From positions 11,408,001 through 11,472,000 of the forward strand of contig OX344752.2 of NCBI GenBank assembly GCA_947034885.2: a stretch of 64,000 nucleotides of DNA. Reading direction: 5' to 3'. The position numbers and the translations under genes were made by a program. Below, piece after piece: positions 1-64,000 of this stretch (positions are counted from its first letter, which is position 1; every line of letters begins with the position of its first letter). The notes below the pieces were generated by a model. That model was given only the letters and a program-made list of their open reading frames with translations, was not told the DNA's origin and searched no databases. Source of the stretch: Thuidium tamariscinum. Taxonomy: Eukaryota; Streptophyta; Bryopsida; Hypnales; Thuidiaceae.

Positions 1-2
1 CT

Positions 3-554
3 GGCACAACTGCACACACCATCCCTATGTTGAAGGAAGAGATGAAGGCCATATATAGGGCCATCTCTGAAAATGACGAGCGCCTAGCTTCTATGAAAAA
101 AAGTAGAGATCTTTATTACAAGAAGAAACAAGAGAAGCGTGGACACCCAATGGACGTGTATGCCATACTTCAACAAAAATTGAGAATTCTTGAACGCGAA
201 CGTTGGCGGGTGCACAATGACGTAAGAGTCTTCAATCGGCAAATAGATGAGGAAGAAAAGACCAACTACGTTGCTGCTCTACAATGTGCCTCAGAGCTAG
301 ATTTTCTCGCTATGGCTCCTCAATACGGTACCACAGAAGAAGAAGTATCAGTATTGCGGAAGCTTGTAAAGCTACATGAGAAGAAATTTGTGGAATCAGT
401 GAAAGAGGTGGGACAATTGGATTCACAAATTAAATTTGAGCACGCTTGGATGAAGTGGAAAGTGCGTACTACAGCTCGAGGTGTTACTCGTAAAGACCTT
501 GAAGAGATAGGTCCAGAACCCAAAGAAGAAGATTTTTGTAATACCACACGTTGA
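3..554 (+). CDS. 3' end of an unidentified coiled-coil ORF, open at the left edge
   Basis: I do not recognise this protein. The frame has no stop from base 3 to the TGA at 552-554, so the real start lies outside the window; the first ATG inside is at base 27. The visible 175 residues are highly charged, rich in Lys, Glu and Arg, with heptad-like stretches that suggest coiled coil, and contain no catalytic motif that I can name. It sits beside broken transposon-type genes, so a transposase C-terminus or an accessory transposon protein is the likeliest identity, but that is inference from context only. No intron is needed within the visible part. What follows (555-2442) is AT-rich DNA without a gene. 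Confidence 0.45.
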   Translation, partial: GTTAHTIPMLKEEMKAIYRAISENDERLASMKKSRDLYYKKKQEKRGHPMDVYAILQQKLRILERERWRVHNDVRVFNRQIDEEEKTNYVAALQCASELDFLAMAPQYGTTEEEVSVLRKLVKLHEKKFVESVKEVGQLDSQIKFEHAWMKWKVRTTARGVTRKDLEEIGPEPKEEDFCNTTR

Positions 555-2442
555 AGTGAAGTATTATAGGGTTGTGCTTTGATTTTGCGTTTTGGACAAA
601 TGTGTCTAATTTTAGGATGTAATTTTTTGGTAATTAATGTAAAAAGCAATTTTCGGAAAAAATGTGCAAGTCGTGAGGATATTTTATTGAAGATGTGAAA
701 TAGTATTATGATAGTTTAGGACATAACCACTTGAATAATTGTTCCACCAATTGAAAACCCTACCCAAATCAATATAAAATCAATTATTTTCTGTTGTTTA
801 GGAGTTAGGACATTGTAATGACAAATGTTTATCTATAAAAAAGAACCAATAATGATTAACTTCTAAAGGAAGAATGTCAAATTTTTCGAAAAATTACTTT
901 GTGGTGCCATTTCTGTTGCATTCATCCAAAAGAAGACTTTTTTTTTCCATAATATCCAACCGTAGGATCTTGTACTTTGCTTGCCTAAGATCATGTGGTG
1001 AAATGTTTAGGAAGTTTGACCGGACAGATTGAAAGATATGGCCATCGAAAGTTCGAAATAAAGTTTTCCGAGATGCAATGCCTATAAATGGAGAATACAA
1101 AATACTAATTACATTCATTTGCTAGAAGAAATACTTCATGTTTTTATGGTGGAATGAAAGTGGAGTTTTAAGAAAAATAGATTAGGTACATTTCCAATTT
1201 CCAGTTGTGGTAATAATAAAAAAATTATGATATTTTTTAGCAAACTTTGATAATCTTTTTGGCATAGTAAATTAACAGTCATTGATAAAAAGAGAACTTT
1301 CTAAAAAAAATTGTGTGACAAAGTTCACTTATTTTTTCCAAAGATCCGTTTGAGAATTGAGATTTCAAGCTTCTGATCAAAAGTAATGTGCAAAAATCAT
1401 AGAAGGCTTCAAAGGCCAAAAAATTACCAAAAACTTCAACATTATTTCTCCTTTTTATCCATAAATTTTGAAATAAAGATCCAAATGTCAAATCAATTCT
1501 TGGACATTTAATTGAACTTCAATTCAACCCTTTTTTTGGTTTAGAAATTTCCTTCAAAAATTCATTTATTATACCTAATGGATGTCCGAAGTGTGTTGAT
1601 TTGGTTTCAAATTATATGATTTCTAATTATAACATGGATTCTAGACTTTGTAGAGAATTCAAATAATACGTGATTTTTTGAAAAATGAATCTATATTTGT
1701 ACAATCCTAGGTTTACAAATACATTTGCCTATGGTTTTCAAAGAACATAAAATTAGGAAAATAAATTTTCCTCTAATATGTCAATGAACAATGAATTATG
1801 GAAAAACAAAATTCATGAGACATATTTTGTCTATATTATTCCATAAAAGTATGTATGTAAAAAAAAATTTGAACCTTCAACTTCTCTCATTGCTCATTTT
1901 TTGATATTTATCATATAAATTATTAGAATAAAAAAATGCGGTCTTCTTGTATGGGATTTAATGATCGAAGTACCTTTCTTTCATTCAAAAATAAAACCGA
2001 CGTAGGCTACTTCTTTCCATGATCCAACATGAAAGAGTACTTTGTTATAAAACAAGAATAAAAAACAAATCAATTTCCTTAATACAAAGATTCAATTCGT
2101 ATTTATAGAAATGAAGCCATTCACTATTTAGACAAGTGCAAACAATAGAATTTCTATACAGTAAGGTAAAGCCGAAAAAAAAGTATATATTAAAAAGAGA
2201 TAAACACAAAATTGTTATGAAATAACAATTAATGAAGAAAACCTACTAGAATCCATCAAATAAAACTATAACAATAACACATAGGCTAATACTTCACAAT
2301 GCAAATAGTGATGAAGTTCCATCGTATTATCGTATAAGAAGACTCTAAGAGCCTTCTTTTATATATATAGTATGACGAAAAGTCACAAGTGACCTAGATG
2401 ATTACGAGGCTAGCTATAGAACCATAGTTAGCATCTTAAACC
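555..2442. other. AT-rich intergenic DNA, no gene seen
   Basis: I see no convincing coding frame here. The stretch is strongly AT-rich with homopolymer runs. It includes one dispersed-repeat segment (about 885-1090) that recurs near 60.2-60.4 kb. Confidence 0.6.
885..1090. repeat. Dispersed repeat, copy 1 (partner near 60225-60385)
   Basis: The segment shares a long gapped match with 60225-60385, in the same orientation, including AAGATCATGTGGTGAAA and GAAGTTTGACCG. The 60-kb copy begins next to TTAACCCCTAAAGGACC, a motif that also marks repeats near 18.5, 19.9 and 20.9 kb, so all may belong to one non-autonomous element family. Confidence 0.55.
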
Positions 2443-4917
2443 CTAAACATTTGGGTCTTCATGTGCATTGCTTGATTTACCACGCTCGTAGTTGGATGAT
2501 TCTCCAACCACAAGTTTGCGCTTGGCACGAGTGCGTGAAGCTGGTCCATTCGCATTTAGAATGGATTCTAAGACGTTGGAATCCTTCAAGGCTTGGAGGG
2601 TCCTCATGGTCTGTGGAGAGTGTTTCTCCAACAAATAGTCAACTGTTTGACTCGTATAGTAGGGCCCATATGTAGAGTCCAGCAATGCCATACTAGTAAG
2701 ATCTTCTTCAGAGGCATTTGCAGTCTGGTCGCACACTCTTTTTCCTTCAAAATCCCAACGGTGACATTCCGGATGACGTCCCCACATGAAGCTTTGTGAT
2801 TGTTTATCGAAAAATCCACCAAGGCATTGGAAAAAAAATGCCCTCCGTCCCTCGTTCTGTGGACCGTTTCCCATGAGCTTGGATGCAACTTGCACGATCT
2901 CTTCTGGGTCAGTTTCCCAATTCAATTGAGAACTATCTGTGCCCTTTTCTTGATCATGTTGGCCTTGTCGCCAACTCCAAATCAAGTCTCGGCCCCATAA
3001 TCTAGTCTCCGGAGTTGTATCACCTGTGTGTTCCCAAGAGGGCGGCATATATATCATCAAGTTGAACAAGGCGTATAAACGATCATGGAATGGGGCTGAA
3101 CAAATAACACAACGTCTCCGTATGAGGCATTGTGTAATTAGACATTGAGGATGGTATACGTGCATGCATGATCCAAGTGCCCATCCTCCTTCAGGGCCGA
3201 AGGATTCTTGACATATAGGACATTTTGTATGGTCCAAAACAAAAGTTGCTGGCTTTGGCCACAAAAGTTGTCGTTGTTTCTCATCTACGTGGCACGACAT
3301 CTGGTTTTTGTGGTCCCAACCAAGCTGTGTCCAATTGATTCCTTCATTTCCAGGGGTGTTCAACATAGGCATATTCTCAGGAAACATGTCCTCCATAAAT
3401 GCCCACGATGTGAGTCCATTCTCACGTTTAGGGGCATTTGCGACGAAGTTCTTTGAAATTTTGTCCAACTCCTTTGCAACTTGTTGTGATCTGTCCACGG
3501 AGAGAATGCACGCAACCTTCCAGTGATAGTATGTTGCTGCCAACTCATTCAATCGTGCACGAAGCATCTTGTTTTCCTCTCGAAGGCCTAGTTTCTTCGG
3601 AGATGGTACCGGTACTGGGAGTGGAAGTGATGGAAATGAAAGTGAATCTTGAGTCTCGTGAACACCATCTGCCCCCATGATAGCATCTTCCGTGACGGTA
3701 GGCAAAATCGTAGCTAGCAATACTGAAGAACGTTTGACACGCTTGCTAGGAGGAGTACACTCAATGAGACCGCTAGTGAGGTCTTCCACGACCCTCTCCA
3801 AATGATGAGGATCATGTTCAATGAAACCTTCGTCCATATCTGACAAAGTAATCGTCTCATGTTGTTTTTGTCGAAGGCGTTGAAGTTCTTTGGCTTGTTC
3901 TAAAATGAGAGCATTCTTCTGGTCCAAATTTGATTGCAATTTCTTCACATCAGATTGGAGTGAAGCAATTGTCGTGTCTTTGGTCTTCAAGAGGTCAAGA
4001 GCCTTATTGAGAGCCGTGGTTGAATCCCCTTGAGCTAAAAGAACAGGAACGCTCGCATCCACAGGCGTTTCATCATTTGGTTCGAAGTCGAAGACATCGG
4101 TCGCATTTTGCAGTGGTAATGATGGACTGCGAACTGTTGCTGAGGTCGATCCAAGTCCGATTTGATTCGGCGAGCGTGGAACCTTAAAGGGGCGTCTAGG
4201 TTTCCGTCCTCGTGATGATGAAGCTCCTCTGACAACTGGATCTTGAATTACTGGTACAGGGGCAATTTGTGGAGCAATCCGTATTGGCCTTGGAGCATGT
4301 GTGCCATCGGAATCGCTATCTTCTTCAGATTCCGATGTGATAACTTCGATGACACTCTTATCGAAAGGATCTTTTCGAATTGGTCCAAGTCCACCCTCCG
4401 GAAACTTCAAGACTCCTCTTGGTATTGATCCAATTTCTGGAGGTGAAACATACATACTTTCCTTGATGGTGGACCAATCCACTTCTTTTTTTAGAACCAC
4501 CTCAGCATACGCTCCTCGAGCAATGGAAAGCGTGACTTCATTCCTTTCTACAAAAGGAGTGTTGTAGAGGACTTGCCAAATTTCGATGCACCTTTGAACA
4601 AAAGCTGGATTTTCACAATATTTCAAGTTCGCCTTGTTTGTGTGCCGATTGTGATGATGGCGCCATGCCGGAAACAATTTCCCAATGTGACACCATTCAA
4701 TGTAGTCTTCGCACATTTGAATTGACCAAGGCTCCTCCTCCTCGCTCCAGCCTTTAAATGCGGGGTGATCAGGATTGTTCAGCACGTGTAATCACTTGCG
4801 ATGAGTATTGCCTCTACGCTTCCGATTTTTGTCTAGTATAGACTTCCTCGCAGCATAAGTGATTCGTGTAATGCGTGGAACAACGGGGGGCACCTCCGGG
4901 GTCTGCTCTGTAGCCAT
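2443..4917 (-). pseudogene. RING-H2 zinc-finger protein gene, transposon-associated, with one in-frame TGA
   Basis: A 780-codon frame runs from 4785 to 2443. It continues in frame upstream to an ATG at 4915-4917, interrupted only by a TGA at 4792-4794. Counting from codon 4785, there is a Trp-rich N-terminal domain (about 10-110), an acidic Ser/Asp stretch (150-160), a basic linker (190-210), a coiled coil (255-310) and a RING-H2 finger. The finger's ligands are C522, C525, C540, H542, H545, C548, C559 and C562, with the core CMHVYHPQC. RING-H2 fingers usually recruit E2 ubiquitin enzymes; the substrate is unknown. The same layout, including an HLYHPWC core, recurs in the broken gene at 5.6-14.8 kb, so this is a multicopy family. 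Translation could restart inside the 780-codon frame, so calling it dead is inference. Confidence 0.6.
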
Positions 4918-5120
4918 GAGATAAGTTGGTGTTCAAAACACCAATAAGGAAACGTGGATGGATGAAGAAAGAAGTAATTATTCAACCCGAAGTTAATGCA
5001 TGCAGCCAATGAAGGATGCAAGACGAAGAGCCTCGATGGAGAATTAAGGTACCAATGCCTTGTGCGAGCACGGCTTTATAGGCGCGAGTACGGGTAAAAT
5101 CCAGGGCGCGTGCGAATCAG

Positions 5121-5466
5121 AGGCGACCACGGGTGGCGCCAGGGCGACTGTGGCTAGAGGCGACTGCGGCTTAGGGCGACCGCGTATTGGAAGGGGGCGA
5201 CCACGGGTCCAAGTAGGGCGACCTCGGGTGCGGATGGGGCGACCGCGGATGTGGGGGGGCGACCACGGGTCCTTGAAGGGCGACCGCGGCTGCGCATGGG
5301 GCGACTTCGGGTGAGCCGCGGTCGCCTAATCCTGCAGTCGCCCCTAGCGCGGTCGCCCCCACACTAAACCGCTACCCGTGGTCGCCCTACCTGCAGTCGC
5401 CCCGACCCGCGTTCGCCCTATCCGCAGTCGCCCTACCCGCGGTCGCCCTACCCGCATGCGCCCTAA
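5121..5466. repeat. GC-rich head-to-head array of about 19 short units
   Basis: Ten units close to RGGGCGACYRCGG, spaced about 15-22 bp, run forward from 5121 to about 5312. Nine units of the complement, close to CCGCGGTCGCCCTAC, follow from about 5315 to 5466. The flip makes the whole block a large imperfect foldback. It is far more GC-rich than its surroundings. It lies about 200-550 bp upstream of the ATG of the RING-H2 gene and directly downstream of the last exon of the second RING-like gene, a position that would fit a transposon subterminal region or a promoter. Confidence 0.85.
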
Positions 5467-5518
5467 TTTTTGCCACGCGGGCATCCAGGTGGCATTATTT
5501 TCCACGTGGTAATTTTTA

Positions 5519-5544
5519 AAAAGTCAAAGGTAAATTTGACTTTT
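5519..5544. repeat. Small perfect inverted repeat
   Basis: Arms AAAAGTCAAA and TTTGACTTTT are separated by six bases. It lies between the GC-rich array and the 3' end of the second RING-like gene. A role as terminator or element end is possible but unsupported. Confidence 0.4.
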
Positions 5545-8431
5545 ATGGACGTCGCGGAGGGTCTACTGGACGTTTCGTGACGTCGCGATGTCGCAATGTC
5601 CGGCAGAACAACCCTGCTTCTTTGTTACCTTGACCTTTTTCGGTGGCGGTGCAGCGACTGCTGTGTCAGGATCTGCAACCAACGAAGACTTCTGACCTTG
5701 CTTGCCAGATCGCCAGGGTCTAGGAAGCGCAGGGGGAGGTACCAACGTCTTTCCTAATCGACTCTTGGTACCCTTACCTGAACCACCAGACTCCTCTGGA
5801 GGACTCTTCTCATCCTCAGTCGTTTCAGTCGGTTGTACAGTAGTCTTTTTCTCTGCAAAGGAAGAAGATGTGGAAAAGGAGTATTATTCCCAGTGCTTGC
5901 AAACGGTGCATTCCACTACAAGGACTGAAGTGAACACATTAGAAGTGGTTGAGGTAAGCAGTACCTGTGGCTGCTGTCCTACTCTTGTACACTAAAGGAC
6001 TGACCTCTGAAGGGGGAGCATCAACAGTTGGGGTCTCCAACTCCGGTGAATCCTTCTGCACTACCGCGTCAAACTGCGCATAAGGGTCATCCTTTTCTTC
6101 TTCAAGTTCTTCTTCAAGAACTATAGGGCCCACAATGTCTGTTGGGCTAGAAGGTGCTTGCTGTGAAGTCCCATCCACCTACAACAGTCCAAAGCAAGCG
6201 AGGAGGAAGTCAAATCAGGAAAGGAAGGTGTAGAACTTTTTCCACAAGTAAAGTAGACAAGCATTATAATGTAGAAGGAATAATCACGCACCTTTTCAAT
6301 CTCAGGCACAGGCACGGCATTAAGAACGGCTTGCTCTTCATTAGGGAGGAGGGCATCTCTCTCCAACGGAATCAGGGAAGAACCAGGGTCTTCCACGTCG
6401 CTCGTGTTCTCAACTAGAGGGCTCTCTGCACCAACATTGTCCGACATGTTAGGGAGTGTTGCAGACGCTTCCAGGTTATTGGAGATTGTCGTTACGTAAG
6501 CAGCCTGTGATTGAGTGGAACCAAGAGTCTGCATGGGAGACCTCATCTTGAATTCGGATGTCCACGTCTGAGAGGAGCGATGTGCCAGTGGTAGGGAACC
6601 AATGTCTGCAGCATCTACCATGCACTTTGAAAACGTGCTTCCAGATGTAGAAGCCGTTGGAGCTCCTTGGCCAATCGGAAGAGAACCTGGACCTAGCATA
6701 CAACATAGAAAAAATTTAAAGGCAGTATTGTTCATAGTGGGAACAGCATAGGAACGGGTCAAATAAGACAAATGAGAAGTAGAAGGTGTAATTGAACTCA
6801 CCACTGCAATGTACTATATTCACAGCAGCAGCAGTGACGTGGGATTCCATTTTCATCGCTTCCGTAGCACCTTCAAGGCAGACAGAGTCACGAGTCGCGC
6901 CACTTGCATCTTCCTTTTGTAGAGTGGAGAAGCCATATGCTTTCAGCCACATAGGGTGCACGCGTTCGCAATCCAACACAGCACAGTCGGAGGTGTCTTT
7001 AAACCACGCCGCAGCACACCACGGATGGTATAGGTGATGGCAACTGCAGATGAGGGCATGCCAAACGGGAAGCCCTCCAAACACACAGCACAATTTGAAG
7101 GCACAGGAAAGACACCAAATTCAGTAGTACAGGCAGTTTCAGAAATAGAAAGAGGCAGTGGATTTGGGTGCATGAAGCACCCGAGCTCGCCAGCTTGCAA
7201 GCAGCTCTGATCTAACAGCAGCGCTGACAAGTAGCGTTTGGAGCCCTTCAATCGGCTCAACACCTCCTCATGTGCATGCTCGAGTTGCGTCTTCTTAGCT
7301 TGTAACGCTCTGAGGTCCTTGACATTGTTTCGGAGCATGTCATGCATAGGTCCATCGCCAACAACCTGCAAGCCGAACTTGAAGGACTCGTCAGCAGAAG
7401 GGAGCTCGTACCGCTCTCCAAACTTTGCAAACTGCTTGATGAGCTGCTCGACCATACCGGAACAGAAAGAGCATTCTTTCTCTAATTCCTGAAGCTTGAG
7501 GAAAAGAGAATCCACATCTGACTGTAGGGCCTCAACATTTTGCTCCACTTTGCTCACAACTGCATCCATGTCGGCATTTCTGGAGCACAGCCCACAAGGT
7601 ATCGTCAGTTTTCTGTGCTTGAAAGTAATTGTAGTAGTTCTAGGTGGCAAAGAGGACATCTTCGAAAAGGTGTTGTATTTAGTAAAGTAGCACCCACAAA
7701 CTGCAGACCCACAAGAACAACAAAGAAGTTGGGAATGAAAGAAACCTGGAAGCTAGCATGTCAAAATCCAGCGATGGCATCATGGAAGTAGACTTCGGCG
7801 CCTTCTTGTCGTCATTCGGTAGCAAAATGGGTGGAGGGCGCTTGAATCCCCCCCCCGTGTCTCTGGTTGCACAACACCTGCACCCGTCTCCTTCAGGAAG
7901 CTCTGAAGATCACGCTCCACATCGACATCCTTGTCACCCGAAGCGTGGAGGCGTTTAAGCCAGGTCCTCACTCTCGTTGTGTAATTCAGTTGCTGCACTT
8001 GATTAGTCTCAGCAGCAAATTTAGCCCAATCCACATCTTCTCGTCTAACGTGGTGGAAAACCCAACCAATAGCGAACTCCTTTGCAACGTGGTTGGGGGC
8101 GAATTCCTTCTGGTAACATACACAGTATAGGTCCTCTACCTGCTGCCGATCTTCGCTAGAAAGCTTGTCCGCCAAACTGTATCCATTTCGACCTTTCTCT
8201 CACTACTAGAAAATGGTGTCCAAATCAACAAAAACTTAACACTTTTTTGTTGATTTGTGTACTGCAATGTCCATATGCACATTTAGTTGTGAATTCTGTC
8301 AATGTTCGCAACATATTTTTATGGCCCCTTGGTAGTAGGCCGGTTTAGGGTTTTGCCTCGACACTTGTCCTCGGTTGGTGCAAGTTTAGGTTTCAAGCTC
8401 GTTTGGGCAAGGGAGTGCGGCCGTGCCAGCG

Positions 8432-9199
8432 ATGAGCGACTCAAAGTAGCTCAAAGAGATTGCGGAGATGAAGGCGCCTTGGGGTCCGTTCCAGTGGCTA
8501 AACTGGGGTGTCATCACTAGCAACATTGTTGTTGGTTCCTGCCCTCGCAACCCTGAAGACATTGATCGCTTGGTAGACGAGGCGGGCATTGACGCGGTGC
8601 TCAACCTCCAGAGCGGACTCTGCTTCGATACGCTCAAAATCCCGTACGACTCCATTCGCAAGTGGGCGGTGGAGCGCGGCATTCTCCTGGAGCGTGTGGA
8701 GATGCGCGACTTTGACCACGCGGATCAATCGCTGATGCTTCCCGTTGCGGTTCAGTTGTTGAATTCTCTTCTGGCGAGGGGGATGAAGGTCTACGTGCAT
8801 TGCACTACGGGAATCAACCGTGCGACGCTCACGACAGTCGGCTATTTAACGTTTGTGCAGGAAATGGATCTCGAGGAGGCTGTTTCGATGGTGAAATCCG
8901 CCAGGCCCGTGGCGCATCCGTACATTGATTGTTGGATGGAAGTGCGACGGAGGTTGCTGGAAGGACGACGAGAGGAAGTCACTCGAATTTCGGAAGAGAT
9001 TTACGGGGCGCAAGTGGGGAAGAAGACCCCATAGACCAAGCTTTCCGATTGGGGGGTTGCGGAGAAGCGTTTGATTTCGCAAACGTTTCAGAGGTACCTG
9101 GACACGGACCTCGCGATGCTGGACATGGAAACGGCTTGGTTGAAACGAAAGTTTGAGAGGGAGCTCAAAAGTGGTGGAAGTGGCTCGGCCGAGCACTGA
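8432..9199 (+). pseudogene. Captured dual-specificity (laforin/LSF-like) phosphatase gene with two in-frame TAG codons
   Basis: A continuous frame runs from ATG 8432 to TGA 9197-9199, broken only by TAG at 8447-8449 and 9032-9034. From the internal ATG at 8468, 188 residues are open and include the full phosphatase fold. The signature HCTTGINRA matches the HCxxGxxR loop (C112 and R118 from that Met), and DFDHAD (81-86) could supply the general acid. The closest families that I can name are plant phosphoglucan phosphatases and related DSPs acting on starch or phosphoproteins; no carbohydrate-binding module is visible. The 55 codons after the second TAG look like a real C-terminal helix and keep frame. 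The gene lies wholly within the CACTA and has no intron. A 188-aa product could still be made, but I infer a decaying captured copy. Confidence 0.65.
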
Positions 9200-9327
9200 C
9201 ACTACCTAGGGAGTACGGGCACATTGTATCAATCTGTGTGCATATCGATGGTGCGTAAGTGATTGTGCAATTGCTTCAACGACTTTAGGTTTGTAGTTTC
9301 TTTTTTGGAAAGTAAAGCACGTCTCGG

Positions 9328-9732
9328 ATGGGCTATGGCGGGGCCGCGGCCAGGATGGTAAGCTGGCCTGTTGCGCAGCAGCATCACGTTAGAGGAAGCA
9401 GAATTTGTGCGGCGAGCAACAGCAGCAGCTGCCATGCGTTGTTGCGGAGTTTTCCCGATCGATTGGACCGTTGTCTGCCATTGCCGTCGTTGGTTTGGGT
9501 GAAGCGGAGCAGCCGGGGGAGTGTCGTGATGTTGAATGGAAAATTGAATGAATTTCGAGGGAGTGCGCGGGCGGTGATCACGCTGGTCGGGGAAGCCACT
9601 GCGGCTGGGGTGCGGGAGACAGTGGCCGACCTGGAAGTCAGTAGCGACGGGCATTCCCGTAGTTTTGAAGGAGTGGAAACGGAACAAGGTGCTGACCCTA
9701 GCTTATACCTGAGTGGCATACTCTGGGTGTAG
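9328..9732 (+). other. GC-rich open frame inside the CACTA, possible captured exon
   Basis: This 134-codon frame starts with a Ser/Arg-rich, transit-peptide-like N-terminus and has no domain that I recognise. The opposite strand is also open for about 150 codons, so coding sense is uncertain. It lies just downstream of the captured phosphatase and ends against the Stowaway MITE. Confidence 0.25.
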
Positions 9733-9739
9733 CCAAGTA

Positions 9740-9829
9740 CTCCCTCTGTCCCACTAAATGCTTCCTAAATTCTTTCTGCAAAGACTATAATTCAGCCTAA
9801 TCAGGAAGCTTTTAGTGGGACAGAGGGAG
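9740..9829. mobile_element. 90-bp Stowaway-like MITE
   Basis: Perfect 19-bp terminal inverted repeats (CTCCCTCTGTCCCACTAAA) are flanked on both sides by TA. The CTCCCTCYGTCCC terminus is the classic plant Stowaway (Tc1/mariner) end. It is nested inside the CACTA element. Confidence 0.92.
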
Positions 9830-10397
9830 TAATGTTTTTAGTGTTGTCCAAAGTTTCTTTTATTCTTTTAGGTGAGAATTGCTTGTATGAGGGATAATCA
9901 TTCCACTGTGTACTCCTGCTCCAGAGTTTCGAACACTTGTTGTTAGTCTGGTTATGTCATACATTCGTTGGAAGCTCTATACTAATCCTGTTTTGTGTAA
10001 TCCTATCATGGCAGTATGCCTGTGCTTGAGTTTAAGTCCTTTTTTCACGTTGAGGCATTCTTCTAGTTTATATCTTCAGCCAAGTAATGTTTCTATTGTT
10101 TCCATAGTTTGTTTCATTCTTTTAATTAAGAGTAGCTGCTTAATTTATGGAGGGATAATCATTCCACTGTCAACTTTTGCTTCGGGAATTCGGATACTTG
10201 TTTGGATGTGTCTTACATTCATTGGAAGCTGTATTCTCAACCTTTTGGTATAATCCCATTTCAATGCCAATGCATTTAGCCAGTATGATTGGGCTTGAGA
10301 GCTTAAATTCATTTAAGACCTATCTGAGTTTTGAGGCTGAATAAGAGCACCGAACTTAATGCATTCACTGATTTTGGTCTGATATGAGGGATTATGT

Positions 10398-10980
10398 GTG
10401 TATTCAAAGAAACACATCAATGATGTGCCGGAATTGGCAAAAATGAAAGTCAGGGAAAATGGCAAGACTCTAATGCAGATGTCGAAGTTGCTGAAGCAAG
10501 AGAAGGATCCTATTTTCCACATAAGTTTTTCTTCATTTGGTGTATATTTCAGTTTTGTTGTGTTGACTGGTACAACTTTTAGGATGTGTTTCCAGGGCGG
10601 GAGGCCAATTGTTGTGGGTAGCACCCAGTTTGGTACACCTGAGGAGAGTTCACTCGGTAATATTCTCTACTTGTTTTTTCGTTATAATTTTATTGGTAAT
10701 ATCTGATAACATATATTTGCAATGCTCCTTGGTGATTGATGACTAAGCTGTGGTCGTATTGTGCGTAGGGGATGGTTTGGGAGAAGGCTATGGTATGCTT
10801 GGGCAGGCGGGCAGTGGTAAACTGTGAGTCTTGATTGGTTAGAGTGACACCAGTCTCTAGAATGTGTTTGAGGCCAAAATGTTTTCCAGCGCAAGACTCC
10901 TTTGAAGGCTCCTAATGGGATAGATGTTAAGGGAGTAGTGGATAACTTGCTTGTGGATTTATTGACAACACTCAATGTTT
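10398..10980 (+). other. Possible captured multi-exon gene fragment inside the CACTA
   Basis: Short exon-like blocks lie between plausible splice sites: a Lys/Glu-rich block (about 10420-10530), a block reading GGRPIVVGSTQFGTPEESS (about 10597-10655), and a block reading RKTPLKAPNGIDVKG that ends at a TAG near 10980. I do not recognise the protein, and not every junction closes in phase. I treat it as captured or decayed host coding sequence. Confidence 0.3.
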
Positions 10981-13900
10981 TGTAGCTAGCCTTCTTTAGG
11001 TATTATATGATATGACACCATATTCCCATATATAACAAACATATATAATTTGCTACTCTGTATTCAAATTTGTGAGTTGCAAGAAGTTGTTATGTGAATG
11101 GGCATCCAAATCAACATTTTTATGTCAATCATCAACACAAACGTGTCAAATTGGACAAAAAAATGAACACTTTTATGTTCATAGAGAACAAAAAAGTGTC
11201 AATTTGATTGTCCAAATCAACACTTTATTGTTCATCTTTGTCCAAATCAACATGTCCTAATTAACATAAAGAAATCAATACTTTCTTGTAATTTTGGACG
11301 CTGAATTTTCTACTAGTGTCTGCGCCAAAGACGGCCTCAACTTCATGAATAGGGATGTTCTTACCAATTTTGAGCTTGTATGGATTCATGCCCACATTCT
11401 TCAACTTGAACTACTAATGGAAGTCTTCCTTGCTCAGCCGACAAGGAGGCAACTTAGGAGCGGTTTTGAGGTCTGAAAGCGCCCTTTTACACTCTTGCTT
11501 GGTGTAGAGCTTCTTCCCTTTCTTTTGTCTCTGCACAGAATTTCAAGAATGGTGTAAATTACAAGTGGGATCACTCCCACAGCAAAGGATAAAACCATCA
11601 CAATGGAAAGCATAGCTCTATATTACAAGAGGACATTATAGGGGCATTCACTCTAAAGCAGTAGCAGTCCTCCTTAGAACAAGTCAGTACCTTGAAGGAC
11701 TACTTGAATGCATACGTATCCAAGACCGCAGTCTTTGGGAGTGCATACTAGTACCCATTGAGTCTTATAAGTACTGGAAAAGTGATTGGACGAAGCGCTA
11801 CAATGTACTCAATTGGTCCTATTAGGCAATTTGAAGCCCACCCTATACCCTAAACCCAGAATTATATGAAAACCTTCCCAAATACTTGTAAGACAGGGTA
11901 AGAATGCACTCCATGGACACTCACCTTGTTACCGGAAGCCTTCCCTGGAGAGGACTCTTCGTCTTCTTCTCCTTCAGAGGGGTAGGATGAGTCACCCGAG
12001 TTCGCCTGCCTTGGCCTTTTCCCTTTGGACTGTTGTGTGCGTGCAGAAATAGGAGACTGAGAAGGTGCTTTCGAACCTTTCAGAAGCGGTCAGCGTTTGT
12101 CTTTGACATCAGTCACTGTGCAAGCCTGAATTCCACCCTTCTGTCTCTTGTGCATCACCGATGACGCTCCTTGCTTCGCAGCATCCCCATCTTCAGCATT
12201 GACGTCGTCCACGTCGTGTACGTCCTCTTCTTCGTCCTCTGAAGTGCGTACACTATCCTCGTCTCCCCGAGAAGGTTTGCTCCAGATGGGATCTTCGTTC
12301 TTGTCAAAACCAGATGGGTTGGTAGACTTAGATTGCCTCGCCCTCCCAGCTATTATACCAGCCCCGCTTGCAGCCCCTTGACCCTTCTTCAATGCAGCCG
12401 TGGAAGGTCTGGGGGAAGAATGTGAATTCATTGATTTCAAAGCCTTCTTCGCAGTATTAGCCGGCTGCCCCGCCTCGTCATCTGAGAGGTCCAGCCTCCG
12501 TCCCCCTTTCGGAGCGTCTTTCGTACTCCGTGCCTGTTGGGCGTGGGCTTCATCACGCAAACCTCCTAAGGCCACAAGTTTTCTCTTAGCAGATTTGGAG
12601 GCGTCCATGTGTGGAACACTGGATTCTGCAAAAATCACAAAGAGCAAATATGAAGGCTTCAGGAAACAAGAGAAGCTACAAACTTGTCCAACGCGAAGAA
12701 GTTGTTGGCACTCACACGTGACCTCTAGCAAGTAGTGGGAAGGAAAGTCCTTCTTATCCTATGAAAGACAGAAAGTACTGAGGGCCCTTGTCCAAATAGT
12801 ACTACAGTTAAGACATAGGAGACGAGGTAGTACTTCGATCGTGGAGGTAATAGCATAGGCGAAAATGGCATGTCTTGACACCGTTGGAGAGGACAGTAAC
12901 TTCTACTCGTAGGAGTACGCATTCTTAACTTGGAAGTGGAGAGTGTCCACTATGCTTCTACAATATAAAGCAAACCACCACCAATTTCTCGTTGAGTACT
13001 AATAGCAAATTCGTAGGACTCCGCGGCGAAGGTATTTTAGTGCTATTCGTCTGTGAAGAGTATTAGTTTTCACAAGTACTGCTGCGCACTAGCTATTACA
13101 GGAGTGGCTGTATTGGAAAGAGTTAGTCTGGTAGGGCCTAGATAGGTATCTGTAATTGGAAGAGTTCAGCATTTGCAGTGAGTGACGCACACTTGGGTGT
13201 AGTACTAAATTCGAGTCCTAGGTATACGTAAAATGTAGAAACACGTAGTCATTGTCTTACATGGAAAACTAAGTAGGCACGGGTTTATAAAATTGAAGCA
13301 CTGCAACGCTAGAGAGTGCAGACATGTCCACAGAATAGGGTCTCACAAATGAAAGAAGAGAAAGACGCTGAAGTAATTCAGTCCTAAGTAGTAGAGGGGA
13401 CTGCATCAGATGTGTAGAAGATTACTTGGAGGCACTGCACACATAAGATGTCCTACACAGTACGAGGGAAGGTGACATCATGTTTATTCTATTGGCAGCT
13501 ACAACATCAAAGTGGGCAGAGGAGTAGGAAAATGACGTGAAAATACCAAGAGTACTTCTACAAATCACAGGACTCCGAGAGTAATGTAACTGGATTGCAA
13601 GAAAAAGAAGACTGATAACTCAGAAGTCACGTATTGTAAAGAGCGCCATGCAAGGCTAATGTTTATTAAAGAAGTTACTACATTTCAGCCACTGAGGGCG
13701 AAGGTCTCTCTGATTCACCTGGAGAACATGTAGGAAGATTTCCTAATCCATGCCTACATCTTTCAAGGGTAGCATCCCACCCCCGATCTAATTCCTCAGC
13801 CAAAGATTGGTAACGAATTCTATGCCTCTTACGTCAGGAAATGGTAGGTTCATGCTCCGTAAGTCGTATAGTGCATAATGTAGATGGTAATGTCAATTGT

Positions 13901-14801
13901 TTCCCCTCAAACTCAGACATCACACCCTTTGTCTGATTTGTGGTAGGAATACAATTTCCAAGACCGTACGAAACATACTTAGCAATTTTCTCCTGTGAAG
14001 GCACTTCGGCTGCGGACTGCAATACATTGTACGTAGCCACCTCATCGCCAAAATCCGGGGTACGAGGCCTACATCGAATTCTCCTATACAGCGAAGCAAC
14101 TTTGAGAACTTTGTGCCTCTGCATTTCGGAGGGGTATTCCTAAACCGAAAAAGAGGACAACAAACGTAACTGATCCTTCATATAAGCCCCAATTTCGAAG
14201 CCTAAATCGTAAAAGCAATAAGGACCCACGGAACACTAAGTAATGAATGGTAGACATGCATTACGACTTCAAGCTACACGCAACTATTCCTTGCGCATGG
14301 TGCTTCTCAAATGGCATTGCACAAAATGAGTAGGAGGCTTGGATGAATAGGAATACTGACCAGTAGTAGCTAATCTTTGGATCCTCAAGCCTCCTACTTG
14401 TGCAAGGGGGAAGACTAAACCACTGGTGCCTCTTGCACTGTTGAGAACTGCTCCAGCCACTGATCCCAAAGCACCCTCTTCGTCGCTTGTATCTCCCTTT
14501 CGGCTTCCGGGGAAGACCTCCTGCCTCGCAACGCCAAACGCCGCTACCGTGATAATGAAGGGAAGACCCTAAACCTTCAATTCTTCTCCCTCTAGTGCCA
14601 AAGCTGCCCTCTTCCCTTCCACATTGAAACCTTCAACTCCTGCATTGTCAATCGCCCGGGATTTGCAACGCCTCGCTCCAATGCCAATGCAGTTGTAAAC
14701 CCTAAAGCAAAATCGTGGAAAGCTCACCCTCACCAGGAAGCCACTGTCAGAATTGCACAGAAGAAATTGCAATCCTCCAAGGTGCAGCAAAAACAAAGTT
14801 G

Positions 14802-15065
14802 TCATCTGACATTCAAAATCAGTGAAAGCCCTGACATCTCGGGAGTCGTTGAAGTGCTGACGGCGGCTCCCCTCATTACTATCATCGAACCGCGTCGTGC
14901 CACTTGTCGCGATGGATGCAAGGGTCTTTTGAAATCAACGGTCCACATCGCGAGTGCCATGCTGTCGTGCAGTCCTCGTAGGACTCGTAGTACTGGCAGT
15001 CCTATGCTGGAAAACCACAATTTTGAGACAAAATCGTGAAGTGTTTCTTGCAACAACCCAGTCAA
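14802..15065 (-). other. Short open frame upstream of the broken RING-like gene
   Basis: An 87-codon frame begins with an ATG at 15065 just upstream of the exon-like frame that starts at 14805. It is in a different frame and has no recognised domain. It could be the first exon of the broken gene, but no junction was confirmed. Confidence 0.2.
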
Positions 15066-15395
15066 CCTTTGTAGATGACAATGCTACAATAGATTGTTTC
15101 TTACTTATCAAAAAATAACACCATTAGCATATAAGGAAATGTAGCCAAAAGTAGAACATTTAGATTGTAAATTCCTTATTGAATCCTAATTTTAGTATCC
15201 TTATCATCCAAAAAATAATGCTTGCTTGGTAATAAAGTCTAAATTTCCTTTTTTTTTATAGAGGTTACTAGATTTTGTTTAATTGATATTGACTATTTAA
15301 CAAAGATCTAAAATTAGACATGAATTGCAATAAATAACTAGCTAGATATGCAAAGTTTGTTTTTGTACTTGTAGCTATATACATAAGATTGTGGA

Positions 15396-15995
15396 TTGGT
15401 AGTTACTGCCACTTTTTGGTACATTGTGTGAACAATGTACCAAAAAGTGGCAATAATTACCAATTCTAAAAAACTTAAAATTTTAATTTCGATTTAGTAT
15501 ATTTGGCATGTTCTTACAGGCCAAAGAATTTAAAATTTTAAAATTTTAATTTTTTTTGGGTGCACAATCACTGTGCACCCAAAAAAAACTTTAAACTTTT
15601 AAATCTTCATTTCCCTCCCCCCCCCTCTCTTCTTATAATTTCTTGGAACCAACTTGATTGACAAACATTATGGGACATGTGTTCCTGCATATGTATTCAT
15701 ATTCATATTTGTATTTGTATTCGTACCGAGATTTGTACATGTATTTGTATTTTAGACTGTATTTGGACCAAATCCATATAATCCGTATAATATATGTAGA
15801 GTATCCGTATCCATATTTGTATTTGAACGGTTCAGATTATATTTTACATGATCAATGGCTTGGGAATTTTCGAGAAATCAACGGTGATTACAAAGGTAAG
15901 TTTTTTTTTAAATCAATGGTTTGCAAATTTTTTGAGAGAGGAGGGGGGGCTAATTAATTGACCTCGGTAGTACGCCACTTTTTGTCACATTGTCA
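15396..15995. repeat. Hairpin-bearing dispersed element, copy 1
   Basis: Copy 1 starts with a foldback at 15396-15464, whose roughly 30-bp arms include CCACTTTTTGGTACATTG. A second hairpin at 15551-15588 has arms TTTTTTTGGGTGCAC. Then come a C/T tract, a degenerate ATTTGTATTCGTAT-type tract and a final GGTAGTACGCCACTTTTTG, close to the opening motif. The same order of parts recurs at 23424-24065. Confidence 0.75.
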
Positions 15996-18139
15996 CATTG
16001 TTATATTAGCTACAAGTGAATAAGGAAAATGTGTCATTTCTACTATTTGAGAAAGTGTTGATGACATTATAGATTTTATATAAGTAACTCCCAACTTCTA
16101 ATGGTATTAAGAAATTTACAGTCATTTGTATGATATTTTTAAATATTTTAGTAATATAATAAAACGATGTGATTGTAATAAAGAAATAGACTTAGACAAA
16201 TGATTTTTTAAACCAAATTTCCAAAAATATAGAACATCTTTTTTATTTGTCATTAAAAATTCTAAAGATAAAAAATAGATGATACATAGCTGATAAGACT
16301 AAAGATAGGTCATTAGCTACGGTTATGAGATTCTCAATACATAAAGCAATAGGAACAAAGGCTTGACCAATATTCATTTTTAATGTAGTCATTAGTATCA
16401 AATTCAAAAATGATAAAACTAATTAAAAAAAATTGATTAGTGAATTTGTCATAGCAAGTTTTAGCAATTTGCTTAATGCCTTACAAGAATTTAATTACTC
16501 TACAAACTTCTTTTTTTCTCCATATTTGAATAAAAATTAGAAATCATTCTAAATAAATTTCTTCTTTGAACAAATTGTGTAAGAATATAGTAAATACATC
16601 TATATAATAAACCAATAGATTATACAAAGCAACACAAGCAATGAAAATTTGCAAAGTCTCTTCTATTCTTATTATAGGAGATTACTACTCCTTGAAATCA
16701 ATGCCATAGATTTGAATATATCCTTAGGCTACTAATCAAACATTATAGCAAGTAATCTTTTTGAATAGTTATATTTACTTTTTAAAAGTCATTCATAACC
16801 AACTTTTGGTTGATGAAGGGATTGGTCAACATACCAACAATTACTAATAAATAAGATAGATGTATCCATAACCGATAAAATAAGCACATCTAGACATCAT
16901 CTAGGATAGTGCAAAGCAAAGTAAATATTTTCAAAGGTGCATTGATATATATGATGGGGATTGTAAAAAATTTGTAATTTTATCTCTTGATTTGAAATTA
17001 CTACGAATTTGGAAAGGCCAAAGTTGGGCTTGACCCATGGCCAACATCTGATTCAATTCCAATCATTTGAGAACTACTATCCCACTCATTGCTTCCTACT
17101 TTTGTGCTCACTTATGTATCACTTACTTATTGGTCCAAACCTTGAAAAGGTACAAGGACATGCATTTCAAACTGAAAATGGAAATCCATTCCAATCTTTG
17201 TTGGAAATATGATACCCTATTTATTATTGACAGAGGTTGGTAATAAGTGCATAGTGTGTGTATATTTGTATATTATGTGATAGAGGTTGGTAATGGATAC
17301 ATCTACCTTATTTCACATTCATTTTCCATGATTTTTTACAATATATTTTTTCACAATTCTTTAAGGATTTTTAATACTTAGGAGATTAAGAAATTTATTT
17401 TGAGTTTCACAAGATATAGGTAAGTTTCATTCCTAAATTTAGAAGAATCTCATCTTACTTGATTGTGTCATTGCCATTGTAAGAGTGGTTATGGTTGAAG
17501 AAGAACACATATTGGGGGGGGGGGGGGGAATAGTTATTAGTCATTAAAGAAAGTTCATTGCTAGGAGAATCTTCATGTGGTATAATAGGAGGGTTTATAG
17601 ATAATGGAAGAAATTTATGAACAAGTCTTTGAGGTGGTTAAATTAAGTAAGGACAAACTTAAGGTCATAGTGTGTGCATATTTGTATATTATTGGAAGCA
17701 CTTTAATAAACCATTTATACTTTGGTTTATTTGCATTTTCATACTAACACCAACAATTCTAATAACTAATAAACTTTCCTTTACTGCGGAATTGCAATTA
17801 CCAACCTACTCTTTGTAACAAGATTATAATTAATTAGCAAGTGGCGCTTACAAGTTTTTATGAACACGGCTTCAACAAATTTATAATTTCATTTATGTTT
17901 TTTCCACTTTTTAAATGAAAATTGACACTTTCAAAAACCTTCAATGAATCAAATTAGAAAGTCTCTATCCTCATTCTCTATCTAAGGTGAAAACACCCAA
18001 AATTGTCCATTTACACATTCTTGACAAGTAGACTTTTATTGAAAGTATCTCTAAAAAAGCATTTAATCCATGAGCATCTAACACATGTTCACCAAAATCT
18101 GGCCCCTCTTACCTACCTACCTGCAAACTATGGAATTTT

Positions 18140-18515
18140 TGAAAACCATACCTACCCGCAAACTAAAATTGCTCATAACTTTTGACTCCTTAATCCAAAT
18201 GGGATGAAACAAAGCTTCCCATGTTTGTAAAAACCTAAAGAATCAATTTGAAATTTCACTTTTGAAAAAAATAAATTTAAAGAAGTTTTTTCAGCTGCTC
18301 GAGCTGCCCTCCGAGTAAAGAAAACAACATATCATGCCATAACTTTTTAAACACAAAGTCAAAAGTTACGAAAATTGTTGGGCCTTAAAGCTATTCTTCG
18401 GACACATCTTGTGTAAAAATTTCGGCAAAAAACAAACAAACTCCATTCATAGTGAGCTGCCCAAAAAATTTATAATGCCAAAAAATGCACCTCAGGGCGT
18501 TAGGGGTTAATTACA
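18140..18515. repeat. Direct repeat, copy 1 of a family ending in GTTAGGGGTTAA
   Basis: It matches 20510-20890 in the same orientation, sharing AAATTGTTGGGCCTTAAA and TATAATGCCAAAAAA among other blocks, and both end near a TTAACCYCTAA motif (seen here as its complement). The copies are roughly 70-80% alike by eye. Confidence 0.65.
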
Positions 18516-20509
18516 GTCTAACATTTTTGAATGCGTTTACCCTCATTTTTTTCTGCCCAATTTATTTTGAGGAAATTGGGCATTTAATTGCCTAAAAAAA
18601 TCCCTGTGCTGCCCTGCTTATTTTGACAATCATTTTGGATGTTTTCACCTTAACTTACTTCAGGTAAAGTTGATTTTTACCATGATGTGTGCTATTCCGC
18701 CCCCGCCAGTCAGAAAGCTCATAATGCTCTTCACTAATAATAATTAGAGCTCTCAGTTTCAAACATCCTGCTGGGGTCAGGTCATGATAAGTTAGCAGAG
18801 GTGCAGATATTAACTTTATCTCGGCCCTATCTTTAAACTTCAGACAGCTCCAATGATGCTACCAAGGACGGAAAACTCATGAAGCAAACACGGCAGCCAG
18901 GTGTCTAGACTCATCTGCAGAATTGATGAATTTAAGAAAAATCATTGTAAAGTACTATTTGGAAGAATTTTTGGGAATTGAGGTGCAAATAAAAGTTGTA
19001 AAGTTCGAGTTTTAGATTCTATCAGTAAGGTTAGATTCACCAATGCTATCATCAATATTTCTCTATAATTTTTGAAAGGAAAAATTCAAATTTCCTTCTA
19101 AATTCAATGACAATCAAAATACTGTCATTTTTTGAGTAAATTTTGTTGGACAAGACTTGGAATGAGGTCTGACTCTTGAAATGGTGATTTTTGAAATTTT
19201 CAGGTTTTTTGATTTTATGACCTCATTTTTGCAATTCCAAGTTTGAATTAGAATCAACACAAGTCAACCACTTGACATACTTCCACATTTGTAATTTAAA
19301 AAAAATATGTGCTTTAGTAACACAAAATTTAACCCTTGGATAGGACCACAACTTCATACAATGTCTCTAAGAAATAGGATGACTTTCATCCAAGTTACGA
19401 TGAGAAAGAAATTTGATTTTTATTTTGTACATCATCTAGAAAGTGGACATCGAAGCACTTTAGGATTAAGGTAGGAGGTCCATAAAGTGTCCATTTAAGA
19501 GCTAGAAAAATTCATTTGGGGAGATTATACTCCTTGAATAATATTTTTTAGGAACATATTCTTCAAAGACAAATGGAATTGGCATCTAATCCAAGTCATT
19601 TCATATTTTTTGGAGCTTTGTAGAATCAATTACAAGCTTCTGAAGTTGAAACAAATTGGCCACTAAAAGTATTTCACTACCTGAAATGTACATTGCTCAT
19701 ACAATGTTGAAGCAACAAGAAAGCAAAATGTGCAAAATAGTGAACATTTTAGGAGGTAGATGCTTTTAGAGCCTAAGCGCTTAATAGACCTCCTACCTTA
19801 AATCCAATGAGTTTGAAAGTGAGGGATATTTTCTTCCAAATTGGTGTATATTTAATGTTTTCTTTCATTTTGCATCTCTTTACAAAGAAACAAACATCAT
19901 GAATGACTTGAAGAAGGCAACACATTTTTGACCACTTAACCCCTAAAGGATTTTGGCTTTGTTTTCACTAAAAACACTCCAAAGCTATCATTTCTAGGAC
20001 AACTAACAAATTTTAGAAAAAAAACATTTTTGGAATAATTTAAGCATAGGATCTTTTAGTGCACTAGTTTGAAAAGATGTAGAAAAACTTTTAGAAATTT
20101 CCATTGTGTAGATTGCAAGACATTAGTGTTTGAAGTTACAAAACTTCTTTTTTTACCATTGCAAAAATCTCGGCAGTTGCACTTCAAAAGGCCACATTTG
20201 TATGAAAAAATGTTCAAAATGATTGTAACTCTTTAAATTCATTTTTCAATTCAAGTTGGCTATATGCTCAAAAAAATTCAAATAATTTAGAATTGTACAA
20301 CATGTACAAAAAAAATAGTAGGTAGAAAGAAGTACAAAACAATTTAAAATACTAAGTTGTTAACAATTTATTTATTGAATTGAAAAATGCCAATCCCAAT
20401 GGTTGTAATGTTTTAGTAAACAATATACACCCAAATTTTTAAATTTTTTTTAAAAATATTTAAAATTGAATTAAATAAAGGACTTCAAGGTTTCTTTTAG
20501 AATAGACAT

Positions 20510-20890
20510 TCTATAACTTCCTACAAACTATCCACAAACTAAAATTCCCATAACTTTCATCTCATTAATCAAGATGAAATGATTCAAATCTTGACACGCA
20601 TATTTAAATGCAAATAACCAATTTCAATATTTAAAAATGATAATAAATCTTGAAAAAGTTAAAAAAAATTTAGCCGCCTAGGCTACCCGCCAAGCAATGA
20701 AAACGACATATCATATAATAACTTTTGAAATATATAGTCAAAAGTTATGAAAATTGTTGGGCCTTAAATCTACACCTCGGAAAAATGTTGTGTGAAAATT
20801 TCAAAGGAAATAAAATCTCCATTTGTAGGTACCTGCCCAAAATCGCTATAATGCCAAAAAAATGTACTTTGGTCCTTTAGAGGTTAAGCA
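20510..20890. repeat. Direct repeat, copy 2
   Basis: Partner of 18140-18515. Its end, GGTCCTTTAGAGGTTAA, is the inverse of TTAACCCCTAAAGGA at about 19937, so 19937-20886 may be a roughly 950-bp element with 15-bp inverted ends. Confidence 0.55.
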
Positions 20891-23423
20891 ATTACACATC
20901 TCAATACGGTAGGTTTCTTTAGTGGGGAATTTTTTTTGTGTGAAAATAGAGTTTGTAATGTTTCCATCATTTTCTAAGGTTTTTATTTCTCAAAACATAT
21001 TTACTATGAATTTTTTTATAGGCTGAAGATTCCCTTTGACCCATAATGGTTATATAAACCTTTGTATTTCCAATTAGGAGTTGGTTGCAAAATCCACCAA
21101 GTGTTGGTTGCAATATTGATTATATTGATTTGTTTAACTTGCCTAAATGTCTAAGGCACCAAATTTTGACATCAACGATACTTTGAAGTTAAAATAAAAC
21201 TTTGCAAAGTCTTTGATTTTAGTGGTTTATATGACATTTAAGAACTTGAAGTTAATCTTTGCAACATGCCCTAGAAATCTTATTGTTTGTATTACAATTA
21301 ATTTCTATTCAAGATGTTGTGCAAGGGTATCTATTACAAATCTTGATTTTCTAGTATTGAGGGCTCTTGGAAAAGAACCTCAAATACACTACTAGAGAAA
21401 AAACCACATTAGATTTTTGTTTAAGAAAATTGTAGAGTAGATTTACAATTGATGTGGATTAGGGGTGATATACCATATAGGATCTCAAAGTTTTAGTATT
21501 GTGGTATTTGTTTGAGTCTATTCAAATTACATTATATTGCTTTTGTAAATTTCCTAATGTTATGTATGCCAAAACTTGACCATTTTTAATTGTAGGCCCT
21601 AGCTAAAAATACAATCTCTTTTATGAGGTAAGTAGAATTGTGTGCATTGCATGGGGCAAGTGACTCACCCAAGGAAAAGTATGAATTTGTAATATAAAAA
21701 TAAGTGATTTGGTTGCATATGGGTTTTGTAATGTGTATTAATTGGAATTTTGTAAGCAAATTTTCTCAGAGATTTTATACTTTTATTTTTGGTATTACCA
21801 AATTATTTTTTATTCAAATGATTGTCGAGACTTTTCTATTGTCTATGATGTACGTGTGAATGTATATGATATTCTTGCTAGAGACATTGTACTCTAGCTT
21901 TGGTAATAGTCATAATAAATTTATCTATTTTATAATTGAATAAATGTGTTTTGCAATTCTATCTAATGGTAGGGGGTGTATTATTTGTATAGCTTTATTG
22001 GGATTGCATTCTTGTGATGTAATATGAATGTTGGGTAGTAATTCAACCAATGACATAAATCTTGTATCTATTAATTATGATTGATGGAAGTGTTGAGTTC
22101 CAAGTTTGGCAAAGTTTTTTTTTTAGTTTTAAATTTTTTAGAATTGATGTAGTAGATGAAGGTTGTGGTTAGTGATGTTCTTTGAATTTTTTAGGAGGAT
22201 GTGATTTATGTTTGTCTATTTTGTATAGTTTTTAATAGTAGAAGAACATTATCCATTTATATTTAATTTTAGTAGTGTTTTTGGCAATGTAGTTATTATC
22301 GAGGTTTGTATTGTGTTTAACTATAATGATTGCTTAAATAGGATATATGTTTTGATTTTGCTGCACAATTGGGGATGGAGAATGAAATTGTATTATTTGT
22401 GAATGATTTAATGTGTATATGGATGTAGGCATGTTGTATTGCATTGTATGTTGCAATAAAGTCAAGTAGAAATACCAAGCCGTTTCTTTTTGTTGAAAGG
22501 TGTAAGTGTTATTTGTCTTTTATGAAATTGTTTTAGTAATAATATATGTCTTTGTAATGTAGTGATGACTTGATTTAGGCTTGTGATTTAGTAGTGCAAT
22601 AGTTTATTGCAATATATTTGTGAGATTTATTTTGTGATGTTTGGAAAAAGGACATTTGGAAGGGATCTACAATTGTCAATCGAAAGGAAATGAGGTATTT
22701 AGACTTTCTAAGTGTATGTATTTCTACTTTCCTTTTGAATAGTTATAAGGTACAAGATATTGGTGAATGAATACACACTAGTTTTGTCAAATGTAGAAGT
22801 CATGTAGATCCTTCATTTTTTTGTGAACTTATAATATACTAATATTTTGTATGCAATGATTGCATCTTTTAATCCACATTAGGGGAGATTTGAAGGCATT
22901 AGAAGCCCACAAGTTTTTTTGAGTTCTTGGACTGTGGGAATGTGCCATATCAACAGTGTGATATAGTTGAGACACTACCATGTCAGAAAATATTAATGTT
23001 TTTTAAATTTTTTTATAGTTTTTCTTTTAAATCAGTTTTAGGTTTCTTAACACTTTTTAGAAGTTTTGAAAAATTAATTAATTTTTTTTCCGAAAATTCA
23101 AAAATTTCAGCCAATAGTGTTGGTTTGCAATTTCTAGACAAAACAAAGAACACACATGAGAACAATCTTGAAATGGGCTTCTTTTGCCTTCAAATCCCTT
23201 CTAATGGATTGCAAATGCAGGTAAAGAGGTTTGTTTCAAATGAAGAAGCTTCTAGTCCAAATTTGTATTTGGGTAGTTATAGTGGTATTTGATTTACAAT
23301 TTGAAAGTCAGCAAATTTTTTTAACAACTTTGATTATTTTCTTATATATATCAAGTTTTTTTAAAGATGCTATTTGAATATGGAATTGAATAAAAGTTGC
23401 ATCTTAATATCGAGACTCTGGAG

Positions 23424-24065
23424 TTGGCAGTTACTACTACTTTGGGGTACATTGCTACTTTGGGATACATTGTAAACAATGTATCCAAAAGTGGCAATAA
23501 CTACCAATTCTAAAAAATTTAAAATTTTTATTTGGGTTTAGTACACTTGGCATGTTCTTACAGGCCAAAGAATTTTTAATTTTAATTTTAATTTTTTTTT
23601 GGGTGCACGATCACTGTGCACCCAAAAAATTTTAAAATTTTAAATCTTCATTTCCCTCCCCCCCTCTCCTCTTGTAAGTTTTTGAAACCAACTGATTGAC
23701 AAACATTATGGGACAAGTAATCATGTATTGGTATTCATATCTGTATTCGTATCTATATTTCTATATGTATTAGTATTAGTATTAGTATTTGTATCTGGGC
23801 CATATCTAGACTATATTCATATAATCCATATAATATATGTAGAGTATTCGTATCCATATCTGAACGATTCGGATTAAATCTTACACGATCAATGGCTTGA
23901 GAATTTTTGAGAAATCAATAGTGATTACAAAGGTAAGCTTTTTCTTCTTTTTAAATCAGTGGCTTGTAAATTTTTTGAAAGAGGAGGGGGGGCTGATTAA
24001 TTGACTTGGGTGGTACGCCACTTTTCATCACAATTGTCATATTGTTGTCACATTGTAGTGTCAAC
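23424..24065. repeat. Hairpin-bearing dispersed element, copy 2
   Basis: It has the same parts in the same order as copy 1: an opening hairpin (23424-23507, with an internal duplication of the CTACTTTGGGGTACATTG motif), a second hairpin (23593-23628), a C/T tract, a GTATTAGTATT-type tract and a closing GGTACGCCACTTTTC. Confidence 0.75.
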
Positions 24066-26533
24066 TATGCTTGGTTTTTGTTTCATTGTTGCCAAACACT
24101 TGGTAAATAGGATGCATTGTTGAATAGAAGTATGCTTTGATTTGATGTTATACTAATATATTTTGGTCTCTATATAATTCATACTTTGTAATTGGATGGA
24201 GGCTTTGGATGTTTCTACGAACATTTCAAGTTTACAAATGCATCTAATGATGGCACATTCATTTACACCTAACTTAGTGATTTCTTTTGGTTTTGGGTCA
24301 AACACTTAGGTGGATACTACTTTGAGATTTCCATATTTGACATCGCAATTAAATTTTAAAATTAAAATTATTTTCCATTTCTTCTTTTATGGCTTTTTTC
24401 ATGTATATATAACCCCTTATATTGGGGAACATTTGAGGAAACCTCAAGTTACATATCACTTATCTTGAGCCCATCTAATATACAAATATGAGATGCGGTT
24501 TGCTATCTAGCTTTTGGAGCCCTTTCCATAATGAAAATTTTCTAATGCCAATTGCTAAAGATTTTTTATTGGTAGCACTTTGGCAATTATTTGCTAAGGA
24601 AAAAAACATTGGCCTAACTCCATACCATCCCATTCACAAGTTCGTCTACTTCATTTATTTGATTATCAATTTATTAAATACTATCAAGTAGGGATGGTAA
24701 TCAACAATATAGAGTGTAGAATTTATGGGTTTTTTTTATGTGACTATAGCATGTGTATCCGTGGTTATCTTGTTGTAGCCATCAAAGTAGTGGTTCAAGG
24801 AAAAATATTAATAAATACTGATAGTGAGTGACTCCTAGTATATTTTCTCTTAAAATTGGTATAAGTTTTGTGTAATCAAAGTAGTGTCCAGTGAAGATTG
24901 TAGAAGAGTGAGTATATGTTTCCAACTAGATTAATGTTAATGTCATCTTGTTGGTATTGAAGGTCACTTATGGAAGCTTAGTAGTCTATTAATCCAAAGG
25001 CATTTTTCAAGTCTTGGTATAATATGTAAATATTTTTAGATGTGAATTTGAAATCTATTAGTGTTGATATGAGTAATTGTATTTGTTATATATCATTCTT
25101 GTCTAAAGCCTTCTTGGTTGTCATGCCATGTTTGGTATTCCTCTCTATATTGAGCTAAAAGTGTTTGTAGTATACTTGTAAATAGTTTATTTATGGAGTT
25201 GGCTAGTATAGAAGGTTTGTAGTTATTTAGATAGTTAGCTAATTTTTTGTATAGTAGAATTATGTGGTTGACTTACTAATTTTCAAGTATTTCTTGTCAC
25301 TTATAGAAGTGTTGAAAGAAGTGGTCTTACAAATCATGGAAATGTTATGACCAATGATTTTCACTACAATATGAATATGATCTTGTATCAATGTAAAACA
25401 ACTCAATTGCATATCTACTCAAGCTAGAGAACACCTTCATCAAAATATGGTATGTGAAGGGCCTATAAAGAATAGATGAACTTGTAAACCAATGACAAAA
25501 TAAATCAAGATGTTTCTTGAGAAATTAGTTTTTGGAAAATTTGTAATATTTGAACTTAGCTAAGGTAGAAATACCATAAACTATGCCAATCCATAAATGG
25601 TTTCAATGTACTTACTCTTGTCATTTATGCATTGAAATATGAAGAGTAGGTACTTAGAAATAATTTATAGATTGACACAATTTATTTTATTCCTACCTAA
25701 CTTAGGCACTTCAAAATTGGCGTAGTAGAATATAAACTAATAGAAGGTTGAAAAGATGAGGTTCTAATTGTTTCCATACATTAGAATTACACCAAAAAAA
25801 TTGATGCACTATTTTCCTAAAAAAATCAACAACAAAAAAATGGTGTGTTGGGTGGGGTTAGTTTTGCTTGTCTTATCTTGTTAGACCACTGTTGTTGGGG
25901 GGGTTGTATTTTAACTTTTGCATTTGCAATGAAATTCTACTTCATTTTTCTTGCTGTAGTTGTGTCCTCCACTTCTATATAGAACATAGAAGGCTCAAAA
26001 AGCAAGCATCTAAGGGAAAAAATCCCTTTTTGAAGAAATCAGTCAATCTAATTTTTTCAATTATAGGAGGAGAAATGAAGAATGCTACAATGCAGATTTT
26101 AATTAGAATTTTATCACAAAGAATGAAATAAATTTGATTTTTAGAAATTGAAGGTTTGTAGGTTGCTATTAAGGATCATAGGGTACAACTGGAATGAATG
26201 AAAATATGAATTGAATAGAGTAGTCAATACAAAAAAGAAATAAATAGGATGCTAAAAATGTTCATGCAAGCTATTAATGCGTCGAATGAGTTCCCAAAAT
26301 GATGCCATCGACATTTATATCCTTTGCATTGTACAAGAGTAAGTTCTAAGTTGATTTATGTGGAGGTAGTTTAATCAATTGTACATGATTTTCTTCATGT
26401 ATGAGAGAAGGGATGCAAGTGCCTTGCAATCTTGAACCACACCTTCAAAATCCATAAATTGTACACACTTTATCAACATTCAGAATTTGCTCCATTTTCA
26501 CAACCATCTCTATTGTCTCCAGTACTCCCCTTC

Positions 26534-26801
26534 TAAGGTGGGTACACCCAAAAGTGCCTTGTTCCTAAAAGTGCCATCTATAGTTTTCGAAATCAGTCAT
26601 GTTCACAGACTGTAGATGGCGCTTTCAAAAATAGACTTTGACTGTTAATAACTTTTGCATATGGTATCCAAATCCTACGTTCTTTGATGCGTTGGAACAT
26701 GTTTTCACTTGCCAATAAGACTACATAAAAATTTGAACTAATTAATAGTAGGAATTAGGCTTAATATGAATAAGTGGTGCTTTTGGATGTACCTACCTTA
26801 A
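26534..26801. mobile_element. TA-flanked MITE family, copy A
   Basis: The terminal inverted repeats begin AGGTGGGTACACCCAAAAG and are flanked by TA. About 265 bp. Conserved interior blocks include GTTAATAACTTTTGCATA and ATCCAAATCCTACGTTCTTT. The TA target is as expected of Tc1/mariner-type MITEs. Confidence 0.85.
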
Positions 26802-26932
26802 TGGAAATTGTCCATGTGTTTCAAATGTTTTTTAGGTTTCATTTATGTAAATTAATATTTTGAAATTTTTTAATTGATCATTAATTCAAACTTAGCCGAT
26901 AGGAAGTAAGGTATGGTTTATGAATCTCCCTG

Positions 26933-27208
26933 TAAGGTGGGTACACCCAAAAGCGCCCTGTTCCTAAAAGCGCCATCTACAGTGCACATACATTTCCGAA
27001 ATCAATCATGTTCACAGACTGTAGATGGCACTTTTAGAAACAGACTTTGACTGTTAATAACTTTTGCATACAGTATCCAAATCCTACGTTCTTTGGTGTG
27101 TTGGAACATGCTTTCACTTGGCAACAAGACTACATAAAAATTTGAACTAATTAATAGCAGAACTAGGCTCAGTATGAATAAGTGGCGCTTTTAGGTGTAC
27201 CTACCTTA
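26933..27208. mobile_element. TA-flanked MITE family, copy B
   Basis: It is in the same orientation as copy A, about 130 bp away, and very similar. Its ends read AAGGTGGGTACACCCAAAAG and AGGTGTACCTACCTTA. It lies immediately upstream of the repeat block at 27240-27850. Confidence 0.85.
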
Positions 27209-27239
27209 ATTCAATGAAATCTTCACACTGACTGGCGCT

Positions 27240-27850
27240 CCTATGGAGTTAATGCAAACCCTAGCAACAGATTGCACCGTCGCGAGAAGCCGAGCTATGA
27301 CGGACTTCGCTGTTAAAAATGACCACGAATCGCTGTTCTGAGCCGAAGCTGTTCGGTGGAATTGCGACACAGTCGAAGATCTTAGGGTTCGCACATGTAC
27401 TGGAGTTTTTCAAGAGTGCAAACCCTAGCAACAAAACGCATTCTCGTGGATTGTGGATTAGACGTCGAGCTTGCGGCTATGGCAGACTTCTCCGTGGAAG
27501 AAAACGACCACGAAAGCCATGTGTTTTAAAAATGACAAGAGTAAGACAACCATGAAATTTCCACCCTACATCAGAACCCTCGCGCTGGCCCGAATATTCC
27601 TTAGAATATGCTTTAGCCAGGAGAACCGACGGCCGAGCAAGCTTTTGTCTTATCTCATGCAGTTTCATATCGGCCTACCGACGCCTTCCTTCGCAACGTG
27701 AATCTTAATGCACAATCGCCGTTCCGATACAAAGCTTGTAGCATAAAAGTCGGAGCTCTTAGGGTTCGTACATGGAAGTTCTCATTGTTCTTCTTGGCAC
27801 CAGAGGAAACTGCAGTAGCACGTAAGCTCGGCCGGATTCCTGTGACGGAC
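27240..27850 (+). repeat. Degenerate tandem repeats carrying two related micro-ORFs
   Basis: The block starting GCAAACCCTAGCAACA occurs at about 27254 and 27419. Each copy carries a short ORF: 27297-27341 (MTDFAVKNDHESLF) and 27479-27529 (MADFSVEENDHESHVF). A second shared motif, CTTAGGGTTCGYACATG, occurs at about 27381 and 27760. The micro-ORFs may be relics of first exons or small peptides; no larger frame continues from them. Confidence 0.5.
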
Positions 27851-28371
27851 GTCGGCCGTAGCTAACAAGCGGCGCCGCGCGGCGTTGACTGTCCTCTGAC
27901 CGTCGGAGCTATTTCGAGCGCGCTCGTCTTCTGGTCACTCCCTGGTGTCGTTGTTGAAGGTTGATCTTGGTGGGTTTTTTTTGTCGTTGCGGTGTTGGCT
28001 TTTAGGTTATGCTCGTAGCAGGCTTAGGTTATTTATTCTCGGGCGTGGAGTCTTGGAAAGGAAGGTTGAGGAGGGTTTTGCTTTCTTTGTGTGGTGCTGT
28101 TGATCGATTTCTGGGAGCACCCGGAGGCGATTTTGGTGGCTGGTTATTTTGAGCTGGCAGGATTGTATTTAGAAGGAACAGTGTTTTTCGTTTCAGGTTC
28201 GAAGCGAGCGTCTCGCCTGACTTGCGAGCTGCACCTGAGAAGTGTTGAGTAGGAATGCAAATTTTCGGGCGTTGTTTGGTGATTCTGTAGCGGCGGCTGT
28301 TTTTTTTTGACGGAGGGACAATGCGTTGTATTTCTGTTTGCTAGGTTGTGGCGAAAGACTGGACCTGTTGT

Positions 28372-28569
28372 ATGGCTCTTGTCGACCTTAGTTCTGAGTG
28401 AGATAAGCGGAAAAATTTCGTGGAAGTTTGTTGCACAGCGCTAGTTCGGAGGACTTTTTAATGACTTTTGTGGACCTTACTTCTATGTGAGATAGACAGG
28501 AATACATTTTGTTGTTGCATAGCCACTTTGGAGATATTTATGGCTCTTGTCGACCTGAGTTTTGAGTGA
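28372..28569 (+). promoter_or_regulatory. Three tandem 9-codon upstream ORFs in the leader of the acidic-protein gene
   Basis: Three copies of an 80-90-bp unit each contain a complete ATG-to-TGA mini-frame of the same length: 28372-28401 (MALVDLSSE), 28461-28490 (MTFVDLTSM) and 28540-28569 (MALVDLSFE). All keep ATG, the VDL core and the TGA, followed by GATA. The last one ends 49 bases before the main ATG. A fourth, unrelated mini-ORF lies at 28321-28344 (MRCISVC). Upstream ORFs commonly reduce or condition translation of the main ORF; that they do so here is inference, as transcription of the leader is not shown by sequence. Confidence 0.7.
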
Positions 28570-28618
28570 GATAGACAAATAATTCTTCTTACAAGTTTGC
28601 TGCAAAGCGCCTATCGCG

Positions 28619-29329
28619 ATGACGCCCTCCGCGAACGGGCAGAAACACGATGAGCGGCCGAGAGTGTACGTCGTGGAGCGTCGCGCGGAGTTTCGGCGTT
28701 TGAACGCGCAAATCGGTCCTAACGCCGAGGAGCAATTTTACGAGCCGGAGATTTCGTACCTGGAGGACGCTTACATCGACGAGAAGCAAGCATATGGCGT
28801 GGCTATTCTGCAGCAGATAGCCGAGCTCGATGAGCAGGTGCCCGAGAATGTCACGCACAACGGCCGCAAGGTAGCTTCGCAGTCGAGCATATCGTTGAAG
28901 GAAAGACTGAAAAGGATTCACAAGGAGGTCGACGTCGCGGCGGAAACGCACGAGGATCCTGATGCCTCTGAAAATACGCCTGTGGTGAAATACGAAGTCT
29001 TGGAGTTTCCTTTGGCCGAGCGTGTGCCGTTTCAGGAGAGCGAGTTTCTGAAGGAGCTCGACAACCCGTCCGGGTCGGACGAGGAGGAAGAGGAAGAGGG
29101 CGACGAGGACGACGGTGATGAGGAAGAAGGGGAGGAGGAAGTTGATGAAGGCGAAGAGGGTGTGGAAGAAGGAGAAGAGGAGGACGAAGAGGAAGAAGAC
29201 CCATCAGCAGGTCCTGACCATATCATTGAGCTTGACGACGACGACGACGATGAAGGCGAGGAAGTTGACGATGACGACGACGACGAAGACGAAGATGGGG
29301 CGCCGCATACCAAGAAACAAAGGACGTAG
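28619..29329 (+). CDS. Single-exon gene for a very acidic nuclear-type protein of unknown function
   Basis: The 236-residue frame is uninterrupted and GC-rich compared with its flanks. Residues 1-145 form an ordered-looking region with Tyr/Glu motifs (YEPEISYLEDAYIDEKQAYG). From about 150 to 225 the protein is almost pure Glu/Asp, in two blocks separated by a short linker containing IIELDDDD. It ends in a basic KKQRT that could serve as a nuclear signal. Acidic tails of this kind are common in histone chaperones and ribosome-assembly factors, but I recognise no family fold, so I give no function. The start at 28619 is the first in-frame ATG after the tandem upstream ORFs. The long Ser-rich frame on the other strand is a shadow of the acidic codons. 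Confidence 0.75.
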   Translation: MTPSANGQKHDERPRVYVVERRAEFRRLNAQIGPNAEEQFYEPEISYLEDAYIDEKQAYGVAILQQIAELDEQVPENVTHNGRKVASQSSISLKERLKRIHKEVDVAAETHEDPDASENTPVVKYEVLEFPLAERVPFQESEFLKELDNPSGSDEEEEEEGDEDDGDEEEGEEEVDEGEEGVEEGEEEDEEEEDPSAGPDHIIELDDDDDDEGEEVDDDDDDEDEDGAPHTKKQRT

Positions 29330-29509
29330 TGCGTCTTCTCTCGTTTCCATACGACTCGCTCTTGCGCGGAGGAACTGTCATCCCTCCGCAGCCCGTGTAG
29401 ATGCTCATTGTCTGAAGCCCCATCAGGAGCCCCAGTTCCCGAGACAGCTGCAGTGGCTAGGTGTAAATTAGAGACTGCCGGCTGTCTATGGGGCTGCACA
29501 CTGTGTGAC

Positions 29510-29830
29510 TTTGTCCATGCTTAGGCGTAGATTTTTATTTATTGTGCTTTGAAACTTGAAACATGATGATTGCTCGTTTGCACAGAAGAAGGTGATTTCA
29601 GGGTGGTGTGACATGTGTTCTTGTTGAACGGAAGCAGGCCATGAGGACCATAGTTACACTTTGGGACGATGTCCGTGCTCAGGCGTAGGTGTTTATTTAT
29701 TGTGCTTAACACTAAAAACATGTTGTTTTCTTGTTTGCTAAAAAAATTGATTTCAACTTGTGTTTTGTGTTGAACTGAAGAGGGTCATGAGAACCATTGT
29801 GCGAGTGTACGGTGGTGAAGTCTTACCACC
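29510..29830. repeat. Tandem duplication downstream of the acidic-protein gene
   Basis: A unit of about 150-160 bp is repeated. Each copy runs from TGTCCRTGCTYAGGCGTAG through TTTATTTATTGTGCTT to a RCCATGAGGACCAT-like end. The first copy starts near 29511 and the second near 29668. It probably lies in the 3' UTR or just beyond. Confidence 0.65.
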
Positions 29831-32800
29831 TCTTGTGCTAGCACCCAATATTCAAGATGGGGTATTTTCCTTTTCACAGAGATGCGGGTGCGATATCTGT
29901 GTTGTCATTTGCGGTTGTCAAATTTGCCTTTTCACTGTGTCCTTGTATCCTCGATTCGTCTCGAGCATCTGCAGATCGTATCTCTGAGCGGCTCGACGCG
30001 CCTTCGTTTGTTTCGTGATACCTGCCCTTGGATTTGCAGGTTTGGTCATGACGAAATTCTTCTTACTACAGTACTTCTGTTAGTTCAGTAGCTCCCGCTC
30101 AGATCCTTGTGAGGTTTGACATCCATCCACTTATCCATACCTTTTAAGATAGGCTGTTAGTGTTTTGTTTTGTTTGTTTTGTTTTTTGTGCTTGTGTTGA
30201 GATCTTCAGGACTGTGCATCCCCTGGTTGTGTTGTTGGTATTGTTGGAAAACCCTTGGCAAGGAGGGGTGCATGGGCTTCAACTCATGGGCAGGAAGTTA
30301 GTATTTTTTGAACTTTTTATGCATTAAATTTTTTTTAATTACTTTTACTCATAAGTGCTTTTGACTGTAGCAATGGTACAGGCGGAGCACACTGGTGTGA
30401 TTTGAAATTGCATTCTTTTGGAGTCCAGCACTTAAGTTACCCTTGTTGTGTACCACTCTGAAAACACTGCCATAAGGGACGAATGGGTCTCTCACATGCT
30501 AACTTAGCAACTTGAAATGTGGAAGTTGTGCAAGCAAATCTGTACACATGTCAGATTTGGAGGACATACAGGAAAAGTGCAATTACAGTCTCATTTGATT
30601 GTTGGGTACAGTTTTCTCCTGCCGCGGCTTTCATTGGAGCATGCTATTGTTTCATGTCCAGAAGGTTTTTGCTTGAGGAAGGTAAAGGTAGTCTGGACTT
30701 CAACCGACTTTCTTAACCCTGGAAGAATGCGGGGGGCTCTGGAAATCATCTTCTCTAAAACCGTGGGAATCATTGGTAAAAAAAACCAAAAGAACTCATT
30801 TGAAGTCCTATTGTGGAAGATCTCCACTTTCCACCCCTAATCATGAGGATGAATAGTTGCAATTCTATCCTACATAGGAGAATTCCTTGTCATCCACTAG
30901 ACACTAAAGGCTTTTCTGGGTTAAGAGGGGATTGCATTTGGGGGGAAGTTAAACTTCTTGAAACAATTTTCAATAAATTTCAGTAGGAAGATAAATGGAA
31001 TTGGCATCTAATTCATGTCCTTTCATATTTTTTGGGCCTTTGTAGAATTAATTATGAATTTTTGAAATTTGAAATGTTGTGGCCACTAGAAGTGACCACT
31101 CTTTGAAATGTATACTTTTGGTACATTGAAGAAAGCAAAATGTACCTCTATGGTAGAGGTCATTTTTAGACTAGGAGTACTTTTAGAGCATTTTAATGTA
31201 CATGATTTGAATCACTAGAAGATAAAGGGGTGTTTTAAGTGAGTTTTTAAGTGTTGTCCTAGACATGAGATTACAAATAATGATCTTAAAGGAGATTTTT
31301 ATTAAAATTTTACTAAAAACACATGTATTTCTAGTAAATTTTTATTGAATATATCTTTAAAGGTCATTACTTATAATCTTATATCTAAGACTATGTTTTA
31401 AAACTCACTTAAAGACCCCCCTTTTTCTTGTTGTGAATTGCCAATAGGTATTTACATTTTGACTCCAAAAATGATTTTTTGGATGATATTTTGTGTATTG
31501 AAGACCCTTTTTTACTAAGATCTACAAGTTTTGAAGAAATTTACTTAAGGCCAATGATTTTGTTGAAAGAATGACCTTTGGAGTTATTGCAAAAAAGGAG
31601 TGAGTCACAAAGTGTATCATCTATGGTTTCAAACCAACACAATGCTAGTTTGTGCAATTTTATTGTTAGCAAGGATTAAAGTGTCGTCTATATCATCTTC
31701 TCACTAGGATTGAAAATTTTAAATCGAATGCTCTAATATCTTTTGGGACATTTGAGGTGAGAGTTAAAAGAATCTACTCTTTTTTCTAAAAACATGCTTA
31801 GGAAATTAATTTTTAGGTTTTTGCCTAAAATATATGGTCTCCATCTATGAGTGCTTAGAGGCAATTTAAATCAATCTAGTTTTAGCACTTTGAAAATTCA
31901 TGTTCTTTTCATATGGATTTCAAAAAATGCATTCTAAAAGAATCTAAAACCCCCTTTCAACTACCATCAAGAACCAACAAAACCTATTACAATTCATTGA
32001 TACAAACCATGCTCAAACGCTTATTTGGATGCACTTCAATGTATTACTTTACAATAAGTGGATTGTGAAAGAGTCTCTTGACTTGTGTAGCTAAGGTAGA
32101 ATCCCCATTCATGCAAGTTTTCCATTGTCATTGATTTGAATAAATAGCCTTAAAGTTGATTTAGTATAAGATCCCCATCGTCATTGATTTGAATAATATA
32201 ACATCCAGTAGCATGTCATGCTTCTACAGTGATGGTGAGACCTATTCCACACCATCAATGTAGAGCCAAGGCAATGCCAATTTTACTACGGTGGAAATAC
32301 CCAAAAATCGTCCAAATAAGGAATTCAACATAGTTGAAAGCAATTTTTTCTAAAAATACTATTTTTTAGGATTAGTGAGTGAAAATCATGAATATTAAAA
32401 AAAATGCTATATGTAATTTCTATGATTTTCCAAAGTCTTGGCTCCATAGACTAGTGAAATTGTTCAATAGATGCCTCCAAATTTGAATGTTGCTAAAATT
32501 AACAGTGAGCCAATCAGATTTTGGTATGTGTCCTTAATATGCATCAACAAATTAGAGTCAAGCATTTCACAAACACATTTACTACAGTTTAGGGATAATT
32601 TTGGATGAATTAGGGTTCAATGCAAAGTATAGGTGCGATATTGGGTGTTTCTCCCTTATTGAATGTTATGAAAACAACCTTGAAGTTGATTTAGTGTAAG
32701 TCCCCCATTGTCATTGATTTGACTAAATTAGCCATGAGGCTGATTTAGTGTAACTCATGAGTAGATATTCATCATCCAAAAAATATGACAACATGACGCA

Positions 32801-33311
32801 ACTGAAGTGTCAAAAGTCGGCCAATGACTTTCTTCACTCTCTAGAAAAATCCAGAACTTTGTCAAAAGTCTGCCAACAACTCTATTCACTCTCTAGAAAA
32901 ATCCATAACTTAATCATAAAGAAGCCCAAGAGTGGGTTCATAATTTATTGACATGAAGGACAATTGTGGTTTTCAGTAACCCCTGAAATTGCCCTACTCA
33001 AGCTCTACATCTCCACTTTCAAAACCAAAACAACCTAAAAGAGGGGGATGGTGAGTTGAAATTTGATGGTGAAATTTAACTACACCAAAATGCAACATGT
33101 TAGGATTGCGTATCGGATTTTGGATTTGCAGGCATTAGGAACTGCTTATGAAATGTGTGCTGCACCTCAAATGCTTTGAACTTGAAAATTAAAAAAGCAG
33201 TTTCTATACACTTAAGTTATCGAGACTGCCAGTTTCAGAAGTTCAACATAAACCAACCAGGTCGATCACTTTGGCTAAGCTTTGGATGGTAGCTGCATTT
33301 AGAGTCTTCAT
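29831..33311. other. Intergenic DNA, AT-rich from 30.3 kb, no gene seen
   Basis: No supported coding frame. It includes a segment at about 30980-31100 related to 19560-19680, and repeated blocks around TTGATTTAGTRTAAG near 32150 and 32690. Confidence 0.55.
32808..32912. repeat. Two-copy tandem repeat, period about 53 bp
   Basis: The unit GTCAAAAGTCKGCCAAYRAC ... CACTCTCTAGAAAAATCCA occurs twice in tandem with few differences. Confidence 0.75.
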
Positions 33312-36063
33312 TTAGTATTCACTGCATTTGGAAATGTTCCATAATCTCATGAGAATTTTGCCAGCATCGTTGTCATCTGAATCACTACTGCTAGACTCTG
33401 AAGCACTTGCTGTATCCTTGCTCACCACGTACCTCACGACCTGCAACAAGTCCAATACAAGATTATTAGATACAAATGTACATGTTTCAAATGCGGTAAT
33501 GCAAATGCAATGATTCCAAACCTTTGATTTAGACAAAATTTCAAAGCACGATACTTTAGGCAAAAATTTGGTCTCGGCATTCTTGTCAAGGCATGTAAGC
33601 TACTATTAACTGATTTACAGATTGATAGAAGTATTTAAGGCTCCGAAAATCAAAATTCCCACTATATTTCCAATGCATATTCTCAGATATTGCAAACGAA
33701 GGTGTGTCGCACCTGGTTGACTGACATTGGCCGAGGTGAATGAGATTCTAAGATCAGCTTCCTTGCAACACATTTGCCCTTGGCAGGTTTCCAGGGCGGT
33801 TCAACCAACCATATTACGTTTTTGCAAACTGAACAATAAGCTCTATTAGACATGAACAATTGTGACGAACGACCTGCAAACAGTGCATCGCTCACTTGAT
33901 GAGAAACAATTGCATCTACTACGTGAGCTTGCCACAATTGAAAGCTACAATTGAAAGCTACAGAAAATCTCATTGGAATCTGCAGGCAAACTCATGATGT
34001 AAACCGTAACACAGTACAAAAATCTTAAATAGAAGATGATTGGAGTGGATAACTGTGAGGTCTTAGCAATGATGCATATCAGGATTACTAAAACAACATA
34101 CCGCTCTTCTTTCCTCTACCATACCTTTTTGGGCAAGATTAAACGCTTTGCGCCAGGCTCCACCTGCGTTCTCTGCTGGCTTTCGTAAGGCCTGTCCGTT
34201 GTTCTTATCTTGATCAGGTTTACGAATGCCGTCACGTACTCCAGCCGCATTCATCAGACTTAGACAGCGGTTAGAGGTACCAAAAAGAGATAAGAACTGA
34301 GTACGCCATAATGTCTCATCACTTGCTGCAACGTTCCACGCCCTGCAATAGAAAACTTCATTCGTCAGCTCCTCCACTTAGAAGGATCTCAGCAACCAGT
34401 AAGGACAATCCTGTCCACTGCCCTCAACTGAAACAAAATCGTTAGCATTTCATATCCCCTAGACAGATTGCTGTAAATGGTATAAAACATGCTGTTAGAA
34501 AATACCTGCTAACCGCAGAAGCTATGGCCAGCGAGCGAGCATCCAAGTACTCAAAAACATGTAGCAGCGTGTCACCTGACAGCTGTAAATATTCTGCCGC
34601 AACAATTGAAGAACATCGTATCAGTGACAGGAAGTAAGCATAATTCACTATTCAAACTCAACAGCAAAGGAGATTGTTTCCTTAATCACGCTAGAAAGAG
34701 CCTCAAGAACCATAAGGAAAAGTGAGATAATTATCCTAGTTCCAGGGTCAAGACTTCGCCTTCTCATGTAATAAGACTATTTCAGTTGTATCATTAGTTA
34801 TTTAAGATCTCGTAACATAACGGACAAAGCAAGATGAATATAACCAACAAAACTGCAAGACCTGGTGGCGGGTGCAGAAGTGTACCAGGCAGAGCTTCCG
34901 GGTTAACCTTTCTATATTGCCGGTGCCATGCTATTATTGCAATCTTGTATTCATGACCTGCTGCAGCACGCCGCTGCTTCGGAAAAATATCCTCCACTGT
35001 GTGAAGCAACAGTTTTGCAGCTTCAAGCTGTTGACTATTCTCCAATCTGCCACCATTACCACAACAGTTAGTGACACACAGCCAATTCTAAGTATCTATT
35101 ACCTTCTCCAGATCTCTCGACTTCACTGTTCCAACTCTAGAAACGTTTTTATTCTGGAGCATATGTTATATACCACGCAAAGTGCTGAAAACTCTGGAGG
35201 GAAGATGAATACCCAGGCAATGTTCGAAACGCATGGACGACATCTTCGTAAAGCAGTGCCTGAAACAGTTTCGGTGCACCCGCATATACAGCTTTCAAAA
35301 TACCTTGTAACTCCTTACATGCTTCTACGTAGTCATTTCTGCACAGCATTGTATCCGTTCACGGGTCAGCTTATCAGATACATAGATTCAATAGCATAAT
35401 CACAGGGTAGGGTGCAGCCCCTGAAAAAAGAAATAAATATTTCGAATCCAAAACCAAGGGTCATCAACTATATATTAAAAATAGAAAATAATAATTCATC
35501 GTTTCGTTTTCGCCTTCCAGACCTCATTCCAGGCCTTGTATCTCATTTTCTACTTTTGAAATTATTATAGACCGAACGTGATATATAGAACTCACTTATA
35601 CTAGTACATTTTGAACTGCAACTAAGCTAATCGCAAGTCGAATTCCAACGCGTCAAACCCTAAAATGTCAACCACAACAGGGACAACACTAATTTAAACA
35701 CCCGTAACAACAGGAACGGCGATCAAATTTACGAAACCAAACATTCCACATCAAACACTTACGAGAGCATGCACCCAAAATCAAGCGGAGGACCATCCCA
35801 AATCAATCAAATTAGAGATGTCAAATGAATTGAAACGATAGTTTGACATTTAAAGCGATTTTGCCAAATTAAGGTCATCTCGCAACTTGAAAAAAGTTTC
35901 GACTGATAACCCAACCAGTAAAATTCAACCAAGCATCCCGAGAGCCCCCGAACGCTACAACAATTGGCGCAAATTCAACAAGATCTCGAACAGCAATTTC
36001 ATAAAATTGGTACCTGCGAGAGATGGCGTCATGTAGCTGCAAAGATTGATAGCGGCGCTGCAT
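33312..36063 (-). CDS. F-box protein (plant type, with C-terminal zinc-ribbon-like motif), seven exons
   Basis: Exons are 36063-36014, 35338-35213, 35046-34862, 34593-34506, 34342-34125, 33873-33713 and 33440-33312. All introns are GT-AG, every phase matches, and the total of 957 bases gives 318 residues. The N-terminus (RYQSLQLHDAISR, then YVEACKELQ) is helical. An F-box starts near residue 122 (LQLSGDTLLHVFEYLDARSL, then AWNVAASDETLW). A CSVCKNVIWL motif near 235 suggests a metal-binding C-terminal domain, followed by a Ser/Asp patch. The layout recalls the Arabidopsis At5g52880-type F-box proteins, from memory. F-box proteins act as substrate receptors of SCF ubiquitin ligases; the substrate is unknown. 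An in-frame stop precedes the chosen ATG. A broken inverted copy lies at 48.2-49.8 kb. Confidence 0.85.
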
Positions 36064-36228
36064 ACCTTGTTCGACAGAGCTTTCTCTCTACTTCGAATGA
36101 TAGGAGCACTGCATTTCTATCGTACAGCATCCACGATCCGACATAGCTATCTCTTCCAAGCTCTGTTGATTGTTGGTAGTAAGCTTATTGCAACTTCCGC
36201 AAACCCTTCGGCGCGGGACGAGGAGAAC

Positions 36229-36243
36229 ACGTGGCCGCCACGT
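36229..36243. promoter_or_regulatory. Palindromic double-ACGT element in the F-box promoter
   Basis: ACGTGGCCGCCACGT is a 15-bp palindrome about 165 bases upstream of the F-box ATG, within a CACGTG (G-box) context. The inverted pseudogene copy keeps ACGTGG and CCACGT arms at 48178-48192. ACGT cores are known targets of plant bZIP and bHLH factors; binding here is inference. Confidence 0.5.
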
Positions 36244-36297
36244 TGGTGTTCCCGCGTGTCTTTCCTGTTCGATCTATTTCGATTTATGGTAAGTAAG

Positions 36298-36576
36298 TTA
36301 AGGTAGGTACACCCAAAAGCGCCCTGTTCCTAAAAGCGCCATCTACAGTGCACATACATTTCCAAAATCAGTCATGTTCATAGGCTGTAGATGGCGCTTT
36401 CGGAAACAGACTTTGACCGTTAATAACTTTTGCATACGGTATCCAAATCCTGCGTTCTTTGGTGCGTTGGAACATGCTTTCACTTGCCAACAAGACTGCA
36501 TAAAAATCTGAACTAGCTAATAACAGGAACTAGGCACAGTATAAATAAGTAGCGCTTTTGGGTGTACCTACTTTAG
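36298..36576. mobile_element. TA-flanked MITE family, copy C
   Basis: It has intact ends (AGGTAGGTACACCCAAAAGC and its inverse) with TA at both sides. It sits just upstream of the F-box promoter. The duplicated F-box locus at 48 kb shows no such insertion at the corresponding place. Confidence 0.88.
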
Positions 36577-39500
36577 GAGGCTCAGAAACCACTCATTTAA
36601 GAGCTGATCTGCCTTTTCTGGTATGTATTTAGATGGAAACATTTTTAATTTATTTTTCAGTCATGCAGAAATAGATGAAGAATATAACACAAGTTGTTTC
36701 ATATTTTTGAAACATTATTGACTTAGTTATGAATTTTCAAACACAATCTGCCATAGGACCCTATTTGTAATTAGTAGACCTTGAAAACCCATATATGCGC
36801 AGTTTAAAAAAAAATCTGGCTTGATTCAAAAACTAGTAATGCAACATGTGAAAAGCACTAGAAATGGTTTCTACCTTAAATGTGTCCCTTTCAAAAACTG
36901 AAATTAATTCTTTAATTAATCATTATTTCATATTATTTTAACACTTGAAAGAAGGTAGTTTAACAACCATTTTTAATTTTGAATAAAATTAGTAAACACC
37001 TGCCTACTTAGTTAGGATTGAACCCATGTAACTCTGAAACCATCCATTCCAATAGTAAAAATCAAATCTTAGCATTCTTCAATATAATTCACAATTCATT
37101 TTCTTACAATGAGCTATCCATTTTAGACCCTCCTACTGGACAAGTGCAAAAGCCTGCATGGTTTATGAGCCTTCTACCATAGAGGTTGCATTCTATTTAA
37201 TACTGGAGTTTTACCATACCATGATAAGATAGGCCTTGTACTGTGAAAATGAGAGCAAGTAGATGCAAAAGGGTGAAAGCCTTCTTAATGGAAATCCTAT
37301 TTTAACCCTTAAATGCTTGAGGCATCAAATTCTAAAGTCTACAAAACTTAGGAAGTTAATTAAAACCTTATCAAATTACTATTTTTAGTAGTTTATATGA
37401 TTTTGTGTAAAGGTATCCATTGCAAATCTTGATTTTTTAGTTTTGAAGGCTCTTAGAAATGAGCCTCAAATACACTAAATCTTGGAAGAAAAATCACATT
37501 AAAAATTCATTTTATTTAATTGTAGAAAATATTTTTGAAGAATCATTAATTGATTTGGATTATGCATCTTATATCCTTTAATTTCATATTTTTCTAATGA
37601 CCAATTTCTTATATTTGACATGTAAAAAGAAGATTGATAGACTTCAAATTGATTTCACTATTTTAATATTTTAATAATCAAACATTATAATCTTTCAATC
37701 TATATGTAATATTGTGGGTTTTTTTCACCAAGTGAATTCTAATATGTCTAGTTTGAATTTGTACGGTTACAATTTCAAGAGAATTATGACAATGTACTTA
37801 TCAAAATGTTGGTTTTTAATTCAATTTCAAGCAAATTTTAAGAATCTCAAAAAAAGCCTTGGACATTTAGGGGTTAAATCTAATATTGAAAATAGTGGTC
37901 AACTTGTAGTACTAAACTATAGACTATTGACATTGGAATTAGTATAAATAACTTCAAATAAAAAGATTTCTATGAATATCTTAACACATTACGTAGATTA
38001 AAGAAAGTATATAACAATAATGATTACAGTAATAAATTGAGTTGGAAAAAGACTTTTGAAAATCAAATATCTTTTGAATCAAAAAGCAAATCCCTTTTTC
38101 TATTTGATACATGACATTTCACATATTTAAATAACAATTCTATATATTCCATGTACTCTTGTAACTAATGAAATGCTTGGTTCAATTCTTAAGTTTTGAC
38201 ATTGTAATGATTATTTAGAAAGTCCTTTCAAAATTTGCTTAAAATAAAAAATTTATATTGACCAAAATTTTAGTGTTCTACAACAAAAATCGAAATGATA
38301 TTGAGGCAAAAGGATTAGAAATTATTAATTTCACACAAGTTGGGAATTCAAATCAAGTCTTGATATCTCAAAAAAAAATTGGACTATGTCCTATAAATGT
38401 TTAAAGATTTGTTGATTGTAGATTTTTCATTCTAGCTATATTTTTGAGACACTCAACTATGCATGAGTCTAAGCATTGAATGTCCTTTTGAAAATATGTA
38501 CTTGAATTTCTAAAACACAAGTCTAGCATCAACAAAAATTCTAAGAGGTTTGAAAGAATTGACAAGCAATGTGCCTATCAATCGATAAGTAAATTGTTTA
38601 TGTAGCTTCCTAGCTTATTGTAAGATAGCTAAAGCACCAAAATTAGAGTTCATAGTTGTAGTCCCCACAACAAAAATATTATGTTCAACGGAATGCATTG
38701 AATTGGTTAGCATGTGTGCATAAATAGAAAAGAGTCAAAGATCAAAAGTATAGTTGCTTCAACAACCTCTCCCCAAGTACACTTCATGCATTTGCTTTGG
38801 TGTTGAAAAGATGTAAGTTAGGCAATAAATAAATATGGAGTTTGTACTATTCTGACAATAGTTTGATGATATTAGGGGAAGTGTTTAGGGTGGTTGAGTA
38901 GGAGATGATAATGGAGGACTAAAGCTCTATCTACATGATGCTTGTGCAATTCATTAGATGAATTAGTTTGAAAGCCATGTTGCAAAAAAAGAAGCTAGTG
39001 AAGCCTCTCAATTGAAGGGAACACTCCAACTTTTTGGATACTTTAGTATTTGTTGAACATGGTAGAACATTTTGAAGTTCCTTAAAGAATGAAAGTGTTG
39101 TTGAGTCATTGCTAGCATGGCATTGCAAAACTTATGCTTTTATATATTATTTATGATTAGTGTACTCTACATCACAAAGACTATGTCCTTTTGATCTTGT
39201 AAATTTTGCAAAATATTCAAGTTACAGTAAGCAATTCTTTACTTTGATACATTTTTCTTTGTGACATATGTCTATGCACTTGTATTCCTTGAAATCAATC
39301 CTTGGATTAGTGAAAATGTTTTTGTCACAAAGACTTTGTTGCAAGGATTAAATGATGGATTGCATGTATTGGTGGTGAATTTGGTTGTCTTCATAGTAAT
39401 ATAGAGTGTGCATAGTAATGCTTGAACAGTTGATGATATCAAAGTTCATGTTATTGTTATTTGCTTCTATTAAAAAATACTCATATTGACATTATTGTCC

Positions 39501-42500
39501 ATTCCTCCCGTAAAAGTTGTGAGTGTGTACAATAAGCTATGGTACATTTGTCTTTTTTTTTCTTTTTTTTGTCATATGTTGTGACTTTTTTGTCATGACA
39601 TAGTAATTGTCATTATAATATTCAAATTTAGATTATTAGTGCATTTCTTTTGATAGATAAATAGAATGGATGTATTTCAAGAAAGTAAGACTTGACACTC
39701 AAATTTTTCTTGTCATTGTACAACTTTCAAAATAGTAGCATTGATCACATTTTATTGATAGTCTTCTAGGCTTATAGGCTCACACTTTTATGTTCACATA
39801 ATAGCAACCCTCTCTCTCTCTATGCTCAACTAGTCACATGGTTTGAGCTCTTGTGAAATAATTTTGTTATTAAGTATATTTTGTATTTGTATTTGGAGTT
39901 CATTGCAATTTGAAGTTACTAGCTATAGGAGGTTTGTAATACCTTCATTAGACTTTTTTTTGCTTTTCAAAAAAGTATCAAGATGGCAATCATATAAAAT
40001 TTGGTGACACAACATATATTGACATTCATTCAATTTTTGGAAGCAAAACAATTTTTTAGAACGTGGGTATATATTTACATTGAAAATGGGCCATTGACTT
40101 CATCCACATTCAGAATGGAAATGGAATTTTTAAGCCAAAAAAAACTATTTTTATTTGGTAAAAAATAGAGATTTAATTTGAAATAGTACAATTATTCCTA
40201 TGGTTCCCTCCCCAAAAAGGATGATTCTTTCATCTATTGTATATCACAAGATCTCCCTTTAGATTCAAAAGATTGATGTTTGGTAATTAATGTTAATCCT
40301 AAGATACCTAAACCTTATTGCATCTAAATAAACAATTGAACATTAATCCAATTATTAAGTGGTGTAATTTTTTGTTGGATCTCATTGTTTGAAGTTGTCT
40401 TTAATTCATGCATACCTAAGAAGAGTGTGTAGGTGTGTAAGGACCATGATCAATTGGCTTTAGAATTTCAAGGCCAATTAGATTGCCTTATGCAGGGAGC
40501 ACTTTTTTCATTGCACATCGACAACTACATTTCTTAACATTGGAAGTCAAGAGAGAATTTTAAATTCTCTTTATATATATTTTTTGTGCACCACATGAAT
40601 AAACTATGAATGTTTAAAGTGTTGAAAACAAGTGTATCCAAAAGAAACTATGGGGTCTTATGAATAGAGATAGTATATTTTAGATAAGAATTTGTTGAAA
40701 TTTTGAAATGAATTATTGAGGTCTTTTTAAAATATTTATATCATTGGATTATATAAAACAATTTTTTGTGTACATAATTCTTGACTTTTTTTGAAGGTTC
40801 ATAGTGAAAATTAATTTGATAAGTTATTACTCTTTTCACAACATTTGTTATTAACCTTGTAAAAAGTTTGAATGGTTAGGATTTAATATAATATGATACT
40901 AATACTTAAATGTTTAGTCTTTTTTTGAAGTTTTAAATACATTTGTATGTGACTTTGAAATTTGAATAGGTCCATTATTTACCTTATTATTTATAAAACA
41001 TTAGAAGAAATCTGAGGGCATTACAAGGCTGTTTTGGGTCTGTTCCCAAAACGGCTTCCAATGTCGCCAGCTGCTGTTAAGCCGGCTTTAATCAAAATAA
41101 ATAAATAAAATAAAATAAAATAAAATTTGGGGGTCCCGAAATATGAAAATAAGTCCAAATTTTATTTTTGAATTTTTATTTATTTATTACATGGTAGGGG
41201 CGCGACCACGTAGGATTCAAGTTCACAATGCAGAAACAACATTCCCACAGTCTGGGAACCTACAGTCTCCTAATGCCCTCAAATTTCATCTAATGAAATG
41301 TTATTTGTATGATATTCAAGCATTATTTTCAATAAATGAGATATTACTGGACAAAACATTACAATAGACAATTTCCTACATCCTCTAGAATAAAGACAAT
41401 GGAGAATTTAGAGTCAATTTAGGTAAGTACACCAAATTTAGGTCATGGAAATTTTATTTTCAATTTTCTAAAGTGAAATTATATTTCATTTTTTTGTATT
41501 ACTAATTTCTAAAAGTCATACTATTTGTAATACATTTAAATTAATGTAAGTTCAAATATTGTAGCATTGTACATATTTATATAATTAGGCATAGCCTTTT
41601 TTGCTTTGAAAAACATAAGGTGAATTTTTGCAATTTCATTCACTGGAAAATAGATTTTTCAGGATCAATTATTACAATATTTTTTCAACTTCACAACTTG
41701 GCAAAAATTCTCTACAAATGAATCTATGAGAATAGTCTCATATAGAATTCTAATCAAAATTATAAAAGTATACTTCTAAAATTAAATCCTAGATACACCT
41801 CTAATAATCAACACCTTGAAAATAATGGTTTATTTAGGTAATGTCCAAAAAATGAAAAATAAAAGAATCTCAAATCTTCTTGCAATTAACAATAAAATTC
41901 AACCAAAAATTTCAAAAATAATAAAAAAACATGTGCTCAAATGCTTATTCAAACAATTTTAGGTATGTAAAATTGACACTATTATTATTATATTACATAG
42001 ATAGTAGACTACTTTGATCAACTAAATTGAATTGCCACACTCATCTACTTATAACATGTAGTGACTGATCAATTAATTGAACTCCAATAAAGATTTGATG
42101 AGGGAACAACAAACCAAGGTCTTTTATGTAAAAAATAGGAGATGAAGTAGACCACACTATAATTTGATAAATTGCATTAAGAGTCTATAGAAGTAGTAGT
42201 TTATTGGAAAATAGACCAAGAAATCAATTTGTAAAATAGATGAATGTTATTGTAGTGAGGTGGTTTTACTTAAAATTAGAGTCTATTTTTCCTATACATA
42301 AATTTATACTATATTTGACATCCATATATTAATGCCAAAATAGGCACTGCATTTTAAAATATGACAGAAGCACTTTGGATTGAGGTTAGTAGGTGAATAA
42401 ATCAATAAGTTGAATTTATGGCACATTTAGATTTTTATTGGAAATTAGCAACTTTCCAACAATCTACATTATTCAATAGAAAAAGAAACTAGGTGTAGCA

Positions 42501-43757
42501 AAGCCTTACTTAGAACTAAGAAAAAGTATACCTTCCTTACAACCTTGTCTATGAAGAAGAAGTATAAAACCATTGAACATTTAAGCCAAGTTAACCCTTA
42601 ATAGATAGGTCTAATAGTGACCATATATATTCAATCCTATATTTTGCTTTTAAAATGCGAGATATGTAATAAAATATAGCAAGACATATACCATTGGATT
42701 GAAGATTCAACACCTAAAATCTTTAATGTGGACATCATATTATTATCTACACCTTATATTATTTTCATAGTGCACTCATATACATAGAATTTGTAGCCAT
42801 TTCACAATTTCTCACGTATGCAAGAGGTTCAACAATGATCTAAATTTCAAGAGCCATATGTCATTGGATCTTACTCAACATAAATACAAACTTCTATAAC
42901 CACTAAATATGTCAATTCAATCCCTTTGTATATCAAATTCACAAAAATAAATTATACTACAACCAGGATTGGGCTTTTCAAACTTATAAGGGTTAAGGTT
43001 TTCTTCAAGATATTCATCACCATTATAACTTCTTCAAGAAGATGCAAAAGCTTTAAAAACTTCATTAGTTGCATTCAACAAGGCTCCATAATGTTATTTT
43101 CTTCAATGTTCTTGGATTAATAATCTTCTCAATATCTTCAACAAATTAACCTTGTAAGGATGCTACAAACCCAAATGGTCCAATTGATAACAATGATGTC
43201 TTATATATTAAACAAAAGAATGATTGTTCATCCTTAGAATTGTGTGCAAAAAAGGGAGATCACAAATAATAATTTGATCTCCAATGAACACTTTCAAAAT
43301 TTTTAAACTAGATGATTTGCATTGTTTCAAAAAGGATGATTTCCATAGTAACCAATCCATTTTTACAAAGTTAAAGTGGGAACTCCCAAAACTATCAATA
43401 TAAGCAATTTAGTATAGTTGAAGGCACCTTTCCCAAAAAATTGTACTTTTGTAATATTGGTCAATGAAAATCATGAATATTCCAAAACAATTATATTTTT
43501 TGAATGTCCTATATAATTTTTATACTTTTTCACAGTGATGACTCCCTAGACCACTAAAATTGTCACATAGGTGCATCCAAATCTAAACTCTATAAGAATT
43601 AGCTATCAACAAATCAAAGTTAAGTGTGTGTCCTTCAAATACATCTATGACTTACTATTAGACATTTGGAAGACACATTAACCAAAGTCTAGGGATATAA
43701 TTGGGAATCTAGGATCCAAGAATAAAAACAAGTTTGAAAATGGATGTTTTCTACCTT
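36577..43757. other. AT-rich intergenic DNA, no gene seen
   Basis: There is no recognisable coding frame. It contains a segment near 37310-37520 related to 21130-21430, a TAAAATAAAATAAAA-type microsatellite near 41095-41130, and many homopolymer runs. Confidence 0.6.
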
Positions 43758-43905
43758 AACCCATTAAGGACCAGGTCGATGATTGCAAATGAATATCTGG
43801 TTGAAAATGACATGTTTTCATTAGCAGCTGAAGTAACTACTAATGAAAACCTGTCATTTTCACCTACAATCCTCAACTAGTCATCGACCGGGTCCTTAAT
43901 GGGTT
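43758..43905. mobile_element. 148-bp foldback MITE
   Basis: The ends AACCCATTAAGGACC and GGTCCTTAATGGGTT pair over about 27 bp with two mismatches. The interior also pairs (TGTTTTCATTAG with CTAATGAAAAC), so nearly the whole element is one hairpin. It abuts MITE copy D directly. Confidence 0.85.
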
Positions 43906-44180
43906 CAGGTGGGTACACCCAAAAGTACCACATATTCATATTGTGCCTAGTTACTGTTATTAGCTTGCTCAAGTTTTCATGCAATCTTGTTTGCAAGTGA
44001 AAGCATATTCCAATGCACCAAAGAACACAAGATTTGGACACAATATGCAAAAGTTATTAACTGTCAAAATCTGTTTCTAAAAGCACCCATCTATAGTCTG
44101 TGAACATGACTGATTCTGGAAATGTATACACTGTAGATGGCGCTTTCAGGAACTTGGCGCTTTTGGGTGTACCTACCTTA
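43906..44180. mobile_element. TA-flanked MITE family, copy D (inverted)
   Basis: The interior blocks are the reverse complement of copies A-C. The right end reads GGTGTACCTACCTTA; the left end begins CAGGTGGGTACACCC, where the flanking TA is lost or overwritten by the neighbouring foldback element. Confidence 0.82.
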
Positions 44181-44353
44181 GTAGGTTTTGGTAGCAATAA
44201 CAAGACAAATGTCATTAGCGATAGAGGTAATATTTTAGCACAGTAGTACCTTGGGTTATTGACCTGCACAAATCACAAATGATAGACTTATAGACATGAG
44301 CATTTACACTAAGGTGACGCTACGCAATCAACAATGCTACCTGCCTCCTTTTT

Positions 44354-45146
44354 TTATCTCAGGGGAATCTGTTTTGTTTTTGTCTGGCTCTGCTGCGAAG
44401 GACTGAAGGGAGCGGAATCAACGATCAATAAACTTAGCCGAGGCTGAGACTCTTCAAGAATTTCGAGAATTTCTCCTTGTTCACAGAAACTGAATGAGCT
44501 CCTCAGAAAGAAAACAAAACAAACAACAGGCTCAGTATCCGTTTCAAATAGAAGCTTGCTGCTCAAGGTATAGCAACACCATAAACGCACTAACACATCT
44601 TTAGTGACAATGTGGACTTAAACAGTACGAGGATCGTAATACTGAGATAGATCTTAAGAAAAACAAATAGAAGGAAAGTGAAAGGAAATCATGACCTAGT
44701 AAATTACAAATAAATGGCGAACACAGGAACTGTCTCAGAAGCTCATGAACCCTCACTAACATCAGCCGGGAGGTAACATGCTATGATAATTTTCCGCAAA
44801 CTTCGTTCACCCCATACTAGCGATTGAAAAAAAGTCTCAGTCCCTGAGGCTGTCAACTCAAAAACAAATTCAAATTAGCTTAGCTTGAGACGAAAATAAC
44901 ATGAATTAACAGCTTCCAGGTGGCCTCATAATTGCAGTTTGGTTCCCAGGAACCTGAAAACTGACAACAAGATTAAGCACGCACCATACCTCTTCCGACT
45001 TTCGTGGATTTCTTCCTCGATGGCTTCACGAGAAAGGCTGCATATATCGCCAACACCAAGGTCTTCGTATTTCGAGGAAGAGGTATCTTGTAAAGAATAG
45101 ATGCTCAAATCTTCCAGAATGTTGGTATTGAAATCCAAACCAGTTT
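44354..45146 (-). CDS. Last two exons of a small gene of unknown function (partial)
   Basis: Exon 45146-44990 ends at a GTATGG donor in phase 2. The next exon, 44501-44354, starts after CTGAG in the matching phase and ends at TAA. Together they give about 101 residues: an acidic N-terminal part (LEDLSIYSLQDTSSSKYEDL), an EEEIHESRKR helix, then EILEILEES and a Ser/Gln/Lys-rich tail. I recognise no family. A stop lies just upstream of the first exon, so an earlier exon must exist. The reading frame at 45870-45529 is a candidate, but I could not join it in phase. It lies downstream of UMPS on the same strand. Confidence 0.4.
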
Positions 45147-45528
45147 CTTATTCGTAATAATTTCAACCCAGAGTATCTTCACACATGGGTTGTTGACAAC
45201 CGCGCTGGTTCGCAACCAAACAAGAAAAAGACTGGATAGCGCCAACATCCAGATTTATTCGGAAACGACAATTCAATACATTCTTGCCTCACCCAAGCAA
45301 GTGGAAAAGGAAACGGATGAAGACGCATCAAGAAAGTTGGACTAGAACTACTCTCGTCAGATTGTTAAGTAATCACCTGTCAAAGATGAGAAAGTTGCTT
45401 GTAGACGGGGTTTGTAATTTGTAATATACAGAATGGAATAAAACATGGTGACGATCCATTAGTTCTGCTCGAGCCTCTAGAACCTGATTATTCTCCTTAA
45501 TCAAAAGATTGGGATTTGTTTCCCATAC

Positions 45529-45870
45529 TTATGATTGATCTTGAGAGGGAGGAGATCTATATCCAACCTGTGCGTCCGACGTGCTAGAATAAAAACACGC
45601 TCCGCATCTAGTAGTCACTGTAACATATGGATTGATAAGTGCTAGAAGATAAAATAGATTGTAAATCTGCACAATTGAAGCATTTGTTGAGCCAACATTG
45701 CAATCAACAAAGCCGAGCTCCTGAGTCGACAGCTTCACAATAGTAGAAGTGCATATAAAGTCTGATGCGTTTGCAAGAAGCAAATTCTTCATGCGTTTCT
45801 CTCTTATTCTCCAAAAATACAACAAACGTTCTGACAGCACGTCAATTCCGATTGAAGCCCAATGCTGCAA
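45529..45870 (-). other. Possible upstream exon of the small gene
   Basis: A 113-codon frame lies behind an ACATTGCAG acceptor-like site, with an amphipathic region (DVLSERLLYFWRIREKRMKN). It could be an internal exon of the gene ending at 44354, or simply UMPS 3' flank. No donor agrees in phase with the exon at 45146. Confidence 0.25.
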
Positions 45871-46054
45871 TGTGTCCTAAAAAACATTGTCGAGCAGCGC
45901 ATTGGAAACAATCCCTCCTTGAAAGCTCACATTGCAAACAAACACCTGTTTTCCCAATGTCCCAACTATCTTAACAATCCAGCCTTGCAGAGAATTCGAT
46001 AGACCAAAACTTGCTGACATTGAGAGTACTGTGGCAATGCAAACAATCCTGAGC

Positions 46055-47485
46055 TTACAGACTTTGCTCGTACGCTGCCCATCCCGCCTTGCGATACTCC
46101 TTTGCAGCAGCAGCAGGGTCTGCAGCCTTGATGATACCCCGTCCAACAATAATAATATCACTGCCTCTCTCCCCAATTACCGAGCTAGGCGTGTTGTACT
46201 GTTGACCGAGAGCATCTCCACCAGCACTCATTTGAACGCCAGGAGTCATATGAATCAATGTAGGGCTGCCAGGCCCTCCCACCCAAGCAGCGGGGTTGGT
46301 TGAGATAAATCCAATAACAAAGTCGGGATGGTCTGCAGCAATCTGAGCAGCCGCCTGGGTGTACTCCCCCTTGGCGAGGGTTCCCTTCGAGCTCATCTCT
46401 GCAAGAAGCAAAAGTCCACGCCCCCTTGGAAGCCCCTTTAGCTTCAAACCATCCACAATGCCTGCACCAGGGACAATGTGAGCATTCGTGATATCTGCCC
46501 ACTCCACTATCTTGTAAATGCCCCCTTCGTATTGCATGGTCACCGTGTTCCCAATGTCTGCAAACTTCCGGTCCTCAAAAATCAGAAAGTCATGTTTGTC
46601 AGCAATTTCACGAAGCTGGTGACCGAACTCCGGAGTGAAGTCGGGGAAGATGTCAACGTGCGTTTTCAGCACGCAAATGTCTTGTCCAACGGCATCCGCG
46701 AGTGCTAGAAGCTCCCGAGCTGTGTTCACATCAGCGGCCACCGACAAATTGCTCTGTTTCCTTTCCATAATCTCGAAGAGCTTCTTTCCGGTAGGGTTTT
46801 TCGTCAAGCTCGCCCTCTCTCCAAACGGCAACCGTCTTCCCTTCGCAGGGGTCAGTGCAACGAGCGGCATGCTCACCGACGTCTGATTCGCAGCCAGAAA
46901 CTTCCCTACCGAGTCCGCGACCTCATGCGTCAATTTGCCATGGTGCACAAGAACCTCCACAATCCGCGTCAGTTTCAGCGCCGCGTGCAACTTCAGCCCA
47001 TGCTTGGATAAAGTCTGCGGCCCGCCTTGCTCCCTGTCAATCAACACCACCACGTCCGTCACCTTCAACCCGGCCGCCACCAGAGGCTCCACGGTTTCCA
47101 ACACCGACGCTCCGCTCGTCACCAGATCCTCGATGATCAAGCACTTCTGCCCAGGCATGAAGAAACCTTCAATTGCCTTCTTCGTGCCGTAATCCTTTAC
47201 CTCCTTGCGCCGCATTACCATCGGCACATCGTGCTTGAGCGAAATGGCAGTCGCAATGGGCAGCGCCGTGTAAGGAACACCGCAGATTACATCCTGCTCC
47301 ACACCTAAGACAGTGGCCCAAACAGATTCCGAAACTTGCTGCAAGAGCTTCGGGTAGGAGACTATCACTCGCAAGTCAATGTAAATTGGGGAAATGATCC
47401 CGCTCTTGAGCTTGAATTCGCCGAACTTCACTGCCTCCACATTGTGCAGGGCCAGCACCAAGCTATCCACCGCCGCATCCACCAT
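46055..47485 (-). CDS. UMPS: UMP synthase (orotate phosphoribosyltransferase fused to OMP decarboxylase)
   Basis: This bifunctional enzyme makes UMP from orotate and PRPP in the last two steps of pyrimidine synthesis. The frame is intronless. Numbered from the most upstream ATG at 47626 (523 residues), the OPRT domain spans about 55-250 with [16 protein letters not shown] and the PRPP-binding loop [13 protein letters not shown] (162-174). The OMP decarboxylase domain spans about 270-523, with LKTHVD (K321, D325) and [11 protein letters not shown] (D352, K354, D357), the Lys/Asp catalytic set, and phosphate-binding IIVGRGI near the end. I chose Met48 (47485) because plant UMPS proteins normally begin a few residues before VKFG; the 47-residue extension from 47626 looks like leader but could be translated. 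All catalytic residues are intact. It lies between the F-box gene and its inverted broken copy. Confidence 0.96.
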
Positions 47486-48164
47486 CGCTGCACGAGACAA
47501 AACTCCAATGCAAGCCTCTAATGAGATAGATAATGGGCATGAGGGTAAGCGCTCCTCGTCCCTAAGTCCGGGACTCAAACTTTCAAACTTGAGAGAGAGC
47601 TGCGCTGGGAGCTGCCAGACGGACACGCGCGGGAGAATTCTGCGCCAGAGGAGAGAGACGAAGCCGGTTAGTGGGATTTCCTTTCAAGGAATAGTAACTA
47701 GATGTGCTGTTGTTGTGATCTTCGTGACTGAAGGATGGGACCTCTAAAACCCCAAGCCTTAAACCCTGCAAGATCCCTAAATCTGAAACCTGCAGCTTTT
47801 TTTCAACACCCCAAACCCTGAAATCTCAAGTTCTTTCCCACACCCCAAGCCCTCTAAAGTAAACCCATATCAACCCCGTCCAGCAGACAGCCGAACACAA
47901 AATTCATCGCAACTCCTCCAACAATCCGGAAACCCTCAACGCCATACTAGAGCCCCGAATCCTGAAAGTCACCGGCTAGGGATGCAGCAATACGGCAGCC
48001 AGAAAGGAGAAGTGCAGACCCACGTACATGAAACTGAAGTCGACGTTGGGAGACAACAATTCGGCAACAAGGTTGCGATGGCGATGGTGAATTGGCGGAA
48101 ATGTCAGCAGTTTAGACGGGGCTGAGCCTTTCTCGGGCATCGAAAAGTGAGGGAACTCTGGGAA

Positions 48165-49850
48165 CGCTGGAACGCCAACGTGGCGTCCACGTGTTCTCGT
48201 GCTCCCGCGTCGGCTTCTTCTTTCAAAACCCACAAAGCTTCTGAGCTTGGAGATGGCTATGGCGGATGGTTGATGCTACAGAATATAAGCTTAATTGCAA
48301 TGCAACTATCATCCGAAGCAGTGAGAGAGCTTTATCGGACAAGGCATGCTGCACCGCTATCAGTCGCTGCAGCCGCAAGACGCCAGGTTCATTGTCCTAC
48401 CCAATTTTCAATGGAATTCCGTTGAGCAGTTGTTGAATTTGCGCCAATTGTTGTAGCGTTTCGGTGTGCTTGGGACCCTTGGTTGGTTGCGCTGTTTTTT
48501 TTTGTTGGATTTTCATTAAAAAATTTCTTTCAAGTTGCGAAATGACCTTAATTTGGCAAAATGGCTTCAAGAGTCGAGCTGTGAATCTGTCGTTCCAATG
48601 CATTGACTTCTCTAGGTCCGTCGATGCTATTTGTATCAGAGAGAGGTTTTACCTGATTGAAATATGAAACTTTGATCGGTGTCGGCAGCTTCATTGCCTC
48701 CGAAATGAGCCATGTGTAGGCAGGGAGGGGTCCATGTTTTTGTAGCGGGCCAGACACCATTCAGTTGAGTGTGGAACAGGATTCCTCAGACCGTGGATTT
48801 TTAGGACTTCCAATTCTCTTATCACTCAAGAGATCCATGGATCCTAAAAATCAGCTTGTCAGTCTACATAAAAGACGACTACCTTGCGCGTGGCTAAACC
48901 CCTGATCAAGAGTAGCAGCACCCTAAAACACCGTAGGAAGTGCGGGCGAACTACTCATCCGTTCATTGAATCTGCACTGTTCGTGATGTTACGGGTGTTT
49001 AATTTACTATCGTCCTTGTTGTGGTTGGCATTTTAGGGTTTGGTGTCACGCATTGGAATTCGACATGCGATTAGCTTAGTTGCAATTCAAAATCAAGTAG
49101 AGCGAGTGAATTCTATACATCGCGTTCGGTCTATAATAATTCCGAAAGTTTTTTCCTTGTGGTTCTTGAGGCTCTTTCTAGCATGATTAAGGAATTGCTG
49201 CAGTATTTGAATAGTGAATTTATGCTTACTTCCTGTCACTACGTCTCGTGAATGCTACGACGAGTTAGTGTGTTGAATACGATGTTCTTAAAACGTTGCG
49301 GCAGAATCTTTACAGCTATCAGGTGACACACTGCTACATGTTTTTGAGCTACATGTTTTTGAGTACTTGCTTGCTGGCCATAGCTTTTGCGGTTAGAGGG
49401 TATTTTTCTAACATCATGTTTACACCATATACAGCAATCTGTCTAGGGGATATTAAATGCTAACGATTTTGTTTCAGTTGAGAGCCACGGACAGGATTGT
49501 CCTTATGGGTGACTGAGGTCCTTCTAAGTGGAGGAGCTGACGAATGAAGTTTTCTATTGCAGGGCGTGGAATGTCGTAGCAAGTGATGAGACATTATGGC
49601 GTACTCAGTTCTTTTCTCTTTTTGGTACCTCTAACCGCTGTCTAAGTCTGATGAAGGCGGCTGGAGTACGTGACGGTGTTCGTAAACCTGATCAAGATAA
49701 GAACAACGGTCTGGCCTTACGAAAGCCAGCAGAGAACGCAGGTGGGGCCTGGCGCAAAGCGTTTAATCTTGCCCAAAAGGTATGGTAGAGGAAAGACGAG
49801 CTGATGTAGTAGTAATCCTGATATGCATTATTGCTAAGACCTCGCAAAGT
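48165..49850 (+). pseudogene. Inverted, broken duplicate of the F-box locus
   Basis: Three collinear blocks match the F-box gene in reverse: 48165-48620 with 36250-35830 (promoter, exon 1), 48970-49150 with 35715-35555 (intron 1), and 49155-49850 with 34735-34040 (exons 4 and 5). About 800 bp holding exons 2 and 3 is missing, and the downstream exons 6 and 7 are absent. Exon 4 carries a 15-bp tandem duplication (CTACATGTTTTTGAG twice, near 49332) and a deletion right after it, and the exon 1 frame is shifted. Exon 5 (49528-49788 region) is still open and nearly identical, which suggests a fairly recent event. It cannot encode the full protein; the promoter palindrome is partly kept. Confidence 0.88.
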
Positions 49851-50930
49851 TTATTTGTATAACCCAAAGTTCAATGAGATCAACCCTTGGGGGTTCCTTT
49901 TCGACAGAGTTGAGTGGACCTTAGTTTGTGGTTAGGCTTTTCTTAGACCTAAATTTGTGATTGCCTGGATAGCTTAGCAGCCACTCTGGAGTTATCAAAA
50001 ATCCTACTTGCTGCTTTCAGTAGGTTTGTGATTTATGACGGTCGTAAAAGAACTACTAAAACCGCGGTCATGGTCTTCATCTACTGGTCTTCTAAGTCTG
50101 GTGATTGCAAACCCTAAAGTATAGATTTGCTCATTGGGGTCCTCAATTGTACAAACAGGCCCTTGGAAATCTAACGATGTGTACGTTCTCTTGCATTCGT
50201 CTTCCTAGGTTTCTAGACTCTTTACAAGAATTGAGATACAATACTTGAATTTGTATTTTCATTGACCGACAAGCAAGTCTATTTCCTTGTGACCTGATTC
50301 GTCATTGGATTCGTCGTTTTATTTCCTTGCGTATCGGTGTGGTGGCAGAAATTCATGATACGATTGTATGATTGAATGTCAAAGTGTAGGGTTTTGGGGA
50401 CACAAGTTTAGGGTTTCGGAAAAGGCATGGAGGGGTTGTCTCTTGGGGTCCTTACAGATGAAAGACCAATACCACTGACGATGGAAAGACAAGGCAATCT
50501 CAACTCCCATTTGGTACTTGTCTCGGCTTAAGGTAAAGGATCCAATTCGCATCACTTCAACAATTTTGTAGGAGTGTGCGGGCATTGGGAGATCTGTATT
50601 GAGCTCACTAGTGAGATCACTTTAGGTACAAGACCAAACTTTCTTTAGACCAAATTTTTGTATCTATGTATGAATTTCTTATGTAATCATTCAAATTGGG
50701 TGGTTGTAGATCATTATCAGTAATTTTAGAAACCAGGTCATAGACAAAACCATAGACATTTTGCCGAGTCATACTTACATTCAATTTGGTAACTAAATGC
50801 CTACCATGTGTATGAATAGTTGATTTGCTGTTGGTAACACCGGCCGGTTTAAAAGATGGGATCAGGTTTCTAATATTTTTGTGTCCCATCTTTGCAGAGC
50901 AATTGGAATTAAGATTCTCTGCAAATAGAG

Positions 50931-53900
50931 ATGGACGGAGTTTTACCGGTGAAAGCCAGGGCTGGATCTTACAAGTGGCCAGAGAATGTGAAATACTCGC
51001 TCCTTGCCCTGGCCAAAGGGCCTGGAGCAAGCCAGGTGCAAAGCGGGGAAGGGCTTTATGATTGTATACTTGACATGCAACGAGAGAGTGGATTTGCAGA
51101 AAAAAAACATCAGCATATGGCACGAGACACCGCGGACGGGATCGCTCTCTTCTTTGATGACCTTCTGTCTCGAGCTGACGCTCGCAATTTTTTCCACCAA
51201 CTGTTGCCTGGGATAGCGAAGCTCGCACTCTCATTGCCCCTTTTGCTGGAGAATCAGTCTCAGGATTTGGCTAAGCTCTTTGCGTTTTATGGTGGAAAGT
51301 CCATCCACACAGAACATGAGGGTAAGACCTTGTAAAACACAAGCGACGCCTTTTACTTGTTTACTACAGTGTTTGATTTTTAGAACCAAACTGGTCATCT
51401 ATTCCAATCTGACAGCTCTTGGTGTACCATGAACTGACGTTTACAAATTGAGTTCCTTTTCTGTTGAAGAGGTTATGTGTAGGCTATCAACCAAATTGAG
51501 TTTCCTTTTCAGTTTGCAAAAATCTGCTTTTCACCTCTTCACTGTCGGCTATTCTGGCTCACCTGCCTGTGTGGCCCTGGCAGGAACCGAATTGCGGCCT
51601 GATATGGGTTTGAAGCTGCTGGGCAAGCAGCAGCAAGGAATTGTAGTTCTGAGTCAGCGTCTAGTGGCTTCGCTGCTGGCGTGCTCCTTCTTGTGCCTTT
51701 ACCCTTCGGCTGAACGAAGACGGGAGAATCTGCCCTATATGAATTTGGACCGGCTGTTTGCAGGGATTTATGAGCGAGGCGAGAGTATTGAGCATAAACT
51801 GCTTTGTCTTCTTCATTATTTCGAGCGTGTTTGTCAGGATATGCCAGATGGTGTTGTTTCGTTCCAACGGAAGGCCATTGCTGCGCTGAATGTGAGAGAT
51901 AGCAATGCACTTTGGAGCGAGAGTGGTGTTGCGCTATGCCCCCTCATGGTTGTAGCTGATGGCAACATTGAAGATCTTGGTCAAGACTGCTTGCAAGTGG
52001 ACTTTGCCAATAAAATGCTTGGTGGTGGCGCTCTTGGCGATGGATGCGTTCAGGTTTGCTCTCTCTACGTCATGGTTTGTAGTTCTTGCTTCAAACGGTT
52101 ATCTTTTGATTTTTTTCCCTTGCATTGAGCTCATTACAGTCTTTGGAGGCCCCTAAGGATCTGAATTCGACATTTTGATTTTATCGAATGTTTTATACAA
52201 AGTTAGCGTGTGGGATTATTTTATCGCCATTAGTAACATGATTGTAACGAGAATCGGAGTAACGATATGAGCTATTAAGTACTAAGTAGCCCCAAAGTTG
52301 TGCCCAAGCTTAAATAGCTATAAAGTTTACTTCTGGAGACTAATAATGATTACAGTAACTTGGAAAACATATTGCTATCTTTCGAATATGTAGGATATGT
52401 TTTTTCTTTCTATCATTTCATTTTAAAATGTTCCTTCGGAGCTCCTTGAATAATTTTTGTCAACTACGTATCATATGGAAGCGGACTCTTTTAGTGACGT
52501 GAGCACTGATGAGTTAATAAAAATGAAACTCAGAAAAGCCTGCCAATCTTGCGCCATTCATGTCAGAATGTAATGCTGATGCTGATTTGACTGTAGGTTT
52601 ACGAGTGCTAAAGAATGTTATGGGAGTGAAGTTGCTCTCCTTATATATCTACCTTATACTTTTGAAATTTTTTTTCGTGTGCAGGAGGAGATCCGGTTCA
52701 TGATCAATCCCGAACTTGCTGCAGGAATGGTTTTCTTTCCAGCAATGGCTGCAAATGAATCGATAGAAATAGTGGGTGCAGAGAGGTACAGCTGTTACTC
52801 AGGCTATGCTTCGACTTTTCGCTTTGCTGGTGACTTCATTGATTCTAGGCCTAGAGATGCTTGGGGACGGAGGCAGACCCACATTGTTGCAATTGATGCT
52901 CTCTCTCAACCAGGTGATGACCAGTTTCGTCTCACTTGCATCCTGCGGGAGTTGAACAAGGCATATTGTGGATTCCTGGATACTGGAAGCAGCATTAGGC
53001 GAAACGCCGAAACTTCAGCGCCTTGCACGAACTTAAAGGATAGTGTGATGAAAGAGAATAATAATGATTCACAGACGAGTGACTGCTCTATGGAGTTAGG
53101 ATCATCTCAAATAGTTGATACTAGTGATGAATGGAATGAGATGATACTTGATGAATCCCCTACTACAAGTGCAAATGTTCAAGGAAAACATGGTACTGAG
53201 ATAGTCAAAGGTGGTCTGGGCATTGCGACTGGAAATTGGGGCTGTGGTGTCTTTGGGGGCAACCTGCCACTCAAATGCATGTTGCAATGGTTGGCAGCCT
53301 CACAAGCAGGGTGTCCGTTCGTACTTTATTTCTCCTTCCAGAACCCTGAGGCTCTACGTTTACAGGTACTTGTATTTTCACTTAGAGCAAATTGCTTGAA
53401 AATTTTATGATACTGAGTTCTTCTACCTTGTAGTCTAAAGATTTACTTTAAGCTAACGTTCAATTGGAAGCTTAGTCAATTGGAAGCTAACAGTCAATTG
53501 TAATAGCATCCAATTCATATTTCTATTGCTCAGAATTACCTTCCTTGAAGCTTTCTAAACGATTAATGAAGTGTAAGCACCGAATTTTCACCGTAGGGGG
53601 CATTTAGGGAAGGACATGTTTAAATGTATTTCTCTGTTATCTTGTCATCTTTTTTCTTGACTTGAGGGTTTCACGATTTCAATTGTTTGGTTCATTAGGT
53701 GATGCATTAGTTACCAGAAACACTGTCTTGTGCCAGAGGAGCTGACTTTGCATTAACCCTGAAACGTCTCAATCCTTTTTTGAATTTTTGCGCATTTTCG
53801 CTTATAGCTTTGTACAGATATATCATTTACCAGAATTGGATGAATTTGGTCATTAAGGAAGGTTGTCTTTTCTAGATTCAAGTGTTACATTTGATAAATG

Positions 53901-54370
53901 AGAAGTTAATTGGATGAAACAGTGCCTTGAAGCCCTCTGTTCATCGTCCAGAATATGGATGTCGGAGCGCTTCAGGGTTAACTGCGAGAGTGGCTACTCC
54001 GTAACCCACATGATGTGGTTTAAGTTACTTCAGGGTTCTCTGTTGCTTAGACTTCCTGATTCCTTCAATAGCGGTTAGTTTGCACTCCTAACTCTTGCAG
54101 AACTTAATTTTTGCAATCGATGTTGATTGGGTTACATTGGAGTTGCAGGAAGTGGCGGATTGGATATTGCAAGAACGATGGCTGGTTGGGGAGCTCTGGA
54201 GTTTGGTCTCTGAGTATGCACGGAACAAACGCTTCCACGTGAATCTCTTCGACTGGATACTTCCTCTACCAGGAACTGACCTCGACATTCAGCAACCCTC
54301 GCATCTCAATAGACGCCATTCACCAGCAGTGGCTCCTTACTTCAATGGCGCGCCTGCAAGTACAAAATAG
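50931..54370 (+). CDS. PARG1: Poly(ADP-ribose) glycohydrolase, four exons
   Basis: The enzyme cuts ribose-ribose bonds in poly(ADP-ribose), reversing PARP marks, chiefly in the nucleus during DNA damage and stress. Exons are 50931-51321, 51584-52053, 52685-53365 and 54149-54370. All introns are GT-AG, phases agree, and the product is 587 residues (the Arabidopsis enzyme is about 550). The catalytic signature GGGALGDGCVQEE covers residues 277-289, with the two catalytic Glu right after intron 2, so the motif is split by the splice junction. Other family blocks are EIVGAERYSCYSGYASTFRF and ATGNWGCGVFGG. A poorly conserved acidic insert lies in exon 3 before the latter. The start is the first ATG that opens the conserved N-terminal region. 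The gene is complete and looks functional. PEX11 converges on it. Confidence 0.93.
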
Positions 54371-54689
54371 TGTCCGAAATAGAGATTGATTGAGCAAACG
54401 GTATGTACATTAGAATTATTTTGTTCAACAACTTATGCTCTTAGTGTCCCATCAAATTTGGTGAAACTAACTCCTGTGTAGTACAACACCTACAATAATT
54501 CAAGTCTGCAAGTTGATCTATTTCTTCTTTTGCCTTACTCCGAAATGCCTCACAAATTCAACAAAGACTGAAACTATCTGTTATTTTTAATAACTTCTAG
54601 CGACATTGATGCAGTTGAAGTAGCACCGTCTATTGAAGTCTACCATCACAACAAATCCGAAATGCACAAAACTTCACCGATTGTCGGCA

Positions 54690-54955
54690 TAGGATGTTCT
54701 ATTACCCTCAGAAATTCTGTAAACCACTGCTCAACCCCCTCTTGATCAATATGTACCAAGTGTCGTAGAAGCGACCTAACAAAATCTACCTATAAGACTT
54801 TGCCACTTCATAACTTTAGCATACAGCATCCAAACAACAAAATCTTTGATGCATTGGAATGCGCTTCCATTTTGCCAACAAGAGCATATAAAAGTGTGAC
54901 CAGCCTAACCAAGAGGAAATAAGCTCAAGTGGCGACTTTGGGTTTAGACTCCGGC
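54690..54955. mobile_element. Decayed MITE, copy E of the TA-flanked family, at the PEX11 3' end
   Basis: The right two thirds align with copies A-C: CATAACTTTAGCATACAGCATCC, a TTTGATGCATTGGAA block, GCCAACAAGAGCATATAAAA and an AAGTGGCGACTTTGGGT end (copy B: AAGTGGCGCTTTTAGGT). The left end is hard to place. It overlaps the last codons of PEX11. Confidence 0.65.
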
Positions 54956-55641
54956 CACACCATGTACCACCCCGACCAAGCCGAGGCAAGTCCACTGAGC
55001 CCCAACGTCACAGTATGCGACACAAACGGATTCGGATCCACAACAGCCAAAGCAATGAAAAGATCCGACGTCTTGGCAACGATAGACATCACCGACATGA
55101 CTCTCTGCACCTTGATAGCCGCAATTCGAGCCTTCAAGATCTTCATCTCCTTGGAATCCACTGCAACCTTCTCCAATTCCAGCTTCAACGCCATCTCCGT
55201 CTTCATGCCGCGTTTGATCAGAATCACATCCATGGTAATGAAGAAGATGTACCACACGCTTTCCCCGAACGCCGAGATGTACATGGTGCGCTGTGCAACT
55301 TCAGCGTCGAGTACGCCCATCTTGGACAGCCAGGTGAAGTGGTCGAAAAACCAGTACACCATCTCCCCGCCCGAGCCGATGATGGTGAGTAGCTGGATGG
55401 TGAGGTCCGGAAATTTCGCAGTGCGAAGGGAGTTGAAACCAGCCAAGGATCGCCCCGTGCGAAAAGCCTTGCGGCTCATCCCTGACGCGACCTCCAGGTT
55501 CTTGAAACGGGATGCGAGGACGGAGTTTTGACGCTCAAACTTGTAGTGGCCAAGCTTGCCGATGTATTGAAGAGTCTTCACCACCTTGTCAATGCCATCG
55601 CGCTTCGCCAGGAAGAGGACGAGCTTGTCGAGCGTGTCCAT
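54925..55641 (-). CDS. PEX11B: Peroxin 11, A/B-type peroxisome-division protein
   Basis: PEX11 proteins elongate and tubulate the peroxisome membrane before fission. The 238-residue intronless frame opens MDTLDKLVLFLAKRDGID and contains ASGMSRKAFRTGRSL, GEMVYWFFDHFTWLSKMG, SAFGESVWYIFFITMDVILI and NPFVSHTVTLGLSGLASAW, all typical of the plant PEX11A/B branch rather than the C/D/E branch. The length is usual for the family. An amphipathic N-terminal helix and two or more membrane segments (around 110-150 and 205-230) are visible. The tail after WPE (SKPKVAT and TGA) is encoded within the end of a decayed MITE, so the native C-terminus may have been replaced. Transcribed toward PARG. Confidence 0.93.
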   Translation of the reverse strand: MDTLDKLVLFLAKRDGIDKVVKTLQYIGKLGHYKFERQNSVLASRFKNLEVASGMSRKAFRTGRSLAGFNSLRTAKFPDLTIQLLTIIGSGGEMVYWFFDHFTWLSKMGVLDAEVAQRTMYISAFGESVWYIFFITMDVILIKRGMKTEMALKLELEKVAVDSKEMKILKARIAAIKVQRVMSVMSIVAKTSDLFIALAVVDPNPFVSHTVTLGLSGLASAWSGWYMVWPESKPKVAT

Positions 55642-56820
55642 CGTGAACTAATCTTGAACCCTAATCCAAGCTCCCCTTATCCCAAGACGCACCCAATTCG
55701 GAAAGCAATTGCTTCACTCAGCTTCACTCACAACGATAGTCAATAGCTACAAAACATAAATTCATGCCACAAATTCTCGTAAAATCACAACCTCACCAGT
55801 CCGGATACAATTCCGAAACCACTCCAACTCGAAATTCAATAGGAGCTTCATGAGCGTGGGGATGCAAGCTCCCCACAACCACGATGCAACGAATTCAGCC
55901 ACCAATTGGTTCTCTCACTCACTCAACAATGAGAAGCAGATGTAACACAGAATTCATGACGAATTCTTGTCCAAACAACTAAGCTTCCAATCTCAACATC
56001 CACGAGAACTTTAAGCCATTACAACTAACTCAAGAATTCAAAAGCTTCGGGAAGCGAATTCGGCCTCGTCTGTGAGGTTGTGTGTCTTGAAAAATGGCCA
56101 ATTCTTCACCGTATTGCGAGTTGTGCATCAGTAGTGTGGTGGTGGTCTAGAAGGGAATCATCACACTACGGTCTAGATGTTCCGCCGTTGTAGAGGTTGC
56201 AGACGGCAAATTTGGAGGGTGCCGTAGCTTGCAAACAAGGGAGCATGCGGAGGGCCCGATGGGAAAGACTTGGGAGACTTGCGGACCCCAAGCCGGCCAT
56301 CTCAGCAGAATGGATATGGCTGACATGGGCCCTGGGTATTGGATAGAAGGTTTGTGACTGGTCAGTGGGACACGTGTCAGTCCAGATGAATCTTTGTCCA
56401 CTTGGCTACAAATGATTATTTCTACAGAATAATGGTGAATTGTACGGTATTTATAGAGTTGGTGTTCAATGTAGCGATTTGCAGCAAGTGAAAAAAAAAC
56501 TTTGTTATTTCATTGAATTGTGGTGGGTTGAATACATAGATTTGATACGGTGGAGGCACCCAAAACCATTCAAATAAGGAATTCAGGTAAGTTGGAAGCA
56601 TTTTTCAAAGGGCGGAGTATTTTTTGGGGTATTAGCAAATGGAAATATGAATTTATAATTTTGTGTTTTAGTACTTTACGTGATTAGGTGAGAAAGTATT
56701 TTAAGTTGTTTTTATATCTCATGCAAGCTAATTATTTTTTTATTTTGAATATTTTGATTTTATATTAATTCTTTTTTATATAAATGTAATGATGTTAAAT
56801 GCACAACATGTGATTTGACC
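55642..56820. other. PEX11 upstream region and intergenic DNA
   Basis: No further gene is supported. The first few hundred bases upstream of the PEX11 start presumably hold its promoter and leader. AT content rises after 56.4 kb. Confidence 0.5.
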
Positions 56821-57405
56821 ACTATCCTCTCAAAAGATGGTTGTCATACCTTCCCCTGCAAATCCCCCTGGCCAAAAAATTGTGAGCCATTGGATTGGGG
56901 GTAAGAAATTGCACCCCCCCTCAAAGAAATTTTTACAGTCATTGGATCATATACGATACGAATACAAATATGAATACAGTTGAATGTATATATGACAGAA
57001 TACAAGTATGCCAAAAGACAAATATAAATACCACTGGATACAAATATGAATATATATATGGCTGAATACAAATACAAATACGTATGAATGTGTATATGTC
57101 TCGATATACGGCTGAATACAAATATGTTTGTCCCATATTGTTTGGAGTCCTCCCCCCCTCTGAAAATTACAAGAGGGGAAGGAGGGGGGCGGGGTTCGTA
57201 ATTTAAAATTTTTAATTTAAATGTTTTTAATTTAGCACCCCCTTCCAAAAAATTTAAAATTTTAATTTAAAATATTTTTGGGAGGGAGGAAGGGGGTGCT
57301 GAATTAAGAAATTTTAAATTAAAATCTTTTTACAGATTTCAGAACTTGTATTACACTATCCTCTCTCACTATCCTCTCACTCTCCTCTCAAAAGATGGTT
57401 GTCAT
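56821..57405. repeat. Dispersed element copy 3 between 27-bp direct repeats
   Basis: The 27-bp sequence starting ACTATCCTCTCAAAAGATGG lies at 56821-56847 and again, with one mismatch, at 57379-57405. Between them is an inverted, diverged relative of the 15.4- and 23.4-kb elements: an ATACGAATACAAATATGAA-type tract, TTTGTCCCATA, and C/G-run blocks beside AATTTAAAATT tracts. Confidence 0.6.
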
Positions 57406-57690
57406 TACAATGCAAAAGACTACCATTACACGTTTGAAAGATACATCAACCCTTTGTGTACATATTTCATCAATATACTTAATTTAAAATTGTGCATATA
57501 AAATTGCACTCTTCAAATAAATGATAATCTTGCTATAGAATGTCATTCATTAGAAACACATGATGAAGAGCTTAATAACTTGGTAAGGAGTGTGACCTTG
57601 ATAAGACTTCTTTGTTTTTTTATTTTTTTATTCTTTCATAAATTTGATTCACGTAACATTTTTTTTTTGGTTTTTTAAATTTCTTATTAG

Positions 57691-58131
57691 GTGAAGAAGA
57701 AGAATTTTGAGGGCATTGAAATGTTACATTTTGGAGAAAATCCACCTAACCCCAAAATGGTTAGAGGTGTGCCATCTTCAAAAGTAGTTTATGGTTTATT
57801 TAATCCGGGGTTATCCGAACTTAGATTCGAAATGGAGAGGAGGGATAGTTTATCACCAAAAAACGTGACTTTCCGTAAGAAGGGGAAGGAGGAGGAAACG
57901 GAAAAGGAGGAAGTAGAAAAGAATGAAGAAAAGAAGAAAGCAAAGTATGTGAAGTCGAATGAGGAGCAAACAATGGCCTTAAAAAATGGCATTATTGCAT
58001 GTAGTGAGGGGAAGTGGGAGGAGATTAAATCTTTGTATTCAGTATTAAATGTTAAAACTGGATTACAATTAAAAAATAAATGGCGGAATTTAACAAAAAG
58101 TAAGAAAACATTGAGTGGCAAACATCAGTGA
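57691..58131 (+). CDS. Myb/telobox-like DNA-binding ORF, C-terminal exon (partial)
   Basis: The last 60 residues carry GKWEEIKSLYSVLNVKTG, then LQLKNKWRNL, which matches the plant telomeric-repeat Myb (telobox) signature VDLKDKWRNL with Asn in place of Asp. Before it lies a Lys/Glu-rich low-complexity stretch. The frame begins at a TTATTAG acceptor (57690). An upstream exon is likely to end at the GTAAGG donor after 57582, and the joint is in phase 0, but I could not find its start. The DNA is AT-rich like its surroundings. It may be a young or transposon-borne gene or a decayed fragment of a telobox factor. Function is inferred only from the motif. Confidence 0.5.
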   Translation: MKKKNFEGIEMLHFGENPPNPKMVRGVPSSKVVYGLFNPGLSELRFEMERRDSLSPKNVTFRKKGKEEETEKEEVEKNEEKKKAKYVKSNEEQTMALKNGIIACSEGKWEEIKSLYSVLNVKTGLQLKNKWRNLTKSKKTLSGKHQ

Positions 58132-58174
58132 AGAATGCGATACCAATGTCATTTTTCATCTTAGCATTTGGAAG

Positions 58175-58315
58175 ACCCTTGAACTTAGGGCATGGAATGT
58201 TGCTACAGCCTCCGTTGATGGGACTGCAATTTTAGGGAAGAAACTAGAGTCCCACAAAGGTCACTTGGACCAGCTTGCTAGGATTGCCTTTCACCCTTTA
58301 GATGTTTACCTCTGA
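58175..58315 (+). pseudogene. WD40 fragment resembling PRP4 (U4/U6 snRNP) proteins
   Basis: One frame reads WNVATASVDGTAIL, then KGHLDQLARIAFHPLDVYL and a stop. This matches the WD-repeat block of plant PRP4/LACHESIS proteins (ATASxDxTAxLW, then GHLDRLARxAFHPSGxYL) from memory. Only about 1.5 repeats are present, the expected Trp after the strand is lost, and no splice-site chain was found. I take it as a stray gene fragment. Confidence 0.55.
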
Positions 58316-59056
58316 CTCTTTGTTCCTTTAGGTTCACTATGCATTTGGCATGGCTTTTGATCTTTTTTGGGTCTGAGTCTGGATTGATTAGGGCAGCTGT
58401 ACAGAGCTAGATTGATTGAATGGGGATTTTGTCGTTGGGGCTTGGCCTTGAGCTATAGCATCGCACATCGAAGGCGTTGAAATGCGATTCCTAGCCGTGG
58501 CTTAGCTTGGTTTGGTTTGGTTGTCGTCTTTTCACTTTAAAATTAGTTTTTTGGGGTTTTTTTCATCAATATACTTAATTTAAAATTTAAATTCATAATT
58601 TGCACTATTTCACAGAAAGACATGAAGAAGTAATTCTTTATAATTTCCATCCGAAAGAAAAATCATTTTCAATCTTGGATTACTAGCTCTCATAGTCCCA
58701 TGTCGATCCTTCAACATGCTTTTATTTGATAAACATCTTTTTGCATGTTGTAGTATCTTTTCTTTTCCTTTAATTGGATTTCAATTTAGAATTTCAAAAA
58801 ATCCTCCTATATTTTTACTAACAAATTCAAATTCTTTAAGATTTGAATTTTAATCAATATTTCAGGAAAAAATTTCAAAATTTTCAGTTGACCGAATATT
58901 TTGGGCAGTTGAAAAAATTTGAAAATTTTTAGGAAAAAAAATGTCCAAAACAATAAAAGGAACAACTCTTTTTTGTTAATTTTTGTTGATGATCAATTTG
59001 ACCAAATCAACAAAAAATGATCAACAGTTTTTTGTTGATTTTAATTCTAAATTTTC

Positions 59057-59769
59057 TACTAGTAGAAAAGATGTCCAAAAAGCATAGTGTTTTTTATAAC
59101 ATTCATATTTTTTAAAGTACTTTAAAATTAGAATTCTTTTTTTAAAAAGAAAAAATACGTTTCATGTATATATTTTTAAAAAGAAGGTACCTAAAGAAAG
59201 AAAATTATACAAAAATTCTCTGTGTGGATAAATTAGAAAAGTACAAAATCTCATGAAAATAGATACTATCATTGTAATTTTGCATTTTTATTTATGAAAA
59301 ATAAGAAAAAATATTTTCTTAAACTAAAAGTTGGCCATTTAGAAAGTGGTGATGGTGATGAGATTTTGTCCTACAAAATGATGGAAGAACCATTTTTAAT
59401 GTTCAAAAATTGCATGCAATGGAATTGCTATTTGTACTCATGTGGAAGACATAACTAAAATAATATATTTTTAGATTTCTTTTGGTAGATACATACTTTC
59501 CTACTATACAAATAGATCATATAAAGGACATAAAGTAATATATTTTCAGATTTCCTTTGGTAGGTACATGCTTTTCTACTATGAAAATAGACCATGAAAA
59601 TTTCAGATCTAGATCATTAGATTTGGGGACTTATAATGTAGTGAATACCCTTAAACCTCAAATTGTGACAAATTTTAACAGATTTTTACTGAAATCAATA
59701 AAATAATGACCAAAACAACGCAACCAAATCAATAGAATTTTGTCAAAATTCTTGCATTTTCTACTAGTA
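59057..59769. mobile_element. Decayed CACTA-type element
   Basis: The ends TACTAGTAGAAAA and TTTTCTACTAGTA are perfect 13-bp inverted repeats that differ from the 8201-11318 element's CACTAGTAGAAAA end by a C-to-T change at each terminus. Length 713 bp. A further run of TTTTGTTGATTT-like subterminal motifs sits just to its left (58960-59045), so a second remnant may abut it. No target duplication is evident. Confidence 0.6.
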
Positions 59770-60224
59770 TTAAATTTATAAGAATAATTTTTAGATATAT
59801 AAATTGAGTTTTTTATTTATAAAAGAAAAGGTATCTAATTACCTATAAATTTAGACATGTCCAACGTAAATTTGGACTTGTATTTCAAAAGTTATAGTAG
59901 ACAACAAGAGAGTATGTCTCAATTGTGATAGGAAATAATACCACCCTTTCTTGTAATGACCTATAATACTCAAAGGACCTAATAAAGGACTTGAAGCACA
60001 TAATAAATGTTTCTCCAAAATTGAATTTTCTGACCTGATTACTCTTAAACTAATTGTCTATTTTGCATTAGTCTTCTTCAATGGAATTCATCGAAATACT
60101 TGATGGATAAACACCTTGATCAAAATGGGAGAATTTTGCAATAATGAAAAAACAAATCATGAAAACTACATTTAACCCCTAAAGGACCACGGCCGTTTTT
60201 CAACCCAAAACCACTCAGAACTGC

Positions 60225-60385
60225 CATTTTTGCTCCATTCATCCATTGAAAAAAAAAAATATAGAATCTAGCCATAGGATATTGTACTTAACTAAGATCA
60301 TGTGGTGAAAATTTCATGAAGTTTGACCGTATAGATAGGAAGATATGAGCATTCAAAGTTGGAAAACAAAGTTTTCTTAAACTCT
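60225..60385. repeat. Dispersed repeat, copy 2 (partner of 885-1090)
   Basis: It shares AAGATCATGTGGTGAAA and GAAGTTTGACCG with the left-edge copy and lies just after TTAACCCCTAAAGGACC (60174). Confidence 0.55.
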
Positions 60386-61365
60386 AGTTTGCAACTTCAA
60401 ATGACTTTGTCCTCCATTTATGTAATTTTTTTGCACTACAGACCTTGAATTAAAAAAAAATTTCTATTGAGAAATTGAGCTAAGAGATTAGGAAAAAAAA
60501 TTTACAAAATAAAGACTTTTTTTTCATTCTTTGAAAAATTGTCAAGTAGATGTAGGTCCAAGATTGAAAGAAAAACTAAATTGTAGATATCTCATAGATG
60601 GAATTGAAACACAATAAATTCCAATGGTAAGATTGTTCTAGCAAACAAAATCAACCTTGTCTAACAATTTTTTCTGAAAAATTGTGAAAATTGCATTCAC
60701 AAATGAATCCTATAAGTTATTTTTTCAAGAAGATGCTTAGATTGCCCGAAAAACAAGATTGTTCATAACTTTCACATTACTATAGGAGAGGGCTTGAAAA
60801 GTGTTCGGGCATTAAGAATCGAGCCTATAAAAGGCTCTGGAACCATGCATAATGTTCTTTGAATGGATGGGCATGTAAAAGGTAAAAAGTGGCGGTTACA
60901 TCCGCTTGATTTTACTATAATCAAGGAACTACATGCAGATCTCTCATATCCCATCTTAATGTCTACAGTGCGTACTGTTTTTTGAAATGAAGATGTAAAT
61001 GCGCAAATTTTCGTACCCAATTTTTTTTATTAAGCAGTACCAATGAGCAACTACATTGTGCTCACTGCTCCATTACCTTTAATTAGGAAGACTGTACAAG
61101 AAACATGAAGCCGTTACTTTTGAAAGCAGTAAAAGCGATAATACAACTAATCATATTTGATTTTAACTTAGAAGTGGCCGATTTCAGAATATTGATTGCG
61201 CCATTCCTAAAAGAAAATTACTTTTTAGTATTCTATTCTGTTTGTATCTGAGCCTCTCAGGTCAGGTGCATACAACATTTGCATTCCTTCTTGGAGAGGA
61301 CCCATTTTTAGAATTGGTAAGGTCTCCACGCTGATTTCATATGAGAAGATCCACATTTCCTTTTT

Positions 61366-61653
61366 TTGCAAGGAGGGAAGACATTGTTCAAGGGAAGTAG
61401 CACAGCTTCTGAATTGAGGGACTTGGAATCCACTGAGTTGGAAAAAATGAGTGGATGCAGCAACTGTGAGGAAGAGAGTGAGCAGGAGGAGAGTTGGCAC
61501 AAGGCTAGAAGTTGGGGCAGCAGTCATGAAGAGTATTATGATGGATATGATGACTTAGAAGAGGTGGAGGAGAGATCAGTAGACAACAGTGAATGCGATG
61601 ACAAAGACGATTGGATGAAGCAAATGGAGCATTTTGTAGAAGGCGGATGTTGA
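61366..61653 (+). other. Acidic open frame upstream of the transposase
   Basis: A 95-codon frame rich in Glu, Asp and Ser, ending in TGA. It recalls acidic N-terminal regions of transposon proteins, but no domain is recognised and the frame does not continue into the transposase. Confidence 0.25.
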
Positions 61654-61666
61654 GGGAAAGTCAATA

Positions 61667-64000
61667 TTGGACATGCCAGATTTGCCTAGACCTGCACGAC
61701 AGAAGCGAAGAATTATCCGACTTGAACCCCGTCGCCTCATTCCACATGGAACTGAAGGCGCATGGTGTAGCGACGAGAAGCTGCGTCTGCAAAATCTGGA
61801 GGCAGAAGCTAAGCAACAGCAAGCTAAGAAGAGGATCACGGGAAAAGCGAGAAGCGGAGGGCCCCCACAGTCAGCAGTCCACGCAGCAGAGCAGTTCACT
61901 CCGACATTGGAGTCGCTGGGCCCAGCAGAGCCAGAGGGGAGGTCGCGCGGCAATGGAGCAGCCGAACTTGAAGGATGCGCCGCCGACCAGACAGGTGCAG
62001 CGGCTGCGACCGAGGAAGACCTCTTCGGCGTCGAGGTTGGCAGCCCGCCACAAGTGCCAGAGAAGGAACAATGCGGGCCCAGAGCTGCGAATGTAGGTAC
62101 GAGTCCTCCCACAGCACCGCATGCTTCTGTACCACCAATGCCTGTGAGAAAATCCAACAGACAGAAGCTAAAAAAAATGGGAACTGGACTAATGAGTAGC
62201 TAGAAAATGCCATAGCAGACTTTGATGATGGAATGCCAATTAGAAGTGCAGCTAGGGAGAATGGCATTCTTGCATCCAATTTGAGGGGACACATTTATGG
62301 GACTATATTGCATAGAAGGAGGGGTAAGGAGGGTGTCCTAACAGATGAAGAAGAGAGCAAACTAGTGAACTATTTGCTTCACATGCAAGAACTAGGTTAT
62401 CCATACAGTATTGGGCAATTGAGGGAGAAGGTTGGCATCCTCACTCAAGCCAGAGTCACTCCATTTGTAGATGGAGTACCTGGGGCTGGTTGGGTGAAAT
62501 GCTTCAAGAGAAGGCATCCAGAATTAGCAATCAGAAAAGCACAAGCACTAGATCAGAAGAGAGCCAAGCATTTGTGTCCTGAGGCAGTGGGTTCATTCTA
62601 TCACAACTTACAAATGCTATATGACCACCACAACTATGATACAAGTCCATTATGGAATTGTGATGAGAGTGGAGTACAAGCAGGGAAGGATGGAGGAGGA
62701 TACGTCATTGCTAAGAGAGGGTCCAAAAGCGTCCACAAAGTGACACCAGATCGCAGGGAGTGGATGTCAGTGCTAAGCTGTGTCAATGCCAAAGGGGAAA
62801 GGATTCCTAACTTTTACATTTTCAAGGGCAAACGGGAAAGTAGGAATTTTGTTAGCAAGACAGGTGAACTAGGCGCTGGCATGGCAATGCAGAAGAAGGC
62901 ATGGATGACTAACGCCTTATTCAGAGAGTGGATGCGGCATTTCTTACTGAAAGTGTCTGAACTATATGAAATATCTACTGAGAATCGACACCTACTGATC
63001 TTGGATGGACACAAGTCACATGTGTCTCTGGATGTTATACACATAGCTAAAACCAACGGCTTAGACTTACTGACATTCCCTTCCCATACATCTCATGCTC
63101 TACAACCTCTAGATGTGTCATGCTTCAAGCCATTCAAAAATGCTTTCAGAGCATACAGGGATAAATGGACAGGATCTCATGTAGGGAAATCGCCCATCAA
63201 AGAGGACTTGGTACAGTGGGTGTCTCTAAGTTTGAGGAAGGCTCTCAGCTCTCAGAACATTAAGATGGGATTCTCAACAACAGGAATTTATCCTCTGAAC
63301 AGCAATGCCATGGACGGGAAAATGGGACCCAGTAAGGTATATGGGAAGGAATCAGGTATACAATTTGATTCAGCAGAGGAAGGCTGTTCTACTAAGGTTC
63401 CAGACACATCGCAGCAACAACAGTGGGAAGTGGAAGAGTTGTATGGTGATATACCGGAGCATGTACCACATTGCACGCAATACTATGTGCAGCTAGACAG
63501 CGAGGAGGATCAGGTAGCCAATGAAGACTATAGTTCCGACAGTGGAAGCGACCACAGTACAACAAGGAAGCGACCGCACCTGCGACAGACGGATGACGGC
63601 AGTGACAGCGGCAGCGAAGCAGTAGGCTAGGACAATGATGCAGCTGCTGCAGCCTTTGATCAATTACTCGAGCTACCTCGCGTTCCCCTACCAAATAAAA
63701 AAAAAGCAAGAACTGAACCACTCATCGACTACACGAAATCCCTGCTACTAACGGACGAGGAGCATGTCACTCAATTGGAGGACCTAGCATGCCAACGAGA
63801 GGCAGTAGCTGCAGAAAGAGAGAGACAGAGGCAAGAGAAGGAGCAGCGGAAGGTACAGAGGCAACAGGAGAAGCAGGAAAAGGACAAGGCGAAGGTAGCA
63901 AGGCAAGCATTGGCTGAGAGCAAGAAACGACATAGAGAAGAGTGGAGTGCTAAAAATCTTCGTACTCAAGGCGATAGACTACATGCAGCTATAAGGTTGA
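61667..64000 (+). pseudogene. Pogo/Tigger-like DDE transposase gene, decayed and cut by the right edge
   Basis: A basic, low-complexity N-terminal frame (61667 to about 62170) passes into the transposase frame through a shift at an A8 run (62170-62177). The helix-turn-helix then carries a TAG at 62197-62199 where family members have Gln (WTNE-stop-LENAI). From 62233, 465 codons are open: a CENP-B-type HTH (GWVKCFKRRHPEL, about 86-98), then the DDE core with D144 (WNCDESG), D258 (LILDGHKSH) and D294 (QPLDVSCFKPF). A second TAG at 63628-63630 separates a C-terminal tail with PLIDYTKSLLLT and a coiled coil, which stays open to the window end. All catalytic Asp are present, so decay is recent. 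The element's inverted ends were not found. Confidence 0.85.

Follow-up and report, generated by a model that had tools for sequence, protein, structure and literature searches.

Three tandem copies of a nine-codon reading frame upstream of an acidic-protein ORF in Thuidium tamariscinum: a plausible translational role, with a selected peptide not indicated

Upstream ORFs (uORFs) are described in the accessible portions of PMC5469914 and PMC5972666 as prevalent repressors, with reinitiation after short uORFs (2 to ~30 codons) being possible, inefficient, and better with intercistronic distance, while most identified plant uORFs are said in the available part of PMC7503886 to work independently of their sequence. 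The CPuORFs are defined there and in a portion of PMC2075485 as similar peptides in homologous genes with constraint at the amino acid level, and NMD via uORFs is mentioned in an extract of PMC6009662. For the BRCA1 mRNAb leader, which has three uORFs, the accessible part of PMC4466658 reports that the EPA-induced rise of a reporter was lost once all three uAUGs had been mutated. The locus described here resembles the GCN4/ATF4-type leaders and the plant ARF leaders under TOR-eIF3h in that the main start is preceded by a series of short uORFs which do not overlap. Tandemly duplicated uORFs were found in none of the matches listed from the open-access uORF literature, going by titles and the starts of abstracts.

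In the 64-kb stretch of DNA analysed here (the window), three related units stand in tandem upstream of an acidic ORF, each containing an ATG, eight further codons and a TGA, and both the coordinates and the peptides given by an earlier sequence-only reading proved exact. Unit 1 (28372-28460, + strand) comprises the mini-frame at 28372-28401, which would encode MALVDLSSE and ends in TGA, and a 59-nt spacer; unit 2 (28461-28539, + strand) comprises the mini-frame at 28461-28490 (MTFVDLTSM, TGA) and a 49-nt spacer; unit 3 (28540-28618, + strand) comprises the mini-frame at 28540-28569 (MALVDLSFE, TGA) and a 49-nt spacer which runs up to the main ATG. The distances from stop to next ATG are accordingly 59, 49 and 49 nt, and the repeat unit, put at 80-90 bp in that reading, has a measured spacing of 89 and 79 nt. 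The base at −3 is T at all three repeat ATGs and G at the main ATG, with G at +4 in unit 1 and A in unit 2. The mini-frames of copies 1 and 3 indeed differ at only 2/30 bases, compared with 6/30 between copies 1 and 2 and 8/30 between copies 2 and 3, and over a 48-nt core the identity to copy 2 is 71% for copy 1 and 75% for copy 3. The similarity among the three units is well above chance, as the best 40-nt self-match within 28345-28618 (offsets 60-109) reaches 31/40, the highest value among 500 dinucleotide shuffles being 25. Unit 2 alone contains a putative minimal uORF in which the AUG is directly followed by a stop, the ATGTGA at 28485-28490, nested in frame with the longer uORF. Codon 9 of unit 2, the site of this ATGTGA, is two bases off the other copies.

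No second copy of the 301-nt region 28340-28640 was found in the 363-Mb genome (19 contigs), the DNA search, which scores only first-look candidates and skips very common words, matching this locus only. A search of the same genome with the degenerate core of 34 nt, allowing up to 3 mismatches, likewise matched this locus only, with 0 matches for the reversed control. All sequence comparisons reported here were made inside this genome, which also gives 49 matches to the chlorophyll a/b-binding family PF00504 (exon pieces counted separately), as expected of a photosynthetic eukaryote. An origin of the array from a dispersed repeat or transposon was considered and is unsupported, since both region and core match a single locus genome-wide.

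The ORF behind the array starts at 28619 and has 236 codons (28619..29329, + strand); its C-terminal part is acidic, and no family was assigned. Pfam candidates stayed below their cut-offs, with EB1_binding at 16.6 bits against 25 for the full protein and 15.8 for the first 147 residues, and DUF273 at 11.6 against 30 for the first 147 residues. Using these 147 residues as query, neither a sequence relative in the PDB nor a second match in the moss's own genome, i.e. a paralogue, was found, and a single-sequence AlphaFold model of them was unusable (mean pLDDT 45.2, pTM 0.20). The GC content at third positions is 0.71 (28619-29065) versus an overall GC content of 0.44 in 28198-28618, which is in line with coding. 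With regard to orientation, ORF length suggests that the coding strand is that of the acidic ORF, while the opposite strand is also open, with long frames, counted stop to stop, of 204 codons (28589-29203) and 162 codons (29032-29520).

Besides the array and the nested ATG at 28485, further upstream ATGs in 27780-28618 were found at 28009, 28255 and 28321, opening frames of 47, 11 and 7 codons before the array (28009-28152, 28255-28290 and 28321-28344). The frames of all seven upstream ATGs close before 28619, and the region thus has the several uORFs closing upstream of the main ATG that characterise a multi-uORF leader. The stretch 28345-28618 contains four ATGs, an ordinary number given the mean of 4.8 over 2000 shuffles; 48% of its shuffles likewise lack an overlapping uORF, so these counts give no sign of selection for uORFs.

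The spacers extend the similarity towards the main start. The sequence at 28417-28441, after copy 1, recurs with 80% identity at 28586-28610, before the main ATG, and the spacer of unit 3 is similar to that of unit 1, its similarity to that of unit 2 not being significant. The 36 nt preceding each of the four ATGs were also compared by local alignment in all six pairs, against 500 shuffles. Two of the six pairs exceeded the shuffles, both involving the segment ahead of copy 2, which was paired once with the segment ahead of the main ATG (p = 0.002) and once with that ahead of copy 3 (p = 0.004, 500 shuffles); the remaining four did not (p 0.11 to 0.71), one of them being the pair of segments ahead of copy 3 and of the main ATG (p = 0.11). 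For the 36 nt ahead of copy 1, homology to their counterparts ahead of copy 2, copy 3 and the main ATG is unsupported (p 0.71, 0.63 and 0.11), as is homology of the start of the main CDS to the mini-frames (p 0.21, 0.89 and 0.89). The array thus looks like three modules of mini-frame plus spacer of 89, 79 and 79 nt, the last of which would end at the main ATG at 28619.

The reading we tentatively favour is that local duplication of a leader module gave three non-overlapping uORFs in weak context, which would dampen translation of the main ORF regardless of the peptide. A leader module of ~80 nt, consisting of the nine-codon uORF and a spacer of ~50 nt, would have been duplicated locally in tandem, for instance by slippage or unequal exchange, leaving the main start codon behind three successive short uORFs. 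Each of these would have a weak start context, with T at −3, and would end 49-59 nt ahead of the next ATG. Scanning ribosomes may then skip some uORFs and translate others, with leaky scanning or reinitiation taking them on to the main ATG. Irrespective of the peptide sequence, the array would in this way lower the output of the main protein, which would become sensitive to the conditions of initiation. We infer that the array would be present in the mature mRNA, that its uORFs would be translated and that main output would fall. A structured RNA in the leader was not indicated, as 28198-28660 folds no better than shuffles (z = +1.04), nor do the three units (z = 0.11 to 0.73) or the segment preceding the main ATG (z = −0.05), and Rfam gave no match at the gathering threshold within the 64-kb window. 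One point that counts against the dampening array is that conservation goes on beyond the TGA, which a simple uORF role does not predict: the GATA after the TGA is invariant in the three copies, with the conservation crossing the stop as GTGAGATA.

Close behind, and nearly as likely, is a functionless local tandem duplication, in which decaying copies in a duplication-prone stretch have kept their frames by chance; this we regard as quite possible. The sequence-only reading had argued for function from the kept frame length and stop, an argument which turns out to be weak, since simulations that randomly scatter as many substitutions as are observed leave the three frames intact in 14.7% of cases (within the frame) or 6.8% (over the 48-nt core), putting frame retention at P 0.07-0.15, and the amino acid change is neutral as well. 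The surroundings also favour a functionless duplication. Scanning the window for 40-nt tandem self-matches of at least 28/40 at offsets of 45-199 yielded 12 stretches, some of low complexity, among which one is this array, one is the acidic coding run and one lies just downstream of the same gene. With the locus looking duplication-prone, the triplication itself carries less weight. The downstream stretch, at 29493-29810, is a tandem duplication with an offset of 158 nt and a best match of 34/40, situated just past the stop of the gene and probably in its 3′ UTR. Duplicated blocks with telo-box-like motifs (AAACCCTA or TAGGGTT) occur upstream as well, 27253-27276 pairing with 27417-27440 and 27371-27397 with 27748-27774. 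Elsewhere in the window, 5141-5465 contains GC-rich tandem repeats whose periods range from 15 to 62 nt, and 62200-63630 is a long open frame, which by eye we take to resemble a DDE-type transposase. Against a functionless duplication stands the concentration of conservation in the 34-nt core, which runs from the ATG through GATA and where 26/34 columns are invariant compared with 16/39 gap-free flank columns in a MAFFT alignment (Fisher p = 0.004, with the bounds of the core set after viewing the alignment), and the fact that the 5′ edge of this core is the ATG. This higher conservation of the core relative to its flanks counts in favour of the dampening array as well. Constraint acting somewhere in the core would explain the pattern, as would chance, and a peptide is not specifically favoured by it.

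Such a constraint might also act on the nucleic acid itself, if the units were recurring sites for protein binding or processing within a promoter or an intron and the mini-frame were incidental, which we consider unlikely. The conservation of GTGAGATA across the stop codon points in this direction, as do the pyrimidine tract TTCTTCTT at 29-36 nt before the main ATG and the composition, which is T-rich from 27960 to ~28600, similar to the intron-like stretch upstream, and makes a position of the array in an intron or promoter possible. Splice sites were scored with an approximate matrix, giving predictions only, and expressed as percentiles among the 3941 AGs and 3461 GTs of the window. Within the array, acceptor-like AGs at 28499 (93rd percentile) and 28522 (94th percentile) are consistent with a nucleotide-level element, and their use would leave the mRNA without units 1 and 2. 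On the other hand, GTGAG exceeds the 85th percentile of GT sites as a donor only in unit 2, the acceptor-like AGs in the spacer of unit 3 are weak (28595, 82nd percentile; 28607, 61st percentile), no TATAAA occurs on the + strand in 26500-28640, and the core starts at the ATG, all of which argue against it.

The best acceptor-like AG in 27780-28640 is predicted at 28343-28344 on the + strand (99th percentile of 3941 AGs) and would place a 27-nt exon sequence before the first mini-frame, while among the donor-like sites is 27822, at the 96th percentile of the 3461 GTs. If a leader intron ending at 28344 were used, the frames at 28009, 28255 and 28321 would drop out, and the exon of the main ATG would be left with no upstream frames other than the mini-frames and the nested ATGTGA. 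Further upstream, telo-box-like motifs lie at 27256 and 27420 (AAACCCTA) and at 27383 and 27760 (TAGGGTT), and the stretch 27256..27766 which holds them is a possible promoter region. In ribosomal protein genes, telo-boxes are reported to be close to the translation start (available part of PMC3212954); here they are 859-1363 nt upstream of the main ATG, so that the promoter may be distant and the leader may contain an intron. Splicing or the position of the promoter could take the array out of the mRNA.

Readings in which the peptide matters fare worse. The sequence-only reading had proposed a translated or translation-regulating peptide, copied to strengthen control, of which the tandem copying is real and a dampening leader plausible, whereas a selected peptide is not indicated. 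In the mini-frames 22/30 columns are invariant and eight variable; two of the eight are synonymous, both within VDL, and six alter a residue. This gives five residue changes, as against a neutral mean of 5.2 when the same substitutions are placed randomly with the frame kept (P(<=5) = 0.60; with a majority-base stand-in for the ancestor, three copies and eight variable positions, the power of this test is low). The amino-acid-level constraint of a CPuORF is thus not seen between the three copies, within the reach of three copies and eight variable positions. The VDL core is the sole hint of constraint on the peptide: it is kept in 3/3 copies, as happens in 5.8% of frame-keeping simulations (P = 0.058, for a motif chosen post hoc). 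The mini-frame pattern ATG-N6-GTNGACCT-N10-TGA, which covers only GAC and CTN codons and permits internal stops, is not enriched genome-wide, with eight matches, three of them these copies, versus five for the reversed control. Another pattern (ATG-N6 and one choice of VDL codons, no stop required) gave 125 matches versus 80 for the reversed control, an excess that was read as repeats, one sequence recurring often among the matches listed, and was not used. It is improbable, in our estimate, that the units form a ladder of uORFs, in which a module made up of the start, the V-D-L peptide, the TGA in its fixed GATA context and a ~50-nt spacer would have been copied in register with the main start, the number of modules would set the translational gain, and either the VDL peptide or the context of termination, GUGAGAUA, might add a stall at each rung. 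Least probable of all is a sequence-dependent regulatory peptide, with MxxVDLxxx stalling the ribosome and three copies strengthening the stall, which the retained VDL with its synonymous variable positions would favour, but against which stand the neutral number of residue changes, the variable C-terminal residues (SSE, TSM and SFE) and the genome-wide counts of the GAC/CTN pattern.

Taken as a dampening array, the locus has a plausible translational role, and its significance depends on whether it is part of the mRNA. If so, it would be a natural dosage series, with one uORF module present three times in register with the main start; the growth of repression with uORF number would be measurable, and tandem duplication would be shown as an evolutionary route to leader control. 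If the array is untranscribed, it would be an ordinary local duplication.

When set beside the described systems, unit 2 has with its nested ATGTGA a candidate counterpart of the AUGUAA minimal uORF of Arabidopsis NIP5;1 (available portions of PMC7503886 and PMC11915504), although in the array the start-stop is present in only one of the three units and is in frame with a longer uORF. As in the plant CPuORFs, a short uORF has residues which are kept between copies, but the copies of the array all come from one leader, and amino-acid-level constraint is not seen in them. The BRCA1 mRNAb leader similarly has three uORFs in series, which in the accessible part of PMC4466658 are not described as copies of each other, and the available portions of PMC5469914, PMC7503886 and PMC5972666 do not describe duplicated uORFs for multi-uORF leaders. 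Compared with the GCN4/ATF4-type and ARF leaders, the present locus differs in that its putative uORFs are similarly spaced tandem duplicates of each other.
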